A stretch of DNA of 64,000 bases from Meiothermus taiwanensis DSM 14542 (GTDB lineage: Bacteria > Deinococcota > Deinococci > Deinococcales > Thermaceae). A model generated the notes under the pieces. The model was given only the letters and a program-made list of their open reading frames with translations. It did not search any database and was not told where the DNA came from. Below are positions 1-64,000 of this stretch, piece by piece; position 1 is the stretch's first letter; the number at the start of each line of letters is the position of its first letter. Position numbers and translations under genes: made by a program. The stretch is taken from NCBI GenBank assembly GCA_000482765.1, contig AXWR01000009.1, positions 1-64,000 on the forward strand, given 5' to 3'.

Positions 1-271
1 TGAGCAGGCGAGCGGTGGCGGCCTGACTGCTGCCCTCGCTCAGTTGCTCTGCGACCGCTACGGCCTTGGATTCGGGCAGTTTACAGTTCCAGAGGGCCGT
101 GCCCTTCCTTTCGCTGAACTCCTGCCCGCAGCTCTTGCAACGCAGGTATCGTATCTTTTCTGCGCTGTACACTTTGCGTACCTTGAGATTGCCTTGTCCG
201 GTTTTCCCGTACAGCTTGCATCCTTCTATCGGGCATGCCAGACTTGAGAGGGGAGGTTTGTTTGTTTTCAC
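1..271 (-). CDS. IS1-like transposase, N-terminal part (runs off the left edge)
   Basis: On the reverse strand a reading frame opens at a GTG and encodes VKTNKPPLSSLACPIEGC, followed by a zinc-ribbon-like pattern (CPxxxxC, then about 23 residues on CKSCG) and then FSERKGTALW and a helix-turn-helix-like stretch ending ATARLL at the window edge. This arrangement of a short zinc ribbon followed by a DNA-binding HTH is the layout of the N-terminal part of IS1/InsA-type transposases. The catalytic part lies outside the window, so intactness cannot be judged. A 15-bp inverted repeat (AACGCA-ATC-TGCGTT, 274-288) sits directly upstream of the GTG and could be an operator or part of the element end. 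The family call rests on motif pattern only. Confidence 0.55.
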   Translation of the reverse strand, partial: MKTNKPPLSSLACPIEGCKLYGKTGQGNLKVRKVYSAEKIRYLRCKSCGQEFSERKGTALWNCKLPESKAVAVAEQLSEGSSQAATARLL

Positions 272-582
272 ACAACGCAATCTGCGTTGAAAACGGCCTC
301 CCCTTCAACCCCTGTCTGGGATAATCTCACTCTACTACCAAGCCCTCCAGAGGCCATCTTTTTGCATCCTAGAGTCCAACCCTTGCTACGCTCGGCGGAG
401 AAAGCATAGCCCTTGGGTGGGGTTGGTTCGTTTCCAAACTAACCGATATCTAGTAGCAGATAACAGTGTAGTTTATGTGTGTAGCGTCTGCTACACCGAA
501 GCCCGGGCTATAGCTACACCACAATAGCCTACTCCATTTCAATCCCCGCACAAACTACCATCGACTTCAACGGGGTGTACGT
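272..582. other. Gene-free stretch between transposase and ppsA
   Basis: No convincing coding frame is visible. It holds a small inverted repeat at 274-288, a damaged copy of the two-hairpin repeat family at about 340-455, and then an AT-richer stretch leading to ppsA that should contain its promoter. The repeat copy has lost its left end on the side facing the transposase, which would fit damage by the insertion event. Confidence 0.6.
340..455. repeat. Two-hairpin repeat, damaged copy 1
   Basis: The block contains the family landmarks in the usual order: CCTCCAGAGGCCATCTTTTT, GCATCCTAGAG, a CTCGGCG-type insert, then GGTTGGTTCG...AACTAACCGA. The left arm (GATTCAAAAAGAT) and the left terminal ATACC are missing and the right terminus is altered. 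It lies between the transposase fragment and ppsA. Confidence 0.6.
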
Positions 583-2955
<2,373 letters not shown>

Positions 2956-2991
2956 CGCTTTTGGTAGGGTTCGGGCCAGTGGCGTGGGCTT

Positions 2992-3999
2992 CTACTCCGG
3001 CTTGGCCTCGCGGCTCATCAGGCGGATGAGCTCCTGCATGGGATCGGCCCCCTGGTAAACCACCCGGTACACGGCCTCGGTAATCGGCAGGTCGGCCCCG
3101 GTGGCCTGATCCCAGGCGTGCAGGGCTTTGACCGTGTAGATGCCCTCCACCACGCTTTTCTGGGCCTCGAGCTGGGCCAGGGTCAGGCCCTTGACGATCT
3201 GCTCGCCAGCGGTGCGGTTGCGTGAATGGGGGCTGCTGGCGGTGGCGATCAGGTCACCCAGGCCCGAGAGGCCCATGAAAGTGGCTTCTCGGGCCCCCTG
3301 GGCCACCCCAAAGCGGATGATTTCGCGCAACCCCCTGGTAATCAGGGCTGCTTTGGCGTTGTCACCGAGCTTCAAACCATCCACCATACCCGCCGCCAGT
3401 GCAATCACGTTTTTGAGCGCCCCACCCAGCTCCACCCCCACCCGGTCGGTAGAGGTGTAGACCCGGAAGCTTTTCCCGGAGAAAACCTGCTGCACCTGCT
3501 GGGCCAGCCCCGGTTCCTGGGCGGCCACCACCGCCGCGGCCGGTAAAAAACGGGCTATCTCCTCGGCCAGATTGGGCCCCGACAACACAGCCACCTGCGA
3601 AACCCCAGTTACCTCTTCGATGACCTGGCTCATGCGCAGGAGGTGTTGGTCGGTAAACTGCAACCCCTTGGTGACCGAGACATAGGCCTTGGCTTTGGGC
3701 AGTTGGACCAGGGTTGCTCGCAGGGCCCTGGAAGGAAGGGCCACGACTGCGAGCTGGGCTTGGTGCAAGGCTTCCTCGGGGTCGGAGGTTGGGTAAAGCC
3801 GTTCAGGGAAGACCGCACCGGGTAGGTACTCGCGGTTTTGCCGCTCGAGCTGCATCGCCAGGGCGTGCTCGGGCCGGCGGGCCCAGAGGTATACTGGAAC
3901 CCCTTTCGACGAGGCCAGCAAAGCCAGGGCCGTGCCCCAGGACCCGGCCCCCAGCACGGCAATGGGGGGGGTGTGGTGGTTTGAGGACGAGATGGACAT
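2992..3999 (-). CDS. gpsA: Glycerol-3-phosphate dehydrogenase [NAD(P)+]
   Basis: Reduces dihydroxyacetone phosphate to sn-glycerol-3-phosphate for phospholipid synthesis; cytosolic. The 335-residue product has the Rossmann motif GAGSWGT at residues 17-23, SVTKG with Lys111, LSGPNLAEEIA near 139-149, GGALKNV with the catalytic Lys196, and the C-terminal substrate-binding SSPHSRNR at 255-262, in the order and spacing of the GpsA family. It is the last gene of a leftward group with the SpoIIM-like gene and pyrE, about 55 bp downstream of the former. No intrinsic terminator is obvious in the 36 bp separating it from the convergent ppsA. Confidence 0.96.
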   Translation of the reverse strand: MSISSSNHHTPPIAVLGAGSWGTALALLASSKGVPVYLWARRPEHALAMQLERQNREYLPGAVFPERLYPTSDPEEALHQAQLAVVALPSRALRATLVQLPKAKAYVSVTKGLQFTDQHLLRMSQVIEEVTGVSQVAVLSGPNLAEEIARFLPAAAVVAAQEPGLAQQVQQVFSGKSFRVYTSTDRVGVELGGALKNVIALAAGMVDGLKLGDNAKAALITRGLREIIRFGVAQGAREATFMGLSGLGDLIATASSPHSRNRTAGEQIVKGLTLAQLEAQKSVVEGIYTVKALHAWDQATGADLPITEAVYRVVYQGADPMQELIRLMSREAKPE

Positions 4000-4054
4000 A
4001 ACACTGCACCAGTTCTGCGCCAGGTCAGATGGGTGGGTGGGGCCTGTAATTGCT

Positions 4055-5119
4055 CTATGGACGCATTAGAACCAGGATCGAGAAGGCCTCGTACCAGGCC
4101 CCCAAGAGCAGGAAGAAGGCCCCCAGGTAGACGGTGAGACCCAAAGCCCGCAGCCCGGCCCGGTAGCCCTCGCCCCGCAGGGTTTTGAGCATCAGCACCA
4201 GCCCACCAAAAGTGACCAGAATGTAGGCCTGTAGCTCCACCACAATGGTGGGTAGGTGCAGCAGGTAATTAACCGTGGGCAGGGCCACTGGGCTCAGGGC
4301 AAAGCCCAGTACAAAATAGCGCAACGCGTTGAACAACAGTGCTGGAATACCCAGGAACAAGCCCGGTACGGCCGTGGTCAGCAGCAGGCCGTTGGTGAAG
4401 TTCCAGTAAAAGATCACAATGGCAAGGCCCAAAACACCCCCAGCCAGGGCGCTGCCGAGGCCGATTTGCTCGAGCGCCCCACCCACCAGCTCCTGCATCA
4501 GCCGCACCATCTGGGGGTTGGTATAGGCCACCAGCCCGCCCAGGGCGAACAAGCCATACAGGCCGATGTTGGTGCCCAGGTACAGCCCCCGGTACTGGCG
4601 CACCAGAGCCCAGCCTTCGGCCCACCAGCGGGCCAGGGCGCTGTGGCCGCGCAGGGCCACCAGCCAACCCAGAGAGAGGGCCACAAACAGCGCCCAAGCT
4701 ACGGGGCTTTTGAGCCAGCCCGGCAGCAGCCCGCCCTCGGGGGCAAATCCGATTCGGGTTACCACTCCTTCGCGGATGGTGACCCGCACCTCGCCGCCGC
4801 GCCCAGCCACGGTGGCGGGGAACTTAACGATGCTGCCGCCGGGGATGGGCTCTTCTAGTGGCTCATCCAGATTCACCGATAGCTCGCGGGGTGCGGGAGG
4901 GAAGGCCAGGCTCTGCTCGAGCAGCCGGATGGCCTCCTCGGTGGGCTTGCCCAGGGCTTGCGAGGGGTCTACCTGGTATTGGCCGGCCTGCCAGTCCTGC
5001 ACGGCCTGACGGGCCAGTTCCAGGTTGGACTGGGCCATAGACAGCCCCAACAACAGCCCGACTGCCAGCAGCCATCTGCCAATTGGGGGTGCTACTAGAA
5101 AAGCAACGTGTCGCAGCAT
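4055..5119 (-). CDS. SpoIIM-like integral membrane protein
   Basis: A 354-residue membrane protein. It begins with a hydrophobic segment that could be a signal peptide (residues about 8-28, ending SMAQS), then has an extracytoplasmic region of about 110 residues and at least five hydrophobic segments from about residue 130. The later half, with FTNGLL, AVPGLFLGIPALL and HLPTIVVELQAYI, resembles the DUF95/SpoIIM family that in spore formers acts in engulfment. Relatives are widespread in non-sporulating bacteria, where their function is unknown. It sits between pyrE and gpsA on the same strand, 23 bp after pyrE, so co-transcription is likely. The soluble N-terminal part is not recognised. Confidence 0.6.
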   Translation of the reverse strand: MLRHVAFLVAPPIGRWLLAVGLLLGLSMAQSNLELARQAVQDWQAGQYQVDPSQALGKPTEEAIRLLEQSLAFPPAPRELSVNLDEPLEEPIPGGSIVKFPATVAGRGGEVRVTIREGVVTRIGFAPEGGLLPGWLKSPVAWALFVALSLGWLVALRGHSALARWWAEGWALVRQYRGLYLGTNIGLYGLFALGGLVAYTNPQMVRLMQELVGGALEQIGLGSALAGGVLGLAIVIFYWNFTNGLLLTTAVPGLFLGIPALLFNALRYFVLGFALSPVALPTVNYLLHLPTIVVELQAYILVTFGGLVLMLKTLRGEGYRAGLRALGLTVYLGAFFLLLGAWYEAFSILVLMRP

Positions 5120-5142
5120 ATGCCTTAGCCTACCAAGTCTGC

Positions 5143-5694
5143 CTAGACTTCCTGTAAGGGCTCACCCCGCTGGCACAGCGGACAGGTTTCGGGGGCATAG
5201 GTGGGAAAGTCGAGTTGTACTAAAGAGCGGTAGGGCACGCTAAACTCGGCCCGGCCTGCGCTGCGGTCTACGATAGCCCCCACTGCCACACAACGCGCGC
5301 CTTTGGCCTCGGCGGCCTGGATGGCCTGCTGCACCGAGCCCCCGGTGGTGACCACGTCTTCTACGGCCAGGAAGCGCTCGCCGGGGTGAATGGTCAGCCC
5401 TTCGCGCACCCGCATACCCCCTTGGCCGTCCTTTTCGGCGAAAAGGGCCCGCACCCCCAGGGCTTTGGCGGTTACAAAGGCCAGGACAACACCCCCCATG
5501 GCGGGGCCTATTACAAAGTCGAGCTCGAGCGTATCGAAAAGCTCGCCCATGGCCTGCCCCACCGCCTCGGCGTATAGGGGGTGCTGGAGCAGGGTGGTGG
5601 ATTGAAGAAATTTGGGGGAGTGCCGGCCCGAACGCAGCAAAAAGTGGCCCTCCAATAAAGCCCCGGTTTCTTTGTAAAGGTTAAGAACATCCAC
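5143..5694 (-). CDS. pyrE: Orotate phosphoribosyltransferase
   Basis: Joins orotate and PRPP to give orotidine 5'-phosphate in UMP synthesis; acts as a dimer in the cytosol. The 183-residue protein has the PRPP-binding loop FLAVEDVVTTGGSV at residues 108-121 and FVIGPAMGGVVLA around 60-72, which with LLRSGRHSPKF near the N-terminus identify PyrE rather than another type I phosphoribosyltransferase. It ends with a small CPLC motif that could bind metal. The start is GTG, chosen because GGAGCGG lies just upstream; the nearby ATG is in another frame. It heads a leftward group that continues into the SpoIIM-like gene and gpsA, and is divergent from the P-loop ATPase gene with only 38 bp between. 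Confidence 0.95.
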   Translation of the reverse strand: MDVLNLYKETGALLEGHFLLRSGRHSPKFLQSTTLLQHPLYAEAVGQAMGELFDTLELDFVIGPAMGGVVLAFVTAKALGVRALFAEKDGQGGMRVREGLTIHPGERFLAVEDVVTTGGSVQQAIQAAEAKGARCVAVGAIVDRSAGRAEFSVPYRSLVQLDFPTYAPETCPLCQRGEPLQEV

Positions 5695-5732
5695 CGCTCC
5701 ATGCTACCCGACTCGGCGTAGACTAGAACAGC

Positions 5733-6476
5733 ATGAGTGAGCGTATCCCCCGAGCCAATCTATACCTGCCGGGCCAGGACGCGCCCGAACAGAGCCGCCG
5801 GCTGGCTGAAATGCCCCTGCTGATTCTGGTGGGCCTGACCGGTGTGGGCAAAACCAGCCTGCTCGAGCACCTGGGTTACCCCACCCTGCCCGACCGCAGA
5901 GAGCTGGTCGACCGTTACGTGTTTCCCTTGTACGGCTGTGCGGAAAAGCAGCTGGATCGCAGCGAACGCTTTGCCCTGACCCGGCGCTTTCGCCAGGAGC
6001 ACCCTGGTGGGGTGGCGGAGATTCTGCTCAACAGCCGTGCCCTGCCGGCCTGGCCCCTGTTGTTCGATGGTTTGCGCGGCGAAGCGGAGGTCAGCTTTGC
6101 CTTGAGCCATCTGCCCCTAAGCCGCTTTGTGGTGCTGGAGGCCCGCGACCTGACCCGCCTTTCACGCCTCCTGACACGGGGGGATGCCTTCGACCGGGTG
6201 CGGGTTGAGCAGGATGACCTGACCAACCTGCGTGAGCTGGCCCGGGGGGTGCTGAGCGAGGATGAGCTGGAAGAGGCTTTGAGTTGGAACGTTTCTGTGC
6301 CAGAGTTGACCGCCAAGCTCAAGATTGTGGCCGAGGAGCGCAAAAACTACAACCCCGATGGCGTGCGCCGGGCGCTCCAGGGCTCGCCAAGGGCCCTGTT
6401 TCTAAACACCGAAACCCTTGGCCTGGCCGAAGAAGCAGCGGCCATCCGGGCCTTTGTGGAGCAGATCCATGCCTAG
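5733..6476 (+). CDS. P-loop NTPase of unknown function
   Basis: A 247-residue protein with a clear Walker A motif, GLTGVGKTS, at residues 34-42, after an N-terminal stretch rich in polar residues. A DGLRGE segment near residue 110 could contribute acidic residues, but no convincing Walker B or kinase family signature is seen. No membrane segments. It overlaps the following enolase-superfamily gene by 8 nt (the ATG of the latter lies inside the last codons), so the two are almost certainly translated together. I do not recognise its substrate. The opening SERIPRANLYLPGQD and the AAA-like loop suggest a small nucleotide-dependent regulator or kinase; that is only a guess. Confidence 0.75.
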   Translation: MSERIPRANLYLPGQDAPEQSRRLAEMPLLILVGLTGVGKTSLLEHLGYPTLPDRRELVDRYVFPLYGCAEKQLDRSERFALTRRFRQEHPGGVAEILLNSRALPAWPLLFDGLRGEAEVSFALSHLPLSRFVVLEARDLTRLSRLLTRGDAFDRVRVEQDDLTNLRELARGVLSEDELEEALSWNVSVPELTAKLKIVAEERKNYNPDGVRRALQGSPRALFLNTETLGLAEEAAAIRAFVEQIHA

Positions 6477-7551
6477 CATACGGCGAATCATTCCCCGCCC
6501 GTTTCGCCTGCCCCTGAGGGGGGCTTTGCGCTGGGGCCGGGCCTCGGAGCTGTCAGCTTTGGAGCACGTTTTGCTCGAGGTTGAGCTTTCCGACGGCTCG
6601 ATAGGCCGTGCGGAGATTCCGCCCCGGCCCACCATTTACGGCGAAACCTTGGGCACCGTACTGGCGGCGCTGGACTACCTGTCGCCGCAGCTGGTGGGCC
6701 TCGAGGTGGAGGACACCGAGGCCATCCAGAAGGTCTTGGGCAACTTCCCCAACAACCCCACCGCCAAAGCGGGGCTGGACATTGCCCTGTGGGAGGCCTG
6801 GGCTCATAGCGAAGGGCAGACCCTGTGGCAGGTCTTCGAGCCGCACCACCCCAGGGTGCGGGTCAGCTACATTCTGGGCATTGCCGACGAGGCGGAGATG
6901 CTGGCCGATGCCCAAACGGCCTACGCCGCCGGGGTTCGGGTGCTGAAGGTCAAGGTGGGGCGCGATTTGCAAGGCGACCTATCGCGTATAGCGGCCCTCA
7001 AGGAAAGCTTCCCTGATGTGGCCCTGTACGCAGATGCCAACGAAACCCTTTCCCCCGAGGAGGCCCCGGCCTATCTGCAAAGGTGGTCTGAAGCTGGGCT
7101 TGCCTACGTGGAAGAACCCCTGCCGGTGGGTGAGGTGCGGGCCCGCCAGCGCCTGCGCCGGGCTGCCATCCTGCCCCTAATTGCCGACGACTCGGCCTTT
7201 ACGCTGCGCGACCTGTGGCGCGAGCTTCAGCTCGATACCTTCGATATCCTCAACCTCAAGCCCGCCCGCACCGGCTACACCCAGACCCTACAGATGCTGG
7301 CCCTGAACCGTGCCGAGGGTAAAAAGGCCATGGTGGGCTCACAGGCCCTTTCCAGCTTTGGGGCTTACCAGACCGCGCTGATGGCCTTTCAGGAAGGGGT
7401 GAGCGAGCCTTGTGAGCTGGCCTTCCACCTTAAGGCCGAGGGGGGTTTTTGTAGCTTTCCTCCCCTTAGGGAAGGCTGGTTATACTGGGAAGACCTGGCC
7501 GGGTGCCGCTTTGATCCCCAGGCCTTTGAGCGCTACGCCCTGCACGTCTGA
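6469..7551 (+). CDS. menC: Enolase-superfamily enzyme (o-succinylbenzoate synthase / N-acylamino acid racemase type)
   Basis: The catalytic set of the muconate-lactonizing subgroup is present: KVK at residues 160-162, metal ligands at DAN (Asp189), the glutamate in VEEP (215-216) and DDS (240-241), and the second lysine in NLKP (Lys264). In the menaquinone pathway this fold dehydrates SHCHC to o-succinylbenzoate. In Thermus and Deinococcus relatives the same protein also racemizes N-acylamino acids. No other men genes are in the window, so the physiological substrate is not settled by context. The ATG start overlaps the upstream ATPase by 8 nt and gives 360 residues; a longer reading starting further upstream would overlap that gene heavily. 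A two-hairpin repeat follows. Confidence 0.82.
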   Translation: MPSIRRIIPRPFRLPLRGALRWGRASELSALEHVLLEVELSDGSIGRAEIPPRPTIYGETLGTVLAALDYLSPQLVGLEVEDTEAIQKVLGNFPNNPTAKAGLDIALWEAWAHSEGQTLWQVFEPHHPRVRVSYILGIADEAEMLADAQTAYAAGVRVLKVKVGRDLQGDLSRIAALKESFPDVALYADANETLSPEEAPAYLQRWSEAGLAYVEEPLPVGEVRARQRLRRAAILPLIADDSAFTLRDLWRELQLDTFDILNLKPARTGYTQTLQMLALNRAEGKKAMVGSQALSSFGAYQTALMAFQEGVSEPCELAFHLKAEGGFCSFPPLREGWLYWEDLAGCRFDPQAFERYALHV

Positions 7552-7690
7552 TGGTCGCGGGAACCCGCATCCACAGGTGCCCTGTACTCGATTGCCTGAG
7601 CCTTGGCATTCCGCTGCTTTCGCTGGAGCTGCCGTTTGCGCTGTACACCCCGCTCCAGCGCCCGGGCCGGGCGGCCCTGATCAAGGCCCT

Positions 7691-7843
7691 GGATTCAAAA
7701 AGATGGTCATCCAAAGCAAAGACCTCCAGAGGCCATCTTTTCGAATCCTAGAGCACACCCCTCGCTGCGCTCGGCGAGGAAAGCGTACCCCTTCGGTCGG
7801 GCTGGTTCGCTGCCTTCCGCGCCGAACTAACCGAATCTGGTAT
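7691..7843. repeat. Two-hairpin repeat, copy 2 (with internal insert)
   Basis: The element starts at GGATTCAAAAAGATGG and ends CCGAATCTGGTAT. Hairpin 1 pairs GGATTCAAAAAGATGG with CCATCTTTTCGAATCC; hairpin 2 pairs GGTTCG with CGAAC around TGCCTTCCGCGC. Between them it carries an extra small hairpin, CTCGCTGCGCTCGGCGAG, absent from the 128-bp copies. Its right end abuts the stop codon of the GNAT gene exactly. It lies between two convergent genes. About 140 bp to its left hold nothing recognised. Confidence 0.85.
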
Positions 7844-8713
7844 TTAGTAAAGCTCGAGCGCGTAGGTCACAACAGCGCTGGTCTGTTTGAAGCCCAGGCG
7901 TTCGTAAAGGGCCTGGGCGGCTTTTTCGTGGTCGTGGGCGCGCACCTGCAGGGTCTCGATGTGCGGATTGGCAAAGGCCCATTCGGCAGCAGCCCCCAAC
8001 AGCGCCCGCCCCAAGCCCTTGCCCCGGGCCTCCGGCACCACCCCAATGTAGGCGATCTCGGCCCGGGTATCGTCGAGCTCGAGCTCGGCCATACCTACAG
8101 GTTCCCCGGTGGCATCGGCATAGGCCATGAATAGCTCGACCTCCGAACCAATAAAGTGCTGGCGCAGCTCTTCATCGGTCCAGTGCAACCGTAGGCTCCA
8201 ACCATCCTCGGCGCGGCTGTACAGGTTGCGGTAGGTTTGGGGATCGCAGGGTTCGGCCCGCTCAATCTTGTAGCCGGCTGGAACGGGATAGGCCAGATCG
8301 GTGCGCTGGATGCAGTAGAAGTAGGTGGTGTGTTCGGCGGAGAAGCCCATCTGCTCCAGCAGGCCTCGAGCCTGGCGGTTGCAGGCTTCGGGAAAGGCGT
8401 AGAGCGTCGAAAAACCTTCCTGACGGGCTTTTTTGACCAGATGCTCCAACAGCGCCCTGCCATCGCCCCCACGGATTATGGGGCCCTCCAGGGCCGCTCC
8501 TTCCCAGAAGGGCACCAGGGCGCCGTACCCCTGCACCCGGCCTGCTTCAATCCAGACCCAGGCTTTGTCGCTCTCGCCGGCCAGCACCTCCCACCACAAG
8601 CCTTCGGGGGTGCGGGCCTCGGGGGCCAGCGAGCGACGCTCGGGCGCCTCGTCCATCCAGCAGAGCAACTCGGCGAGCTGCGATAGGTGGGATTGTGCCA
8701 CGGGCCGGTTCAT
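7844..8713 (-). CDS. Tandem GNAT-family N-acetyltransferase
   Basis: About 289 residues forming two GNAT folds. The C-terminal one is clear: AEIAYIGVVPEARGKGLGRALL is the acetyl-CoA pyrophosphate-binding motif A, followed by ALYERLGFKQTSA, the usual motif B. The N-terminal half (about residues 1-140) has a weaker GNAT pattern with RGGDGRALLEHLVKKA and LLEQMGFSAEH. In such tandem proteins often only one half is catalytic; here the second has the better motif. The substrate is unknown. The start at MNRPVAQ is chosen for the GGAAGG ribosome site 5 nt upstream; a longer reading would run far into the divergently transcribed lipid kinase gene. It is divergent from that kinase and shares a promoter region of about 90 bp. 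Confidence 0.85.
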   Translation of the reverse strand: MNRPVAQSHLSQLAELLCWMDEAPERRSLAPEARTPEGLWWEVLAGESDKAWVWIEAGRVQGYGALVPFWEGAALEGPIIRGGDGRALLEHLVKKARQEGFSTLYAFPEACNRQARGLLEQMGFSAEHTTYFYCIQRTDLAYPVPAGYKIERAEPCDPQTYRNLYSRAEDGWSLRLHWTDEELRQHFIGSEVELFMAYADATGEPVGMAELELDDTRAEIAYIGVVPEARGKGLGRALLGAAAEWAFANPHIETLQVRAHDHEKAAQALYERLGFKQTSAVVTYALELY

Positions 8714-8803
8714 AGAACCTTCCTTTGCGAGCAGCGAACGACAACCTCCTTCGAATACTCGTATTGTACAACGTTGGCCTTTGCTAGAATCAGGGGAAAC
8801 ACA

Positions 8804-9697
8804 ATGAAGAACCATACGACCTTTGTCATCAATCCAGCGGCGGGGCGGGGGCGGGTGGGCCAGATGCTGCGGCAGCTCGAGGCCGCTATTGTCCGGCAGG
8901 CCCGGCCCTCCGACGCGGAAATCGTGGTTACCCAGGCCCCAGGTCATGCAACCCAGATCGCCCAGAGGGCCGCGCCCGGTAGCCGGGTGGTAGCGGTGGG
9001 AGGGGATGGCACGGTGCACGAGGTACTGCGCGGTATCGCTGGATCGGATAAGGCCATTGGGGTGGTGCCCATCGGTAGCGGCAATGACTTTGCCCGCATG
9101 GTGGGGTTACACAAACTGCCCCTCGAGGCTGCCTTGCACACCGCCCTGCACGGAACTGTGCGCAGCGTGGATCTGGGCGTGGTCAACCACCGGCCTTTCG
9201 GGGCCAGCCTGGGCATTGGCTTCGATGCCGCAGTGGCCCGCAAAGCGCTTTCCGCCCCTACCTTTTTACGGGGAATGCCCCGCTACTTGTACTCGATTTT
9301 CGCCGTGCTAAAAGAGCTTGAGCTACCCAACCTCGAGCTCATCCAGGATAACCAGGTTCTCTATCAGGGCCCCAGCCTGCTGGTGGCCCTTATGAACGGC
9401 TCGACCTACGGGGGGGGTATTCCCATCGTACCGGATGCGGTGCCCACCGATGGACTGATTTCGGTTGCGGTGGCCGGCCCCTTCAGCCGCCTGGGGGTGG
9501 TGGGGATTTTGCCGCAGTTGATCATGGGCAAACACGTGCACCACCCCCGCCTGCACTTCTTCCGCGGAGCCGAGTTCGTTGTTCGCTTCGATCGTCCGGT
9601 TCCGGCCCACTCCGATGGGGAGTTGCTCGAGCCCAGCCAGGAGTACCGGGTGCGGATGATTCCGGGCGGACTCCGGGTGGTTCAGTCTGGGGCGTAA
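8804..9697 (+). CDS. Diacylglycerol kinase family lipid kinase (YegS/DagK type)
   Basis: Phosphorylates a lipid or sphingoid-like alcohol with ATP at the inner face of the membrane. The 297-residue protein has the family hallmarks NPAAGRGR at 10-17, VGGDGTVHEVL at 65-75 (the GGDGT nucleotide loop) and PIGSGNDFAR at 89-98, and a C-terminal beta domain with HSDGE, the position of a conserved acidic residue. No membrane segments. The ATG is preceded by AGGGGAA at good spacing. Whether it acts on diacylglycerol (recycling of lipid head groups) or another lipid cannot be told from sequence. It is divergent from the GNAT gene, and TAGAAT just before the ribosome site is a plausible -10. Confidence 0.92.
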   Translation: MKNHTTFVINPAAGRGRVGQMLRQLEAAIVRQARPSDAEIVVTQAPGHATQIAQRAAPGSRVVAVGGDGTVHEVLRGIAGSDKAIGVVPIGSGNDFARMVGLHKLPLEAALHTALHGTVRSVDLGVVNHRPFGASLGIGFDAAVARKALSAPTFLRGMPRYLYSIFAVLKELELPNLELIQDNQVLYQGPSLLVALMNGSTYGGGIPIVPDAVPTDGLISVAVAGPFSRLGVVGILPQLIMGKHVHHPRLHFFRGAEFVVRFDRPVPAHSDGELLEPSQEYRVRMIPGGLRVVQSGA

Positions 9698-9812
9698 TCT
9701 GCACGGGCTTGTTAACGGCTGGTTTGGTGATGAATAACCATGCGCCCCTGCACACCGCTTGGTACATTAGAATTGTGGCTTCTTAGAGCCCCCAAAGAAA
9801 GGATTGGAATTG

Positions 9813-11807
9813 GTGAACGAAGTTAGCTGGAAACTATTCGCACCGCTCTCCATCGAAGGGGCCACGCTCCTGATTGAGCACCAGGATTTACCCTCTGGTA
9901 TGGCTATTCGCCTTGGAGGGGCGGGGGGCGTGGTGCTCAAACCCCAGGAAGCCCAGGAGCTTTTGCTCAACCTACTCACCGGTGAGTCCTGGGTGAGCAG
10001 TCGTTTGGTCTGGGCTGCACCCCGCCTGCATATCGGGCAAAAAGGCTACAATCTAAACGAACGCGCCAAGCTGGCTCTGATTGAAGCCCTTCAGTCCTTG
10101 TTGGTGGAGTCTCAGGGCGTGGCCGTCAACCCCATGCCCAAGGAAACCTGGCAGCGCTCGCTGCTCGAGATCACCCAGCAGCGGTTCGCTAGCGTGGAGG
10201 AAGCCCTGCCCAGGCTGGGGGAGATGCTGATCTCGCTGGGCCTCAAAGGTCTTTGTTTGTGGTTGCGGGATGGCAGTGGGCGTACCCTCAAACCAATTGG
10301 ACAGTACCCCGAAGCCGCCCTGCCCGATGAGCTACAACCCGAGCGCCACCCGGTTTATTTTCAGGTGCTCGAGCGCAACCTGCTGATTGCTGCCGACGAC
10401 GCTCGGCAGGATGCCCGTATGAACGAGTTGCGCGACATCCTGATCGGCCGTGGCCTGGGGGCGGTATTGCAGGCGGTTCTGCACGGGGAAGGGGGGTTGC
10501 GGGGTGTGGTATGGATTGAAAGCATGCAGCCACGTAAGTGGAGCAACGCCGACGAGACCCTGGCCCTGGCCGTGGCCCAGGTGATTGAGCGTATTCTGCG
10601 CCCGCTCAAAGACGAGATTAAAATCCAGACCCCCGAGCGTAAGTCGCTGGCGGTTCGGCGCAGCGAGTTTGAACTCAATCTGGCCCAGGCCCTCTCGATG
10701 GCGCAACGGTATGAGCGCTCGCTGGCCTTGATGCGCATTCAGATTGACGGGATGAACAAGGCCCAGACCGAACGAGCCGCCCGGGAGATTGCCTACACCC
10801 TGCGCCAGAGCGACTCGCTGGCTTACCTGGGTGAACAGGGCTTTGCCCTGCTGCTATCCGAGGTGCGCTGGACGGCTGGGGCCAGCCGGGTGGCGCATCG
10901 CTTGCTGGGCCGTTTGCGGGCTGCCCTATCGGGCCTAAAGGTGGGCATTGGGATCGCGATGTATCCCCAAGACGCCACGACTGTGGAAGGCCTCTGGAAT
11001 CAGGCCGAGCAGGCTTGCCAGGCATCCCTCGAGGCGGGTGGAGGTATCCGCTTGCTGACCCCTGGGGCTGCTGAGTTGCAGGAGGCCATTTCGCAGGACG
11101 GCTTGACCTTGCACTTCCAGCCGGTGTTTAACCTGAGCGACCTCGAGCTGGTGGCTGTGGAGGCCCTGGCCCGCTGGCCTAGGCCCAAAGGGCTGCACCA
11201 GGCCGGGGAGTTTTTACCTCTGGCCGAGCAGGTGGGCTTGATGAGTGCCCAAGATCGCTGGGCCCTGGAAAAAGTGCTCGAGCAAGCCGCCCTCTGGAGG
11301 CCTTCTGGGGTTAACGCCCGCTTCAGTATTAACGTCTCCACCGAAACCCTTATCGATCCAAACTTCCCCAGTGTGCTACAAGAGATGCTCTCGGCTAAGC
11401 GCCTCCCCGCTGATACGCTTATTGTGGAGCTGCACGAGGAGGCCATCCTAAGCGACCTCGAGACCACCAGCCGTAGCCTCGAGATCCTCAAACACCTGGG
11501 CGTTCTGGTGGCCCTCGACAACTTTGGTTCCAACCCTATTCCGCTCACCCAGCTCAAGCGGCTGCCCATCGACTGGATCAAGCTTAACCCGGCCCTATCG
11601 GTTTCGGAAAACGCCATGCTGGCCAAAGCGGCCATCGATATGGTGCACGCTGTGGGTGCTAAAGCGGTAGCCAAAGGTTTGGAGGAACAGTCTCAGCTTA
11701 CCCGCATGAAAGAACTGGGCGCCGACCACGGTCAGGGACACATCCTGGGCTGGCCGGTTCCCGCCGAAGATCTGGGGGCTTTGCTGGTCTGGGGCATTGG
11801 CTCGTAA
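9813..11807 (+). CDS. GGDEF-EAL domain protein with degenerate catalytic motifs
   Basis: About 664 residues. An N-terminal region of about 110 residues is not recognised; it is followed by a GAF-like region (about 120-265), a GGDEF-type domain (about 290-410) and an EAL-type domain (about 420-650). The diguanylate cyclase signature GGDEF is replaced by LGEQGF (339-344). In the EAL domain E450-A-L is kept, but DDFG is DNFG (569-572), the later metal-binding glutamate of the VAEGVE motif is Lys621, and LKID reads IKLN. It is therefore likely neither to make nor to hydrolyse cyclic-di-GMP and may be a nucleotide-sensing or scaffolding protein. A GTG start at good distance from AAAGGA is preferred; TTG codons 9 and 3 nt earlier are possible. 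A repeat element starts on the last base of its stop codon. Confidence 0.85.
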   Translation: MNEVSWKLFAPLSIEGATLLIEHQDLPSGMAIRLGGAGGVVLKPQEAQELLLNLLTGESWVSSRLVWAAPRLHIGQKGYNLNERAKLALIEALQSLLVESQGVAVNPMPKETWQRSLLEITQQRFASVEEALPRLGEMLISLGLKGLCLWLRDGSGRTLKPIGQYPEAALPDELQPERHPVYFQVLERNLLIAADDARQDARMNELRDILIGRGLGAVLQAVLHGEGGLRGVVWIESMQPRKWSNADETLALAVAQVIERILRPLKDEIKIQTPERKSLAVRRSEFELNLAQALSMAQRYERSLALMRIQIDGMNKAQTERAAREIAYTLRQSDSLAYLGEQGFALLLSEVRWTAGASRVAHRLLGRLRAALSGLKVGIGIAMYPQDATTVEGLWNQAEQACQASLEAGGGIRLLTPGAAELQEAISQDGLTLHFQPVFNLSDLELVAVEALARWPRPKGLHQAGEFLPLAEQVGLMSAQDRWALEKVLEQAALWRPSGVNARFSINVSTETLIDPNFPSVLQEMLSAKRLPADTLIVELHEEAILSDLETTSRSLEILKHLGVLVALDNFGSNPIPLTQLKRLPIDWIKLNPALSVSENAMLAKAAIDMVHAVGAKAVAKGLEEQSQLTRMKELGADHGQGHILGWPVPAEDLGALLVWGIGS

Positions 11808-11955
11808 TGCCGGATTCAAAAAGATAGTCATCGAGGGCGAAGATCTCCAGGGGCTATCTTTTTGCATCCTAGAGTACACCCCTCGCAGCGCTCGGCGAAG
11901 AAAGCGCATGGGTTGGTTCGCTGCCTTCCGGCACCGAACCAACCGAGTCTGGTAT
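11807..11955. repeat. Two-hairpin repeat, copy 3
   Basis: Begins ATGCCGGATTCAAAAAGATA, where the first A is also the last base of the TAA stop codon of the GGDEF-EAL gene, and ends GAGTCTGGTAT. Hairpin 1 pairs GATTCAAAAAGATAG with CTATCTTTTTGCATC; hairpin 2 pairs GGTTGGTTCG with CGAACCAACC around CTGCCTTCCGGCAC. It contains the same CTCGGCG insert as copy 2. It lies between two genes in the same direction. Confidence 0.85.
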
Positions 11956-11977
11956 AAAGCTCTGCTACCATAACTCC

Positions 11978-12247
11978 ATGACCGAAGGCGCGGTGCTGCT
12001 GCTGCGGCTGCTGTTGTGGCTTTTTCCTGGTATGCTGGCCTTTCTCTCGGTGCGAGGCTTGCTGACCGGGCGTATCCGCGTGGGCCTGGGTCTGCTGGTG
12101 GGTGCTGTGCTGGCGGCCTTCCTGATCAAGCCCATCCCGGTGAGCCTGGCTTTTTTGCTGATCGGTGGGCTGGCGGCCCTAGGGGGCGGGCGCAACCCCC
12201 GCTATGCCCGCGAGCTGCGGGAGCGCCTGGAAGAGTGGCGAAAATAA
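11978..12247 (+). CDS. Small hydrophobic membrane protein, unknown function
   Basis: An 89-residue protein with two or three hydrophobic segments (about residues 5-26, 32-50 and 52-70) separated by short arginine-containing turns, and a charged cytoplasmic-looking tail, NPRYARELRERLEEWRK. No signal peptide cleavage site and no family recognised. It follows a repeat element and ends at a strong intrinsic terminator, so it is probably a monocistronic unit. Coding appearance (G/C in third positions, length, terminator right after the stop) supports it being real. Confidence 0.65.
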   Translation: MTEGAVLLLRLLLWLFPGMLAFLSVRGLLTGRIRVGLGLLVGAVLAAFLIKPIPVSLAFLLIGGLAALGGGRNPRYARELRERLEEWRK

Positions 12248-12280
12248 AAAGGCACGGAGCTGGTTAACTCCGTGCTTTTT
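12246..12280. terminator. Bidirectional intrinsic terminator
   Basis: AAAAAGGCACGGAG pairs with CTCCGTGCTTTTT around a short loop (one unpaired G). The A-tract on the left and T-tract on the right make it able to end transcription from both sides: rightward from the small membrane gene, leftward from tRNA-Arg, whose CCA end is only a few bases away. Confidence 0.85.
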
Positions 12281-12283
12281 ACC

Positions 12284-12360
12284 TGGCGGGCGCGGCAGGA
12301 TTCGAACCCACGACCTACTGATCCGTAGTCAGTCGCTCTATCCAACTGAGCTACGCGCCC
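12284..12360 (-). tRNA. tRNA-Arg (anticodon ACG)
   Basis: Reading the reverse strand, GGGCGCG pairs with CGCGCCC in the acceptor stem; the D arm contains AGCTCAGTTGGATAGAGC, the anticodon arm ACTGA-CTACGGA-TCAGT has a seven-base loop with ACG in the anticodon position, and the T arm has GGTTCGAATCC. The discriminator base is G and the 3' CCA is encoded. ACG (A34 expected to become inosine) reads CGU, CGC and CGA codons. Confidence 0.97.
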
Positions 12361-12395
12361 TTACGCACCGGTGAGTACCACCAAATGCGTCCTGT

Positions 12396-12424
12396 AGGTT
12401 AACACAGGCGGTGCAAGCTGTCAA
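12396..12424 (-). promoter_or_regulatory. Promoter of tRNA-Arg
   Basis: On the reverse strand TTGACA is followed after exactly 17 bp by TAACCT. The predicted start of transcription lies about 25-30 nt before the mature 5' end, normal for a processed tRNA leader. Confidence 0.7.
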
Positions 12425-12490
12425 CAAGGGCGGAGGTGCGGTCAGGGGAAGTGTGCTTTAAATCCTAAAGCCATCGGGTACACTAGTTTA

Positions 12491-12506
12491 GGAGCCTCGA
12501 GGCTCC
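12491..12506. promoter_or_regulatory. Perfect 16-bp palindrome in the mnmA leader
   Basis: GGAGCCTCGAGGCTCC is fully self-complementary and lies 6 bp before the mnmA start codon, just downstream of a possible promoter (TTTAAA, 16 bp, TACACT). It is either a dimer-binding operator or an RNA hairpin occupying the place of a ribosome-binding site, which is otherwise not evident. Confidence 0.5.
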
Positions 12507-12512
12507 CTTGAT

Positions 12513-13610
<1,098 letters not shown>

Positions 13611-13654
13611 TACACCCTTGGACAGGTTCGAATTCCCCTTCCCCTGGATTTCCG

Positions 13655-13739
13655 AATCGTGGGTGGAGACTATCTTTTTGCATCCGGTATTAGAACTCCA
13701 AAGATGGCCTCTGTGAGGGCTTTCCTTTGGAACCGGTAT
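13655..13739. repeat. Two-hairpin repeat, rearranged partial copy 4
   Basis: GACTATCTTTTTGCATCCGGTATT matches one end of the family in the opposite orientation. It is followed by a short second unit, CTCCAAAGATGGCC...CTTTCCTTTGGAACCGGTATT, so two GGTATT ends lie about 50 bp apart. The right-hand GGTAT overlaps by one base the TAA stop codon of the Ldh-family gene. It separates mnmA from the convergent Ldh gene. Confidence 0.65.
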
Positions 13740-14749
13740 TAGAGGCCCACCGCTTTGGCGGCCTCTGGGCTTAGAGATAGGCCCTCCTGCAGGGCTTTCT
13801 GCTCGAGGAGCCACTCGCGTTCGCCTGGCAGCAGAACCCGATCTACGTTCTCTGCGGGGGGCAGGGCCCGAACCCTGCGAATGTACGCGTCTACCTGCCT
13901 TCTAAACTGCTCCGCGTCACCAAAAACAGCCGGGTTCAGGGCCATGAAGAAATGGCCCAGGCCCTGGGGGCGTTCGGGGGCGGTGTAGAGCGGGGCGATC
14001 TCGGGGCCGATCAGGGCGCCCACCAGTGGGCCGCACAGTATGTCGATGATCAGGCTGATGGCCGATCCCTTGGGCCCCCCAAAGGGAAGCAGGGCACCGG
14101 CCAGGGCCCGGTCGGGGTCGTCGGTGGGCCGCCCCTCTGCATCGAGGGCCCAGTTGAGGGGAATGGTTTTTCCACTGGACTTGGCGAGCAGAATCTTCCC
14201 GTGGGCTGCCTCGCTGGTGGCCATGTCCAGGGCGATGGGGGGTTCCTCCATTGCCGGGATGCCCACGGCCAGGGGGTTGGTGCCCAGAAAACGAGCGCGC
14301 GCCCCCCAGGGGGCCACCAGGGCATCGGCGTTGGAGAGCGCCACACCGATCAGCCCCTTTTCCACTGCCCTGCGCACGAAGTACCAGGCCAGGCCAAAGT
14401 GGCTCGAGCGCCGCACCCCCACGGCGGCCAGGCCCACCTTCTGGGCTTTTTCGATGGCCAGCTCCATTGCCTGCAAGCCGGAGGGGATGCCGTGGCCGTC
14501 CTGGGCATCCAGCCAGGCCAGGGCCGGGTAATCCGCCAGCAGCACGGGCCGGGCTTGGGGTTTTACCGAGCCCAGCCGGGCGCGCTCGAGGTAGATGGGC
14601 AGTCGGATCAGGCCGTGCGAGGCAACCCCCCGCATCTCGGCCAGCACCAGGGATTCTGCGATGGGTAGAGCATTCTCCGGCGTAAAGCCATGGTTTATCA
14701 GGATCTGTTCCACCCGCTCGCGCAGTTGTTGCACAGGAATGCCTTGCAT
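13739..14749 (-). CDS. Ldh-family (malate/L-lactate/2,3-diketogulonate-type) dehydrogenase
   Basis: A 336-residue NAD(P)-dependent oxidoreductase of the LDH2/MDG2 family, not the Rossmann-fold lactate dehydrogenases. Family features seen are RGVASHGLIRLP (40-51), DGHGIPSGLQAMELAIEKA (84-102), and RRSSHFG with His117, the probable acid-base residue. Relatives reduce or oxidise malate, sulfolactate, ureidoglycolate or 2,3-diketo-L-gulonate. Because it lies in one operon with two short-chain dehydrogenases and a TRAP transporter, as YiaK does with YiaMNO in E. coli, a 2-keto sugar acid is the favoured substrate; this is inference. Its ATG overlaps the preceding stop codon (TGATG), implying translational coupling. 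It is the last gene of the operon and ends on a repeat element. Confidence 0.85.
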   Translation of the reverse strand: MQGIPVQQLRERVEQILINHGFTPENALPIAESLVLAEMRGVASHGLIRLPIYLERARLGSVKPQARPVLLADYPALAWLDAQDGHGIPSGLQAMELAIEKAQKVGLAAVGVRRSSHFGLAWYFVRRAVEKGLIGVALSNADALVAPWGARARFLGTNPLAVGIPAMEEPPIALDMATSEAAHGKILLAKSSGKTIPLNWALDAEGRPTDDPDRALAGALLPFGGPKGSAISLIIDILCGPLVGALIGPEIAPLYTAPERPQGLGHFFMALNPAVFGDAEQFRRQVDAYIRRVRALPPAENVDRVLLPGEREWLLEQKALQEGLSLSPEAAKAVGL

Positions 14750-15504
14750 CACCAGGGTTCTCCTGTGGTGAAGCCACCGTCCACGTACAGTACGTGCCCG
14801 TTGACATATTCGGAGGCTGGGGAGGCCAGGAACACGACAGCGCCGGCCAGATCCCGCGGCTGTCCGGCCCGCCTTACGGCAACGCGCTGTTCCAGGCGCT
14901 CGACCCAGAGGGCATCTTGAAAAAGCGCATCGGTCATGTGGGTATGGAAAAAGCCGGGGGCGATGGCATTGACCCGGATGCCCCACTCCCCCCATTCCTG
15001 GGCCAGGGTGTAGGTGAGGGTGACCAGCCCGCCTTTGCTGGCGGCATAGGCGGCCCTGCGGGGTAGCCCCCGCGCGCTCATTACCGAGCCGATGTTGATG
15101 ATCCGGCCATAACCCTGGGCGCGCATGGGCCCGGCCACCGCCTGGGCCATGAAGAAACTGCCGCTCAGGTTGACCTCGAGCACCCGCTGCCATTCGGCGG
15201 GGCTTAACTCGAGGGACGGTTTGATCACATGGGTGCCTGCGGCGTTCACCAGGATATCCACCCGCCCGAGTTCGTGTAAAACCTGCTTTACCGCACCCTG
15301 AGCCTCTTCGGCGGAGGCGACATCGGCCACCACGGGCAGCGCCCCCAGCTCGCGGGCGCAGCAGTGCAGGCTTTCCTGGTTGCGGCCTAAAAGGGCCACC
15401 TGAGCGCCGGCTTCCCTCAGGGCTCGGGCCATCTCCAGGCCCAACCCCCCGGTACCGCCGGTCACCAGAGCCACCCGTTTGTTCAGTTCAAACAGTTCTT
15501 TCAT
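14749..15504 (-). CDS. Short-chain dehydrogenase, gluconate 5-dehydrogenase-like
   Basis: A 251-residue classical SDR. The cofactor motif TGGTGGLG is at 15-22, NAAG at 87-90, and the catalytic Ser140, Tyr153 and Lys157 (YAASK) are all present. The C-terminal FLASPASEYVNGHVLYVDGG is the usual end of the fold. N-terminal MKELFELNKRVALVTGG is the pattern found in gluconate 5-dehydrogenase and 2-deoxy-D-gluconate 3-dehydrogenase, which fits its place in a presumed sugar-acid operon. It lies 9 bp after the other SDR and is coupled to the Ldh-family gene. The true substrate cannot be read from sequence. Confidence 0.88.
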   Translation of the reverse strand: MKELFELNKRVALVTGGTGGLGLEMARALREAGAQVALLGRNQESLHCCARELGALPVVADVASAEEAQGAVKQVLHELGRVDILVNAAGTHVIKPSLELSPAEWQRVLEVNLSGSFFMAQAVAGPMRAQGYGRIINIGSVMSARGLPRRAAYAASKGGLVTLTYTLAQEWGEWGIRVNAIAPGFFHTHMTDALFQDALWVERLEQRVAVRRAGQPRDLAGAVVFLASPASEYVNGHVLYVDGGFTTGEPW

Positions 15505-15513
15505 GCTACTTCC

Positions 15514-16239
15514 TCAGTCCATAAGCGCCCCACCGTTGATATCCAGTGTGGCTCCGGTGATAAAACCTGCTTCTTCGGAGACCAAAAAGGCCACGGCTGC
15601 CGCGACCTCCTGGGGTTTGCCCAGCCTTCCCAGCGGAATCCCGGATAGCACCCGCTGGCGGGTTTCTTCGCTCCACTGGGCGCTCATCTCGGTCTCGATG
15701 GCATGGGGGGCCACGGCATTGGCGGTAATGCCATAGGGGGCCAGCTCCCGGGCCAGGGTTTTGGTGAGGTTGACCACCCCGGCCTTTGAGGGGCCGTAGC
15801 CCGGTGCGGAGGTGATGTCCCCTGTTTTGGCCGCGATCGAAACGATGTTGACGATGCGGCCCCAGCCCCCTTTGAGCATGTACGGCGCGGCGTGCTTGGC
15901 GCAGTTGAAAGCGCCTTTGAGGTTGACCGCGATAACCCTATCCCAGTCCCCCTCGCTGACGCTGAGCAGGTTGCCACGGCGGATAATGCCGGCGTTGTTG
16001 ACCAGGATGTCCAGCCGCCCGTGCTGGGCGTAAACCTGGGCCATGAAGGTCTGCGTTTCGGAGTAGCTGGAAACGTCCAGGCGGCCCGCGGTGCCCCCAA
16101 TGGCCTGGGCGGTTTGCTGGGCGGCCTCGAGATCCAGATCGGCCACAACCACGTGGTGGCCCATGGCCGCGAGCCTTTCGGCGATGGCCTTTCCGATGCC
16201 TCGGGCGGCTCCGGTGACAAGGGCGATTCTACGCGACAT
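15514..16239 (-). CDS. Short-chain dehydrogenase (FabG-like)
   Basis: A 241-residue classical SDR with TGAARGIG at 9-16, NNAG at 81-84, and Ser134, Tyr148 and Lys152 as the catalytic set; ends with VSEEAGFITGATLDINGG. It resembles 3-oxoacyl-ACP reductase and sugar dehydrogenases equally well. Its position, 3 bp after the TRAP large permease and before a second SDR and an Ldh-family enzyme, argues for a role in oxidation of an imported acid rather than fatty acid synthesis. ADLD after the second beta strand (around 33-36) suggests NAD rather than NADP use. Confidence 0.87.
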   Translation of the reverse strand: MSRRIALVTGAARGIGKAIAERLAAMGHHVVVADLDLEAAQQTAQAIGGTAGRLDVSSYSETQTFMAQVYAQHGRLDILVNNAGIIRRGNLLSVSEGDWDRVIAVNLKGAFNCAKHAAPYMLKGGWGRIVNIVSIAAKTGDITSAPGYGPSKAGVVNLTKTLARELAPYGITANAVAPHAIETEMSAQWSEETRQRVLSGIPLGRLGKPQEVAAAVAFLVSEEAGFITGATLDINGGALMD

Positions 16240-16242
16240 ACT

Positions 16243-17526
16243 TCACCTGTGGAAAAGCAAGTTGGGCAGTGTGGTAACCAAAGGTGGGAACAAAAGGGCT
16301 GCGAGGATGGTCGCCAGTACCGCAACCAGCAACGGCCAGCCTTCGCGCAGATACTCTGCAACCGAGCAGCGCATAATCGAGCAGACGGCGTACATCGAAA
16401 GACCCACGGGTGGGGTCAGCAAGCCTATGGCGCAGGTAAGGGCCATCAGCACCCCGAAGTGCACCAGATCGACCCCCAGGGCCTTCATGGCCGGCACCAG
16501 TATGGGGGTTGTCAAGATGATCATCACGGTGGAATCCAGAACGGTGCCCAGGACCAGCAGGGCCAGCAGCACGGCCAGGACCACCAGGGTGGTCTCGAGC
16601 TGTAGCCCCACCAAAAACTGCCCCAGCTTCTGGGGCCACATCTCCCACTTCATGGCATAGCCGATCAGGGCCGAGCAGGCGATCAGGAAGGAGACCATGC
16701 CGATATCGGCCACCGACTGCTTTAGGGCGCGCACCAGGCCGGCTTTCCCCAGTTCCCTGTAGACCACGCTGCCCAGTATGAGGGCATAGACGCAGGCGGC
16801 CGCGCCCACCTCCGACGGCACGAAAACCCCGCCCCGTAGCGTGAGGAGCAGGATCAAGGGGAAGATCAGGGCCCAGAAGCTGGCTAGAAAGGCGGAAGCG
16901 ATCTCGCGCGTGGGGGCTCGGCTGGCCCGCTCGCGGGGGTACTGGCGTTTTTTAGCCAGGAAAGCCACCACCAGCATAAATACCAGGGCCAGCAAAAGCC
17001 CTATGCCGATCCCACCGGCAAACAGGCGGCCGATGGAAACCTGCCCGATGCTTCCGTACAGGATAAGGGCGATGCTGGGGGGAATCATCACGGCCAAAAG
17101 GCCAGTGAAGCCCTGCAACGCGGCAATGAAGCCGGGGGTGTAGCCTCTTTTTTGCATCTCAGGCCCCAGCACCCGGGCCTGCATACTGGCATCGGCGATG
17201 GCCGACCCCGAGACCCCCCCCATCAGGGTGCTGGCCAGCACGCTGACCTGTCCCAGGCCGCCGGCCAGGTGGCCGGTGAGCAGGGTGGCGAACTGCACCA
17301 GCCGCCGGGTGACCCCGGCTTCGTTCATTAGATTGCCGGCCAGAATAAAGGTGGGGATGGCAAGGAGGGCGAAGTTCTGGGTCTCCGAGAGCGCGAGCTG
17401 AACCGGCATGACCGGCTGGAGGCCGGGCGTGAGCAGGAAAAAGACGAAGCCCGCAATGCCAATGGCGAACACCACCGGCATGCCCAGCAGCAACAGCCCG
17501 AGGAAAATAAGAAGCGATACGATCAT
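16243..17526 (-). CDS. dctM: TRAP transporter large permease (DctM type)
   Basis: A 427-residue inner-membrane protein with about 12 hydrophobic segments. It shows the typical DctM opening (LLGMPVVFAIGIAG), the LMGGVSGSAIADA segment around 110, the MIPPSIALILYG segment near 148 and GLLTPPVGLSMYAVCSI near the C-terminus. With the small permease and the periplasmic binding protein it forms a sodium-driven tripartite importer for a carboxylated substrate. Its start overlaps the end of the small permease gene by 4 nt (ATGA), so they are coupled. Confidence 0.95.
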   Translation of the reverse strand: MIVSLLIFLGLLLLGMPVVFAIGIAGFVFFLLTPGLQPVMPVQLALSETQNFALLAIPTFILAGNLMNEAGVTRRLVQFATLLTGHLAGGLGQVSVLASTLMGGVSGSAIADASMQARVLGPEMQKRGYTPGFIAALQGFTGLLAVMIPPSIALILYGSIGQVSIGRLFAGGIGIGLLLALVFMLVVAFLAKKRQYPRERASRAPTREIASAFLASFWALIFPLILLLTLRGGVFVPSEVGAAACVYALILGSVVYRELGKAGLVRALKQSVADIGMVSFLIACSALIGYAMKWEMWPQKLGQFLVGLQLETTLVVLAVLLALLVLGTVLDSTVMIILTTPILVPAMKALGVDLVHFGVLMALTCAIGLLTPPVGLSMYAVCSIMRCSVAEYLREGWPLLVAVLATILAALLFPPLVTTLPNLLFHR

Positions 17527-17981
17527 GCCGGGTTCTCCTTGAGAAGCTGCCTAATTTTGCCCACGGTTGTAATCAGTAAAAGCAGGCTGCCAACCGGTAC
17601 GCTCAGGGTGACCCAGGCGTAGCTGAGTTCTGGGATGCCCTGGAAGGTGCGAAAGCGGGTGGCATAGGTCATCTCGAGGCCATAAACCAGCAGCGCCAGC
17701 AGGAACAAAGCGATCAGGCACAGGTTGAACAGTTTGATGGCCCGTTGCCAGGGTTTAGAGAGCCGCTGCACAAAAATTTCTACGCTCACATGCCGATCCT
17801 GCCGGAAGGCCACATCGGCCCCCAGGAAAACCGCCCAGGCGAAGCAAAAGGTCGCCAGGTCGATGCTCCAGCCCAGGGGTTGGCCCAGAAAGCGGCTGAT
17901 ACCGCTTATGAAGACCATGGTGGTTGCGATGGCAAGGAAGACCAGGGCCAGTGATTCTTCGAGTCGATGCACTGTGCTCAC
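17523..17981 (-). CDS. dctQ: TRAP transporter small permease (DctQ type)
   Basis: About 152 residues with four hydrophobic segments, matching the DctQ subunit that pairs with DctM. FRQDRHVSVEIFVQRL near the middle is a characteristic loop. The GTG start is chosen because a GGGGG tract lies at ribosome-binding distance; a TTG 12 nt further upstream is in frame but lies too close to that tract. It overlaps dctM by 4 nt and follows the binding-protein gene after a strong hairpin. Confidence 0.85.
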   Translation of the reverse strand: MSTVHRLEESLALVFLAIATTMVFISGISRFLGQPLGWSIDLATFCFAWAVFLGADVAFRQDRHVSVEIFVQRLSKPWQRAIKLFNLCLIALFLLALLVYGLEMTYATRFRTFQGIPELSYAWVTLSVPVGSLLLLITTVGKIRQLLKENPA

Positions 17982-17999
17982 AACAGCCCCCAAAGCTTA

Positions 18000-18021
18000 C
18001 CCGGGCCGAGAGCGGCCCGGG
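18000..18021 (-). promoter_or_regulatory. Intercistronic hairpin between dctP and dctQ
   Basis: CCCGGGCCG-AGAG-CGGCCCGGG is a perfect 9-bp G/C stem with a four-base loop, in the 49-bp gap after the binding-protein gene. There is no T-tract after it on the reverse strand, so it is better read as an mRNA-stabilising or attenuating structure that lets the binding protein be made in excess over the permeases. Confidence 0.65.
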
Positions 18022-18030
18022 CGATTGGCT

Positions 18031-19008
18031 TTAGCGCAAGCCCATCTCCTCGTAGAGCCTGCGGCGGGCATCCAGAAGGCCAAGGCGCTCGTAGGCGGCC
18101 TGGCCGGCCTGCCGGAAGGCCTCGAGGTTGACGTTGGTTACGATGGTCATACCCCTGCGCTGCACCTCCCGCTGGGCCATGGCGGTCTGCACCTGGATTT
18201 CTAGGGTGACGCCCCGGCCAGCGCTCTCGCATTCTTCCACCAGGATTTGCTGGTAGTTTTTGGGTAGACGCTGGAACCAGGCCTCACCTACCACCTGGAA
18301 GTTGACAAGCAGGATGTGTTGCGTCTCGTTTACATAGCGCAGCACCTCGTTCAGGCTCATGTCCAGGATGTTCTGATAGACCAGCTCCACGCCGTCAATG
18401 GCGCGCTGCTGTAAGCCACTGTAGATCTCACCGAAGGCCAGGGCGACCGGGGTGGCCCCCAAAGCCCGCACCGATTCCTGCCAGATGGGCGCAGGGGGGG
18501 TGCGGATGCGCAGGCCCCTTAGATCTTGCGGGGTTCGGATGGGCCGGTTGGTCATGAAGTGCCGGGCCCCCTGCACCCAGTTCATACAGAGCACCCGGAT
18601 GCCGTACTGTGAGGCGAGCTGATCGATCCAGCGCTGAACCGATGGGGTTTTGCTAAGACGCTCTACCTGGGCGGGGTTCTGTAGAAAGTAGGGGGCGTTG
18701 ATCACCGCCATTTCACGGATATAGTTGCCCATCCGCGCGGCGTCGGTGTTCTGCCCGACCGGGATGCCCCGCCGGAGCTGCTCGATGATGTCTTCTTCAA
18801 CCCCTAGCTGGGCGCTGTGGAAAACCAAAATCTGCAGGTCGCCATTGGTGCGGGCGGCCACCCGCTGGGCCCACTTTTGAAACGCGGCATGGAACGGGTG
18901 GGTAGGGGCCAGGACGTGGTTGTAGCGAAGGGTGTAGGTGGGGTTGCCTCCTTGCGCCAGACCGCCTGTGATCAGTAACACGAGGAAAAACCAAGCCAGC
19001 TTGTTCAT
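18031..19008 (-). CDS. dctP: TRAP transporter substrate-binding protein (DctP type)
   Basis: A 325-residue periplasmic protein with a signal peptide (MNKLAWFFLVLLITGGLAQG). The mature part begins with TYTLRYNHVLAPTHPFHAAF and shows the DctP pattern, including GLRIRTPPAPIWQESVRALGATPVALAFGEIYSGLQQRAIDGVE (about 165-208), where an arginine normally grips the substrate carboxylate. It is the first gene of the operon, preceded by AAAGGAGG, and transcribed from a promoter that overlaps a LacI-type operator. The substrate is probably a sugar acid, judged only from neighbours. Confidence 0.93.
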   Translation of the reverse strand: MNKLAWFFLVLLITGGLAQGGNPTYTLRYNHVLAPTHPFHAAFQKWAQRVAARTNGDLQILVFHSAQLGVEEDIIEQLRRGIPVGQNTDAARMGNYIREMAVINAPYFLQNPAQVERLSKTPSVQRWIDQLASQYGIRVLCMNWVQGARHFMTNRPIRTPQDLRGLRIRTPPAPIWQESVRALGATPVALAFGEIYSGLQQRAIDGVELVYQNILDMSLNEVLRYVNETQHILLVNFQVVGEAWFQRLPKNYQQILVEECESAGRGVTLEIQVQTAMAQREVQRRGMTIVTNVNLEAFRQAGQAAYERLGLLDARRRLYEEMGLR

Positions 19009-19060
19009 GGTGCCTCCTTTGCTTGCAAAAACCAGCTCGAGCCGTATGGTGACTGTGGGG

Positions 19061-19069
19061 TCAAGCCAT
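19061..19069 (-). other. Minimal upstream reading frame (Met-Ala-stop) with consensus ribosome site
   Basis: In the dctP leader, about 50 nt before the real start, an AGGAGG lies 6 nt before ATGGCTTGA. Such a two-codon frame with a near-perfect ribosome site would occupy ribosomes in the leader and may tune translation of dctP. It could also be chance. Confidence 0.35.
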
Positions 19070-19091
19070 GCCTACCTCCTGTTTGATTTAG

Positions 19092-19129
19092 TTAGGTAAA
19101 CGATAACCTAAACACAAAAAGCTTGTCAA
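19092..19129 (-). promoter_or_regulatory. TRAP operon promoter with LacI-type operator
   Basis: On the reverse strand TTGACA (19124-19129) is followed after 18 bp by TATCGT (19100-19105). A 20-bp inverted repeat TTAGGTAAACGATAACCTAA (19092-19111) covers the -10, with arms TTAGGT/ACCTAA and a CG near the centre as in LacI-family operators. Binding there would block RNA polymerase. The divergent LacI-type regulator 50 bp away is the obvious ligand. Confidence 0.75.
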
Positions 19130-19151
19130 TACAGAAGAATGAAAATATATT
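19123..19151 (+). promoter_or_regulatory. Promoter of the LacI-family regulator, nearly leaderless
   Basis: TTGTCA, 17 bp, TATATT, with the start codon only 12 nt after the -10. Its -35 overlaps the -35 of the opposing TRAP promoter (TTGTCAA read on either strand), so the two promoters cannot be occupied together. Confidence 0.65.
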
Positions 19152-19163
19152 GAGTTAGCGTTT

Positions 19164-20189
19164 ATGAGACCTCGTGCCCGAACCACCCTTGCGGATGTTG
19201 CCCGACTGGCAGGGGTTTCTGCCGTTACAGTCTCGAAGGTCTTGAACGGCAAGGGGCACATTTCCCCCGAGACCCAGGAAAAGGTGCAGCGGGCGGCGGC
19301 TTTGCTGGGGTATGTGGCCAACACCGCGGCGCGTCGGCTCCGCGGGGGGGCCACCCGCATTCTGGGAATGGTAGTGCCGGAGCTGGTCAGCCCCTACTTT
19401 GCAGAGCTGGCTCGAGCCGCCGCCGATGCAGCGGGCCGGTGCGGCTACGACCTGGGCCTGTTCACCACATCTCGAGACCCCCAGCGGGAGCGTGAGCGCA
19501 TCCAGAGCCTGCTGGGCGGTATGGCCGATGGGCTTTTGTTGGTGGTGCCGGTCGGCGCCAGTGAATTTCTGAGTACGCTTGAACAAAGCCAGGTTCCCAT
19601 TGTGCTCATCAATTACTTTGGCGGAGCCACCCACCTTCCGGTGGTACGGGGCGAGAACTACGAGGGCACCGTGGCGCTCTTGCACCACCTGCTTGCGCTG
19701 GGCCACCGGCGGATTGGCTTTATTGGGGGGGCGGAGCACTCGGGGCAGGCGAAGGAGCGCTACCGGGCCTACCGGGAGGTGATGCGGGCGGCGGGGCTTT
19801 GGGATGAGACCTTGGTGCAGCCAGGCGACTTTACCCGCAGAAAGGGCCTGGAGGGGGCTCGAGCGCTGCTTGGGCGGCCCTCACCGCCCACGGCCATTTT
19901 TGCCGGTAGCGACCTGATGGCCTTTGGGGTGATGGAGGCTGCACAGGAGCGCGGATTGCAGGTGCCGGCGGATATCTCCATCGCCGGTTTCGACGATAGC
20001 CCACTGGCCAGCCTGGTTCCACCGGGGCTTACGACGGTGGCTCATCCCATCGCCGATATTGCCGAGGCCGCGGTGCGCTTGCTGCTCGAGGCCATCGAGG
20101 GCAAATCGGTGCGAGACCAGCTGCTGGAATTTCCCAGCCGGCTGGTGGTGCGGGGATCGACCGCCCCTCCCAAAACCCCCCTACCTTGA
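19164..20189 (+). CDS. LacI/GntR-family transcriptional regulator
   Basis: A 341-residue repressor with the N-terminal LacI helix-turn-helix and hinge (TLADVARLAGVSAVTVSKVLNG at about 8-29, then TARRLRGG) and a sugar-binding-protein-like effector domain (IAGFDDSPLASLVPPGLTTV near the C-terminus). Divergent from the TRAP/dehydrogenase operon, whose promoter carries a CG-centred operator, so it most likely represses import and oxidation of the sugar acid until the effector binds. There is no ribosome-binding site in front of the ATG; the promoter -10 ends 12 nt before it, suggesting leaderless or nearly leaderless translation. Confidence 0.9.
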   Translation: MRPRARTTLADVARLAGVSAVTVSKVLNGKGHISPETQEKVQRAAALLGYVANTAARRLRGGATRILGMVVPELVSPYFAELARAAADAAGRCGYDLGLFTTSRDPQRERERIQSLLGGMADGLLLVVPVGASEFLSTLEQSQVPIVLINYFGGATHLPVVRGENYEGTVALLHHLLALGHRRIGFIGGAEHSGQAKERYRAYREVMRAAGLWDETLVQPGDFTRRKGLEGARALLGRPSPPTAIFAGSDLMAFGVMEAAQERGLQVPADISIAGFDDSPLASLVPPGLTTVAHPIADIAEAAVRLLLEAIEGKSVRDQLLEFPSRLVVRGSTAPPKTPLP

Positions 20190-20270
20190 GTCTGGTATGC
20201 TTGTGACAGCAGGCATGAATGGGTAAAGTCCGGGAATTGCGTGCTTCACGCTTCCCCCTGTAGTTGAGCT

Positions 20271-20312
20271 TACCCAACCGCTGCGCTGGGTATCCGTGGA
20301 AACCAATCTAGA
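20271..20312. repeat. Second repeat type, copy A
   Basis: TACCCAACCGCTGCGCTGGGTATCCGTGGAAACCAATCTAGA closely matches a stretch at 35025-35075 that has the same GCTGGGTAT(T/C)CGTGG-AAAC-TCTAGA core. ACCCA/TGGGT form a small hairpin. Here it ends at the start codon of the CaCA gene, so its tail supplies the bases before the ATG. Confidence 0.5.
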
Positions 20313-21242
20313 ATGACTATTTCGTTTCTGACCCTGCTTGCTAGCTTGGCCGTGCTGCTGGGGGCAGCCCGCTTACTCACCCAGTCATCGGAGCGCATTG
20401 GCCTCGCTGTGGGGCTATCCAGCTTTATGGTGGGTGTGATCATCGTGGGGGTGGGAACCTCACTGCCCGAGCTGGTGACCGGGCTTTTCTCGGTGCACCA
20501 GGGGGTTTCGGAGATTGTGAGCGGCAATGTGCTGGGGGCCAATGCATCCAACCTGCTGCTCATTTTGGGTGTGAGCGCGGTGTTTTCGGTGTTGCGTCCG
20601 GTATATCTGGGCGAGGCGTACATCGCCATTGACCTGCACTTTTTAGTGGGTGCGGCGTTTGTGCTGGGGGTGGTGATGTTCGACGGGCTGGTGGGCCGGG
20701 TGGAGGGGCTGTGCTTGCTGGCGGTGTATGGGGTGTATGTGGCCTATTTGCTCAAAGAAGGCAGCAGCAAAGTGACTGGGCAGGCTCGAGCCCCCCTGGT
20801 CTGGCACGACCTCCTGATCGTGGGGCTGAGCGCGGTGGGTGTCTACTTTGGGGCTGACTGGACGGTGAGCAGTCTACAAGGGCTGGCGGCCGGCCTGGGT
20901 GTTCCAAACGCCGTCGTGGCGGTTACGTTGCTGGCTTTGGGTACGACCCTGCCCGAGCTGGTGGTAAGCCTCACTGCCGCACGCCAGGGGAAGGCTTCCA
21001 TGGCGGTAGGGAACATCCTGGGTTCCTGCGTTTTCAATGCGCTGGTGGTGGTGGGGGCGGGTGCGGTCTACGGCACCGTCAAAGCGCCGCCCGAGCTGAC
21101 CGGCTTCGCCCTGCCCTTTGTGGTGGGGGCTTCGCTGTTGTTCTACCTGCTGGTGCAGGATCGGCGCATCTCGAGCTGGGAAGGGATGCTGTTCTTGGTG
21201 ATGTATGGATTGTTTGTGCTGGAGGTCAGCGGCCTGGCTTGA
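20313..21242 (+). CDS. CaCA-family sodium/calcium-type antiporter (YrbG-like)
   Basis: A 309-residue membrane protein with about 10 hydrophobic segments arranged as an inverted repeat. The two alpha repeats that line the ion path are clear: GVGTSLPELVTG with GNVLGANASNLLLILG (about 46-90), and ALGTTLPELVVSL with GNILGSCVFNALVVVG (about 209-250); each keeps the glutamate (PEL) and asparagine that bind the cation. It exchanges Na+ (or K+/H+) for Ca2+ across the cell membrane. It stands alone; no ribosome-binding site is apparent before the ATG, where a second-type repeat ends. Confidence 0.92.
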   Translation: MTISFLTLLASLAVLLGAARLLTQSSERIGLAVGLSSFMVGVIIVGVGTSLPELVTGLFSVHQGVSEIVSGNVLGANASNLLLILGVSAVFSVLRPVYLGEAYIAIDLHFLVGAAFVLGVVMFDGLVGRVEGLCLLAVYGVYVAYLLKEGSSKVTGQARAPLVWHDLLIVGLSAVGVYFGADWTVSSLQGLAAGLGVPNAVVAVTLLALGTTLPELVVSLTAARQGKASMAVGNILGSCVFNALVVVGAGAVYGTVKAPPELTGFALPFVVGASLLFYLLVQDRRISSWEGMLFLVMYGLFVLEVSGLA

Positions 21243-21270
21243 GACGTGAGCAGCATTTGAAGAATGCAAT

Positions 21271-21306
21271 AAAACGCGCGCCTCACGGTAGTGAGGCGCA
21301 GCGCGC
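21271..21306 (-). terminator. Intrinsic terminator after the sugar-binding protein gene
   Basis: GCGCGCCTCAC and GTGAGGCGCAGCGC pair around GGTA (one unpaired base), and on the reverse strand the stem is followed by TTTTATT. It ends leftward transcription of the ABC transporter genes and separates them from the convergent antiporter gene. Confidence 0.8.
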
Positions 21307-21336
21307 AACTCCTGTTTGAGCTCAGGGGTGGGAGGT

Positions 21337-22593
21337 TTAGCGGGTGCGACCGGCCAGTAAGTCCTCAGCAGCTTTCTGGGCCTTGTCTAACGCAGCCTTG
21401 GGGGTGGCCTGGCCCAGCACAGCCTCTTTGATGGCCTGTCCCAGGATATCGAAGCGGATCTGCTCCCAATCCGAAAGGGCGGGTTCAAACTTGGCGTAGC
21501 GGGCCTGGGTGATAGCCACACCAAAGGCGGGGTTCTGTTTGATGTACTGGGTTACCACAGGGTCGGCGCCCGAGCCTAGGTTGACGGGCACGTAGTTGGT
21601 GGCGACCCCGAAAACCGCCTGTACCTTGGGCGAGATCACGAACTTCAAGAAGTCGGCGGCGACCTTTTTCTCTTTTTCGTCGGCTCGCTTGAAGACCACC
21701 AGGTTGGTGCCCTGCACCAACCCGAAGCCGGGCTGCTTGTCGGTGCGGCCCGGTAGGGTGGCCACGCCCAGGTCGAATTTGGCCGCCTGCAGGTAGAAGC
21801 TGTAACCCGCCGAGGTATCGGTGGAGAAGGCGTAAGGCCCCACGCCGAAGTTGGCGTTAATGAAGCCACTGGTAATGGGCCGGGCCCAGCCCTCCTTGAC
21901 CCCCTGCACCAGGAGCTCGAGCGTCTCGACGGCCTTGGGCGAGTTGAGCACCAGCTTGCCGTTTTGCAGGTAGCTCCCGCCCAGGGTGAAGAACCAGTAC
22001 GAGAAGGTCGAGGTGTCGGGCTGGAAGAAGTAGACCGGGGCTTTTTCTCCCTGGGAGATTTGCTTGGCGGTGGCTATGAACGCGTTGATGGTGGTGGGCA
22101 CCTTGGCGTTGTACTTCTTGAGCAAATCGCGGTTGTAGTACAGAACCTGGATGCTCTTGTTGAAGGGAACCCCGTAGATCTGCTTGTTAAAGGTCACCGC
22201 GTTGACAAAAAGGGGGTTGACCCCTTTCAGGTCTATACCCAGCGCGGCCATGGGTGTAAGAGCATCGGACTCGAGGTACAGCGCCATGTTGTTCTCGAAG
22301 GCCTGGGCCATGGCCGGCACTTTTCCGCTGGCAAAAGCGGCTTTGATCTTGGTCGAGAGGTCGCGGTAGTTGCCTTGCCCAATTGGGCGCACGCACACCT
22401 GGCCGTTTTGGGTTCGGTTGAACTCCACCACCAGGTTCTCCAGGGCGGTCTTGGGGGCACCACCGGTAAAGCCGTGCCACAGCTCGGCCACCACGCTGGC
22501 CTTTTCACACTGGCCCTTGATGATCTCCTCGGGCCGCTGCTGCGCTAGGGACAGGCTCAGGAAAGCGAAAAAGGCGATGGTTAGATATTTCAT
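21337..22593 (-). CDS. ABC transporter extracellular solute-binding protein (MalE/UgpB type)
   Basis: 418 residues with a signal peptide (MKYLTIAFFAFLSLSLAQQ). The fold resembles family 1 binding proteins for oligosaccharides or glycerol-3-phosphate: ELWHGFTGGAPKTALENLVVEFN near the mature N-terminus is the pattern seen in UgpB-like proteins, with YGVPFNKSIQVLYYNRDLLKKY in the middle. The start at MKYL is chosen because AGGAGA lies 6 nt upstream; an earlier ATG overlaps that ribosome site. It is the third gene after two permeases on the same strand, with its own strong ribosome site in an 83-bp gap. No ATPase gene is nearby, so a shared ATPase encoded elsewhere is presumed. Confidence 0.9.
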   Translation of the reverse strand: MKYLTIAFFAFLSLSLAQQRPEEIIKGQCEKASVVAELWHGFTGGAPKTALENLVVEFNRTQNGQVCVRPIGQGNYRDLSTKIKAAFASGKVPAMAQAFENNMALYLESDALTPMAALGIDLKGVNPLFVNAVTFNKQIYGVPFNKSIQVLYYNRDLLKKYNAKVPTTINAFIATAKQISQGEKAPVYFFQPDTSTFSYWFFTLGGSYLQNGKLVLNSPKAVETLELLVQGVKEGWARPITSGFINANFGVGPYAFSTDTSAGYSFYLQAAKFDLGVATLPGRTDKQPGFGLVQGTNLVVFKRADEKEKKVAADFLKFVISPKVQAVFGVATNYVPVNLGSGADPVVTQYIKQNPAFGVAITQARYAKFEPALSDWEQIRFDILGQAIKEAVLGQATPKAALDKAQKAAEDLLAGRTR

Positions 22594-22676
22594 CTCACGT
22601 CTCCTTCTCATTTGTTTATACCCACAACAACGTCAGCTAAAGGTCAGGCCACCTATTACATTACCCCATGGTGGGC

Positions 22677-23891
22677 CTACTTGATTCCACTGCGGGCCAC
22701 CCCCTGGATAAACTGCTTTTGCGCCAGAAAATACCCCAGCACGATGGGCAAAATGGCCAGCGTTGAGGCGGCCATCAGGGCCCCGTAGTCGCTGCCGGCC
22801 TCCCCGATGAAAACCTGCAGGCCCCGCTGGATGGTGTACATCTCGGGCCGGTCGGTCACAATCAGAGGCCACAGCAGGGCGTTGTAGGCGCCCAAAAAAG
22901 TAAAGATGCCATAGGTGACCAGCCCCGGTATCGAAAGCGGCAGGGCAATGCGCACCAGCTGCGTCCAGTAGCTGGCCCCATCCATCCGGGCCGCATCGAA
23001 CAGATCCCTGGGGAGCGACAGATAAAACTGCCGCAGCAGGAAAATCCCGAACACCGAGGCCAGCCAGGGCACCACCAGGGCGTAGTAGGTGTTGATCCAC
23101 TCGAGCCTCGAGAGCAGGATGTAGCTGGGAATCAGCAGCACCTCGCCGGGAATCATCAGAGTTGCCAGGATCATGAGCCAGACCAGATTCTTACCGGGGA
23201 ACTCGATGCGGGCCAGGGCGAAAGCGGTCATGGCGGCCAGCAGCAGCCCCACCAGCACCTGGGTTCCCGCAGTTATGAAGCTGTTGAAGAAATACCGCCC
23301 AAAAGGAGCGGCCAGCCAGGCCTCGCGGTAGTTGTGGAAGACATAGCCCAGCGCGCCGGGGGCCAGGTTGACCCATTCCAGCCGCCAGTCGTCGCCGCTC
23401 GAGCGCACCGCATCGGGGGGTAGCTCGGGCCGGTAGCTCGCGTAGCTTTTGGAGAGCAGCACCACCGCCGGGAGCAGCCGGAAAGACTCGCCCGAGACGT
23501 TGGTGAAAGTGATCTCCCAGTGATCCTCCTGGTAGCGGGTGCGGATCTGGGTGCCCTCGGCCCGGGGGTCGCTGAAAGCGCCCACAGCCGTAGGAATAAA
23601 GACCTGGGGCTCGGGCCCCATCCGGCCCGTATAGATGCGCAAGGTGACGCTTCGGCCGTCCTGGTAGCCGCCCCAGAGGGGGCTGCCCCCTTCGGCACCT
23701 AGCCGGGCGGCCACCCTCCAGTTGGCGGGCTTGAGCCGCTCGGGAACCCAGATGGGCCGGGCCTGCTGGGCCTCCTGGGGGCTTTTCAGGCTGGTAGCCA
23801 GCATCCAGTAAAAAGGAAAGGCCATCGCAATGGCCCCTACGCTCAAAACCAGGTAGATCAGCAGGCGGCTCAGGGCATACGGGGGGGTCAT
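22677..23891 (-). CDS. Carbohydrate ABC transporter permease (MalG/UgpE type) with a large periplasmic insertion
   Basis: 404 residues, against about 280 for MalG-type permeases. The first membrane segment (about 10-33, ending FPFYWMLATSLKS) is normal. Then about 140 residues rich in beta-like, polar sequence (about 45-190) intervene before the second segment (FNSFITAGTQVLVGLLLAAMTAFALARIEFPG), after which the protein follows the family, including the EAA loop LPRDLFDAARMDGASYWTQLVRIALPLSIPG that contacts the ATPase. The insertion would lie outside the membrane, near the docking site of the binding protein. The gene overlaps nothing and is 27 bp downstream of its partner permease. Confidence 0.9.
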   Translation of the reverse strand: MTPPYALSRLLIYLVLSVGAIAMAFPFYWMLATSLKSPQEAQQARPIWVPERLKPANWRVAARLGAEGGSPLWGGYQDGRSVTLRIYTGRMGPEPQVFIPTAVGAFSDPRAEGTQIRTRYQEDHWEITFTNVSGESFRLLPAVVLLSKSYASYRPELPPDAVRSSGDDWRLEWVNLAPGALGYVFHNYREAWLAAPFGRYFFNSFITAGTQVLVGLLLAAMTAFALARIEFPGKNLVWLMILATLMIPGEVLLIPSYILLSRLEWINTYYALVVPWLASVFGIFLLRQFYLSLPRDLFDAARMDGASYWTQLVRIALPLSIPGLVTYGIFTFLGAYNALLWPLIVTDRPEMYTIQRGLQVFIGEAGSDYGALMAASTLAILPIVLGYFLAQKQFIQGVARSGIK

Positions 23892-23918
23892 GGGGTTCCT
23901 TCCTTTGCGTTGTGGAAA

Positions 23919-25172
23919 TCAAGTCTCATAGTTTACCCTGCGCTCGAGCACCCGCTGCTGTACCAGCGTGAGCACCAGAATAACGGTAAACACCACCACC
24001 GCGATGGCGCTGGCGTAGGAGAAGTCGGAGTCGCGGAAGCCCTTGTTGTACAGATACAACGTGATGGTCAGGGTGTCTTGCAAGACCCCGCCGGTGGGGG
24101 TCATGATCAGCACCTGGGTAAAAACCTGAAAAGCCCCGATCAGGCCCAGCGTGGAAAGAAAGAAGGTAGTGGGGGAGAGCAGGGGCCAGGTGATGTAGCG
24201 CTGCTGCTGCCACCAGCTGGCACCATCGAGCTGGGCGGCCTCGTAGTACTCTTTGGGGATGTTTTGCAGCCCGGCCAGAATGACCACCACCTGGTAGCCC
24301 AGCAGGTGCCACAGGCTCATCACCATGATCGCCACAAAGGCTACGCTGGGCCCGGCCCAGAAGCCTTGAAGATGGATGCCCAGCGGAGCCATAGCCAGGG
24401 CAAAGATGCCCTGCGGGGTGGAGAGCCAGTCCAGCCCTGGCGTGCCGAGCACCCAGTTGAGGAAGCCAAACTCGGGGTGATAGATCCAGTCCCATACCGC
24501 TGCAGCCGCGGTGAGCGCCGTAATGTAGGGCAGAAAGTAGAGCGTGCGGAAGAAGCCCAGCAGGCGCACCCTTTCGTTGAGCAAAATCGCGACCACGGTT
24601 GCCAGCAGAATGCCCAGCGGAACCGTAAAAATCACGAACCAGAAAGTGTTGCCCATGGCTTTCCAGAACAGAGGATCGCGCGTGAGCAGAATTTCGTAGT
24701 TAAGGAGCCCCGCGAACCTGCTCTGTCCGATGAAGTTAAACCGATCCAAAAATGAAAGCCACAGGGCATACAGGCTGGGGAAGATCTGCCAGACCAAGAG
24801 CAGCCCCAGCGAGGGCCAGACCAGCACCCAGCCCCAGAAGCTGGCCTGTTCGCGCTCGCTCATCCGGGGCGCCCAGGCCCAGTAAAGAGCGCCCACCCCG
24901 AGCAGGGCTAGCAACACGGCCGGGGTGTTGCCGTATCCCCACCCGATACCAACCAGCAGGAGCCCTATACCCGGCAGCAGAGCCGCTTGGAAGCCTCTAA
25001 ACATCGCCTCGAGGGTCACCCCAAGGAGCAGGATGGCGCCCACCCCATAGGCCCAGGGGGGGAGCAGCTCGAGCGCCACCGCCAGCCGAACCAGGGCCAG
25101 CAGTACCGCCATGCCGAGCACCAGGGTGGGCCGATGACCGAGCGAGTGTCCAAGCGTAGACCCACGAAGCAT
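23919..25172 (-). CDS. Carbohydrate ABC transporter permease (MalF/UgpA type) with extra N-terminal membrane segments
   Basis: About 417 residues. The C-terminal 300 are a normal MalF/UgpA-type permease with WVLVWPSLGLLLVWQIFPSLYALWLSFLDRFN, and the EAA loop IPKEYYEAAQLDGASWWQQQRYITWPLLSPT. About 110 residues precede this, with three or four additional hydrophobic segments (VLGMAVLLALVRLAVAL, GVGAILLLGVTL, LLPGIGLLLVGIGWG, AVLLALLGVGALYWAW). E. coli MalF also has two extra N-terminal segments, but the sequence here is different. An ATG start is chosen; a GTG 6 nt earlier is in frame. First gene of the transporter group, with no clear promoter motif. Confidence 0.9.
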   Translation of the reverse strand: MLRGSTLGHSLGHRPTLVLGMAVLLALVRLAVALELLPPWAYGVGAILLLGVTLEAMFRGFQAALLPGIGLLLVGIGWGYGNTPAVLLALLGVGALYWAWAPRMSEREQASFWGWVLVWPSLGLLLVWQIFPSLYALWLSFLDRFNFIGQSRFAGLLNYEILLTRDPLFWKAMGNTFWFVIFTVPLGILLATVVAILLNERVRLLGFFRTLYFLPYITALTAAAAVWDWIYHPEFGFLNWVLGTPGLDWLSTPQGIFALAMAPLGIHLQGFWAGPSVAFVAIMVMSLWHLLGYQVVVILAGLQNIPKEYYEAAQLDGASWWQQQRYITWPLLSPTTFFLSTLGLIGAFQVFTQVLIMTPTGGVLQDTLTITLYLYNKGFRDSDFSYASAIAVVVFTVILVLTLVQQRVLERRVNYET

Positions 25173-25262
25173 TCGCACGGCGTAAGTCTACCAGGACAGG
25201 ATTTGTGAGGGGAGCGGGTGGGGGCTCTACCGGCCTGCCTGGTAAGGTCATTGGCTGGATAC

Positions 25263-25293
25263 AAAAAACACCAGCCGCCGGCGGCTGGTGTTT
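25263..25293 (-). terminator. Intrinsic terminator of the sdh operon
   Basis: AAACACCAGCCGCC and GGCGGCTGGTGTTT form a perfect 14-bp arm inverted repeat with no spare bases between, followed on the reverse strand by TTTTTT. It lies 20 bp after sdhB. Confidence 0.88.
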
Positions 25294-25312
25294 GGGCGTG
25301 ACCTGATGTGTA

Positions 25313-26089
25313 CTAGTCGTCGGCTGCCTGGCCAGAGGAAGGGGCCTGCGTCTGCTTTTTGCTACCGAACAGCCGCCGGAAGAAGCCCAGGATTGGGTCG
25401 TAGTACTCGTCCACCACCCGCTCCTTGAGCGGGATGATGGCGTTATCGGTGATGTGGATGTGCTCGGGGCAGACCTCGGTGCAGCACTTGGTGATGTTGC
25501 AGTAGCCGATGCCCCCCTCATTTTTGAGCATATCCAGGCGGTTTTCCACGTCCAGGGGGTGCATCTCGAGGCTGGCGGTACGCACCAGCAAGCGCGGCCC
25601 AATAAAGCCGGTTTTTTCGTCGTGCTCGCGCAGCACGTGGCAGACGTTCTGACACAGGAAGCACTCGATGCACTTCCTGAATTCCTGCACCCGGTCGACA
25701 TCCTCCTGGAACATGATCCAGTCGGTGTTGGGGGCCGGGGTGAAGGGTTTGATTTTTTTGTTGGCCTCGTAGTTCCACTTCACATCGGTGGCCAGGTCGC
25801 GGATCACCGGGAAGGTTTTCATGGGCCGCACCGTGACGGGCTTGCTGGTGTCGAGGGTGTCCAGCCGGGTCATGCACATCAGGGTGGGCTTGCCGTTGAC
25901 CTCGGCCCCGCACGAGCCGCACTTGCCGGCCTTGCAGTTCCAGCGGCAGGCCAGGTCGGGGGCCTGTTCGGCCTGGATCTGGTGGATGGCGTCCAGCACC
26001 ACCATGCCCTCTTGCACTTCGATGGTGTAGTCCTTCAGCTCACCACCGTTGCGATCCCCACGGAAAACTCTAAAGGTGACGGTCGACAT
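25313..26089 (-). CDS. sdhB: Succinate dehydrogenase / fumarate reductase iron-sulfur subunit
   Basis: Carries electrons from the flavoprotein to quinone. In the 258-residue protein the ligands of the [2Fe-2S] cluster are Cys48, Cys52, Cys57, Cys60 and Cys72 (CRWNCKAGKCGSC), with one more cysteine than strictly needed. The C-terminal domain has CIECFLCQNVC (140-150) and CNITKCCTEVCPEH (197-210) for the [4Fe-4S] and [3Fe-4S] clusters. The C-terminus adds a polar tail, SKKQTQAPSSGQAADD. The ATG start, 1 nt after the sdhA stop codon, has AGGTG at the right distance. Confidence 0.95.
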   Translation of the reverse strand: MSTVTFRVFRGDRNGGELKDYTIEVQEGMVVLDAIHQIQAEQAPDLACRWNCKAGKCGSCGAEVNGKPTLMCMTRLDTLDTSKPVTVRPMKTFPVIRDLATDVKWNYEANKKIKPFTPAPNTDWIMFQEDVDRVQEFRKCIECFLCQNVCHVLREHDEKTGFIGPRLLVRTASLEMHPLDVENRLDMLKNEGGIGYCNITKCCTEVCPEHIHITDNAIIPLKERVVDEYYDPILGFFRRLFGSKKQTQAPSSGQAADD

Positions 26090-26090
26090 C

Positions 26091-27920
26091 TCAGGCACCT
26101 ACCTTGTCGCTGAGTTCTTTGAGGTCTTTGGCCTCGGCTATCTTGCGCAGCTCCTCCGGCATCTCCGGCAGCGGCTCGGCCACCACCGTAAGGGTTCCAT
26201 CGCTGCTGCGCCGGATGATGTGGTTGATTTTGGCAAAGGTGGGGTCGGGGTCGGGGTAGTCGAGGCGGGCGTGGCCCCCCCGGCTTTCCTTACGGGCCAG
26301 GGCGGCCAGCACCACGGCCTCGGAAATCTCCACCATTAGGCGTATATCCAAAGCCGTGTGCCAGCCGGGGTTGTAGGCCCGGCTGCCCGAGACCGAGGTA
26401 TTCCAGGCCCGCTTTTTAAGGTTGGCCAGAATCTCGAGCTGCGCCTTTAGCTCGCCTTCTTCGCGCATAATGCCAGCGTTTTTCTGCATGGTGGCGCGAA
26501 GCTCTTTCATGAGCGCAAAGGGGTTTTCACCCTGGGGGTTGTTGAAGGGCTGCAGGGCTTCGGCGATGTAGGCCCGTACCTGGGCTTCGTCTACCTGGTA
26601 GGAGCCACTCTGTTTGGCGGCATACTCGGCTGCGGCCATGCCAGCCCGCCGCCCAAACACCACCAGGTCGGACAGGGAGTTGCCGCCCAGGCGGTTGGCC
26701 CCGTGGAGCCCCCCGGCCACCTCGCCTGCGGCGTACAGACCCGGTACGTTGGTGGCCTGGGTGTCCGGGTCGACCCGCACCCCGCCCATCACATAGTGGC
26801 AGGTGGGGCCCACCTCCATGGGTTCTTTGGTGATGTCCAGGTTGCCCAGCTTCATGAACTGGTGGTACATGCTGGGGAGCTTCTTTTTGATGTAGTCGGC
26901 GGGGCGGCGGCTGGCGATATCCAGGTAGACGCCGCCGTGTGGACTACCCCGGCCTTCGTTAACTTCTTTACGAATGGCCCTGGCCACCACGTCACGGGTC
27001 AATAGCTCGGGCGGGCGGCGGGCGTTGCGGTCGCCCTGGAGCCAGCGTTCGGCCTCCTCCTCGGTTTCGGCAAACTCGCCTTTGTAGCGCTCGGGCACGT
27101 TGTCGAACATGAAGCGTTTGCCCTCGCTGTTCTTGAGAACACCCCCTTCACCCCGCACACCTTCAGTGACCAGAATGCCCATCACACTGGGGGGCCAGAC
27201 CATCCCGGTGGGGTGGAACTGAATAAACTCCATATCGATCAGATCGGCACCCACCATGCTAGCCAGCGAGAAGCCGTCGCCGGTGCACTCCCAGGAGTTG
27301 GAGGTGATCTGGTAGATGCGGCCCAGCCCGCCGGTGGCCAGCACCACCGCCTTGGCCCGGAAGACCAGGAACTCCCCGGTCTGGCGATTAAAGCCCAGGG
27401 CTCCCACCACCCGACCGGCGTCGGTCAGGAGGCGGTAGATGGTGGTCTCCATGTGGGCATGGATGCCCATCTTCACCGCGTGGTCTTGCAGGGTGCGGAT
27501 GAGCTCGAGGCCGGTGCGGTCGCCCACGTGGGCCAGCCGGGGGTAGGAGTGTCCCCCGAAGTTGCGCTGGTTGATCCGGCCATCGGGGGTGCGGTCGAAG
27601 ACCGCGCCCCAGCGTTCTAGCTCCCGCACCCGGTCGGGGGCTTCCTTGGTGTAGTTCATCACCATCTTCCAGTTGTTGAGCATGCCCCCGCCTTTGAGGG
27701 TGTCGCGGAAATGCACCTTCCAGTTGTCTTCCGGGCGCACGTTGCCCATGGCGGCCGCCATGCCTCCCTCAGCCATCACGGTGTGGGCCTTGCCCAGCAG
27801 GCTCTTGGTAACCACCCCCACCCTGGCCCCTTGCTCGATGGCCGCGATGGCGGCCCGTAAACCGGCCCCACCGGCGCCGATTACCAGTACGTCATAGTCG
27901 TGGATGGTATAGGATTCCAT
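26091..27920 (-). CDS. sdhA: Succinate dehydrogenase / fumarate reductase flavoprotein subunit
   Basis: Oxidises succinate to fumarate (or the reverse) with covalently bound FAD. The 609-residue protein has the dinucleotide motif GAGGAGLRAA at 15-24, His46 in KAHTVMAEGG as the expected FAD attachment site, FIQFHPTGM and TEGVRGEGG in the substrate domain, and GGLHGANRLGGNSLSDLVVFG in the second FAD-binding part. The middle gene of sdhCAB; 12 bp after the membrane anchor gene. The sequence character (PERYKGEFAETEEEAERW) fits the Sdh1/fumarate-reductase-like subgroup that pairs with a single large anchor protein. Confidence 0.95.
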   Translation of the reverse strand: MESYTIHDYDVLVIGAGGAGLRAAIAAIEQGARVGVVTKSLLGKAHTVMAEGGMAAAMGNVRPEDNWKVHFRDTLKGGGMLNNWKMVMNYTKEAPDRVRELERWGAVFDRTPDGRINQRNFGGHSYPRLAHVGDRTGLELIRTLQDHAVKMGIHAHMETTIYRLLTDAGRVVGALGFNRQTGEFLVFRAKAVVLATGGLGRIYQITSNSWECTGDGFSLASMVGADLIDMEFIQFHPTGMVWPPSVMGILVTEGVRGEGGVLKNSEGKRFMFDNVPERYKGEFAETEEEAERWLQGDRNARRPPELLTRDVVARAIRKEVNEGRGSPHGGVYLDIASRRPADYIKKKLPSMYHQFMKLGNLDITKEPMEVGPTCHYVMGGVRVDPDTQATNVPGLYAAGEVAGGLHGANRLGGNSLSDLVVFGRRAGMAAAEYAAKQSGSYQVDEAQVRAYIAEALQPFNNPQGENPFALMKELRATMQKNAGIMREEGELKAQLEILANLKKRAWNTSVSGSRAYNPGWHTALDIRLMVEISEAVVLAALARKESRGGHARLDYPDPDPTFAKINHIIRRSSDGTLTVVAEPLPEMPEELRKIAEAKDLKELSDKVGA

Positions 27921-27932
27921 ACTTGGCTCCCT

Positions 27933-28685
27933 TTAGAACAGGCGAATATCGGTGATGGTGCCCATAGAGCACAGGCGGATATAGACATCGGTGAACCACA
28001 CCGAGAGCATGCTGACCACGCCCCAGAAGCCGTGGCTCTCGTTAATGCGGCTGATGCGCTGCCACAGGGTATAGCGGGTCTTGTGCTTGGACATGCAGTT
28101 GAGGCAGCCGCCCGCCAGGTGCCGCCAGGCATGGCAGGAGAAAGTGTAGTATGAGAGCAGGATCACGTTGCCCAGCATGATCAGGCTCCCGACGCCAATA
28201 CCAAAGCCATCCTCAAAGAAAAAGGCCTTGATGGCGTCGTACCACAGGAAGGCCACCACCGGCACCGAGAGATACCAGAAGTAGCGGTGCAGGTTGTTGA
28301 GCACAAAGGGGAAAGCCCGTTCACCTTTGTAGGCCTTGCGCAGCTCGGGTACGGCACAGGCCGGGGGATCCCAGAAGAAAGCCCTGTAGTAGGCTTTGCG
28401 GTAGTAGTAGCAGGTTGCGCGGAAGCCCAGCGGAATCCACAGCACTAAGAAGGCCGGTGAGATGGCCAGCCAGTCGAGGTCTTTAGCGTGAACGCCGGGT
28501 AGGGGTATGGAGTAGAAGGGCGATAGGTAGGGCCCATACTCATAGTGTTGTCGATTCAGAGCGACCCAAAAGGCGTAGAGCCCGAACAAGCCCAGGCTCA
28601 ACACAGTGAAGAGGGGCTCGATCCACCAGGCGTCCTGCCGATCCGTTTTCCGAGATTCTATACCTGTAACAGGTTTCGTACTCAT
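27933..28685 (-). CDS. Succinate dehydrogenase membrane anchor, Sdh1 type (single large subunit)
   Basis: A 250-residue protein with five hydrophobic segments (about 24-44, 72-90, 134-153, 164-184, 218-240). It does not look like SdhC or SdhD. GFRATCYYYRKAYYRAFFWDPPACAV (88-112), NLHRYFWYLSVP, SCHAWRHLAGG and a C-terminal MGTITDIRLF are, from memory, the pattern of the anchor subunit of mycobacterial Sdh1. His133, His185, His189 and His218 are candidates for haem ligands. The operon order is anchor, sdhA, sdhB. A -10 (TATAGT) ends only 9 nt before the ATG and no ribosome site exists, so translation is probably leaderless. Confidence 0.85.
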   Translation of the reverse strand: MSTKPVTGIESRKTDRQDAWWIEPLFTVLSLGLFGLYAFWVALNRQHYEYGPYLSPFYSIPLPGVHAKDLDWLAISPAFLVLWIPLGFRATCYYYRKAYYRAFFWDPPACAVPELRKAYKGERAFPFVLNNLHRYFWYLSVPVVAFLWYDAIKAFFFEDGFGIGVGSLIMLGNVILLSYYTFSCHAWRHLAGGCLNCMSKHKTRYTLWQRISRINESHGFWGVVSMLSVWFTDVYIRLCSMGTITDIRLF

Positions 28686-28694
28686 TTCTACTAA

Positions 28695-28723
28695 ACTATA
28701 ACGGTTTATGAGCAGGTATGGAA
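28695..28723 (-). promoter_or_regulatory. Leaderless promoter of the sdh operon
   Basis: TTCCAT, 17 bp, TATAGT on the reverse strand, with the ATG 9 nt beyond the -10. The predicted transcript starts within about 3 nt of the start codon. Confidence 0.6.
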
Positions 28724-28829
28724 ACCTCGGTAGGCCACATTGGTCGTGGAGCAGCACTGGTGTAATTAATAACACTCATTCCAAGTTATGGAGGCTGGGC
28801 TGCGCCAGGGTGGGGTTTTTGGCTGCTGA

Positions 28830-28858
28830 TTGACATTCTGGATCCTCGAGCCCATAAT
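28830..28858 (+). promoter_or_regulatory. Promoter of speD
   Basis: TTGACA, exactly 17 bp, CATAAT. The resulting leader of about 80-90 nt contains a small inverted repeat AGACG...CGTCT and the ribosome site of speD. Confidence 0.75.
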
Positions 28859-28955
28859 TGTGGGCTGTTAAGACGCCCCTTGGGTGGCCGTCTGACAAAG
28901 CGCTGCGGACAAGGCAATTGTGCTTGAAAGCCGCAAGCTTATGGAGGATACGAGG

Positions 28956-29396
28956 TTGGAACTGTTTGGTTTTGGCCCGCACCTGATGATTGACGGCTAC
29001 CACGCAAACCCTGAAAAACTGGCCGATTTTGAACTCGTTCGGCAGGTTCTCGATCAGCTTCCCGAAGAGATGGAGATGACCAAGGTGCTGCCCCCGGTGG
29101 TGCAGCGCTACCCGGCGCTGCCAGGCCAGGCGGAGGGGATTACGGGGGTGGTGATCATCGCCGAGAGCCACATTGCCATACACACCTTTCCCAGTGAGCG
29201 TTTTATTAGCGTGGACATTTTTTCCTGCAAAGAATTCGACCTGGGCAAAGCCCTCAAGCGGGTGGTGGAGCACTTTGAGATTGGGCGCTACGAGACCTAT
29301 CTAATTAATCGGGGCAAGGAGTATCCCAAGGATCTCGAGCTGGCCCGGCAGATTGTGGCTGGGGAGCGGGAGTACATAGAGGCCCGCATCGGTTAG
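28956..29396 (+). CDS. speD: S-adenosylmethionine decarboxylase proenzyme
   Basis: Makes decarboxylated SAM, the aminopropyl donor for spermidine and the long polyamines of thermophiles. The chain is cut by itself to yield a pyruvoyl group: the site is Glu-Ser in IIAESHIAIHT (Ser about residue 71 from this start), followed by the conserved His in AIHTFP and the catalytic Cys in DIFSCKEF. Length, about 146 residues, fits the bacterial class. The TTG start is preferred because GGAGG lies 8 nt upstream; an in-frame ATG 15 nt earlier has no ribosome site. No other polyamine gene is adjacent. Confidence 0.9.
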   Translation: MELFGFGPHLMIDGYHANPEKLADFELVRQVLDQLPEEMEMTKVLPPVVQRYPALPGQAEGITGVVIIAESHIAIHTFPSERFISVDIFSCKEFDLGKALKRVVEHFEIGRYETYLINRGKEYPKDLELARQIVAGEREYIEARIG

Positions 29397-29405
29397 CTGG
29401 CAGAA

Positions 29406-30203
29406 TTAACCCGACCAGCCCAGCCGGGCTGAGACGGCATCGGCGGCCTGGCGTACCCGCGCGCCGAGTTCGGGCAGGCGCTCGTTGGGAACGCGGGTGG
29501 TGGGCGCCGATAGCGACATGGAGGCGACCACCTTGCCCCGGTTGTCGTGGATGGGGGCTGCAATGCAGCGCACCCCGTCTTCGCGCTCTTCGTCATCTAA
29601 CACATAGCGTTGTTGGCGGGCTTCCTGCAAGGTTTGCAAGAAGCCTTCCAGGGTGGTGATGGTCTTGGCCGTGTAGGGTTTGAAGGGCCCCGCGCCTACA
29701 ATCCGGCGGATCTCCGGCTCGCTGTGTTCCATGAGCAGGGCTTTGCCCACCCCGGTGCAGTAGATGGGGGCCCTGGCCCCGATGCGGGTGAACATACGGA
29801 TGAGCTGTCGCCCCTCGACCTGTGCAATATAAATAACCTCGTTGCCATCTAGCACAGCCAGGTTGACGGTTTCATTCAGCTCGTCCACCAGCTTTTCCAT
29901 CTCGGGCATGGCGGCATCAATCAGCCCACCCCGTGTCAGGAAGGCCGAACCCACCTGATAAGCCCGTAGCCCTACCTTCCAGAGGCCCTTGGACTCATCC
30001 CAGTCGGCAAAGCCGCGACGGCGCAGGGTTTCCAGGAGCCGGTAGGCGGTGCTGGGGGAGAGCTCGGTTCTGCGGGCTAGTTCTGAAAGGGAGAGGGTCT
30101 CGGCTTCGGAGAGGACTTCCAGCAGGTGCAGGCCGCGCTCGAGCGTCCGTACCTCGCCCACCTCGGTGGAGCGGCTGCGACCTGGGCGGCGTTTGGTGTT
30201 CAT
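29406..30203 (-). CDS. IclR-family transcriptional regulator
   Basis: A 265-residue regulator with an N-terminal winged helix (TLERGLHLLEVLSEAETLSLSELARRTELSPSTAYRLLETL, about 19-60) and a C-terminal effector domain with GARAPIYCTGVGKALL and APIHDNRGKVVASMSLSAP. The first 15 residues are basic. Divergent from malate synthase, so it probably controls use of acetate or glyoxylate, as IclR does in enterics. The ATG is chosen because a complete promoter (TTGAAA, 17 bp, TATGCT) ends 6 nt before it; the ATG 27 nt earlier lies between -35 and -10 and cannot be used from this promoter. Confidence 0.9.
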   Translation of the reverse strand: MNTKRRPGRSRSTEVGEVRTLERGLHLLEVLSEAETLSLSELARRTELSPSTAYRLLETLRRRGFADWDESKGLWKVGLRAYQVGSAFLTRGGLIDAAMPEMEKLVDELNETVNLAVLDGNEVIYIAQVEGRQLIRMFTRIGARAPIYCTGVGKALLMEHSEPEIRRIVGAGPFKPYTAKTITTLEGFLQTLQEARQQRYVLDDEEREDGVRCIAAPIHDNRGKVVASMSLSAPTTRVPNERLPELGARVRQAADAVSARLGWSG

Positions 30204-30209
30204 GGCTTT

Positions 30210-30249
30210 AGCATAGGGGAGCCGGGTCATTTTTTCAACAAATGGAAAA
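30210..30249 (-). promoter_or_regulatory. Leaderless iclR promoter with probable IclR operator
   Basis: On the reverse strand TTGAAA (30233-30238), 17 bp, TATGCT (30210-30215), then AAAGCC and the start codon. An imperfect inverted repeat TTTTCAACAAATGGAAAA (30232-30249) covers the -35, a good position for autoregulation and for reaching the aceB promoter next to it. Confidence 0.65.
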
Positions 30250-30261
30250 TAATCTCGCAGA

Positions 30262-30291
30262 TTGACAAACCGCTTCGACTGCGGCTAGGCT
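30262..30291 (+). promoter_or_regulatory. Promoter of malate synthase
   Basis: TTGACA, 18 bp, TAGGCT, about 35 nt before the ribosome site AGGAGA. It lies 13 bp from the inverted repeat shared with the iclR promoter. Confidence 0.65.
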
Positions 30292-30332
30292 TTGAGCAAG
30301 CCGTGCACCCGGTGGTTTGACAGGAGACTGCT

Positions 30333-31907
30333 ATGAGCGAGATGCCCAAAGGTGTGCAAATTGTAGGCCCCAAACTCCCTGCCTCTGATACGGTGCTGAC
30401 CCCCGAGGCCCTGGCTTTTCTGGCTGGGCTCCAGCGTGAGTTTAACGCGGTACGTAAGGGTTTGTTGCAGCGTCGCGCTGAGGTGGCCCAGCGCATCCAG
30501 GCGGGCGAAAAGCCCGGCTTCCTCGAGCACACCCGGTTCATCCGGGAAGGGGACTGGAAGGTGGCCCCCGCCCCCCCCGACCTCAACGACCGCCGGGTGG
30601 AGATTACCGGCCCCACCGAACGCAAGATGATGATCAATGCCCTTAACTCCGGGGCCAAGGTCTTCATGGCCGACTGCGAGGACGCGCTCTCGCCCACCTG
30701 GGAAAACGTGGTGCAGGGCCAGCAAAACCTGATGGATGCGGTGCGCCGTACCATCCACCTGAGCACCCCCGAGAAGGAGTACAAGCTGGGTGAGAAAATC
30801 GCCACCCTGGTGGTGCGCCCGCGGGGCTGGCACCTGGTGGAGCGGCACCTCCTGGTGGATGACGAGCCCATCTCAGCGAGCCTCTTCGACTTCGGGCTTT
30901 ACTTCTTCCACAACGCCCATGAGCTCTTGAAGCGGGGTAGCGGCCCCTACTTCTACCTGCCCAAGCTGGAGAGCCACCTCGAGGCCCGCCTCTGGAACGA
31001 CGTCTTCAAGTTTGCCCAGAGCTATATGGGCATTCCCCAGGGCACCATCCGGGCCACGGTGCTCATCGAGACCATTCTGGCCGCCTTCGAGATGGAGGAA
31101 ATCCTCTACGAGCTGCGCGAGCACGCCGCCGGCCTCAACGCAGGGCGCTGGGACTACATCTTTAGCTGCATCAAGAAGTTTGCCACCCACGAGGTGCTCT
31201 TCCCCGACCGCGCCCAGGTCACCATGACCGTGCCCTTCATGCGGGCCTACACCGAGCTGCTGGTGCGCACCTGCCACAAGCGCGGAGCCCACGCCATTGG
31301 GGGGATGTCGGCCTTCATCCCCAGCCGCAAAGACCCTGAGGTAAACGCCAGGGCCATCGAGCAGGTCACCAAAGATAAGGAGCGGGAGGCAGGAGACGGT
31401 TTCGATGGCACCTGGGTGGCCCACCCCGACCTGGTGCCGGTGGCCATGGCGGTATTCGATAAGGTGCTGGGCGATAAACCCCACCAGAAAGACCGCCTGC
31501 GCGAGGATGTGGACGGCAAGATAAAGGCCGAGGACTTGATTAACTTCGAGGTGCCGGGCGGCAAGATTACCGAGGCGGGGATTCGCAACAACATCAGCGT
31601 GGGGTTGCAGTACATAGCTGCCTGGCTGGGTGGAAGCGGTGCGGTGGCCATCTTCAACCTGATGGAAGACGCCGCTACGGCCGAGATTTCCCGCTCGCAA
31701 CTGTGGCAGTGGCTCCGCAAAGGGGCCCGGCTGGACGATGGACGCACCTTTACTCAGGAGCTATACGCAAAGCTCAAGCAGGAAGAGATGGCCAAGCTGG
31801 CGGGCCTGAAGAACCTGGAAGAGGCCGCCCAGCTCCTGGACGAACTGGTATTGCAGCCGGAGTTCAAAGAATTCCTGACCCTTCCGGCCTACGAGCGGCT
31901 GGGTTGA
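30333..31907 (+). CDS. aceB: Malate synthase A
   Basis: Condenses glyoxylate and acetyl-CoA to malate in the glyoxylate shunt. The 524-residue length and sequence are of the A form. [20 protein letters not shown] (107-126) holds acidic residues of the active site, VVRPRGWHL the arginine of the barrel, and [19 protein letters not shown] and IFSCIKKF follow in the expected order; [12 protein letters not shown] near 370 is also conserved. The partner isocitrate lyase is not in the window. Divergent from an IclR-family regulator, and preceded by its own promoter and a clear AGGAGA. Confidence 0.96.
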
Positions 31908-31933
31908 AACCTCAGGATGCCCTACCGCTGATT

Positions 31934-32065
31934 CCCCTTTATCAGGGGCCCTCACGGGAAGCGCAAGCAGGTCTTCAAAATTAGACAACGGGCGAAGCTT
32001 CCCGTGGGGTACTGTGCGGGCATCTTCACAGGAATTTGGGTGGACGGCCCGAATGTCCACCCAAA
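31934..32065. terminator. Cluster of three hairpins between convergent aceB and the ssb-like gene
   Basis: CCCCT-TTATC-AGGGG (31934-31948), CACGGGAAGC/GCTTCCCGTG (31953-31962 with 31997-32006) and a perfect 11-bp stem TTTGGGTGGAC/GTCCACCCAAA with a 9-base loop (32035-32065). None has a good T-tract, so they are probably transcription barriers or mRNA-end structures rather than textbook intrinsic terminators. Confidence 0.5.
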
Positions 32066-32103
32066 ACCCGGCGACGGCTAGAATCCCGAAGGTTGTGGCT
32101 GCT

Positions 32104-32835
32104 CTAGGCGGCTTTGGTCTTGCGTTTGGACTTGGTAGGGCGCTCAGGCACTTCCTGGGCTCGCTCAGCGGGGCGGATACGGGCCAGGGGGGTTACGCGC
32201 TGGACTTCTACAACCCGCTTGTAGCGCTTGGTTTTGCTTTCTGGGTCTTCCCAGACTTCGGTTTTGAGCGCGCCTTCCAGCAGCAGCGGCGAGCCCTTCT
32301 TCAGGCTGCTAAACTGTGCTGCCTGCTCGCGCCAGGCTTCCAGCTCAACGTAATGGCTTTTGGCTTGCCTGGCTGTAGCGTCCCAGCTCGAGAAGCCCAG
32401 GCTGGCCCTGGCTACCAGGGTCTTGCGCGGGGTCTGGCGGATCTCCGGGTCGGTGGTCAGGCCACCGGACAGAATCACCCGGTTCTCGGCCCCGTAGAGC
32501 ACCGGGCCCTGTTCTTCCTGGCGCACATCGGCGTTTTCCAGTTTGAAGAGATCTTCGCCCACGATGCGCAGGCGCGAACCTTTTTGTCCATCGGCCTCCC
32601 AGGACTCGTAGACCAGGCGGCCCATCGCCTGATAGGCTTCTCCATCTACTAGATAATTGGCCCAGTGCTCGGCCATCTTGCCATAAAAGGTCAGATCGGC
32701 GCGGGAGAAGATGTGCTCATTGCCAACGGCGCGTTTGCCAACGAGGGTGACCTCGAGCACCGGGGTGCCTTTGGGGGTATAGCGAAGGTGGTGTTTGCTC
32801 AAAACGCCACTGATGAAGACTAGGTTGGTGGACAT
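32104..32835 (-). CDS. Two-OB-fold single-stranded DNA-binding protein with basic tail
   Basis: 243 residues forming two OB folds in tandem, as in Thermus and Deinococcus SSB: the first (about 1-100) starts NLVFISGVLSKHHLRYTPKGTPVLEVTL, the second (about 115-215) starts NRVILSGGLTTDPEIRQTPRKTLVARASL and has SHYVELEAWREQAAQ. The house-keeping SSB of this group ends in an acidic DDLPF-like tip that recruits repair proteins. Here the end is instead basic, with ERPTKSKRKTKAA. It is thus likely a paralogue with a special role (repair, plasmid or natural transformation), or an SSB that works without the usual partners. Monocistronic, with a long upstream region. Confidence 0.8.
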   Translation of the reverse strand: MSTNLVFISGVLSKHHLRYTPKGTPVLEVTLVGKRAVGNEHIFSRADLTFYGKMAEHWANYLVDGEAYQAMGRLVYESWEADGQKGSRLRIVGEDLFKLENADVRQEEQGPVLYGAENRVILSGGLTTDPEIRQTPRKTLVARASLGFSSWDATARQAKSHYVELEAWREQAAQFSSLKKGSPLLLEGALKTEVWEDPESKTKRYKRVVEVQRVTPLARIRPAERAQEVPERPTKSKRKTKAA

Positions 32836-33438
32836 GTTTGGTTCTCCTTGTACGTTACGGTCAGATGCTGTGGGTTTTTGAAGGGTGGATTGTTTGTTGG
32901 GCCATAAGAACCTACGCTATGGCCGCTGCAAACGGGCTGGGCCTGGTAGGGGGTGGGGGATTCTCGAGCGTTTTCATCGTTCACATGCGTTGCGGTCTGC
33001 ACCACAGGGGCGCGCTGGGTAGGGGCTTGGGGTTTCGGTCGGCTCGTTTTGGTGCGTTGCGGTCAGTTCTTCAGTTCTTTTACGTTTGCTTCCTTCCCCC
33101 GTTTGGTTGTACCAAATCGGATGGATTTAGACTATAACATAATCAAGGTTTTGTCCAGGGCTTGTAAACCATAGAACAAAACCAAATAAAAAGGCATTTT
33201 TTGCAAAACCGAACTCTATTCCGACATCGGCTTGCTGCTGTAACGATGCCTGAATTACGTCGAAAACGTATAGGGGGATCCTAATGTAGATGCCGAATAG
33301 ATAGGCTTTTCGAGTGGCCGGGGATTATGGTAGACTTTGAAGGCTTGTGTTTTGAACCCTGCTTGGCTGGGGTGGTGTGAGCAGATAAAAATCCAGAGCT
33401 GGCCAGTGCTGGCAACGGAAAAGTTTTGGAGGAAGGGA
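32836..33438. other. 600-bp gene-free region between the ssb-like gene and L25
   Basis: No credible gene is seen. It contains three near-identical 14-mers, TACGTTACGGTCAG (32851), TGCGTTGCGGTCTG (32986) and TGCGTTGCGGTCAG (33053), with a degenerate fourth near 32913, spaced about 62-73 bp apart. Beyond these it is AT-rich (33110-33260), with TATAGT on the reverse strand as a possible -10 of the ssb-like gene. A candidate promoter for L25 (TTTTCG, 18 bp, TAGACT, 33307-33336) is at the right side. Confidence 0.5.
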
Positions 33439-34059
33439 ATGGAATACCGCATCAAAGCCCAAATCCGTGGGAATGAAAAACCCATGGCCCTGCGCGACGC
33501 CGGCAAGCTGCCGGGGGTGGTTTACAACCGCAGCGAAAACTACAAAGTTACGGTAGATCTCAAGGAGTTTAACAAGGTCTTTATGGCTGCTGGGATCCAC
33601 CACGTGATTACCCTCGAGCTCGAGAACGGAAAAACTGTGGATACCCTGGTGCGCCAGGTTAACCTGGATAAGCGCCGCCGTCGCCCCGAGCACGTCGACT
33701 TCTACGCCCTTTCCGATGAGCCCGTGCTGATGTGGATTCCAGTCAAGATCGAGGGCACCGCGCAGGGCGTGCGTGAAGGGGGTGTGCTGCAGCTTGTCAA
33801 CAATGACGTTCAGGTCAAGGTTTCGCCCAAAGCTATTCCCCCCTACATTGAGGTCAACGTAAGCCATCTGCGGATTGGTGATAGCATCCATGCCGATGAG
33901 CTCAGCCTTCCGCAAGGTGTAACCCTGGCCATGAACCCCCGCGATACCATCGTGGCCATCGTGCCGCCTGAGGACGTTGAGAAGCTGGAAGCCCAGGCCG
34001 CCGAAGCTCCTGCCGAGGTTGAAGTCATCAAGAAGGGCAAGACCGAGGAAGAGAAGTAA
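33439..34059 (+). CDS. rplY: 50S ribosomal protein L25 / general stress protein Ctc
   Basis: Binds 5S rRNA in the large subunit. The 206-residue protein is the long, two-domain form known as TL5 in Thermus: an N-terminal 5S-binding domain (MEYRIKAQIRG to about 95, with LPGVVYNRSENYKVTVDL and HVDFYALS) and a C-terminal beta domain (about 100-185, with VPV-like KIEGTAQGVREGGVLQ and IEVNVSHLRIGDSIH). The C-terminal tail is acidic and alanine-rich. The ATG is preceded by GGAGGAAGGG. It ends with an intrinsic terminator, and peptidyl-tRNA hydrolase follows as in many bacteria. Confidence 0.95.
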   Translation: MEYRIKAQIRGNEKPMALRDAGKLPGVVYNRSENYKVTVDLKEFNKVFMAAGIHHVITLELENGKTVDTLVRQVNLDKRRRRPEHVDFYALSDEPVLMWIPVKIEGTAQGVREGGVLQLVNNDVQVKVSPKAIPPYIEVNVSHLRIGDSIHADELSLPQGVTLAMNPRDTIVAIVPPEDVEKLEAQAAEAPAEVEVIKKGKTEEEK

Positions 34060-34078
34060 CCATCCCTCGAGCAGCCCA

Positions 34079-34117
34079 GGGGTCGAGAGCCAGAGCGGTC
34101 TCTCGGCCCTTTCTTTT
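34079..34117 (+). terminator. Intrinsic terminator after L25
   Basis: GGGTCGAGAG pairs with CTCTCGGCCC around CCAGAGCGGT (one mismatch), followed by TTTCTTTT. It separates L25 from the repeat element and the peptidyl-tRNA hydrolase gene. Confidence 0.8.
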
Positions 34118-34136
34118 AGCGCCTTGGGCTTTAGTA

Positions 34137-34264
34137 ATACCAGATTCGGTTAGTTCGGCGCCGGAAGGCGGCGAACTAACCCGACCAACGGGAGTGCTCT
34201 AGGATTCAAAAAGATAGCCTCTGGAGGTCTTTGCTTTGGATGACTATCTTTTTGAATCCGGTAT
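34137..34264. repeat. Two-hairpin repeat, complete copy 5 (128 bp, inverted orientation)
   Basis: From ATACCAGATTCGGTTAGTTC to TTTTTGAATCCGGTAT. The GTTAGTTCG-CGAACTAAC hairpin comes first, then GGATTCAAAAAGATAG with CTATCTTTTTGAATCC enclosed in the second hairpin. Same length and structure as the copy at 53.6 kb in reverse. It lies directly upstream of the peptidyl-tRNA hydrolase gene, so the promoter of that gene must be inside or just after it. Confidence 0.9.
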
Positions 34265-34313
34265 AAAGTGGTTCTCGGAGAACCCAGTGCAACAAACTCC
34301 AAACAACAAAGTT

Positions 34314-34922
34314 ATGTTCTTGATCGTAGGACAGGGAAACCCCGGCCTGCAATACGCCCACACCAAGCACAATGTGGGGTTTTGGGTACTGGATCGCCTT
34401 GGTTCAAACTTCCAGCACAAGGACAACGCCCTTATCGCTGAGGTCAAGTTTCGCGCAGCCTCTGGTGAGTGGATTTCGGGTTTGCTTATCAAGCCCACAA
34501 CCTATTACAACGCCACTGGGGAAGCTGTGGCTCCTCTAGCCCGTTTCTACAAAATTCAACCCAGCCACATTCTGGTTGTTCACGATGAAATGGATCTACC
34601 ACCCGGACGCTTGCGATTCAAGGTGGGTGGGAGCAGCGCGGGGAATTATGGCCTGGAATCTATTGCAGCCCATTTGGGAACCAGAGAATTCCATCGTTTG
34701 CGTATCGGGATAGGTAAACCACCTAGACCCCAGGATGGTGCAGCCTGGGTACTGACGGGTTTTCACCCCGATTTTGTACCGGTGATAGACAAAGTGATCC
34801 AGACGGCTGCCGAAGCAGTACAGACCTGGGCTACCGAGGGCATAGATGTCTGCCAAAAAAAATACAACGGCCTTAACTTTGCCGAACCACCCAAACGAAC
34901 AGAGCCTGAGCAGACCGGTTGA
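34314..34922 (+). CDS. pth: Peptidyl-tRNA hydrolase
   Basis: Frees tRNA from peptides dropped during translation. The 202-residue protein has GQGNPG with Asn9, TKHNVGFW with the catalytic His19, KPTTYYNATG with Asn66 and HDEMDLPPGRLRFK with Asp91, as expected. However the GGHNG motif that holds a substrate-binding asparagine reads SSAGNYGLESI (Asn111, Tyr112). The C-terminus adds a polar extension. The start at MFLIVGQG matches the family N-terminus; a longer reading would begin inside the repeat element. Base composition is less G/C-rich in third positions than its neighbours. Confidence 0.88.
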   Translation: MFLIVGQGNPGLQYAHTKHNVGFWVLDRLGSNFQHKDNALIAEVKFRAASGEWISGLLIKPTTYYNATGEAVAPLARFYKIQPSHILVVHDEMDLPPGRLRFKVGGSSAGNYGLESIAAHLGTREFHRLRIGIGKPPRPQDGAAWVLTGFHPDFVPVIDKVIQTAAEAVQTWATEGIDVCQKKYNGLNFAEPPKRTEPEQTG

Positions 34923-35024
34923 CCCCATAGTGCATCTGTGTTCATGCAAGAGGCGTAGGGGGGTGGCCGGGCATGTGATTCACAAGCTCAAGGTCTGAGG
35001 AAACCTAACGGTGGCAGGCATTTT

Positions 35025-35075
35025 ACCCAGTACAGCAAAATACGCTGTGCTGGGTATTCGTGGGAAACATTCTAG
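35025..35075. repeat. Second repeat type, copy B
   Basis: ACCCAGTACAGC pairs with GCTGTGCTGGGT (one mismatch) around AAAATAC, followed by ATTCGTGGGAAACATTCTAGA. The part from GCTGGGTATTCGTGG onward matches the copy before the CaCA gene. Its last bases, TCTAGAGCAC, run into a fragment of the two-hairpin repeat family, so the two families may be parts of one composite. Confidence 0.5.
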
Positions 35076-35131
35076 AGCACTACCTTCGGTCAGGTTGGTT
35101 CGCCGCCTTCCCCTGTGGATCTCGGCGCGGC
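35072..35131. repeat. Two-hairpin repeat, fragment 6
   Basis: CTAGAGCACTACCTTCGGTCAGGTTGGTTCGCCGCCTTCC matches the central and hairpin-2 part of the family; hairpin 1 is missing and the right arm is altered (CGGCGCGGC). It ends next to the stop codon of pstB. Confidence 0.6.
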
Positions 35132-35944
35132 TTAGCCGAAGCGTCCAGTGATATAGGCTTCGGTGCGCTTGTCCTTAGGTGTGGTGAACAAGAGGCTGGT
35201 GGGGCCAAACTCCACCATCTCACCATTCAGGAAGTAGCCGGTGAAGTCCGATACCCGGCCTGCTTGCTGCATATTGTGGGTTACGATAACGATGGTAACG
35301 TGGTTCTTAAGTTCGGTTAGCAGATCCTCGATGGACTGGGTGGAGATGGGGTCTAGTGCGCTGGTAGGCTCGTCCATCAACAAGACCTCGGGCTCAACGG
35401 CAAGGGCCCGGGCGATGCACAGGCGTTGCTGCTGTCCTCCTGAGAGGCTCATGCTGGGGGCATGGAGCCGGTCTTTGACCTCATCCCACAGGGCTGCCTG
35501 CCTCAGGGCGCGTTCGGCTGCCTCGTCTAAAAGGGATTTTTTGCGAATGCCTACCAGCCGCAAGCCTGCTACTACGTTGCCGTAAATGGAGAGGGTCGGA
35601 AAGGGATTGGGTTTTTGGAAAACCATCCCGATTTTGCGCCGCACCTCCACCGGGTCTACCCCAGCAGCATAGACGTTAATGCCATCCAACAAGACCTCTC
35701 CGGTCACGCGGGCGCTGGGGGTTAGGTCGTGCATGCGGTTTAGGGATCGTAGAAAAGTGGTCTTGCCACAACCCGAAGGCCCGATCAAAGCGGTCACCTT
35801 GTTGGCGTAGATCGGCATGGTTACGTCTTTTACGCCCGCCTTCTGTCCGTATATTACGGTCACATGGCGGGTCTCGATGCGGGTTTTGAGACTGGGATCA
35901 AGGGTCATCTCGGAACTGGCCATGGGTTTGAATTCACGCATCAT
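35132..35944 (-). CDS. pstB: Phosphate ABC transporter ATP-binding protein
   Basis: Powers high-affinity phosphate uptake. 270 residues with Walker [10 protein letters not shown] (about 55-63), the signature [16 protein letters not shown], Walker [14 protein letters not shown] and the switch histidine in [29 protein letters not shown] is the usual PstB region. The ATG is preceded by GGAGAG. Last gene of the operon pstS-C-A-B; the usual phoU is not found after it, its place being taken by repeats and pth. Confidence 0.96.
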
Positions 35945-35955
35945 TTCCAACTCTC

Positions 35956-36786
35956 CTAGCGCCCGCGGGTCACCCAGCGGGCCAACAGGCTGGTTAGCAC
36001 AATTAGACCCAACAGCACCACCGCCGCTGCCCAGGCCTGGCGATGCCAGTCTTCATAAGGGCTAATGGCATAGGCATACAGGCGCAAGGGCAGGGTGTCC
36101 ATGGGCTGCAATAGGTTGTAAGTGAGCAAGGAGTTCCCGAAAGCGGTAAAGATCAGCGGGGCGGCTTCTCCTGCAGCCCTGGCCGTTGCCAGCAACAACC
36201 CGGTCACCACCCCTGCTCGGGCCGCTGGCAGAACCAGCGACAAGATAACCCGCCAACGCGGCAGTCCCAAGGCCAGCCCCGCCTCGCGAATGTTCCAGGG
36301 TACCAGCTTAAGCACGCTCTCGGTGGTTTTAGCAATGATGGGAACCATGATAAAGGCCATGGCCACTGCCCCCGAGAGGCCGGAAAAGGAGCCCTGGGCC
36401 TTGACCACCAGCACATAGGCCAGCAGTCCCTTTAGAACCGCGGGCATTCCGTTGAGGGTGTCGGATAGCAGGCGCAGGGTAGGATTGAGTTTATTCTCGG
36501 GATACTCGGCCAGCAAAATACCGGCGGCGATGCCAAAAGGGGTGGCGATTAACAGGCCGGTTCCAGTGATGATGAGGGTGCCGACGATGGCGGGAGCCAT
36601 CCCCCCCCCTAGTTCGCCGGGGGGTTTGGGGCCTTTGGTGAAAAAGTCCCAGTTGAGTGAAGAAAAGCCGTTGACCAGAGCATAGCCAAGTACCAGGGTA
36701 AGCGGCAGGGCGGCCAGGATGGTTCCGGCAATCACCACAATGAGGATTAGACGGTCGCGGGTGTAGCGTGCTTGAAGACTGCGCAT
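35956..36786 (-). CDS. pstA: Phosphate ABC transporter permease PstA
   Basis: About 276 residues with six hydrophobic segments. The start of the membrane domain and the motif [31 protein letters not shown] are typical, and the EAA loop ([25 protein letters not shown]) is the coupling helix to PstB. The ATG is chosen for the GGAG 6 nt before it; a GTG 6 nt upstream is in frame. Ten bases separate it from pstC. Confidence 0.94.
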
Positions 36787-36796
36787 GGTCACTCCT

Positions 36797-37783
36797 CTAA
36801 GCCCTTTGGCTCCCTACTTTGAGTTTGTTGAGCAGATAGCTGGCAGCGACATTGACGATAAATGCGATCAAGAAGAGATAAAAGCCCACCCCGATAATGG
36901 CTGAATAGTGCAGGTCTTCCACGGCTTCTTTCAGCTCGAGCGCGATCACGGCGGGCATGGTCGAGGCCGGGCCAAAGAGGGTGTAGGGCAGGACATTGCT
37001 GTTGCCAATGACCATCGCCACCGCCATCGTCTCGCCCAGCGCACGGCCCAGAGCCAGCATGGCCCCGGCGAAAATACCCCCCCTGGCATAGGGCAGGATA
37101 ACCGTCTGCATCACCTCCCAGCGGGTGGCCCCCAGTGCATAGGCCCCCTCGCGTTGGGCGGCCGGAACCAGGGCAATCGCATCCCGCGAAAGCGCTGCCG
37201 TGAAGGGTATGATCATGCTGGAGAGGATCACGACGCCGGTAAACATCCCGTAGCCTGCGGGATTGCCTAAAAAAGGTACCAGCCCAGGCGCCTTCTCGGC
37301 AGCCCACAGGAAGGTGGGCATGTAGATGACCTCGCGCAGGAAGGGTGCCAGTACGAAAATGCCCCAGATGCCATACACCACACTAGGTACCGCTGCCATC
37401 AGGTCTACCAGGTAGTTGATGAAGCCGGCCAGCCAGCGGGGGGCATACTCTGCGGTAAAAATCGCCGCTGCGAGGGCTATGGGAAAGGATACCAGCAGGG
37501 CGGCGAAGCTGGTGATAAGGGTTCCTAAAACATAGGGCCAGATGCCAAACTCGAGCTTCAAGGCCGGATCCCAGGTGGTGCCGGTCAAGAAACCCCAAAA
37601 ACCTTCTTTGTTGATAGCTTGTGACCCGCCTAGGTACAGGTAGTACCCCAGCCCCAGGGTCAAAGCGACGATGCTGAGCGCTAAAAGCAAGACTACGCTT
37701 AGAAAAATACGATCGCCCCACAGGCGGTAAATCGCCGAAGGAGTCTGTTTGATAAGGGAAGATTGCACGGGAGCCTGTTGCAT
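36797..37783 (-). CDS. pstC: Phosphate ABC transporter permease PstC
   Basis: About 328 residues; the partner of PstA with six membrane segments. GIWPYVLGTLITSFAALLVSFPIALAAAIFTAEYAP and the EAA loop EGAYALGATRWEVMQTVILPYARGGI are characteristic, as is ALGRALGETMAVAMVIGNS after it. It has the usual long periplasmic loop between early segments (about 150-200). The ATG with AAAGG at good distance is preferred over a GTG 6 nt earlier. Confidence 0.94.
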   Translation of the reverse strand: MQQAPVQSSLIKQTPSAIYRLWGDRIFLSVVLLLALSIVALTLGLGYYLYLGGSQAINKEGFWGFLTGTTWDPALKLEFGIWPYVLGTLITSFAALLVSFPIALAAAIFTAEYAPRWLAGFINYLVDLMAAVPSVVYGIWGIFVLAPFLREVIYMPTFLWAAEKAPGLVPFLGNPAGYGMFTGVVILSSMIIPFTAALSRDAIALVPAAQREGAYALGATRWEVMQTVILPYARGGIFAGAMLALGRALGETMAVAMVIGNSNVLPYTLFGPASTMPAVIALELKEAVEDLHYSAIIGVGFYLFLIAFIVNVAASYLLNKLKVGSQRA

Positions 37784-37845
37784 GCGCACGCCTTTAGTTT
37801 ACAAAAGAGGTGGGAGCCTGCGAGACCCCCACCTCCCTCCAACAC

Positions 37846-38925
37846 CTAACGGCCTACGATCTCCCGACCGATGGGTTTGCCCTGGTAGGTGATGCGCGAG
37901 ATCAAGGCCAGCGCACGGGCCTGGGCTACCTCAGTAAGGCGGGCATAGGTGAGGGGCTCATTGAACTTTTGTGCGTCGGTCACCATCCACTTAAGGAGCT
38001 GCACAAAAGCCCGGGCCTCGGCCTCGCTCTTGAAGGCTTTGTTTTTGTCCAGTTGCTCGTAGACCAGCATGTAGGCGAAGCTGGAGATGGGATACCCATC
38101 AGGGGCCTGGGTATCGGTCAGGGAAACCCGGGCATCACCCGGCAGCACTACGTTGGCGGCGGCGGTGATGGCGGGTAGTTCGGCCACTATAAAGCGGCCC
38201 GCGCGGTTCTGTACCGCCCCAAACTGGATGCGGTTCTGTATAGCGTAGGTCACCTCGTTGTAACCAATCGCACCGGGGGTGTTGCGCACCACACCAGCCA
38301 CCCCTTCGTTGCCGCGCGCACCTACTTTGTTAGCCGGCAGCCAGTTTACGCTGTTGCCCCGCCCCACCTTCTGGGCCCACTCGGGCGAGACCTTGGAGAG
38401 GTAGTCTGTCCAGACAAAGGTGGTGCCCGAGCCGTCGGAACGGTGTACTACTGTGATGGGGAGCGGTGGCAGGCGGACGCCCTCGTTCAGCCTGGCGATG
38501 GCGGGATCGTTCCAGGTCTTGATGTTGCCTAAGAAGATATCGGCTAGAACCTCACCGGTGAAGTTCAGGCGCTGGGTTACCCCAGGCAGGTTATAGGTAG
38601 GCACTACCGCCCCCAGCACAAAGGGAATATTCAGCGCAGGTGAACCGGTATTCCGCCGGATATCGGCCATCTGCTGGTCGTTGAAGGGGTTGTCGGAGAC
38701 GCCAAAGTGTACGGTCTGTTCGATAAACTGGCGCTGGCCCCCACCTGAACCAATGGACTGGTAGTTGACGCGCACCTGGTTGTTGGTGACTTTGAGGTAT
38801 TCATCGAAATATTTCGATAAAACCGGGAAAGGAAAGGTGGCCCCAGCCCCGGTCAGGTTGACCTGTGCCAAGCCAGAGCTAGCCAGCCCTAGCAGCGCAG
38901 CGGTTGTAACTAGAAGTTTTCTCAT
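37846..38925 (-). CDS. pstS: Phosphate-binding protein PstS
   Basis: Periplasmic receptor of the phosphate transporter. 359 residues with a signal peptide (MRKLLVTTAALLGLASSGLAQ). VNLTGAGATFPFPVLSKYFDEY, YQSIGSGGGQRQFIEQTVHFGVSDNP and HRSDGSGTTFVWTDYLS hold the phosphate ligands (TGAGATF, SIGSGGG, SDGSGTT). First gene of the operon, with AAGGAGG before the ATG and a PhoB-like direct repeat in the promoter. Confidence 0.96.
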   Translation of the reverse strand: MRKLLVTTAALLGLASSGLAQVNLTGAGATFPFPVLSKYFDEYLKVTNNQVRVNYQSIGSGGGQRQFIEQTVHFGVSDNPFNDQQMADIRRNTGSPALNIPFVLGAVVPTYNLPGVTQRLNFTGEVLADIFLGNIKTWNDPAIARLNEGVRLPPLPITVVHRSDGSGTTFVWTDYLSKVSPEWAQKVGRGNSVNWLPANKVGARGNEGVAGVVRNTPGAIGYNEVTYAIQNRIQFGAVQNRAGRFIVAELPAITAAANVVLPGDARVSLTDTQAPDGYPISSFAYMLVYEQLDKNKAFKSEAEARAFVQLLKWMVTDAQKFNEPLTYARLTEVAQARALALISRITYQGKPIGREIVGR

Positions 38926-38979
38926 CAAAAGCCTCCTTGGCAGTGGTTGGCACAGCACAAATACAGTGCTGCTCTCCGA

Positions 38980-39021
38980 GGAATAGCTTGTCGGTCTCAT
39001 GTCAGGAGATTGTCAGGAGAA
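38980..39021 (-). promoter_or_regulatory. Probable Pho box and -10 of the pst operon
   Basis: Two direct repeats, TCTCCTGACAA and TCTCCTGACAT on the reverse strand, with an exact 11-bp period (39000-39021), followed after 14 bp by TATTCC as a -10. Tandem 11-bp repeats taking the place of the -35 are how PhoB/PhoP-type regulators bind. Confidence 0.65.
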
Positions 39022-39098
39022 TAGCAAAAAACTGATGATGAATGGAAGATTTGGTTTGTGTGCCGCTGGAGGCCTGATTCCAAACTATATTGGTGGCG

Positions 39099-39647
39099 AT
39101 GCGGTGGAGTGGGGCAGTTCTGGCAGGGGGGGTCTCCAGCCGGTTTGGGCAAGACAAGGCGCTGTACATATACAAAGGCAGGCCGCTTATCGCCTGGGTG
39201 CTGGACTCGATGGCCGGGGCCTCCGAGCGTCTGGTGATCGCCAACCGGCCCTATCCAGGGCTCGAGGTCTACCCCGACCTCTGGCCGGGGGGGAATACCC
39301 TGTCGGGGTTGCATGCAGCCCTCGCGCACGCACGGGAAGACTGGGTGGCGGTGGCCGCCTGCGATCAGCCTTTTCTGAGCCGGGACTTCTGGTTATTTAT
39401 GCTCGAGCACGCCCGGGCCGGTATCCAGGCGGTGGTGGCGGTTTCGGGCGATTTATACGAACCGTTGGGGGCGCTGTACCACAGATCGCTCGAGGGCGAG
39501 GTTTTGCGCCGCCTTGAGGCGGGCAACCTCAAGATACAAGCGCTGCTGCATGACATTCCCCTGATAACCCTGGACAAGCGCGCGCTCGAGGCCCGCTTTG
39601 GTTCTTATTTATTTCTAAACGCCAACCGCCCACAGGATCTTCCCTGA
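39099..39647 (+). CDS. mobA: Molybdenum cofactor guanylyltransferase
   Basis: Attaches GMP to molybdopterin to form the guanine dinucleotide cofactor of the DMSO reductase family. 182 residues with the nucleotidyltransferase motif LAGGVSSRFGQDKAL (8-22) and VAAC-D-QPFL near residue 90 with the metal-binding aspartate; LYHRS and GNLKIQALLHDI in the C-terminal half agree with MobA. The first ATG is chosen; GTG and TTG codons 6 and 9 nt earlier are in frame. Divergent from pstS and convergent with the YceH-like gene. No other molybdenum gene is in the window. Confidence 0.88.
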   Translation: MRWSGAVLAGGVSSRFGQDKALYIYKGRPLIAWVLDSMAGASERLVIANRPYPGLEVYPDLWPGGNTLSGLHAALAHAREDWVAVAACDQPFLSRDFWLFMLEHARAGIQAVVAVSGDLYEPLGALYHRSLEGEVLRRLEAGNLKIQALLHDIPLITLDKRALEARFGSYLFLNANRPQDLP

Positions 39648-39660
39648 ATAGGCATTGGCG

Positions 39661-40278
39661 TCAGCTCAGCATCTTTTTGAGTTCTTCTAACTGGGCTCGC
39701 AGGTCGCGAACCTCGGCTTCCAGGGCCTCTAGACGTTGCTCGAGCTCGCTTTTGGCCTCTGTGCGAACAAAGGGGGTTGGCTTTCCAGCCAGCAGATGGG
39801 CATAACGCACCTCACGTTCCCCGGGCTGGCGCTCGAGTGGGGTCACCAGGGGGTGGGGGGCCCGGTTGATGAGTCCCCGTAGCACCGCCTCCACTTCCTG
39901 CAGCGAGGCGAACCTGTGGTTCATGCTCTCGGCTCGAGCCCGCAGCTCGCCTAGGGTCTGAGGGCCGCGCAGCATCAGCAGGGCCATCAGGATGGTGGCA
40001 GGAGCATCTAACTTGAACTCCCGATCCAGAAACTGCCGGTACTTGGGGGCCCTGGCGTTGTGCTCGCGGAACATGCCGCACAGCCGCTTGCGCTGGAGGG
40101 CGTCTAGGGCCTCGCGCACCTCGGCTTCGCTCAGGTTGGTAACGGGCTGGCGGTTGTTTTTTTGATTGGCTCCCAGCCGCACGGCGTTCTCGGTCAGGGG
40201 GTAGTGGTCGGGGGTGGCGTACTGCTTCTCAATCAGGGTGCCCAGCACCCGAACTTCGGCCTCGCTCAGTAGCTCCAT
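39661..40278 (-). CDS. YceH/UPF0502 family protein (winged-helix fold)
   Basis: 205 residues. LSEAEVRVLGTLIEKQYATPDHYPLTENAVRLGANQKNNRQPV is the diagnostic start of the DUF480/YceH family, made of two winged helices (about 1-75 and 85-165). A C-terminal coiled coil follows (SELEQRLEALEAEVRDLRAQLEELKKML, about 176-204). The DNA-binding fold suggests a regulator, but the function of the family is not established to my knowledge. It is 20 bp after the xylulokinase gene on the same strand and may be in its operon. Confidence 0.9.
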   Translation of the reverse strand: MELLSEAEVRVLGTLIEKQYATPDHYPLTENAVRLGANQKNNRQPVTNLSEAEVREALDALQRKRLCGMFREHNARAPKYRQFLDREFKLDAPATILMALLMLRGPQTLGELRARAESMNHRFASLQEVEAVLRGLINRAPHPLVTPLERQPGEREVRYAHLLAGKPTPFVRTEAKSELEQRLEALEAEVRDLRAQLEELKKMLS

Positions 40279-40298
40279 CGGTAGGATTTTATCCCAGT

Positions 40299-41717
40299 TC
40301 AGAACCAGCTCGAGAGCTGGCGGTACAACTGCTTATACCGCTGGTAGCCCTCCTCGTAGATGGGGTTTTGTGGCTCAGAGACGGGAGTTTCGCTTCTTGC
40401 AACCTCGAGGGGTATACCCACCGCCATGCCGGCTAGCAGGGCTGCCCCCCGGGCCGAGGCCGAGGGGGTGGGGGTGCTCACCAGGGGGCGGCCCAGCACA
40501 TCGGAGAGCATTTGCTGCCAAAAGGGTTCCTGGCTGCCGCCGCCCGAGAGGCGCAGCGGGGCCTGGGGGGGAATCGCTGTACCTAAGGCCTCGAGGCCTT
40601 CACGGAGGCTGTAGGCTACTCCTTCCAGAGCCGCGCGCATTAAGTGGCCGCGCTGGTGGTGGAGCCTGAGTCCGGCCCAGACTCCCCGGGCCAGGGGGTT
40701 CAGGTGGGGGGTGCGCTCGCCGGTCAGATAGGGGAGGAAACAAAGCCCATCGCAGCCTGCGGGTGCTTGCTGGGCCTCCTGGTAGGCTTGCTCCCAGCTC
40801 AGGTGTAGCAGGTTGCGCACCCATTCCAGCGCCAGTCCGGCATTCTGCATGGCCGCCAGGGCGTACCACTGCTGGGGTCGGGCTGCCCGGTAGCGGTGGG
40901 TGCGCAGCGTAGGGTCTATCTGAAGGGTGTCCAGCAGAACCGCAATTTGCGCACCGGAGCCCACCGTAAGCTGCACCTGGCCGACTGCGAGGCCGCTGCC
41001 GAGGAGCGCTGCGGCGGTGTCGGCGGCTCCGGTTGCCACCGGCAGGCCCTCCGGGAGGCCCAGCCAGTGGGCGGCAGCACGGGTAAGGTGCCCGGCAACG
41101 GCGCCGGAAGGCAGGATTGGGGGGAGGAGTTCTGCGCGCAGGCCCAGCCGCTCGAGCGCCTCCCAGGCCCAGGTATCGGCCAATAGGTCGTACAGCAGGG
41201 TACCGGAAGCATCGGAGGGGTCGCTGGCAGCCTGACCGGTGAGGCGCAGGCGCAGCCAGTCCTTAGGCTGCAAGGCCCAGCGCGCCTCGGTGTAGGGCCG
41301 GGGTTCGTGGCGCTCGAGCCAGAGCAGGCTGGGAGCCGCCATGCCCACTACCAGGGGGTTGGCCAGCCTGTGCCGCAGCGACGCGGGGAGGGCTTTGAGC
41401 GCACCGAGTTCCTGCACCGAACGGCTGTCGGCCCAGAGGATGGCCGGGCGCAGGGGCTGGCCCGCTGAGTCCGACAGCACCACCCCGTGCATCTGACCGG
41501 ACAAGCCAACCGCCACCACCTGCGAGGCCAGCGGCCCGACAGCGGCGCGGGTGGCCTCGGCGGCAGCCCGCCACCAGTCCTCGGGGTCGGACTCGGCCCA
41601 GCCAGGGTGGGGGGCTGTTACCGGGTAGGGGCGGCTGGCCTCCCCGCGCACCTGCCCGTCGAAATCCAACAGGAGGGCTTTGAGCGATCCGGTGCCCAGG
41701 TCAAGGCCCAGCAGCAT
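40299..41717 (-). CDS. xylB: FGGY-family sugar kinase, xylulokinase
   Basis: Phosphorylates D-xylulose to xylulose 5-phosphate. 472 residues with the N-terminal phosphate-binding loop LGLDLGTGSLKALL (about 3-16), GLSGQMHGVVLSD, WADSRS, and GAADTAAALLGSG with the catalytic aspartate, and C-terminal RLSGGGSQEPFWQQMLSDVLG for ATP. LSGQMHG is characteristic of xylulokinase within the family. The ATG is preferred, with GGGTGG before it. It follows the ABC transporter genes at a short distance, so it probably uses the sugar they import after isomerisation; the isomerase is not in the window. Confidence 0.9.
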   Translation of the reverse strand: MLLGLDLGTGSLKALLLDFDGQVRGEASRPYPVTAPHPGWAESDPEDWWRAAAEATRAAVGPLASQVVAVGLSGQMHGVVLSDSAGQPLRPAILWADSRSVQELGALKALPASLRHRLANPLVVGMAAPSLLWLERHEPRPYTEARWALQPKDWLRLRLTGQAASDPSDASGTLLYDLLADTWAWEALERLGLRAELLPPILPSGAVAGHLTRAAAHWLGLPEGLPVATGAADTAAALLGSGLAVGQVQLTVGSGAQIAVLLDTLQIDPTLRTHRYRAARPQQWYALAAMQNAGLALEWVRNLLHLSWEQAYQEAQQAPAGCDGLCFLPYLTGERTPHLNPLARGVWAGLRLHHQRGHLMRAALEGVAYSLREGLEALGTAIPPQAPLRLSGGGSQEPFWQQMLSDVLGRPLVSTPTPSASARGAALLAGMAVGIPLEVARSETPVSEPQNPIYEEGYQRYKQLYRQLSSWF

Positions 41718-41745
41718 ACCGATCCACCCCACAAGACACCAGGCC

Positions 41746-42600
41746 CTACAGGGCCAGCGCCTCGGGGCTTAGCTCGGCTGCGCTTTTGGCCCCGGTCATT
41801 ACCGCTACCGCGTCGGACATGCTGATGGTTTTGGGGTTGACCACCGCGGCCCGCTTACCCAGCCGCTGGATGTGGATGCGGTCGGCAATCTCGAAGACGT
41901 GGGGCATGTTGTGGCTGATGATGATCACCGGCAGACCATTATCGCGCACCCTGCGGATGAGCTCGAGCACCATGTTGCTCTCCTTTACTCCTAGCGCGGC
42001 GGTGGGTTCGTCCATGATTACCACGTGCCGGGCAAAGGCCGCGCTGCGGGCTACCGCGACCCCCTGGCGCTGCCCACCGGAAAGGGTCTCTACGGCCTGG
42101 GTCATGGAGCGGATGCCGATCTTGAGATCTTTCATGTCGGCGATGGCCTCCTCGAGCATCTTTTTCTTGTCAATCCAGCGGATCAGCCGGGCAAACCAGC
42201 CGGGGCGCAGAATCTCCCGCCCTAGAAAAAGGTTCTCGGCGATGGTCATGGCTGGGGCCACGGCCAGATCCTGGTAAACGGTCTCGATGCCGTTTCTGCG
42301 GGCGTCGATGGGACTGCGGAAATGCACCCGCTGGCCGTCCAGGTATATCTCGCCCGAGTCGGGGATAATTGCACCTGAGAGGGCTTTAATCAAGGTGGAT
42401 TTACCTGCACCGTTGTCGCCGATAACGGCCAGAATCTCGCCCGCGCGCAGCTCGAAGTCGGTACCGTCCAGGGCAGTCACATGGCCGTAGCGCTTGACCA
42501 GGTTGCGGGCCTCCAGCACGATGCGGGGCTTGGTGGTGTTTGAGTCGGGATGAAAGCCCGGCGCTGGCTGCACCGGGGTGGAATTTACCTTGGTGTCCAT
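41746..42600 (-). CDS. Sugar ABC transporter ATP-binding protein (FrcA type)
   Basis: 284 residues with one nucleotide-binding domain: Walker A GDNGAGKST (61-69), signature LSGGQRQGVAVARS, Walker B VVIMDEPTAALG and the switch histidine in IIISHNM. Importers of the ribose/xylose type usually have a double-domain ATPase of about 500 residues; the single-domain form is that of fructose-type systems such as FrcA. An N-terminal polar tail of about 25 residues precedes the domain. Four bases follow the permease gene. Confidence 0.93.
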   Translation of the reverse strand: MDTKVNSTPVQPAPGFHPDSNTTKPRIVLEARNLVKRYGHVTALDGTDFELRAGEILAVIGDNGAGKSTLIKALSGAIIPDSGEIYLDGQRVHFRSPIDARRNGIETVYQDLAVAPAMTIAENLFLGREILRPGWFARLIRWIDKKKMLEEAIADMKDLKIGIRSMTQAVETLSGGQRQGVAVARSAAFARHVVIMDEPTAALGVKESNMVLELIRRVRDNGLPVIIISHNMPHVFEIADRIHIQRLGKRAAVVNPKTISMSDAVAVMTGAKSAAELSPEALAL

Positions 42601-42604
42601 AGAG

Positions 42605-43591
42605 CTAACTCCTACGCTTGGAAAGTTGATCGGCGGTCACGGCCAGAATTACCAAAATGCCGGTGATCAACACCTGGTAAACCGAGGAAACCCCCGTAAG
42701 GGTCAAGCCGTTGCGGAAGACTCCTACGATGATGGCCCCCAGGAGGGTGCCCAGGATCATTCCCCGCCCGCCGAACAGGCTGGTGCCGCCCAGCACCACT
42801 GCGGTGATGGTCTCGAGGTTCTCGGTTTGCCCGGCGTTGGGGTCGGCCACGCTGGTTCGGGAGATCAACAGCCATCCGGCGATGCCATAGAAGAAGCCGG
42901 CTACGGTGTAGGTAAGCAGCAGCACCCGCTGGGTGGGAATTCCCATCAGACGAGCGGCTTCAGGGTTGTTACCGACCGCGTATAGATGGCGGCCAGGGGC
43001 GGTCTCGCTCAGGAAAAACCAGACCAGCAGGTACAGCACGATCACCAATACAACACCATAGGTGAAGACCGTCTCGCCGATTTTGAAGGTATTGCCCCAG
43101 AAGAGGTGGGCTTCCGGCAGACCGCTCACGGTCTGGGCCCTGGAGTAGATCTGGGTCAGGGCGAAGGCGATGTTCATGGTGCCCAGGGTGACGATGAAAG
43201 GAGGCAGCTTAAAACGGGTAATCAAAAAGCCGTTTAAAAAGCCGAAAGCAGTGGTCACGGCCATGCCGCACAGAATGGCCAGCAGGGGGGGCATGCCCAG
43301 CTCAACAGCAAACTTGGCCATAACCATGGTGCCCAGGGCCATCACAAACCCAACCGATAGGTCAATGCCCGCAGTGAGGATGATCAGGGTCTGGCCGATG
43401 GCCAGCACTGCGACCACCGAGATTTGCTGCAGAATCAGGGAAAAGTTCTGGCCAGTTAAAAACCGCTCGGACTGAAAGCTAAAAAACACCACCGCCAGCA
43501 AAAGCGCTACCAGCGGCCCCATGATGGTCAGGCTGGGCAGCCTGTCCAGAAGGCTGCGAGGCTTTTGGGTGGTACCTGACTGCTCCGACAT
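42605..43591 (-). CDS. Sugar ABC transporter permease (FrcC/RbsC type)
   Basis: 328 residues with eight to ten hydrophobic segments of the RbsC/XylH family. AIGQTLIILTAGIDLSVGFVMALGTMVMA and KLPPFIVTLGTMNIAFALTQIYSR are typical, and GRHLYAVGNNPEAARLMGIPTQRVLLLTYTVAGFFYGIAG contains the coupling loop. ISRTSVADPNAGQTENLETITAVVLGGTSLFGGRG is the usual C-terminal motif. Between the binding protein and the ATPase in the operon. Confidence 0.93.
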   Translation of the reverse strand: MSEQSGTTQKPRSLLDRLPSLTIMGPLVALLLAVVFFSFQSERFLTGQNFSLILQQISVVAVLAIGQTLIILTAGIDLSVGFVMALGTMVMAKFAVELGMPPLLAILCGMAVTTAFGFLNGFLITRFKLPPFIVTLGTMNIAFALTQIYSRAQTVSGLPEAHLFWGNTFKIGETVFTYGVVLVIVLYLLVWFFLSETAPGRHLYAVGNNPEAARLMGIPTQRVLLLTYTVAGFFYGIAGWLLISRTSVADPNAGQTENLETITAVVLGGTSLFGGRGMILGTLLGAIIVGVFRNGLTLTGVSSVYQVLITGILVILAVTADQLSKRRS

Positions 43592-43725
43592 GCTCTCCTC
43601 GCTTTGATTTTTTGTTCCAAATTGTATCAGGCGTCTGGTCTGAAAATCCGGCTTTATTTGATGTTATTTTGTGAGGTTTTTGCGAAGACGGCCCAGCGTG
43701 TAGAACCGCTCGAGTTTTAGGAGAT

Positions 43726-43752
43726 GGGGGAGGAGGCCAGCACCCCCTCCCC
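43726..43752 (-). promoter_or_regulatory. Intercistronic hairpin after the sugar-binding protein gene
   Basis: GGGGAGG and CCTCCCC pair around AGGCCAGCACCC in the 169-bp gap between binding protein and permease. No T-tract follows, so it probably protects the upstream message or weakens read-through into the permease and ATPase genes. Confidence 0.5.
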
Positions 43753-43760
43753 GGCTCAGC

Positions 43761-44765
43761 CTACTGGCCCCAGCAATTGGCCAGACCGAACTTCACATCC
43801 TTGCTGCCGACACCCGGCACGGGGTTCTTGGCGATCAGGGTGACGCCGGTGTCCACATAGCCTCGGGCCTTCTGGCCGGTTTTGGCGTATTTGACCCCAG
43901 CCGCCACACCCAGCGCGGCCATCTTCAGGGGGTACTGCTGCGAGGTGGCTGCAATAATGCCCCGCTCGACGTTGCGCACCCCCTCGCACCCGCCGTCCAC
44001 TGAGACGATGATGACATTCTTCTCTTTACCGGCTGCCCTGAGCGCCTGATAGGCCCCAGCGGCGGCCGGTTCGTTGATGGTATAGACCAGGTTGATGTTG
44101 GGGTTTTTCTGCAGGCAGTTTTCCATGGCGGTTTGGGCCTTGGCCCGGTCGCCATAGGTGTCGGCCATGCAGACCACCTCGGCGGGCTTGGCGAGCTCGT
44201 TGCTTTCCTGCGGCAAGCTCGGCAAACCAAAGCCGGCCAGGAAACCGTTGTGACGCTGCGCGCCCACGGGGTGCCCGGGGAAGAGGTCGAGGGTGGCGAT
44301 GACCGGTTTTTTGCCCTTCATGACTGCTGCGGCATACTCGCCGATCAGCACCCCGGCCTGGTAGTTGTTGGTAGCAAAAAGGGCATCCACTGCATCTTCG
44401 GGATCGGTGGGGCTATCCAGCGCAATTACCTGTACCCCGGCGGCTCGAGCCTTTTGAATGGCGGGCACGATGGCTTTGGCATCGCTGGGGGTAATCAGGA
44501 TGGTGTTAACCCCGGCTGCCACCATGTTTTCGATAGCGGCCACCTGTCCTGCATTGTCACCGTCGGTTTTCCCTGCGGCGCTGATAAACTTGGCACCCAG
44601 CCGCTGGGCTTCCTTCTGGGCTCCTTCCTTCATCTTGACGAAGAAGGGGTTGGACTCGGTTTTGGTGATGAGCCCTATGTAAGGGGTTTTGTCCTGGGCG
44701 GTAACCAGCCCAAGCGCGGCGACGCCTGCTGCCAACAAACCTGTAATAGTGAGTACTCTACGCAT
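43761..44765 (-). CDS. Sugar ABC transporter substrate-binding protein (FrcB type)
   Basis: 334 residues with a signal peptide (MRRVLTITGLLAAGVAALGLVTAQ) and a periplasmic-binding fold of the RbsB family. TESNPFFVKMKEGAQKEAQRLGA, NMVAAGVNTILITPSDAKAIVPAIQKARAAGVQVIALDSP and TNNYQAGVLIGEYAA match fructose/xylose-type receptors. First gene of the operon, with GGAGGAGAAACC before the ATG. The substrate is not certain: xylulokinase downstream suggests a pentose or ketose, the binding protein type suggests fructose. Confidence 0.93.
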   Translation of the reverse strand: MRRVLTITGLLAAGVAALGLVTAQDKTPYIGLITKTESNPFFVKMKEGAQKEAQRLGAKFISAAGKTDGDNAGQVAAIENMVAAGVNTILITPSDAKAIVPAIQKARAAGVQVIALDSPTDPEDAVDALFATNNYQAGVLIGEYAAAVMKGKKPVIATLDLFPGHPVGAQRHNGFLAGFGLPSLPQESNELAKPAEVVCMADTYGDRAKAQTAMENCLQKNPNINLVYTINEPAAAGAYQALRAAGKEKNVIIVSVDGGCEGVRNVERGIIAATSQQYPLKMAALGVAAGVKYAKTGQKARGYVDTGVTLIAKNPVPGVGSKDVKFGLANCWGQ

Positions 44766-44816
44766 GGTTTCTCCTCCTTGGCTAAAAAAGCAACCTTAAC
44801 CCAAAACCTGTTTTTT

Positions 44817-45857
44817 CTAGTTTCGCCTCCTTTTTTTGAGCCCATTTTTACGACCGCCCGGGGGGGCGGTGGACTCCCGAAGAATGAAGCTGGTATCCAG
44901 CCGGATGCTGGTAGGCAGGGTGTCCTGGCCGCGGCTGAGCGAACTTAGCAGAGTTTCGCAGGCCAAGAAACCCAGCTCGTAGGTGGGCTGGGCTACTACG
45001 GTGAGGGCTGGTTCGATGGTTGCGGCCCAGCGAGAATCGTCAAATCCGACCACCGACAGCTCCTGGGGGATGCGGATGCCCATCTCGCGTAGGGCCAGTA
45101 CCGCACCCACGGTCATCTCGTTGTTTCCCACGAATAAAGCTGTGGGCCGTTTATCGCTGGGCAAGGACAGCAGGGCTTTGGCCGCCTCACGACCATCGGC
45201 TTCGCGGTGATTGCCAAGTAGCACCAGGGTCTCGTCATAGGGGATGCCTGCGGCCTGCAAGGCCTCGCGGTAACCCTGCAGGCGCTCGACCGCGGTGGAG
45301 ATGTCCAGGCGCCCTACGATCATGCCGATGCGTCGATGGCCCAGATCGATCAGATGCTGCACAGCTTTACGGGCCCCACCCACGTTATCGACCATGACCG
45401 TGCGGATGCCGGGGGTTCCACTGGTGCGATCGAGCTCTACGATGGGTAGCTTGGTTACGAGCTTGAGGTTTTCTTTGGCCTGGGGGCTGGGCACGATCAG
45501 GAGGCCTCGAGGTTGGTGCCCGCGCAGCACATTGAGGGCGCGCCGCTCTTTTTCTGGGTCTTCGTCGGTATTGAATAAGAAAACCGTGTAGTTGTGTTTT
45601 TCGGCGGCGTCCTGTACGCCTTTGGCTAGCGTGGCATGGAAGGGGTTTAGAATATCGGTAATGATCAGCCCGAGGGTCTGGCTGCTGCGCTGGCGCAGGC
45701 TGCGGGCGAGCTGATTGGGCTGGTAGCCCAGCTCCTGGGCCGCTTGCAGGATGCGTTTGCGGGTGGCTTCGGCCACCATCTCCGGGCGGGATAGCGCCCG
45801 CGAAACCGTAGCGGGGGAGACCTGCGCGAGCTTAGCGACATCATCAAGGCTGACCAT
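44817..45857 (-). CDS. LacI-family transcriptional regulator of the sugar cluster
   Basis: 346 residues with the LacI helix-turn-helix (SLDDVAKLAQVSPATVSRALSRPEMVAEATRKRILQAAQELGYQPN) and hinge helix (LARSLRQRSS) and a periplasmic-binding-type effector domain ending SVVGFDDSRWAATIEPALTVV. The C-terminal tail is strongly basic (GGRKNGLKKRRRN). It precedes the binding-protein gene by about 50 bp on the same strand and probably controls that cluster. Two identical operator-like palindromes in its own upstream region point to autoregulation. There is no ribosome-binding site before the ATG. Confidence 0.9.
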   Translation of the reverse strand: MVSLDDVAKLAQVSPATVSRALSRPEMVAEATRKRILQAAQELGYQPNQLARSLRQRSSQTLGLIITDILNPFHATLAKGVQDAAEKHNYTVFLFNTDEDPEKERRALNVLRGHQPRGLLIVPSPQAKENLKLVTKLPIVELDRTSGTPGIRTVMVDNVGGARKAVQHLIDLGHRRIGMIVGRLDISTAVERLQGYREALQAAGIPYDETLVLLGNHREADGREAAKALLSLPSDKRPTALFVGNNEMTVGAVLALREMGIRIPQELSVVGFDDSRWAATIEPALTVVAQPTYELGFLACETLLSSLSRGQDTLPTSIRLDTSFILRESTAPPGGRKNGLKKRRRN

Positions 45858-45858
45858 A

Positions 45859-45872
45859 TGCAATCGTTTGCA
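45859..45872. promoter_or_regulatory. LacI-type operator, proximal
   Basis: TGCAATCGTTTGCA, an almost perfect palindrome with the central CG of LacI-family sites. It lies directly before the start codon of the regulator. Confidence 0.75.
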
Positions 45873-46355
45873 GTGCAGGATTTACAAAAAAGCCGCTCCA
45901 TATGAGAAACACTCGATTGAAAGAAGGTCTGCGGGCGTACTTTTTTGCAATCGTTTGCAATTGTTGTGACCATATTTCTAACACATTTGACTCTGAAATG
46001 CAATAGCTTCTTTACAAGCCACCTATGGAACACGTTTGTTGGGAGTAGGTGGGAACAACTGGTTTGGTATGCCAGACTGTCTCGTTGCCACGGGGTAGTG
46101 GAGCTGTTTGGTGCGGTTTTTTCGGTTGGTTTTTGAGGCGTGTTGAAGCAGGATAAGGCTGGGTGCTGGGGGAAGGGTTCGCGGGTGGTGAGTAAGGTGT
46201 CAAATAACCAACCCCCAGGGGTTTTTCCTGCTAGGCTGGAGGCATCCTTCGGGGGTGTTTGGATCGGGTAGCCTCGAGGGGAGGTGTTTCCGAACCTACA
46301 CCGCTCAAAGCACACCTTCCGAAGTAAGCTCGGCGGCTCGAGGGGAGCCGCCTTT
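45860..46355. other. 500-bp gene-free region upstream of the LacI-family regulator
   Basis: No coding frame is convincing. It contains the two operators on its left, an AT-rich stretch (45960-46060), a long inverted repeat CTGGGGG...CCCCCAG (about 46166-46218), and a structured section ending in an intrinsic terminator that points right, listed separately as a candidate small RNA. Confidence 0.6.
45946..45959. promoter_or_regulatory. LacI-type operator, distal
   Basis: TGCAATCGTTTGCA, identical to the proximal site, 87 bp away (about eight helical turns), a spacing suited to a repression loop by one tetramer. Confidence 0.75.
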
Positions 46356-46357
46356 TT
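46235..46357 (+). ncRNA. Candidate structured small RNA
   Basis: CTTCGG (46247) pairs with CCGAAG (46319), GGTG with CACC and TTTG with CAAA inside it, giving a long interrupted stem around 46247-46324. Inside are CCTC/GAGG and GGTGT/ACACC hairpins. It is followed at once by an intrinsic terminator on the same strand. There is no gene on this strand for the terminator to serve. TAGGCT at 46232 could be a -10, but no -35 is clear. It does not show the SRP RNA apical motif, and I do not recognise it as 6S or tmRNA. Entirely inferred from base pairing and the orphan terminator. Confidence 0.3.
46332..46357 (+). terminator. Intrinsic terminator on the + strand with no protein gene before it
   Basis: GGCGGCT and AGCCGCC pair around CGAGGGG, followed by TTTTTA. 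The nearest protein gene ends here from the other side, but for that direction the T-tract is on the wrong side. Confidence 0.75.
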
Positions 46358-46850
46358 ATCCGTAATAGGCAATTAACCGCCCCAAGGCAATGACGGCCGT
46401 CCAGACCCCCAGCGAGAATAGCGCGTTCAGCTTGGCCGCCAACGGCGGGTGGACATGCTGATTCCAAGCCTGAAGACCCCGGGCGGTGCGGGTGTGAAAG
46501 ATGAGGGCATTGACCCCGGCCAGGCCAATCAGGGCCAGCTTGCTCAGGAAGATGGGGCTAACCCCAATGCTTTTTGCATCGCTCAACAAAAGCAGAAAAC
46601 CGCTTAGCGCGGCCAGGGCAAAGCCCGCCCAGGCCACGGGTAGCAGATGGGCGGCCATCTGTTGCACGGGGATTTGCCTGGATACCCCCAGCAAACGCAG
46701 ATCGAACAGAGCAGCCGCCCCCACCAGCGCACAGAATCCCAGGATGTGCAGGATTTCTACCGTAGGGTACAGCCACTCCGACTGGCGCATGGCCAGCGCG
46801 AGCGGGGTGGCGTGCAGCCAGCCCAGCCAGGCCGTCCAGGCTTCACGCAT
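46356..46850 (-). CDS. Integral membrane protein, DUF6644-like
   Basis: 164 residues with four hydrophobic segments (about 28-50, 69-90, 98-115, 142-160). WLYPTVEILHILGFCALVGAAALFDLRLLG near the start, with a conserved histidine, is the pattern of a small family of membrane proteins (I believe DUF6644) often found next to a DUF6152 gene, as here. Function unknown. Its ATG overlaps the DUF6152 stop codon (TGATG), so the two are translationally coupled and likely act together. Confidence 0.6.
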   Translation of the reverse strand: MREAWTAWLGWLHATPLALAMRQSEWLYPTVEILHILGFCALVGAAALFDLRLLGVSRQIPVQQMAAHLLPVAWAGFALAALSGFLLLLSDAKSIGVSPIFLSKLALIGLAGVNALIFHTRTARGLQAWNQHVHPPLAAKLNALFSLGVWTAVIALGRLIAYYG

Positions 46851-47206
46851 CAGCGTAGTTCGACGGTTTTGCCATCCACAATGATGCGTTCAGCCCGCAT
46901 TTCCTCGCGTTCGGTGCGGTGTGGATAGCCCACCACCGTGACCCGTGTCCCCACCTTGAGGCTGCCGTTGGGCAGCCCCCGGGCCTCCATCCTCGAGGGC
47001 GGGGCCAGCACCACGTACCACCTGCGCTGCATCATCAGACCGGTGGGGGGAACCTCTATCCAGATGGTGACATGAGGAAACTCGAAGGTAACCTCGGTGA
47101 TGGTGCCGGTGGCGGTAATGACCCGGCTGGCATCGTAGCTGCTCCAGCCGTGGTGGGCCAGGGCCAAGCCCAACAGCAACCCTCCTGCAAGCCAGACTTT
47201 TCGCAT
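46850..47206 (-). CDS. DUF6152 family periplasmic protein
   Basis: 118 residues with a signal peptide (MRKVWLAGGLLLGLALA) and the DUF6152 pattern HHGWSSYDASRVITATGTITEV, PHVTIWIEVPP, LAPPSRMEARGLP and RAERIIVDGKTVELR. The AHHGW directly after the signal peptide could be an N-terminal metal site (His-His). Function unknown; predicted to be a single small beta barrel outside the membrane. Followed by the coupled membrane protein gene. Confidence 0.75.
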   Translation of the reverse strand: MRKVWLAGGLLLGLALAHHGWSSYDASRVITATGTITEVTFEFPHVTIWIEVPPTGLMMQRRWYVVLAPPSRMEARGLPNGSLKVGTRVTVVGYPHRTEREEMRAERIIVDGKTVELR

Positions 47207-47365
47207 AAGGCCTCCTTGTTCGCCGAGGGATGTAGGTGAAGACGTTTTTTCATGATCGTTGAGAAAGGAGCGCGGGTGTGTGGGGTGACTTACCCTGTGA
47301 AGAAGCTGACATAGCCGTGGTAAGCTATCGGCGCAAAAGAGGCATCTTTGAAAGGGGGTTGGATT

Positions 47366-47938
47366 ATGCAGCTAAGGCGCTTTGTGACGGGAGTACTGGT
47401 TTTGTTGCTGGCGGCCTGCAGCCAGCCTGCTGCCGAACAGACATCGGCATCCATTGTGGAGGACATGCGCCAGTTAGGGGTCGAGCCCGCGGCCATTGCG
47501 GCCTATACCGAGGCGTTGCAGAACCTTGAGCAGGCCCGGCTGGCCCTGCAAAGCCTGAGCGCGGGTGATTTGCTGCTGGTGCAAAACATCGCCTTGGGGA
47601 GTGTGGCCAACTACGAGGCCTACTACAATGCACGTACCAGCTATCCGCAGTTTGACTGGAGCCGCAATGGGTGTTCGGCGCCGGAAGGGCTGGGGCTGGG
47701 CTACCGCGAGACCTTCCGGCCGGCCTGCAATGTGCACGACTTTGGCTATGCCAACTTTCCACGTTTCCCCAGCCTCTACAACGAGACCGGGCGCAAACTT
47801 GCTGACGACAACTTTCTGGTGAACATGAACCAGATCTGCCGCCCCAAAAGCCTCTTGAGCCGGACGGCTTGCTACTCGGCGGCCTATGCCTACTACCTGG
47901 CGGTGCGTTCGGCTGGCTGGGCTTACTTTTACGATTAG
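47366..47938 (+). CDS. Phospholipase A2 family lipoprotein
   Basis: 190 residues with a lipoprotein signal (LVLLLAACSQ, Cys18). The C-terminal domain (about 85-190) has the prokaryotic phospholipase A2 core: DWSRNGCSAPEG, then RPACNVHDFGYANF with the catalytic His124-Asp125 pair, and further cysteines (Cys103, Cys121, and ICRPK...RTACYSAAY) for disulfides. It would cut the sn-2 ester of phospholipids at the outer face of the cell membrane or in the periplasm. A helical linker (30-80) separates the anchor from the enzyme. The ATG is chosen for AAAGGGGG before it. Convergent with pdxY. Confidence 0.88.
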   Translation: MQLRRFVTGVLVLLLAACSQPAAEQTSASIVEDMRQLGVEPAAIAAYTEALQNLEQARLALQSLSAGDLLLVQNIALGSVANYEAYYNARTSYPQFDWSRNGCSAPEGLGLGYRETFRPACNVHDFGYANFPRFPSLYNETGRKLADDNFLVNMNQICRPKSLLSRTACYSAAYAYYLAVRSAGWAYFYD

Positions 47939-47952
47939 CCGTGAAGTAGGGC

Positions 47953-48834
47953 TCATCCCACTCGCTCGGCGGCAAAGCGACGGCTGGGGCGGACGTATTC
48001 GTCCTGGGCAGCGATGAGCTGAATTTCCCGGGTGTTCATCTGGTGGGTGAGCAGCAGCAGGTTGTACATAGCCGAGACGGCGTGCTCGAGGCTCTGGGCT
48101 ACCTGCTGGGTCTGGAGGTAGTGCCCCAAGAACAGGGCTGCAATGGCGTCGCCGGTTCCGTTGCGGGGGGGCTCGAGGGGAATGCGGGGGGTGCGCACCA
48201 ACCAGGCCCCCTCATCGGCTACGGCAAGGGTTTCGATGGTGTTTTCAGGGGCTTCTTGGCGCAGCAGGCTGGTCACCACCACGATGCGGGGGCCGCCCGG
48301 GTGCATCTGGGCTCGAACCATGCGGGCCGCCTCGAGCGCCTCCGGCAGGGTTTTTGTGGAAAGCCCGGTGAGGAGCTCGAGCTCGAACTGGTTGGGGGTG
48401 AGGATGTCGGCCTGGGGCAGCACCTGGGTTTTGATGATCTCGGGTATTTCCGGGCGTACGAACAGGCCCCGCCCCTCGTCGCCCATCACCGGGTCGCAGC
48501 AGAACAATGCGCTGGGGTTGAGCTGTCGTACCTTGCCCAGGGCCGATAGAATGGCCTCGGCCGTACCGCCGCTACCCATATAACCCGACAGCACCGCGTC
48601 GCACTGGCCCAGCACCTCGCGCTCAGCGATGCCCTCGACCACGGCCACCAGGTGCTCGGGCGGCAGGATCATGCCCTTCCACTGCCCGTAGCCGGTATGG
48701 TTGGAGAACTGCACAGTGTGAATGGCCCAGACCTCGAAGCCCATGCGTTGCAGCGGAAACACCGCGGCGGCGTTGCCAACGTGGCCGTAGCTAACCCAGC
48801 TTTGGATGGAAAGGATGTTGCGGGGCGGTTGCAT
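47953..48834 (-). CDS. pdxY: Pyridoxal kinase
   Basis: Phosphorylates pyridoxal to pyridoxal 5'-phosphate in vitamin B6 salvage. 293 residues of the ribokinase fold with [26 protein letters not shown] at the start (the substrate pocket of PdxY), [44 protein letters not shown] and the anion hole [13 protein letters not shown] near 225. VSYGHVGN distinguishes it from PdxK and hydroxymethylpyrimidine kinases. Monocistronic; the 160 bp upstream hold nothing recognised. Confidence 0.94.
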
Positions 48835-48995
48835 GGGGGCAGTTTATCGCACACCGCCCATTACAAAGCAGCGTATGTGTCGCAGGATGCATTGGCTGTG
48901 GTGGCGGCGAGGGGTGCGCTGTATGGGGATGGCATCCAGCGAACCAGCCCAACGCCTTCTTCGCCGAGCGTATGGAGGGCTTGGCTTTGTGGGAA

Positions 48996-49886
48996 TCAGC
49001 GGTTCTCGAGCGTCTCGAGGGCCAGGCGGTAGGTCTGGGCATGGCCGGCCACGGTCACCTGTGGGTCGCGGTTGTAGCCCCCGCCCATCACCACCACCAG
49101 GGGTTGGCTGGCTTGCCTGACCTTCTCAAATACCATCCGATCCCGTTCGGCCAGTCCTTGCAGGCTCAGACCCAGGCGCCCGAAGCGGTCGTTTTGCAGC
49201 ACGTCCACCCCGGCGTTGTAGAAAACCAGATCCGGGCGGTGGGCGAAGGCCCGTTCCAGCGCAGGCTTCAGCGCTTCCAGATACGCTGCATCGCCGGTGG
49301 CATCCGCCAATCCTACGTCCAGGTCGCTTTCCTCTTTTTTAAGGGGATAGTTGCGCTCGGCGTGCACCGAAAGGGTAAAGACGGTGGGGTCGTTCCGAAA
49401 AAAAACCGCCGTGCCGTTGCCCTGGTGGGCATCGAGATCCACGATCAGCACCCGGCCATCCCAGCCCTGGGCCCGCAGGTAAGCAATTGCTACAGCCACA
49501 TCGTTGAACAGGCAGTACCCCTCGGCCCGCCCTGGATAGGCGTGGTGGGTGCCCCCGGCCAGGTTGAGGCCTAGGCCGGTCTGAAGCGCGTCCTGGGTGG
49601 CGGCCAGGGTTCCGCCTGCTGCGTGCAGCGCCCGGGTGAGCAGGCTCTGGCTCCAGGGCAGCCCCACCTTGTGGGCCTCCTGGCGGTTCAGCCCATCGAA
49701 CCGGAGCTTTTGTAAATACCCCTCATCGTGGGCCAGGGCCAGGGTCTCCCAGGCGATGGCCGGGGCGGGTTGTACGTCCAGCTCGTCTTGCAGCGCCTCG
49801 GCGACCCCGGCGTACTTGTACTTGGGGAAAGGGTGGTAATCGGGCAGCTCGAGGGTGCAATGGGCGGTGGAGTAGGCGCGGCGCAT
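48996..49886 (-). CDS. Histone deacetylase-family amidohydrolase (acetoin utilisation / acetylpolyamine type)
   Basis: 296 residues with the zinc site of the class II deacetylase fold: GGTHHAYPGRAEGYCLFNDVA (His114, His115), VDLDAHQGNGTA (Asp150, Asp152, His154) and GVDVLQNDRFGRLGLS for the last aspartate. The single-domain form and ELPDYHPFPKYKYAGV N-terminus are those of AcuC-like bacterial enzymes, which remove acyl groups from lysines or small amines. The ATG with the family N-terminus is chosen; a TTG overlapping the preceding stop codon (TTGA) would add 16 residues. It follows a small lipoprotein gene and may be co-transcribed with it. Confidence 0.9.
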   Translation of the reverse strand: MRRAYSTAHCTLELPDYHPFPKYKYAGVAEALQDELDVQPAPAIAWETLALAHDEGYLQKLRFDGLNRQEAHKVGLPWSQSLLTRALHAAGGTLAATQDALQTGLGLNLAGGTHHAYPGRAEGYCLFNDVAVAIAYLRAQGWDGRVLIVDLDAHQGNGTAVFFRNDPTVFTLSVHAERNYPLKKEESDLDVGLADATGDAAYLEALKPALERAFAHRPDLVFYNAGVDVLQNDRFGRLGLSLQGLAERDRMVFEKVRQASQPLVVVMGGGYNRDPQVTVAGHAQTYRLALETLENR

Positions 49887-49930
49887 CGGGATCAGAATGC
49901 CACAAACCCTCAAGGGGCTGTGTGGCCGGC

Positions 49931-50326
49931 TCAAAAATCGATCTCGAGCTTGTAGCGCCCACTCTGGCCCTGCCGGTCGAGCTCGAGCTTGAAGCGCTCG
50001 GCCCCCCGCCGGTACTCGGCCTCGAGTTTGCTTGCGGGGCCTTTGTACTCGAGGCGGGTGCGCACCCAGCCCCGGTTGGTGAGCCAGTTGTGGAAGAAGG
50101 CGTAGACCTGCTCGAGGGGGTCGCGGGTCTCGAACTCGGCCTCGCTCGAGCCGCCCCGCTCCTCGCGCTTGAGGGCCACGCTGTCGGGATAGGGCGGCAG
50201 GCCCAGCCGGGCGTTCAGCACGAAACCGGAGCTTGAGCGCACCGGCGGGGGAGGGGCGGGTTCGGGCCGCACGCCCACCACACAGGCCGAAAGCAGCAAG
50301 GGTAAGAGCCAGAGCAAAGCACGCAT
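49931..50326 (-). CDS. Predicted lipoprotein, unknown function
   Basis: 131 residues starting MRALLWLLPLLLSACVVG, a lipobox with Cys15. Then a proline-rich linker (RPEPAPPPPVRSS) and a domain of about 90 residues, charged, with YPDSVALKREERGG, EQVYAFFHNWLTNRGW and ending with alternating charges. It resembles small lipoproteins in which a beta sheet packs against a helix, but I do not recognise the family. Divergent from the rhodanese gene. Confidence 0.7.
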   Translation of the reverse strand: MRALLWLLPLLLSACVVGVRPEPAPPPPVRSSSGFVLNARLGLPPYPDSVALKREERGGSSEAEFETRDPLEQVYAFFHNWLTNRGWVRTRLEYKGPASKLEAEYRRGAERFKLELDRQGQSGRYKLEIDF

Positions 50327-50367
50327 ACCTTAGCTAGCTTAAACCGCCCGGATAAGTAAATTGAGAC

Positions 50368-50778
50368 ATGGAAATGAAGGTCGGCTATAAAAAGCTGCTC
50401 GAGCAGGCCCTGGCCGAGATCGAGACCATCTCGGTGGAGGAGGCCAAAGGCTACCTGGGCCACCCCGACTACGTGTTTGTGGACTTGCGGGATATCCGCG
50501 AGCTCCAGCGCGAGGGTAAAATCCCCGGCGCTTTTCACGCCCCCAGGGGCATGCTGGAGTTCTGGATAGACCCCGAAAGCCCCTACCACAAGCCCATCTT
50601 TGCCTCGGGGAAAAAGTTCGTCTTTTACTGCGCGGGGGGCTGGCGCTCGGCTTTGGCCGCCCAGACTGCCCAGCGGATGGGCCTGGAGCCGGTCTGTCAC
50701 ATCGAGGGCGGCTTCAAGGCCTGGGCCTGTGCCGGGGGGGCGGTCGAGCGGCTCGAGGGGCCCAAAAATCAAACCTAA
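50368..50778 (+). CDS. Rhodanese-like sulfurtransferase
   Basis: 136 residues, one rhodanese domain (about 20-130). VEEAKGYLGHPDYVFVDLRD and REGKIPGAFHAPRGMLEFW precede the active loop FYCAGGWRSALAA, in which Cys (about residue 90) would carry the persulfide. The six-residue loop is that of single-domain sulfurtransferases. The start could be the first or the third residue. First gene of a group with murE, nif3 and tmk, 13 bp before murE; the functional connection with these is not obvious. Confidence 0.92.
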   Translation: MEMKVGYKKLLEQALAEIETISVEEAKGYLGHPDYVFVDLRDIRELQREGKIPGAFHAPRGMLEFWIDPESPYHKPIFASGKKFVFYCAGGWRSALAAQTAQRMGLEPVCHIEGGFKAWACAGGAVERLEGPKNQT

Positions 50779-50791
50779 GGGAGCGGCCGGG

Positions 50792-52225
50792 ATGCCAACC
50801 CTACGAGAGCTTTTTGGACTATTCGGTGTGGCCGCCCCAGCCCTGGAGGTGCGGGGGGTGACCCACGACTCGCGCCTCGTGCAGCCCGGTTTTGTGTTTG
50901 TGGCGATGCCCGGTGTGCCCCTGCCGAGCCGCAGGCCTCTCGATGGGCACGAGTACATCCCCCAGGCCCTGGCGAACGGGGCGGTGGCGGTGGTGGGGAT
51001 GCGCGAGCTGCACCTGAACGTGCCCTACCTGCGGGTTGCGGATGCGCGCGCGGCCCTGGCCGATCTCGCGGCGGCCTTCTGGGGGTATCCGGCTAAGCGG
51101 CTGGAGCTTTTTGGGGTGACCGGCTCCAAGGGCAAGACCACCGTTGCGGTGCTGCTCCACCACCTGCTGCAAAGGGCCCGTCCGCCGGTGGGGCGGCTCT
51201 CCACGGTGGGCATCAAAATCGGCGAGGAAGAGCTTTTCTTGCCCGGCCACTTCACCACCCCCGAGGCCCCGCAGGTGCAGGAGATGCTGCACCGCTTCGT
51301 ACAGGCGGGCTGCCGGCAGGCGGTGCTCGAGGTCAGCAGCCACGCCCTGGCCCTGGATCGGGTGCGGGGGCTGGAGTACCGGGTGGGCATCTTCACCAAC
51401 CTCTACCAAGACCACCTCGACCTGCACGGGAGCATGGAGAACTACTTTGCCGAGAAAAAGAAGCTCCTGGAGCGCTCGAGCTTCGCCATCGTGAACAGCG
51501 ACAACCCCTGGACCCAGACCCTGCTGGGCCGCCCCAACACCTGGAGCTACGGCCAGAGGGGGGAGTGGCAGGCCCAGAACCTGGTGGAAAGCCCCACGGG
51601 CCTCGAGTTTGAGGTGGCCTCGCCCCTCGGCCGCTTTGAGGTGCGGCTTCCCATGGTGGGCCGCTTCAACGCCGAGAACGCCCTGGCCGCCATGGCCGCT
51701 GCGGCACGGGCGGGCCTCTCGGTGGAGCAGCTCCAGGAGGGCCTGGCCAGCTTCCCGGGCGTGCCGGGCCGGATGCAGCTTGTACAGAGCGAGCCCTTCC
51801 GGGTGGTGGTGGACTTTGCCCACACCGGGGCCAGCCTCGAGGCCGCCCTGCAGACCCTGCGCCCCACCACCCAGGGCCGCCTGGTGGTGGTGATCGGGGC
51901 GGCCGGGAATCAGGATCCCAGCCGGCGGGTGGGCATCGGCCAGGTGGCGGCGCGGCTGGCCGATCTGGCCATCTTTACCGAGGAGGACCACCGCACCGAG
52001 CCGCTGGAGGCCATTTTGGAGACCATGGCCCAGGCCCACGGCGACCCCCGCCGCTACGTCCTGGTGCCGGACCGGCGCGAGGCCATCCGCTTTGCCATCC
52101 AACAAGCCCGGCCGGGCGATACCCTGCTCTTTAGCGGCAAGGGCCACGAGCGGACGCTCGAGCGGGGTACGGAGGCCATTCCCTGGAACGAAGTAGAAGA
52201 GGTGCGCAAGGCCCTGGCCCGTTAG
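50792..52225 (+). CDS. murE: UDP-N-acetylmuramyl-tripeptide synthetase (MurE; ornithine-type expected)
   Basis: Adds the third amino acid to the peptidoglycan stem peptide. 477 residues with the three Mur domains: N-terminal UDP-binding (GVTHDSRLVQPGFVFVA), central ATPase with GVTGSKGKTT (108-117) and FTTPEAPQVQEML, and C-terminal GRFNAENALAAMAAA plus PGRMQLVQ. In meso-diaminopimelate enzymes the third domain has DNPR; here the segment is TEEDHRTE (396-403, Asp399-His-Arg). Thermus and Deinococcus use L-ornithine in this position, so this loop probably reads ornithine. Start with GGGAG before it. Ten bases before nif3. Confidence 0.93.
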   Translation: MPTLRELFGLFGVAAPALEVRGVTHDSRLVQPGFVFVAMPGVPLPSRRPLDGHEYIPQALANGAVAVVGMRELHLNVPYLRVADARAALADLAAAFWGYPAKRLELFGVTGSKGKTTVAVLLHHLLQRARPPVGRLSTVGIKIGEEELFLPGHFTTPEAPQVQEMLHRFVQAGCRQAVLEVSSHALALDRVRGLEYRVGIFTNLYQDHLDLHGSMENYFAEKKKLLERSSFAIVNSDNPWTQTLLGRPNTWSYGQRGEWQAQNLVESPTGLEFEVASPLGRFEVRLPMVGRFNAENALAAMAAAARAGLSVEQLQEGLASFPGVPGRMQLVQSEPFRVVVDFAHTGASLEAALQTLRPTTQGRLVVVIGAAGNQDPSRRVGIGQVAARLADLAIFTEEDHRTEPLEAILETMAQAHGDPRRYVLVPDRREAIRFAIQQARPGDTLLFSGKGHERTLERGTEAIPWNEVEEVRKALAR

Positions 52226-52234
52226 ACTAGGGCC

Positions 52235-52987
52235 ATGCGGCGCGATGATCTGGTTCGCTGGCTGGATGAGTACCTAAAGATACGGGAGTTCAAAGACCCC
52301 TCGCTCAATGGGTTGCAGGTGGAAGGCCGGGAGGAGGTGCGCCGGGTGGGGGCCGCGGTGGACGCCGCCCAGGCCATCTTCGATAAAGCCGCCGAGGCCG
52401 GGGTGGATTTTCTTATCACCCACCACGGGCTTTTCTGGGGGCAGCCCTTTGCCATCGTGGGGTATCAGAAGAAGCGCCTCGAGCGGCTTTTCTCGGCGGG
52501 TATCAGCCTCTACACGGCCCATCTTCCCCTCGACGCCCACCCCGAGGTGGGCAACAACGCCGTCCTGGCCCGCGAGCTGGGGCTGCAAAGCCTGGAGCCT
52601 TTCCCACACCCCAAGTACGGCCACATCGGCTACATCGGCTACTTTGCCGAACCCACGCCGCTGGCCCTGGTGGAAGACCGCATCGGCGAGCTGACCGGTA
52701 TGCAGCCCCTGGTGGTGCGGGCTGGGCTGGACGAGGTGCGCCGGGTGGGCATTGTCTCGGGGGGCGGGGCCGGGGATGTGGGGCTGGCCAAAGCCCTGGG
52801 CTGCGACCTTTTCATCACCGGCGAGCCCTCGCACGCCCACTATCACGAGCCCTTCGAGCTGGGCCTGAACGTGATCTACGCCGGCCACTACGACAGCGAG
52901 ACCTTCGGGGTCAAGGCCCTGGCCGCCCGGCTGGAGCGCGAGTTTGGCCTGCCCTGGGTGTTTATTGAGCATCCGACCGGGCTGTAG
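52235..52987 (+). CDS. Nif3-like dinuclear metal centre protein (DUF34)
   Basis: 250 residues of the NIF3/YbgI family, forming toroidal hexamers with two metal ions per subunit. The ligands are in FLITHHGLFWG (His-His near 67), AHLPLDAHPEVGNN (the aspartate-histidine), and AGHYDSE near the C-terminus. The start MRRDDLVRWLDEYL with DPSLNGLQVEG is typical. Enzymatic role unsettled; GTP cyclohydrolase-like activity has been suggested for relatives. It is the short bacterial form without the PII-like insert. Ends 1 bp before tmk. Confidence 0.94.
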   Translation: MRRDDLVRWLDEYLKIREFKDPSLNGLQVEGREEVRRVGAAVDAAQAIFDKAAEAGVDFLITHHGLFWGQPFAIVGYQKKRLERLFSAGISLYTAHLPLDAHPEVGNNAVLARELGLQSLEPFPHPKYGHIGYIGYFAEPTPLALVEDRIGELTGMQPLVVRAGLDEVRRVGIVSGGGAGDVGLAKALGCDLFITGEPSHAHYHEPFELGLNVIYAGHYDSETFGVKALAARLEREFGLPWVFIEHPTGL

Positions 52988-52988
52988 C

Positions 52989-53615
52989 ATGAAAGGTCTT
53001 TTTATAACCTTTGAAGGCCCCGAGGGGGCCGGCAAGTCGACCCAGGCCCGGCTTTTGGCGGACTGGTACCGCCAGAAAGGGCGCGAAGTTGTGCTAACCC
53101 GAGAGCCAGGAGGTACCGAGCTGGGTGTAGAGCTTCGTCGATTAATTCTGACCCGTCCCATGCAGGCGGAGACGGAGTTTTTGCTTTACAGCGCCGATCG
53201 CGCTGAACACGCGGCTACCGTTATACGGCCTGCTCTTGCCAGGGGTGCGGTGGTTATCTGTGATCGTTGGTTGGACTCTTCGCTGGCCTATCAAGGGTAT
53301 GGTCGGGGATTGCCCTTAAGGTGGCTCGAGGAAGTCTCACGGGGTTTTCTTGGGGAACTGCGGCCCGACCTGACCTTCCTCCTGAGTCTCCCCCCTCGAC
53401 TGGGGTTATGGCGGGCCAAACATCGGCGGGCCTCGAGTGAACCTGACCGTTTTGAGGCCGAAGAACTGGCCTTTCATCAGAGGGTACTCGATGGATTTCT
53501 GGAGCTAGCAGCCAGAGAGCCGCAGCGCTTTGTGGTGATGGATGTTGAGAAGCCTTTTGAAGAGGTGGTTCAGCGGCAAATACGCCGTGAGCTGGAAAGC
53601 AGAGGGCTGGTCTGA
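52989..53615 (+). CDS. tmk: Thymidylate kinase
   Basis: Phosphorylates dTMP to dTDP. 208 residues with FEGPEGAGKST (P-loop, 8-18), the DRW triad (VICDRWLDSSLAYQGYGRG, about 93-110) and TREPGGTELGVELR with the dTMP-binding arginines. Lid region LGLWRAKHRRASSEPDRFE. Its codon use is less G/C-biased than that of murE and nif3 before it. The repeat element that follows begins on the last base of the TGA stop codon. Confidence 0.94.
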   Translation: MKGLFITFEGPEGAGKSTQARLLADWYRQKGREVVLTREPGGTELGVELRRLILTRPMQAETEFLLYSADRAEHAATVIRPALARGAVVICDRWLDSSLAYQGYGRGLPLRWLEEVSRGFLGELRPDLTFLLSLPPRLGLWRAKHRRASSEPDRFEAEELAFHQRVLDGFLELAAREPQRFVVMDVEKPFEEVVQRQIRRELESRGLV

Positions 53616-53742
53616 TACCGGATTCAAAAAGATAATCATCCAAAGCAAATATCTCCAGAGGCTATCTTTTTGAATCCTAGAGCACTCCCTTCGGTCGGGT
53701 TAGTTCGTCACCATTCGGTGACGAACTAACCGAATCTGGTAT
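53615..53742. repeat. Two-hairpin repeat, complete copy 7 (128 bp)
   Basis: The cleanest copy. ATACCGGATTCAAAAAGATA at the left and GAATCTGGTAT at the right are terminal inverted repeats. Hairpin 1: GATTCAAAAAGATA with CTATCTTTTTGAATC. Hairpin 2: GTTAGTTCGTCACC with GGTGACGAACTAAC around ATTC, a perfect 14-bp stem. The two hairpins are joined by CTAGAGCACTCCCTTCGGTCGG. Starts inside the tmk stop codon. Confidence 0.92.
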
Positions 53743-53787
53743 GAGCGGGTCTCATTCATCTTTGGGGCCATGCGGTAAGGTAAAGGC

Positions 53788-54549
53788 GTGGCTCGAGCGT
53801 TCCTTGCCCTTTTGGCCCTGCTGGGCCTGGCCCTGGCCCAGCCTTCGGTTCCGGTCTGGGGTTTTCGCATTCTAAACACCTACCCCCACGACCCCCAGGC
53901 CTTTACCCAGGGGCTCATCTACCACAACGGTTTTCTCTACGAAGGCACCGGCCTCTACGGCCAGTCCAGCCTGCGCAAGGTGGAGCTCCAGACCGGGCGG
54001 GTGCTGCAAAGCCGGTCTTTGCCGCAGAAATACTTTGGCGAGGGTATTACCCTCTTCCAGAACCGCTTGTACCAGCTCACCTGGCAGAACCAGGAGGGCT
54101 TTATCTACGACCTGGGCTTCAACCTGGTGGGGCGCTTCACCTACCAGACCGAGGGCTGGGGCCTCACCCACGACGGCCAGCGCCTGATCATGTCGGACGG
54201 CTCGGCCCAGCTATTTTTCCTCAACCCCCGCACCCTGCGGCCCGAGCGCACCCTGGTGGTGCGGGCGGCTGGACAACCGGTGCAGCGGCTCAACGAGCTC
54301 GAGTACATCCAGGGCCGCATCTGGGCCAATGTCTGGCAGACCAGCCGCATCGCCATCATCAACCCCCAGAGCGGCAACGTGGAGGCCTGGCTCGACCTGA
54401 GCGGTCTTTCGCTTTTGGCCCAGGCCCGCAACCCCAACCCCGATGCCGTGCTCAACGGCATCGCCTACGACAGCCAGAACCGGCGTATCTTTGTTACCGG
54501 CAAGCTCTGGCCCTTCTTGTTCGAAATTGCAGTGGTAAGCAATCCATGA
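53788..54549 (+). CDS. Glutaminyl-peptide cyclotransferase (glutamine cyclotransferase family)
   Basis: Turns N-terminal glutamine of peptides into pyroglutamate. 253 residues with a signal peptide (MARAFLALLALLGLALAQP), so periplasmic or secreted. The five-bladed propeller of plant/bacterial-type QC is recognised by YPHDPQAFTQGLIYHNGFLYEGTGLYGQSSLRKV, RYF-like KYFGEGITLFQNRLYQLTWQN, TYQTEGWGLTHDGQRLIMSDGS and LNELEYIQGRIWANVWQT. GTG start with AAGG before it. Its stop overlaps the next start (ATGA), so the DUF192 gene is coupled. Confidence 0.93.
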   Translation: MARAFLALLALLGLALAQPSVPVWGFRILNTYPHDPQAFTQGLIYHNGFLYEGTGLYGQSSLRKVELQTGRVLQSRSLPQKYFGEGITLFQNRLYQLTWQNQEGFIYDLGFNLVGRFTYQTEGWGLTHDGQRLIMSDGSAQLFFLNPRTLRPERTLVVRAAGQPVQRLNELEYIQGRIWANVWQTSRIAIINPQSGNVEAWLDLSGLSLLAQARNPNPDAVLNGIAYDSQNRRIFVTGKLWPFLFEIAVVSNP

Positions 54550-55064
54550 ACCCTTCTGGACATCTGCGTGGCTACGGTCTGGGGCTCATTGCCCTGGCGG
54601 TGGCGCTCTCCACCACGGGCTATTTTTGGGCGGGACAGATTCTGAACCGCTCATCGCAACGCACCCCGTCCACACCCAGCGCGGTGGTGAGCATCTCGAG
54701 CCCCAAAGGAACGGTGGAGCTGCCAGTGCACAGGCTGTCCAACCCCCGGGCGCTCGACCTACTTACCCGAAAAGCCCACCAGGGCATTCTTTATAGCTTT
54801 TTGCAACCCCGCGATCATGCTTGGACAGGAATGGGGCTCGAGAAGCCCGTCTCGGTAGCTTTTCTGGATAGCCGCGGCACCATTCTAGCCATTATGGACA
54901 TTGAACCCTGCCCCGCTCCCTCCCAGGGTAAAGGCTGCCGCAGCTATGCGCCGGGGGTGGTCTACCGGCAGGTGCTCGAGGTGGGGCAGGGCTGGTTTGC
55001 GAAGCGCCAGATCAGGCCCGGTGCTGTGGTGCGGGTGCGGCCGCTCGGGGCCCCCCTCAACTAG
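54546..55064 (+). CDS. DUF192 family protein, membrane anchored
   Basis: 172 residues. One N-terminal membrane segment or uncleaved signal (YGLGLIALAVALSTTGYFWAG, 10-30), then a linker, then DUF192: LSNPRALDLLTRKAHQGILYSFLQPRDHAWTGMGLEKPVSVAFLDSRGTILAIMDIEPC, CRSYAPGVVYRQVLEVGQGWF. The usual WMKNT loop of the family is WTGMG here. Small beta-barrel of unknown function. Two cysteines (EPC and GKGC) may form a disulfide. Coupled to the cyclase gene; ends exactly where the convergent SPFH gene ends. Confidence 0.8.
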   Translation: MNPSGHLRGYGLGLIALAVALSTTGYFWAGQILNRSSQRTPSTPSAVVSISSPKGTVELPVHRLSNPRALDLLTRKAHQGILYSFLQPRDHAWTGMGLEKPVSVAFLDSRGTILAIMDIEPCPAPSQGKGCRSYAPGVVYRQVLEVGQGWFAKRQIRPGAVVRVRPLGAPLN

Positions 55065-56024
55065 CTACCGCGCGGGCTGTGCCGGCTGGGCCTGCTGCAG
55101 GCTGCGCAGGTCGAGCAAGAAGTTGCCGGTGGTGGGCACCATGATGGTCTGGATGTTGGGGGCCAGCTTCTCGGCCACCGTGAGCTGGATGACCTGGGGG
55201 CTTTGCCGCAGGGCCTCGCCGCGCAGGCGGATGGCCTGGGCCTCGCCCTCGGCCCGCAGGATGGCGGCGTCGCGCTCGCCCTTGGCCTGCACCACCGCCC
55301 GCTGGGCGGCGATCTCGGCCTGCTGCCGGCGGTTGATCTCCACCTGCACCTGCTGCTCGGCGGTCTGCTTCTCCTCGATCACCTTGGCCACCGAGGGCGG
55401 AATGTCAATCCGGCGCAACAGCACCGAGATGAGCTCGATATGCTGCGCGCCGAGGTCTTCGCGCAGCTCCTTGGTGACGGCGGCCTCGAGCTGGGTTCTT
55501 TGGGTACTGATGAGTTCGGCGGCGTTGAACAAACCCACCGCGTCGCGCACCTTGCTACGAATCTGGGGCACGATCAGGGTCTCGAGGTAGCCCGGCCCCA
55601 GGTTGCGGTGAAGCTGGGGGGCCTCCTCGCGCTTGATGCGGTACTGCACGGTGACATCCACCCCAATGTCCAGCCCCTCCTTGCTGCGGGCGGTAATGGC
55701 ATCCTCGCCGGGGGTGCTGGTGCCTGCGGGGGCCGGTCCCTTGGCCAGGGTTACTTCCTTCAGCCGGGCATCGTACAGAACAACGCTTTGAATACCCGGT
55801 ATCACGATACGAAAGCCCTCGCCCAGCGGGGTGGGCTGCACACCGCCAAACACGTTGAACACCACCCCCACGTGGCCCGCCGGAACCACCACAAAGCTCT
55901 GGGAGATGGCCACTATGGCCAGCCCAACGAGCAGGAGCGGCGCGCCCAGCGCCCGCCGCCCACCGGGCTGCGCAAGCAGGACGATGCCCAGGATAGCCAC
56001 CACGATACCTAAGAGCAGGAACAT
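55065..56024 (-). CDS. SPFH/prohibitin-family membrane protein
   Basis: 319 residues. Two hydrophobic segments at the N-terminus (FLLLGIVVAILGIVLLA and GAPLLLVGLAIVAISQ), then the band 7 domain: VVPAGHVGVVFNVFGGVQPTPLGEGFRIVIPGI, and VQYRIKREEAPQLHRNLGPGYLETLIVPQIRSKVRDAVG. A long coiled coil of charged residues follows (about 215-275, with KQTAEQQVQVEINRRQQAEIAAQ), and a C-terminal GNFLLDLRSLQ. Such proteins form large rings that organise membrane proteases or microdomains. GAGGTG before the ATG. Confidence 0.92.
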   Translation of the reverse strand: MFLLLGIVVAILGIVLLAQPGGRRALGAPLLLVGLAIVAISQSFVVVPAGHVGVVFNVFGGVQPTPLGEGFRIVIPGIQSVVLYDARLKEVTLAKGPAPAGTSTPGEDAITARSKEGLDIGVDVTVQYRIKREEAPQLHRNLGPGYLETLIVPQIRSKVRDAVGLFNAAELISTQRTQLEAAVTKELREDLGAQHIELISVLLRRIDIPPSVAKVIEEKQTAEQQVQVEINRRQQAEIAAQRAVVQAKGERDAAILRAEGEAQAIRLRGEALRQSPQVIQLTVAEKLAPNIQTIMVPTTGNFLLDLRSLQQAQPAQPAR

Positions 56025-56074
56025 ACACACCTCGTTTCTATGGTCATAGAACCCCAGTATGTAGGATAGAGGCA

Positions 56075-56117
56075 AAACTAAAAACAAAGAAGCCCGGCCA
56101 TTGATAAGCCAAGGCCG
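56075..56117 (-). terminator. Possible terminator of the FmdB-like gene
   Basis: On the reverse strand CGGCC and GGCCG pair around a 13-base loop, followed by GGCTTCTTTGTTTTTAG. The stem is short, so this is a moderate call. Confidence 0.4.
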
Positions 56118-56155
56118 CGTGCTCTATAGGTTTATTTTTGAGGCTGTCCCCGAAG

Positions 56156-56392
56156 TTAATCGGCTGCTGCGCTCCCGCTGTCCTTGCTGCCGGACTCGGA
56201 CTTGTTGTTGGATCCAGCCTTGGAGTCTTTGATGTACCAGCCCGAGCCCTTGAACACCACCGCCGGAGCAAAAATCAGACGCTTGATGGGGGCGCCGGTC
56301 TCGGGGTGATGGGTGTAGGCGGGATCGTGAAAACCCTGCTCGAACTCGTATTGTTCACCGGTCTCGAGGTTCTGGTAAACGTATCTGGGCAT
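56156..56392 (-). CDS. FmdB-like small protein lacking the zinc-ribbon cysteines
   Basis: 78 residues. MPRYVYQNLETGEQYEFEQGF and PIKRLIFAPAVVFKGSGWYIKDS match the FmdB family, in which MPxYEYRCxxCGHxFE and a later CxxC bind zinc. Here all four cysteines are absent (NLETGEQYEFEQ...HHPETGAP), although the GSGWYxxD end is kept. A serine/glycine/lysine-rich tail (NNKSESGSKDSGSAAAD) completes it. The family is assigned to putative regulators without known mechanism; this member cannot bind zinc in the usual way. Well separated from its neighbours. Confidence 0.75.
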   Translation of the reverse strand: MPRYVYQNLETGEQYEFEQGFHDPAYTHHPETGAPIKRLIFAPAVVFKGSGWYIKDSKAGSNNKSESGSKDSGSAAAD

Positions 56393-56540
56393 AGCTGACT
56401 CCTATGGGACAAAGGTGTCTCGAGGGGTCACCTCCCTCACCTAAAGGATTTTGACAAACGACACCCTAGACTGTCAACCGGCCCTCCAGTTATACCCCTG
56501 ATAACTTGCAGTCCCGCCCTGGAATGGAATACTGACGGGT

Positions 56541-57080
56541 ATGGACAAGGCCGAACTCCGGCGCTGGGCCAAGGAGGTGCGCAAAAACCTTCCCACCGGA
56601 ACGCTATCGCAGGCGGTAAGCCAGCACCTGGCCCGCTTTTTGCAAGAGCATGGGGCCCGGCATATCCTGCTCTACAGTGCTTTTGGCTCCGAGCTCGACC
56701 CTGCCCCAGTGCAAGGTCTATACCCTGCTGCCTACTACCTGCCCCGGGCCCGCACCTACCAGCTCGAGGTGCACCCCCTGCCCTGCCGGTTGGTCAAGCA
56801 CAGGTACGGCTTCTGGGAGCCGGCCCCCGAGACACCCAGGGTGGCGCTCGAGGTGCTGGACGCCGTGCTGGTGCCGGGCCTGGCCTTCGACCCCTGGGGC
56901 CACCGGCTGGGCTATGGGCAGGGCTTCTACGACCGCTTTCTGGCCCAGCTACCCCCGCGCACCCTCACGCTGGGCCTGGTGGCCGAGGCGCTGGTGGTGC
57001 CCGAGCTGCCCCACGACCCCTGGGACGTGCCGGTGCGGTTTCTGGCCACCGAGCGGGGGGTTCGGCCCGCGCTTTCTTAG
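56541..57080 (+). CDS. 5-formyltetrahydrofolate cyclo-ligase
   Basis: Converts 5-formyl-THF to 5,10-methenyl-THF with ATP, recycling a folate side product. 179 residues; MDKAELRRWAKEVRKNLP is the family N-terminus, LDAVLVPGLAFDPWGHRLGYGQGFYDRFLAQ (about 105-136) is the diagnostic motif with the ATP loop. The last residues are short. Its 3' end overlaps the end of the convergent M23 peptidase gene by 4 nt. Confidence 0.93.
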   Translation: MDKAELRRWAKEVRKNLPTGTLSQAVSQHLARFLQEHGARHILLYSAFGSELDPAPVQGLYPAAYYLPRARTYQLEVHPLPCRLVKHRYGFWEPAPETPRVALEVLDAVLVPGLAFDPWGHRLGYGQGFYDRFLAQLPPRTLTLGLVAEALVVPELPHDPWDVPVRFLATERGVRPALS

Positions 57081-58072
57081 GGGGCGTAGAGGAACCAGGG
57101 GGCGGGGTTGGTGGGGATGCCCCGCACCCGGATCTCGAAGTGCAGGTGGGGCCCGTTGGACAGGCCGGTGTTGCCCGAGTAGCCGAGCAGGTCGCCGGCC
57201 TGCACGGTCTGGCCCGGCTTTACTGCAATGCGCGAGAGGTGCCAGTAGCCGCTGCACACCCCCAGCCCGTGGTCGAGGGTGACGGCGTTCCCTCGCACAT
57301 CAAGCCGCTCGGCCAGGCCCACCACGCCGGGGGCTGGGGCGTATACCGGGGTGCCTTCGGGTACCCCGTAGTCGAGCCCCTCGTGGTAGGAGTAAGTGCG
57401 CCCACCGTCGTAGCTGCGGCGGGTGCCGAAGGGGTCGGTGATGCGGTTGGTCTGGACGGGCTTTCGGAAGGGGCCCCGCCACTGCTGGGGCCGGTTGAAG
57501 TCGCAGGAGCCCACCACCTTGAGCCGCTCGGCCCGTAGCCGCTCCGGCACCAGCAGGGCCCGGCGGTCGGGGGGCAGTTGCAGCACAAAGCGCCCAAAGC
57601 TTCCGGCCACCACCCGCACCTCGAGGCCCACCTCCGCACCCCCCACCCGCAGCCGGGCGGGGTAGACCCCAGGGGCCTGCAGGGCCGGTACGGGCAGCAG
57701 CACGCGGTTTTGCTGGATGGGGTAGGTGCCACCCAGGAAGCGCACCTCGCCCTGTACCGGCACTGGGGCCGTGATGCGAATCACCGCCAGGTGGCCCTGG
57801 ATGGTCTCCTGGGGCCACTCGAGGGCCTCGATGGGGGCCGGGGCCTGGGTCAGCCGGCGCAGGGCTGGACTGGGCTGCCCCGTTACCCGCAGCACCTGCC
57901 CCACCCGAAGCTTGGTGGGGTCTGCGATGTTATTCAGCACCTGCAGGGCTTCCACGGTGGTGTTGTACTGCCGGGCGATGCGGTAGAGGGTCTCGCCGGG
58001 CCCGACGGTGTGGGTGGTCTGGGCCAGGGCGAGGGAACACAGGACAAGCAACATAGAAAGCACGCGGCGCAT
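57077..58072 (-). CDS. Secreted LysM-M23 peptidase (peptidoglycan endopeptidase)
   Basis: 331 residues: signal peptide (MRRVLSMLLVLCSLALAQ), LysM domain (about 20-64, HTVGPGETLYRIARQYNTTVEALQ), a beta-rich middle (about 80-190), and a C-terminal M23 domain. Zinc ligands are His230 and Asp234 in YHEGLDYGVPEGTPVYA and His311 in GPHLHFEIR, with His278 (YWHLS) and His309 catalytic. All are present, so it should be active, unlike EnvC/NlpD relatives that have lost these residues. Expected to cut peptide cross-links in the wall. Divergent from the toxin-antitoxin pair; a repeat lies between. Confidence 0.93.
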   Translation of the reverse strand: MRRVLSMLLVLCSLALAQTTHTVGPGETLYRIARQYNTTVEALQVLNNIADPTKLRVGQVLRVTGQPSPALRRLTQAPAPIEALEWPQETIQGHLAVIRITAPVPVQGEVRFLGGTYPIQQNRVLLPVPALQAPGVYPARLRVGGAEVGLEVRVVAGSFGRFVLQLPPDRRALLVPERLRAERLKVVGSCDFNRPQQWRGPFRKPVQTNRITDPFGTRRSYDGGRTYSYHEGLDYGVPEGTPVYAPAPGVVGLAERLDVRGNAVTLDHGLGVCSGYWHLSRIAVKPGQTVQAGDLLGYSGNTGLSNGPHLHFEIRVRGIPTNPAPWFLYAP

Positions 58073-58117
58073 AGGGCCAGTTTATCGCTGTCAGGGGTGT
58101 GAGCTGGCCACTGATAG

Positions 58118-58250
58118 CCAAAGACTCCTTCCGGCAGCGAATGAAGGGATACGCTTTCTTCGCCGAGCGTGGCGAGGGGTCTGCTCTAGGATGCAAAAAG
58201 CTAGCTCTGGAGGTTTTTGCTGTGGATGACTGTCTTTTTGAATCCGCTAT
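58118..58250. repeat. Two-hairpin repeat, copy 8 (diverged, inverted orientation)
   Basis: Contains in reverse the CTCGGCG insert (TTCTTCGCCGAGCGTGGCGAG), CTCTAGGATGCAAAAAGCTAG, CTCTGGAGGTTTTTGCTGTGGATGAC and TGTCTTTTTGAATCCGCTAT. The left half, with hairpin 2, is degenerate. Several pairings of hairpin 1 are lost, so this is an old copy. Confidence 0.7.
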
Positions 58251-58285
58251 CGGGAGGTGCCTTTCTGAGGAATTTCCCAGAGGTG

Positions 58286-58300
58286 TGGTAAAATTTACCA
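58286..58300. promoter_or_regulatory. Operator of the toxin-antitoxin pair
   Basis: TGGTAAAATTTACCA is a perfect palindrome with 7-bp arms, immediately before the GTG start of the antitoxin; a further half site TGGTAAA follows inside the first codons. It is placed for autorepression by the HTH protein. Confidence 0.75.
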
Positions 58301-58771
58301 GTGGTAAACACCTACTTTAAACTGGAACCCCTCTTACGCCAGCACAAGAAAACCCCCCTGGCGCTGGCCGAGGCCAGCGGACTGTCCAAAACCACCGTCT
58401 ATAACCTGGTCAACAACAAGGCCAAGGCGGTGGAACTCGAGACCCTCGACAAGCTGATGGCGGGCCTCGAGCAGCTCCTGGGCAGGCCCGTGCGCTTCGA
58501 CGAAATTATCGAGAAGCGTCCGGCCCCCAAAGAGGCGCGGCTGGCCCGACTGCTAAAGGGTGCCAGGCCCTTCCGCTGGGAGGAGGTACAAAAAGCCCTG
58601 CCGCCCCTGACCCCGGAAGAAAAGGCCGAGGGTGAGGCATTCTTGCGGGTGCTCGAGGAGGCCCGCCAGACCGACCTCGAGCAAAGCCCGGCGCGCGACC
58701 GGCGGCTGCTCGAGCTGTTTGAGGAGCCCCGGCCCCAAAAACCCCGCAAGAAGGGCCCGGTGACCCGATGA
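58301..58771 (+). CDS. HTH (Xre/Cro-type) antitoxin
   Basis: 156 residues. The N-terminal part (about 8-70) is a Cro/CI-type helix-turn-helix, LLRQHKKTPLALAEASGLSKTTVYNLVNNKAKAVELETLDKLMAGLEQLLGRPVRFDEII. The rest is charged and helical (ARLARLLKGARPFRWEEVQKALPPLTPEEKAEGEAFLRVLEEA), a likely toxin-binding tail, ending in basic RPQKPRKKGPVTR. It overlaps the PIN toxin gene by 4 nt (ATGA). Antitoxins of PIN toxins are more often AbrB, RHH or Phd-type; the Xre-like type is less common. GTG start, no good ribosome site. Confidence 0.78.
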   Translation: MVNTYFKLEPLLRQHKKTPLALAEASGLSKTTVYNLVNNKAKAVELETLDKLMAGLEQLLGRPVRFDEIIEKRPAPKEARLARLLKGARPFRWEEVQKALPPLTPEEKAEGEAFLRVLEEARQTDLEQSPARDRRLLELFEEPRPQKPRKKGPVTR

Positions 58772-59166
58772 ACCTGCTGGTGGACACCAACATCATCGGC
58801 TACGCCTACAACGAGCACAGCCTGTGGGGGGTCTACCAGCCGCTTCTGGAGGGCCACCAACTGCTGGTTGCCGCTCAGACCGTAGCCGAGCTGCGCTTTG
58901 GGGCTTTGGTCAAGAACTGGGGTGAGCGCAGGCTGCGCCGTCTCGAGGTCTTGCTCTCGCGCTGCACGGTGGTGCATACCGACGACGAGATCTGCACCGC
59001 CTGGGCCAGGGTTCGCAGCGAAGCCCTGATCAAGGGCCGGCCCATTAGCGCGGGCGATGCCTGGATTGCCGCTACCGCCCGGGCCCTGGAGATTCCCTTG
59101 GTAACCCACAACCGCCGCGATTTCGAGTTTTTGGAGGGCCTCATCCTCATTTCGCGGGGCGGGTGA
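58768..59166 (+). CDS. vapC: PIN-domain ribonuclease toxin (VapC type)
   Basis: 132 residues. The acidic catalytic set is complete: Asp6 in LLVDTNIIGYAY, Glu41 in TVAELRFGAL, Asp97 in ISAGDAWIAATA, and Asp118 in VTHNRRDFEFL. Such toxins cut specific tRNAs or rRNA when the antitoxin is lost. The gene is translationally coupled to the antitoxin before it. FGALVKNWGERRL and RGRPISAGDAW are typical of the VapC subgroup with the Mg2+ site exposed. Confidence 0.9.
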   Translation: MNLLVDTNIIGYAYNEHSLWGVYQPLLEGHQLLVAAQTVAELRFGALVKNWGERRLRRLEVLLSRCTVVHTDDEICTAWARVRSEALIKGRPISAGDAWIAATARALEIPLVTHNRRDFEFLEGLILISRGG

Positions 59167-59224
59167 ATGAGGGAGACCCTGGGGCTCGGATAACGATTCC
59201 TGGTCTGGGGTGTCTTGCTGAACC

Positions 59225-59243
59225 CAATTGCTTCCAGCAATTG
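59225..59243. promoter_or_regulatory. Inverted repeat before the cobalamin adenosyltransferase gene
   Basis: CAATTGC-TTCCA-GCAATTG has perfect 7-bp arms and lies 17 bp before the start codon. It could be an operator, or a short RNA hairpin next to the ribosome site. No cobalamin riboswitch fits in the 94 bp available. Confidence 0.5.
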
Positions 59244-59260
59244 TGCGGTTAAATGGAGGC

Positions 59261-59824
59261 ATGAAAATCTACACCAAAACCGGCGACGCAGGGGAGACCG
59301 GCCTGTACGGCGCCGACCGGGTGGGCAAGGACCACCCCAGGGTGGAGGCCTACGGCACGGTGGACGAGGCTAACAGCGCCATTGGGCTGGCCCGCGCAGC
59401 CCTGGGCGCGGCCCATGTCGACATTGAAGCCGACCTCGAGTACCTCCAGAACGCCCTCTTCGACCTGGGGGCCGATCTCGCCACCCGCGCCGGCGGCCCT
59501 TACGAGCGCAACCTGGCCCGCATGGACGCCTCGGACGTGGAGCGGCTCGAGGCCCTGATCGACCGCTACCAGGAGGAAGCCCCCCGCTTCACCGGCTTTA
59601 TCCACCCCGGCGGCCACCCAGCGGCGGCGGCTTTGCACCTGGCCCGCACCATCGTCCGCCGGGCCGAGCGCCGGGTGGTGGAGCTGATGCGCCACGAGGC
59701 GGTGAATCCGGAGGCCCTGCGCTACCTCAACCGGCTCTCGGATCTGCTTTTTACCCTGGCCCGGGTGGTCAATAAGCGCGAAGGCTTCGCCGAGGAGAAG
59801 TGGCTGGTCAAAAAACGCCGCTGA
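59261..59824 (+). CDS. Cob(I)alamin adenosyltransferase (PduO type)
   Basis: Transfers adenosyl from ATP to reduced cobalamin, giving coenzyme B12. 187 residues with KIYTKTGDAGETGLYGADRVGKDHPRVEAYGTVDEANS (ATP site, 2-40), NALFDLGADLAT, FIHPGGHPAAAALHLARTIVRRAERRVVEL and NRLSDLLFTLARVVNK, all of the PduO/MMAB type. ATG preceded by TGGAGGC. Next comes a BtuF-like gene 12 bp later, so the two are probably one operon for corrinoid use. Confidence 0.95.
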   Translation: MKIYTKTGDAGETGLYGADRVGKDHPRVEAYGTVDEANSAIGLARAALGAAHVDIEADLEYLQNALFDLGADLATRAGGPYERNLARMDASDVERLEALIDRYQEEAPRFTGFIHPGGHPAAAALHLARTIVRRAERRVVELMRHEAVNPEALRYLNRLSDLLFTLARVVNKREGFAEEKWLVKKRR

Positions 59825-59836
59825 AGGAGGGCTGGT

Positions 59837-60622
59837 ATGCGCCTGGTGAGCCTTACCTGCTCCAACACCGAGATCGTCTGGGCCCTGGGCTGCTTAGACC
59901 GGCTGGTGGGGGTGGACAGCAACTCCGACTTCCCCCCCGAAGTGGCCCGCCTGCCCCGGGTGGGGCCCGACCTGCAGATTGACCTGGACAGGGTAGAGGC
60001 CCTGAAGCCCGACCTGGTGCTGGCCAGCCTGAGCGTGCCGGGCATGGAGCGGGTGGTGGAGGGTCTGGAGCGGCGGCAGATCCCCCATGTGGTGCTCGAC
60101 CCGCAAAGCCTGCAGGACGTCTACAACGATATTATCCGGGTGGCAGATCTGCTGGGGGTGGCCCCGCAGGGCCGGCATGTGGTGCGGGCCATGCAATGGA
60201 TGATCGCCCAGGCCCGGGGCTCGCTGCCCAACTGGGTGCGCCCGCCCAGGGTGATGGTGGAGTGGTGGCCCCGGCCCATGATTGCCGCCGGAAAGCACAG
60301 CTGGGTAACGCAGATGTTGGAGGCGCTGGGGGCGCAAAACGCCTTTGCCCACCTGCCGGTGCGCTCCCAGCCCCTCACCCCCGCCCTGGTGGAGGAGGCC
60401 CAGCCCGACCTGATTACGGTCTCGTGGTGCGGGGCGAAAAAACTGCGCCCAGAGGTGGTTTTGCGCCGTAAGCTGGATATCCCCGCCCTGAGGCATAAGC
60501 AGGTCTTCGCCCTCGAGGAGGCCTACCTGGGCCGTCCGGGGCCGCGCCTGGCCGAGGGGGTCAAAAAACTCGCCGATCTACTGCGGCAGGTGCCGGTCTG
60601 GCAGCATGGAGGCCGGCCATGA
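59837..60622 (+). CDS. BtuF-like cobalamin/iron-chelate binding protein without a signal peptide
   Basis: 261 residues of the class III periplasmic-binding fold: MRLVSLTCSNTEIVWALGCLDRLVGVDSNSDFPPEVARLPRVG at the start is the domain itself, and GPDLQIDLDRVEALKPDLVLASLS, and a second lobe with MVEWWPRPMIAAGKHSWVTQMLEALGAQNAF. Extracytoplasmic members have a signal peptide or lipobox before this; here the fold begins at residue 1, so the protein is likely cytoplasmic. Neighbouring PduO suggests that it binds a corrinoid in the cytosol. Start with AAGGAGG before it. Overlaps the next gene by 4 nt. Confidence 0.8.
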   Translation: MRLVSLTCSNTEIVWALGCLDRLVGVDSNSDFPPEVARLPRVGPDLQIDLDRVEALKPDLVLASLSVPGMERVVEGLERRQIPHVVLDPQSLQDVYNDIIRVADLLGVAPQGRHVVRAMQWMIAQARGSLPNWVRPPRVMVEWWPRPMIAAGKHSWVTQMLEALGAQNAFAHLPVRSQPLTPALVEEAQPDLITVSWCGAKKLRPEVVLRRKLDIPALRHKQVFALEEAYLGRPGPRLAEGVKKLADLLRQVPVWQHGGRP

Positions 60623-60924
60623 CCCCCCTCAAGGTGGTGACCTTCTGGGTGCGCCCGCTGGAGGGGCAGCCCCTGCCCGAGGCCAGGGCCTTGCTGGAGG
60701 GCCTGCTGGCTATTTTTTACGAGGCTTTTCCGGAATACACCGGGGTGCTCACCTTCAGCCAGTCGCCCCGCCCGCCCGGTTATGTGTTTGTTTACGTGAA
60801 CCAGGGCTGCACCGGCCTGCTTCCCAGCGCGGGACGGTTCTTGCAGGAACTCTTGCAGCAGGCCTTCCCCCAGGGTGAGGTGCGCCCCTATGGGCGGGTC
60901 TGGCTTGAGCTAGGGTCTGAATAA
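60619..60924 (+). CDS. Small protein of unknown function in the cobalamin cluster
   Basis: 101 residues, no signal or membrane segment. TPLKVVTFWVRPLEG, EARALLEGLLAIFYEAFPEYTGVLTFSQSPRPPGYVFVYVNQGCTGLLPSAGRFL suggest an alternating beta-alpha-beta fold. No family recognised. Coupled to the BtuF-like gene by an ATGA overlap, and its end overlaps the convergent WD-repeat gene by 15 nt. A role as partner of the binding protein is only suggested by coupling. Confidence 0.65.
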   Translation: MTPLKVVTFWVRPLEGQPLPEARALLEGLLAIFYEAFPEYTGVLTFSQSPRPPGYVFVYVNQGCTGLLPSAGRFLQELLQQAFPQGEVRPYGRVWLELGSE

Positions 60925-62676
60925 AGCCACGGTTCCAGCCTGCCGCAGGGTGCCGCTGCCCACGGCCAGCCGGCCATCGGGCGCCCAGGCCACCGCGTAG
61001 AGGGGCCGCACAAACCCCGAGGTGGTCTGTAAAAGCGGCCCCTGTACGCTCCACAGGCGCAGGGTTTTGTCCCAGCCCACGCTGGCCAGCCGTCGACCGT
61101 CGGGCGAGAAGGCCAGGGCCTGGGCGGCCTCGGTGTGCCCTTGCAGGGTTCGGAGCAGCTTACCGGACTGGGCATCCCAGAGCTTGAGGGTCTGGTCGTG
61201 GCTGGCGGTGGCCAGGAGGCGTCCGTTGGGGCTCAGGGCCAGGCCATAGATGCCCCTGGCGTGGGCCATGATGCGGCGCTCGAGGCCTACCCCTTCGGGC
61301 CGCAGGGCCCACCAGGCCAGGCTCTCGTCGCTGCTGCTGCTGTATAGGGTGCGCCCCTCGGGGCTAAAGGCCAGGCCGGTTACGTGCGACTCGTGGGCGC
61401 GGAACTCGAGCACCTTCCGCCCACCCTGCCAGTCCCAGACCCGGATCAAGCGGTCGCGCCCGCCGGTGGCCAGCGCCCGCCCGTTGGGGGTGAAGGCCAG
61501 GGCTCCTACCCCGTTGCCGTGGGCCTCGAGGCTCTGCACCAGCCGTCCACTGGTTGTCTGATAGACGCGGGTCAGGCCGTCGCGGCTACCGGCGGCCAGG
61601 TGCTGCCCATCCGGGCTGAAGGCCAGGGCGGTAATTTCCAGGGTGGCCTCGCTCAGTCTTCGCACGGGCTGGCCCCGGCGGTTCCACAGCCAGACCTCCC
61701 CGTCCCAGCCCCCGCTGGCCAGAAGGCTTCCGTCGGGGCTGTAGGCCAGGGCGCTCACCGAGGCCGCGGGGGGCTCGAGGGTGCGCAACAGCGCCCCTTG
61801 CAGGCTCCACAGCCGGGCCCGCCCATCGTCGTGCCCGCTCAGGAGCCGGTTTTCGCTTACGGCCAGGGCCAGCACCGAGGCGGTCTGGAGGGTTTTCTGG
61901 GGCCGGCCTGCGTCCCAGAAGATAATCTGGCCGTCCTGCCCCCCGCTGATGAGCTGTTCCTGGCGAGGCCAGACCAGGGCGCTTACTGCGAGGCGGTGGG
62001 CGTTCCATTGCTGCACATAACGCCCCTCTGGGCTCCATAGCTGTATCTGTCCTTCGCGGTCACCGGTGGCCAGGAGGCCGTCCGGCCCCCAGGCCAGCGC
62101 CCGCACCGAGAAGGGCCCCAAAAGAGGCAGCCGGTGGTCGCGCTGGGGGTTCCATAACAGCACCCCATCCTGGCCCCCCGCTGCCCAGATACGGCCCGCT
62201 GGGGAGAGCCCAATGCTGTACACCCAGCCGCGCCCCGCATAAATCGATCGAGATGATCCCAGATCCGACAGATCCCAAAGGTGCAACTCGCCGTCGGCGC
62301 TGCCGCTGAGCACCTGACGCGCATCCGGGCGGATCCGGGCCGACCAGACCTGATCGCGGTGGCCCTGCAGCACGCCCTTTAGCAGGCCGTTTCGGGGATT
62401 CCAGAGCCGGAGGGTGGTATCGGAGGATGCGCTGAGCAGGGTGCCATCCGACGCGAAATCCAGCGCCCGCACCGTGTCAGCGTGCCCGCTCAGGGTACGT
62501 AAAAAACGCCCATCGGCCTGGTAGAGCTGAATATAGGCATCCGCGCCCAGGGCCAGGGTGCCCCCAGGGCCGATCGCCACAGCCCCGACCGGGGCCCGGT
62601 GACCTGCAAGAAGCTGTGCCGGTTGCTGGGCTGCCGCCAGCGACAAACATACAATCCAGCCGATCCACCTGTGCAC
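60910..62676 (-). CDS. Secreted WD40 repeat protein with 14 apparent blades
   Basis: 588 residues: a signal peptide (MHRWIGWIVCLSLAAAQ) and then repeats ending in (L/V)xLW or similar, from about residue 25 to the end. Counting the strand motif before each W-like end (LRLWNP, LHLWDL, VLLWNP, IQLWSP, IIFWDA, ARLWSL, VWLWNR, TRVYQT, IRVWDW, LAWWAL, LKLWDA, LRLWSV, and the first and last less regular) I find 14 units, i.e. two seven-bladed propellers. Many have the GH dipeptide and a SPDG turn. Such proteins are scaffolds; secreted ones are less usual. No partner is obvious. Confidence 0.85.
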   Translation of the reverse strand: MHRWIGWIVCLSLAAAQQPAQLLAGHRAPVGAVAIGPGGTLALGADAYIQLYQADGRFLRTLSGHADTVRALDFASDGTLLSASSDTTLRLWNPRNGLLKGVLQGHRDQVWSARIRPDARQVLSGSADGELHLWDLSDLGSSRSIYAGRGWVYSIGLSPAGRIWAAGGQDGVLLWNPQRDHRLPLLGPFSVRALAWGPDGLLATGDREGQIQLWSPEGRYVQQWNAHRLAVSALVWPRQEQLISGGQDGQIIFWDAGRPQKTLQTASVLALAVSENRLLSGHDDGRARLWSLQGALLRTLEPPAASVSALAYSPDGSLLASGGWDGEVWLWNRRGQPVRRLSEATLEITALAFSPDGQHLAAGSRDGLTRVYQTTSGRLVQSLEAHGNGVGALAFTPNGRALATGGRDRLIRVWDWQGGRKVLEFRAHESHVTGLAFSPEGRTLYSSSSDESLAWWALRPEGVGLERRIMAHARGIYGLALSPNGRLLATASHDQTLKLWDAQSGKLLRTLQGHTEAAQALAFSPDGRRLASVGWDKTLRLWSVQGPLLQTTSGFVRPLYAVAWAPDGRLAVGSGTLRQAGTVALFRP

Positions 62677-62782
62677 CCCATTAGACTACCGGAGGAACTT
62701 GGGCCCAAGGATGAATAGTCCGGCCACCGCCCCCGGGCGTTTTTCTGTTTAGCGGAAATCTTTTCAGCAGTAAAGTGAGGCC

Positions 62783-63769
62783 ATGCCAAACGCATACCAG
62801 GTTTATCAACGGGTACTGCAGGCGGGACGGGCGTTCTTGAATTGGCCAGAAGCCGACGACTCACAGATCGCCTCGAGCCTGCTGGAGCTGGACGAGGCCA
62901 GGTTTAAGATCTTTACCCACCAGGTGGGGATGAACAGCACCAAGCACCTGCGCTACACGGTGCTGGCGCTGGCCCGTGTGGAGCCGCCGGTGGGCCCGCT
63001 TTTGCGGGAACTTCTGGCGGTGGGGGCTAGTTTTGTTGAGGTTCACAAGCTTTTGAGCCTGTATCGAAAAAAGCGACTGGAGCTTGCTCAACTGCAAAAA
63101 GCCACCCAGGAGTGCTCCTGGCGAGCGCTATTGACAACGCGCCGGGCCCCGGTGGACTGGGTCAATCGGCCGGTTTGGATATTTCCTGCCGATAAGCGGA
63201 ACCGTCGGCTCGAGGGCCTTAATCCAGCCATTGCAGAGGTGCTGATCCAGCGCTACAGCGAGCCAGGGGGCCTGGTGGTGGATCCTATGGCGGGCCAGGG
63301 AACGGTGGTGCAGAAGGCCCTGGAGCTGGGGCGTAAGGCCTGGGGTAGCGATATTGCCGGGGATGGCCGGCTGGTGCAAAAGATGGAGATCGCCGGTTTG
63401 GTGGATGCCCTGGGGGAGGAGGTGGCCGACCTACTGGTGCTGCATCCCCCTACCTTTTCCTGGTTTGCCCGCAACGTCTTCGACCCCAGGATCCACGAGC
63501 ACCCCGAGACGGATTACACCAACTGGCTCTCGAGGCACCTGGAGTGTGCCCTGCCGGTGCTCAAACCGCGCGGTCGCTTGGTGCTGATTGTGCGGCCCGA
63601 GCACAAACCCCGGCGCTTCATCCGGCACCAAGGGCTGGTGCGCTGGGCCTTTGTGGCGCCGCTGGAGCTTTTGCTGAGTGAACAGGATCTCGAGCCCCTG
63701 CACTATCACCTGGCTGTGTCGGAGGACGGCGAAGAGGATTGGAGCATTTTTGTGGGCCTGAAGCCCTGA
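62783..63769 (+). CDS. Amino-methyltransferase-like protein (DNA methylase fold)
   Basis: 328 residues. The C-terminal half has the S-adenosylmethionine motif VVDPMAGQGTVVQKALELGRKAWGSDI (165-191), like DPFAGSGTT of N6/N4 methylases, and HPPTF (221-225) at the place of the catalytic (D/N/S)PPY. An N-terminal domain of about 125 residues, helical and basic (VHKLLSLYRKKRLELAQLQK), could bind nucleic acid. The change of the first residue of the NPPY motif to His makes activity on DNA bases uncertain. No restriction endonuclease gene is adjacent. An RNA target is possible. Confidence 0.7.
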   Translation: MPNAYQVYQRVLQAGRAFLNWPEADDSQIASSLLELDEARFKIFTHQVGMNSTKHLRYTVLALARVEPPVGPLLRELLAVGASFVEVHKLLSLYRKKRLELAQLQKATQECSWRALLTTRRAPVDWVNRPVWIFPADKRNRRLEGLNPAIAEVLIQRYSEPGGLVVDPMAGQGTVVQKALELGRKAWGSDIAGDGRLVQKMEIAGLVDALGEEVADLLVLHPPTFSWFARNVFDPRIHEHPETDYTNWLSRHLECALPVLKPRGRLVLIVRPEHKPRRFIRHQGLVRWAFVAPLELLLSEQDLEPLHYHLAVSEDGEEDWSIFVGLKP

Positions 63770-63799
63770 GCCGCCGGAAGCTGGCAAAACCTCCAAGGG

Positions 63800-64000
63800 C
63801 TACCGTTTGGATGGGTGGTTGCGCAGCCGGATCTGGGCCTGGGTCACAGCCGTGGCCTCTGGCTGGCTGTGCAAGGCCAGCTCGAGCCCCTCCACTTCGG
63901 GCAGCTCCTCAACCAGGCGCGAAACCCGCAGCAGCAGATCCTGAAGGCTCTCGAGGTGGGCTTTACCAGCCAGGGGCTGTAGCATCTCGAGGGCCTCCCG
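63800..64000 (-). CDS. C-terminal end of an ATP-grasp acyl-CoA synthetase (NDP-forming) (cut by the window edge)
   Basis: The last 66 codons of a leftward gene that enters from the right. REALEMLQPLAGKAHLESLQDLLLRVSRLVEELPEVEGLELALHS, and QAQIRLRNH resemble the end of the ATP-grasp domain of ADP-forming acetyl-CoA synthetases and of the related protein acetyltransferases, where LLLRVSRLVEDFPEIxELDLNP is common. The NP of that motif is not present, so the pocket may be changed. The main part lies outside, so the call is tentative. Confidence 0.55.
   Translation of the reverse strand, partial: REALEMLQPLAGKAHLESLQDLLLRVSRLVEELPEVEGLELALHSQPEATAVTQAQIRLRNHPSKR

Follow-up and report, generated by a model that had tools for sequence, protein, structure and literature searches.

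The repeat that recurs along the window, i.e. the whole 64-kb stretch of Meiothermus taiwanensis DNA analysed here, is a MITE, a non-autonomous DNA transposon. It very probably belongs to a MITE family of Meiothermus, Calidithermus and Allomeiothermus that is moved in trans by an IS630-type DDE transposase duplicating TNA. The element is a unit of about 126 nt, present in high copy number and without a transposase gene, and both of its ends carry the terminal inverted repeat TACCRGATTC. Its ends, TNA duplication, empty sites and copy bursts were all demonstrated, as were IS630-type insertion sequences (IS) of the same bacterial family with TACC ends and a 3-bp duplication; that an IS630-type transposase is the mobiliser of the MITE is likely, judged from the resemblance of the ends. 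Such a transposase would recognise ends that start with TACC and carry AGATART at positions 15-21, would put the MITE into a TNA triplet with duplication of the three bases and would thereby mobilise it in trans. The data explain an abundant repeat family of these thermophiles and point to IS630-type elements that duplicate TNA instead of TA.

Eight copies had been listed in the window by the original prediction, and the repeat was found at all eight places, both on inspection of the sequences and by BLAST with a library assembled from other copies (best E at each place 3e-6 or lower). Three of the eight are complete, two of them 126 nt long and one longer; two more are damaged, and the other three are fragments. 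BLAST gave one extra weak match of 35 bp at 48952-48986, while the reversed window, used as a control, gave no matches to the library. The complete 126-nt copy at 53616-53741 on the + strand, TACCGGATTC...GAATCTGGTA, scores 152 bits with the covariance model. Its left target duplication (TGA, 53613-53615, +) serves as stop codon for the upstream ORF at 52944-53615, which we take to be thymidylate kinase, and its right target duplication is the TGA at 53742-53744 (+). Hairpin 1 (53620-53677, +), with a 15-bp stem GGATTCAAAAAGATA/TATCTTTTTGAATCC, includes the inner portion of the left end, hairpin 2 (53698-53731, +) has a 15-bp stem and the loop ATTC, and the linker between them (53678-53697, +) is the place of optional modules in longer copies. 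The other complete 126-nt copy lies on the - strand at 34138-34263 (147 bits) with the duplication TTA, which reads TAA on the + strand at 34135-34137 and 34264-34266. A complete copy of 147 nt with a linker module (11808-11954, +, 94 bits) has the duplication TAA, the left one of which closes an open frame of 678 codons. The longer copy at 7687-7842 (+, 73 bits) also has a linker module and has lost its left TACC, and the right half of the damaged copy at 58138-58249 (-) has decayed (covariance match 58135-58249, 45 bits). Two places were detected by BLAST only, the covariance model giving no match there: 337-455 (+), which keeps the 3' arm of hairpin 1, a linker module and hairpin 2 and has lost the left end, and the short fragments at 13664-13731, with no strand assigned. 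The last fragment, at 35069-35131 (+), consists of linker and the 5' arm of hairpin 2 (BLAST 35069-35111; weak covariance match 35061-35147, 22 bits). The two complete copies had been described as exactly 128 bp long and oppositely oriented; their equal length and opposite orientation hold, and the transposing unit is now taken as 126 bp (TACC...GGTA) because the A and T at the outer edges are part of the TNA duplication. A 128-bp unit with a 1-bp duplication would yield identical filled and empty sites.

This delimitation comes from comparison of the flanks, in which the unit TACC...GGTA has the three bases T-N-A repeated outside it on each side. Of 162 elements detected in a first set, 118 had identical TNA on both sides, 12 had differing TNA and 32 had other triplets; the corresponding numbers in a second set of 64 elements were 57, 1 and 6, with a few elements in both tallies counted on both strands. 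Where TNA stood on both sides in the first set, the middle base agreed in 48/58 cases, against a chance expectation of 27%. Furthermore, Meiothermus sp. KatS3mg071 (L187) lacks the 53616 copy; the empty site in this relative reads ...CCTGAGC... with TGA once, compared with ...CTGA[element]TGAGC... at the filled site of the window. For ten other copies from the same genome as the window, the two flanks were joined and compared with the 18 genomes of the genus, their own included. Among the matches listed, four (L004, L007, L019 and L021) had relatives matching across the empty junction, L003 had one partial match over the junction (query 26-140, 78%), and the remaining five had one flank or nothing. 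Read base by base, a single TNA is present in at least one relative at L004, L019 and L021 (one of the two relatives at L021 is too diverged at the junction for reading), and the L007 junction has the triplet CTA in genome G016 and extra bases in the second relative. The ends, the 3-bp target duplications and the empty sites, the last found in relatives for the window copy (in KatS3mg071) and for further copies of its genome, bear out the resemblance to a MITE that had been suggested from the window.

Further copies were expected in the rest of the genome (3.02 Mb, 72 contigs) and are present there: the left-end pattern, with up to two mismatches, gave 109 matches genome-wide (48+61), against two (1+1) for the same pattern read backwards. 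Of 50 genomes in the bacterial family, at least 20 gave a match with the covariance model. Among the matches listed these included 16 of 18 genomes of the same genus (two gave no match) and both genomes in each of the genera g2 and g4, with none of the 27 genomes in g5 and not the single genome in g3. The survey scored up to 70 candidates per genome and the initial scoring took 40 of 156 candidates, so the resulting copy counts are lower bounds. Outside the bacterial family, BLAST against 16 further genomes of the order gave no match among those listed, and the proposed relation to the small non-coding repeats of Deinococcus gains no support from these 16. Two plasmid records matched, from Meiothermus taiwanensis WR-220 and from Allomeiothermus silvanus, where the match spans 60% of the element, and the phage records searched gave no match. 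For a gene of the window, the nearest neighbours come from Meiothermus. In genome G009, 123 of the 190 pairs among 20 copies are identical, reflecting a fresh burst, and the median pairwise identity over 14 copies of the genome containing the window is 90.5%; the recent spread that had been predicted therefore applies to some relatives and less so to this genome.

IS630-type elements of the same bacterial family have the layout of the MITE, with TNA on either side of TACC...GGTA. Eight IS630-type copies from five genomes (G022, G023, G003, G009 and G013) carry these ends with identical 3-bp TNA duplications, rather than the TA duplication described for published IS630 members. Five more candidates have unequal end triplets (L133, L134, L146, L169 and L383, the left end of L169 being doubtful), and several others showed one end only. 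The transposases contain HTH domains and DDE_3 and match the NCBIfam IS630 model, for which the second ORF of L150 lies above the cut-off and the first ORF of L150 and both L375 ORFs, taken singly, lie below it; the DDE_3 match of the L375 type is under the Pfam cut-off. In both loci the transposase is encoded in two overlapping frames (L150 660-675, around an A-rich run; L375 1192-1285), which may indicate programmed frameshifting.

Within the ends, AGATART occupies positions 15-21 of the MITE left end, as it does in both IS ends of the subgroup from G003 and G009. The likeness between the G003 IS right end and the MITE left end was equalled by 7/20000 shuffles, as the best of 12 comparisons, and a repeat comparison of the right end of the AGATART subgroup with the MITE left end was equalled by 4/10000. 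The fit to the IS was poorer for MITE left ends of the AGATAAT type (23/10000) and the 'AATCTTCAAAC' type (591/20000), the likeness of the MITE right end to the IS is weak (1373 and 5510 of 20000), and the IS subgroups of G013 and G022 show none of this resemblance. The genome containing the window has a decayed IS630 relative approximately 11 kb past the right end of the window; one of its ends carries AGATAGT, and as a whole it does not resemble the MITE significantly (1087/10000). MITE and IS630 elements have only TACC and one motif in common, without a long terminal repeat. In the search for an autonomous IS with the same ends, IS630-type elements were found to match the MITE in TACC, TNA and, in one subgroup, AGATART, and not over the whole terminal inverted repeat. 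Genome G009 carries the IS (7 matches) alongside near-identical MITEs, and the pair would be a candidate for a mobile system in two parts for use in the genetics of thermophiles.

The IS630 likeness could alternatively be convergence, the MITE being owned by a different TNA-duplicating transposase that is perhaps extinct or undetected. Several MITE-rich genomes have no matching IS630: the AGATART subgroup was not found in G013 and G015 at 1e-15, and G015 (an 85% complete draft) and G005 have no DDE_3 at all. Furthermore, TACCRGATTC ends were found on no intact autonomous element and, by eye, no facing pair of them encloses a transposase among the matches listed for G023 (all), G022 (part) and G009 (two matches); of two apparent exceptions, L121 is an IS630 relic joined to the end of a MITE and L370 an IS inside a MITE. 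The IS1031 and IS427 groups of IS5, which use TNA targets, would be examples of such an owner. Against a different transposase stand the TACC ends and 3-bp TNA duplication of the IS630-type elements, with the 15-21 motif in one subgroup, and the eight PF01609 (DDE_1) loci of the genome containing the window, at which such ends occur only in neighbouring MITEs; these loci, from a search for IS5-type transposases with PF01609 alone, were rejected as partner. On this evidence a separate owner is unlikely, and mobilisation by an IS630-type transposase is preferred.

Other candidates for an autonomous partner were also discarded. The IS630 copies fetched from G012, G008 and G016 have no TACC...GGTA ends with matching duplications. 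In locus L121 (384-1308, G023) a MITE left end runs into an IS630 relic that belongs to the TACCC subgroup and is frameshifted; the locus was ruled out as an autonomous copy, the related L146, L155, G022 L128 and others starting at TACCC, and the fusion probably arose by recombination between two TACC-ended elements. At L059 1-100 (C1:1-100) the sequence from about base 17-20 recurs without the MITE end at eight other places in the genome, and partly at a ninth, and the locus is therefore read as another IS within a MITE end. Separately, another IS, whose end resembles AACTGCGTAAxTCCTAA, directly adjoins the MITE left end at the same base in L006 (G000), L053 (G010) and L126 (G022) and interrupts a fourth copy slightly further in (L059 1-100, G000), a pattern that would fit a preference of this IS for MITE ends. 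In G013, a 1106-bp IS630-type element with duplicated TTC lies within a long-form MITE (L370 1206-2515); it probably moved recently, since two more copies elsewhere in G013 are identical over the aligned 1107 bp.

The 53616 copy folds far beyond shuffles on both strands (z -7.2 and -8.5), the TACC/GGTA ends closing two hairpins. In 31 aligned copies, 12 of 34 pairs have changed on both sides, nine of the 15 pairs of hairpin 2 have two-sided changes, and the two-sided changes amount to 43 cells, against 10.4 +/- 3.0 in shuffles and 12 at most with the partner slid. The compensating changes that had been noticed in the arms are therefore real, and the arms of the hairpins covary. This covariation fits selection on spreading copies and also template-switch correction of palindromes, so it is no proof of RNA function. 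The spreading copies have kept their hairpins conserved, which may serve transposition or transcript stability or may reflect palindrome correction only. Meanwhile, the linker varies, optional pieces adding roughly 20 to 70 nt in the genome containing the window, and detected elements range from 92 to 474 nt. In the G023 copies L107-L111 a GC-rich unit of 39 nt occurs 1 to 6 times in tandem in the linker, i.e. as a minisatellite within a MITE. A distant member in G017 (L056 1502-1624) has the altered ends TACCAGCTTC / TACCAAGTTG, and its hairpin 1 has changed to match.

The TNA triplets are TAA, TGA, TTA and TCA, and each of these is a stop codon on one strand. Intact insertions lie at the end of an open frame of at least 100 codons in 36 of 115 cases, against 167 of 1957 controls (p = 2.6e-11). 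Controls were TGA/TAA sites 30-300 nt away, gene ends were defined by open frames of at least 100 codons rather than by annotation, and removal of sites already counted and of flanks shorter than 303 nt had reduced the count from 118 to 115. The first set sums to 26/61, against 78/992 controls (10/25 in the genome containing the window, 4/7 in G023 and 12/29 at mixed loci). For a repeat test, 60 high-scoring copies were fetched from G009, G013, G022 and G002; this second set gave 10/54, against 89/965 (p = 0.03), about twice the control, with 3/10 in G022, 4/20 in G009, 2/17 in G013 and 1/7 in G002, none significant alone. The excess is far below that of the first set, and a claim of active stop-codon targeting was dropped. 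Young copies are over-represented in the second set because high-scoring copies were chosen, and in the two genomes with the freshest copies 6/37 are at stops, compared with 30/78 elsewhere (p = 0.018). None of the eight IS630 copies is at such a stop site.

Insertion at the stop of a gene should cost little because the TNA duplication restores the stop, and this low cost is probably why about a third of the sampled intact copies are found there. The simplest reading is that copies at stop codons persist by survival, since insertion rebuilds the stop, though genuine targeting may play a part; the gap between the first and second sets is read as survival bias, and sampling could also account for it. 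The coincidence with stop codons offers a simple rule by which mobile elements can accumulate in a densely packed genome and leave its genes intact. More tentatively, the elements could form a stop-codon-regenerating system: a TNA-specific branch of IS630 whose targets are exactly the stop codons TAA/TGA, read on either strand. If so, stop rebuilding would be a low-cost niche in compact GC-rich genomes and the MITE hairpins would become ready-made 3' ends for host genes.

The strong fold, the covariation and the frequent placement directly behind stop codons would also suit a structured RNA or DNA element that is kept for a host function, such as an RNase site, an mRNA 3' stabiliser or a protein-binding site, and is incidentally mobile, as would the orientation of the first set, in which 18 stop insertions read the gene into the right end and eight into the left (p = 0.076). 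The second set did not repeat this lean, with 4 cases into the right end and 7 into the left (one element entering twice), palindrome correction can produce compensating changes, and copies occur in bursts of identical sequence. The element has no match, among the matches listed, in 2/18 same-genus genomes and in all 27 genomes of g5; Rfam gave no match on it in seven loci, and the one copy scanned contains no promoter- or terminator-like site. The function hinted at by the original prediction thus gains no support from these searches, and an element maintained for its host is improbable. The hairpin pairs and the high copy number would also fit a REP/BIME family with a RAYT-type transposase (Y1, IS200/IS605-like) as its mobiliser. 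This is highly improbable in view of the inverted ends with a 3-bp target duplication and the clean empty sites, which REPs are not known to have. REP/BIME hosts have a Y1 (RAYT) transposase, and Y1_Tnp (PF01797) had no match in the genome containing the window in a search that matched 5/14 control genomes.

The MITE and its proposed IS630-type partner have relatives in kind among known systems. Zator/TP36 elements make 3-bp duplications. According to the description in PMC7386202, this branch of the IS630-Tc1-mariner group is related to IS630 transposases; kinship to IS630 is what it has in common with the partner proposed here, and membership is not claimed. ISTth6, an IS630 element of Thermus, has 2-bp repeats in the account given in PMC6352166. 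Among the matches listed from the open-licence literature no paper on a Meiothermus MITE was found, and a named ISfinder entry is possible; no paper there joins 'Meiothermus' with 'miniature inverted', and PMC6352166 alone joins 'Meiothermus' with 'IS630'. BrickBuilt of Porphyromonas gingivalis is described as a MITE containing a minisatellite (PMC4596501) and, by that description alone, is like L107-L111 of G023, in a different host.

The closest parallels are RUP of Streptococcus pneumoniae and the Correia/NEMIS elements of Neisseria. RUP is described as a 107-bp non-coding element of about 108 copies whose ends resemble those of IS630-Spn1, with mobilisation in trans proposed (PMC2229807, PMC3049150), and, like the MITE described here, it is small, non-coding and numerous and has IS630-linked ends. 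The two differ in sequence and in target, which is TA for RUP (as given in PMC2229807) and TNA here, and the MITE has two long hairpins and linker modules. The 107-bp and 155-bp forms of Correia/NEMIS, set apart by a 50-bp inner piece in the account of PMC2229807, parallel the 126-bp and 195-bp forms found here, and copy number is high in both. Correia/NEMIS elements have other hosts, TA at their ends and a 24-bp terminal inverted repeat (PMC2229807), and the portion of PMC10969869 concerned with them reports promoters and an IHF site, whereas the one copy scanned here has no promoter-like site. The MITE of these thermophiles works like RUP and the Correia elements, differing from them by its TNA duplication.
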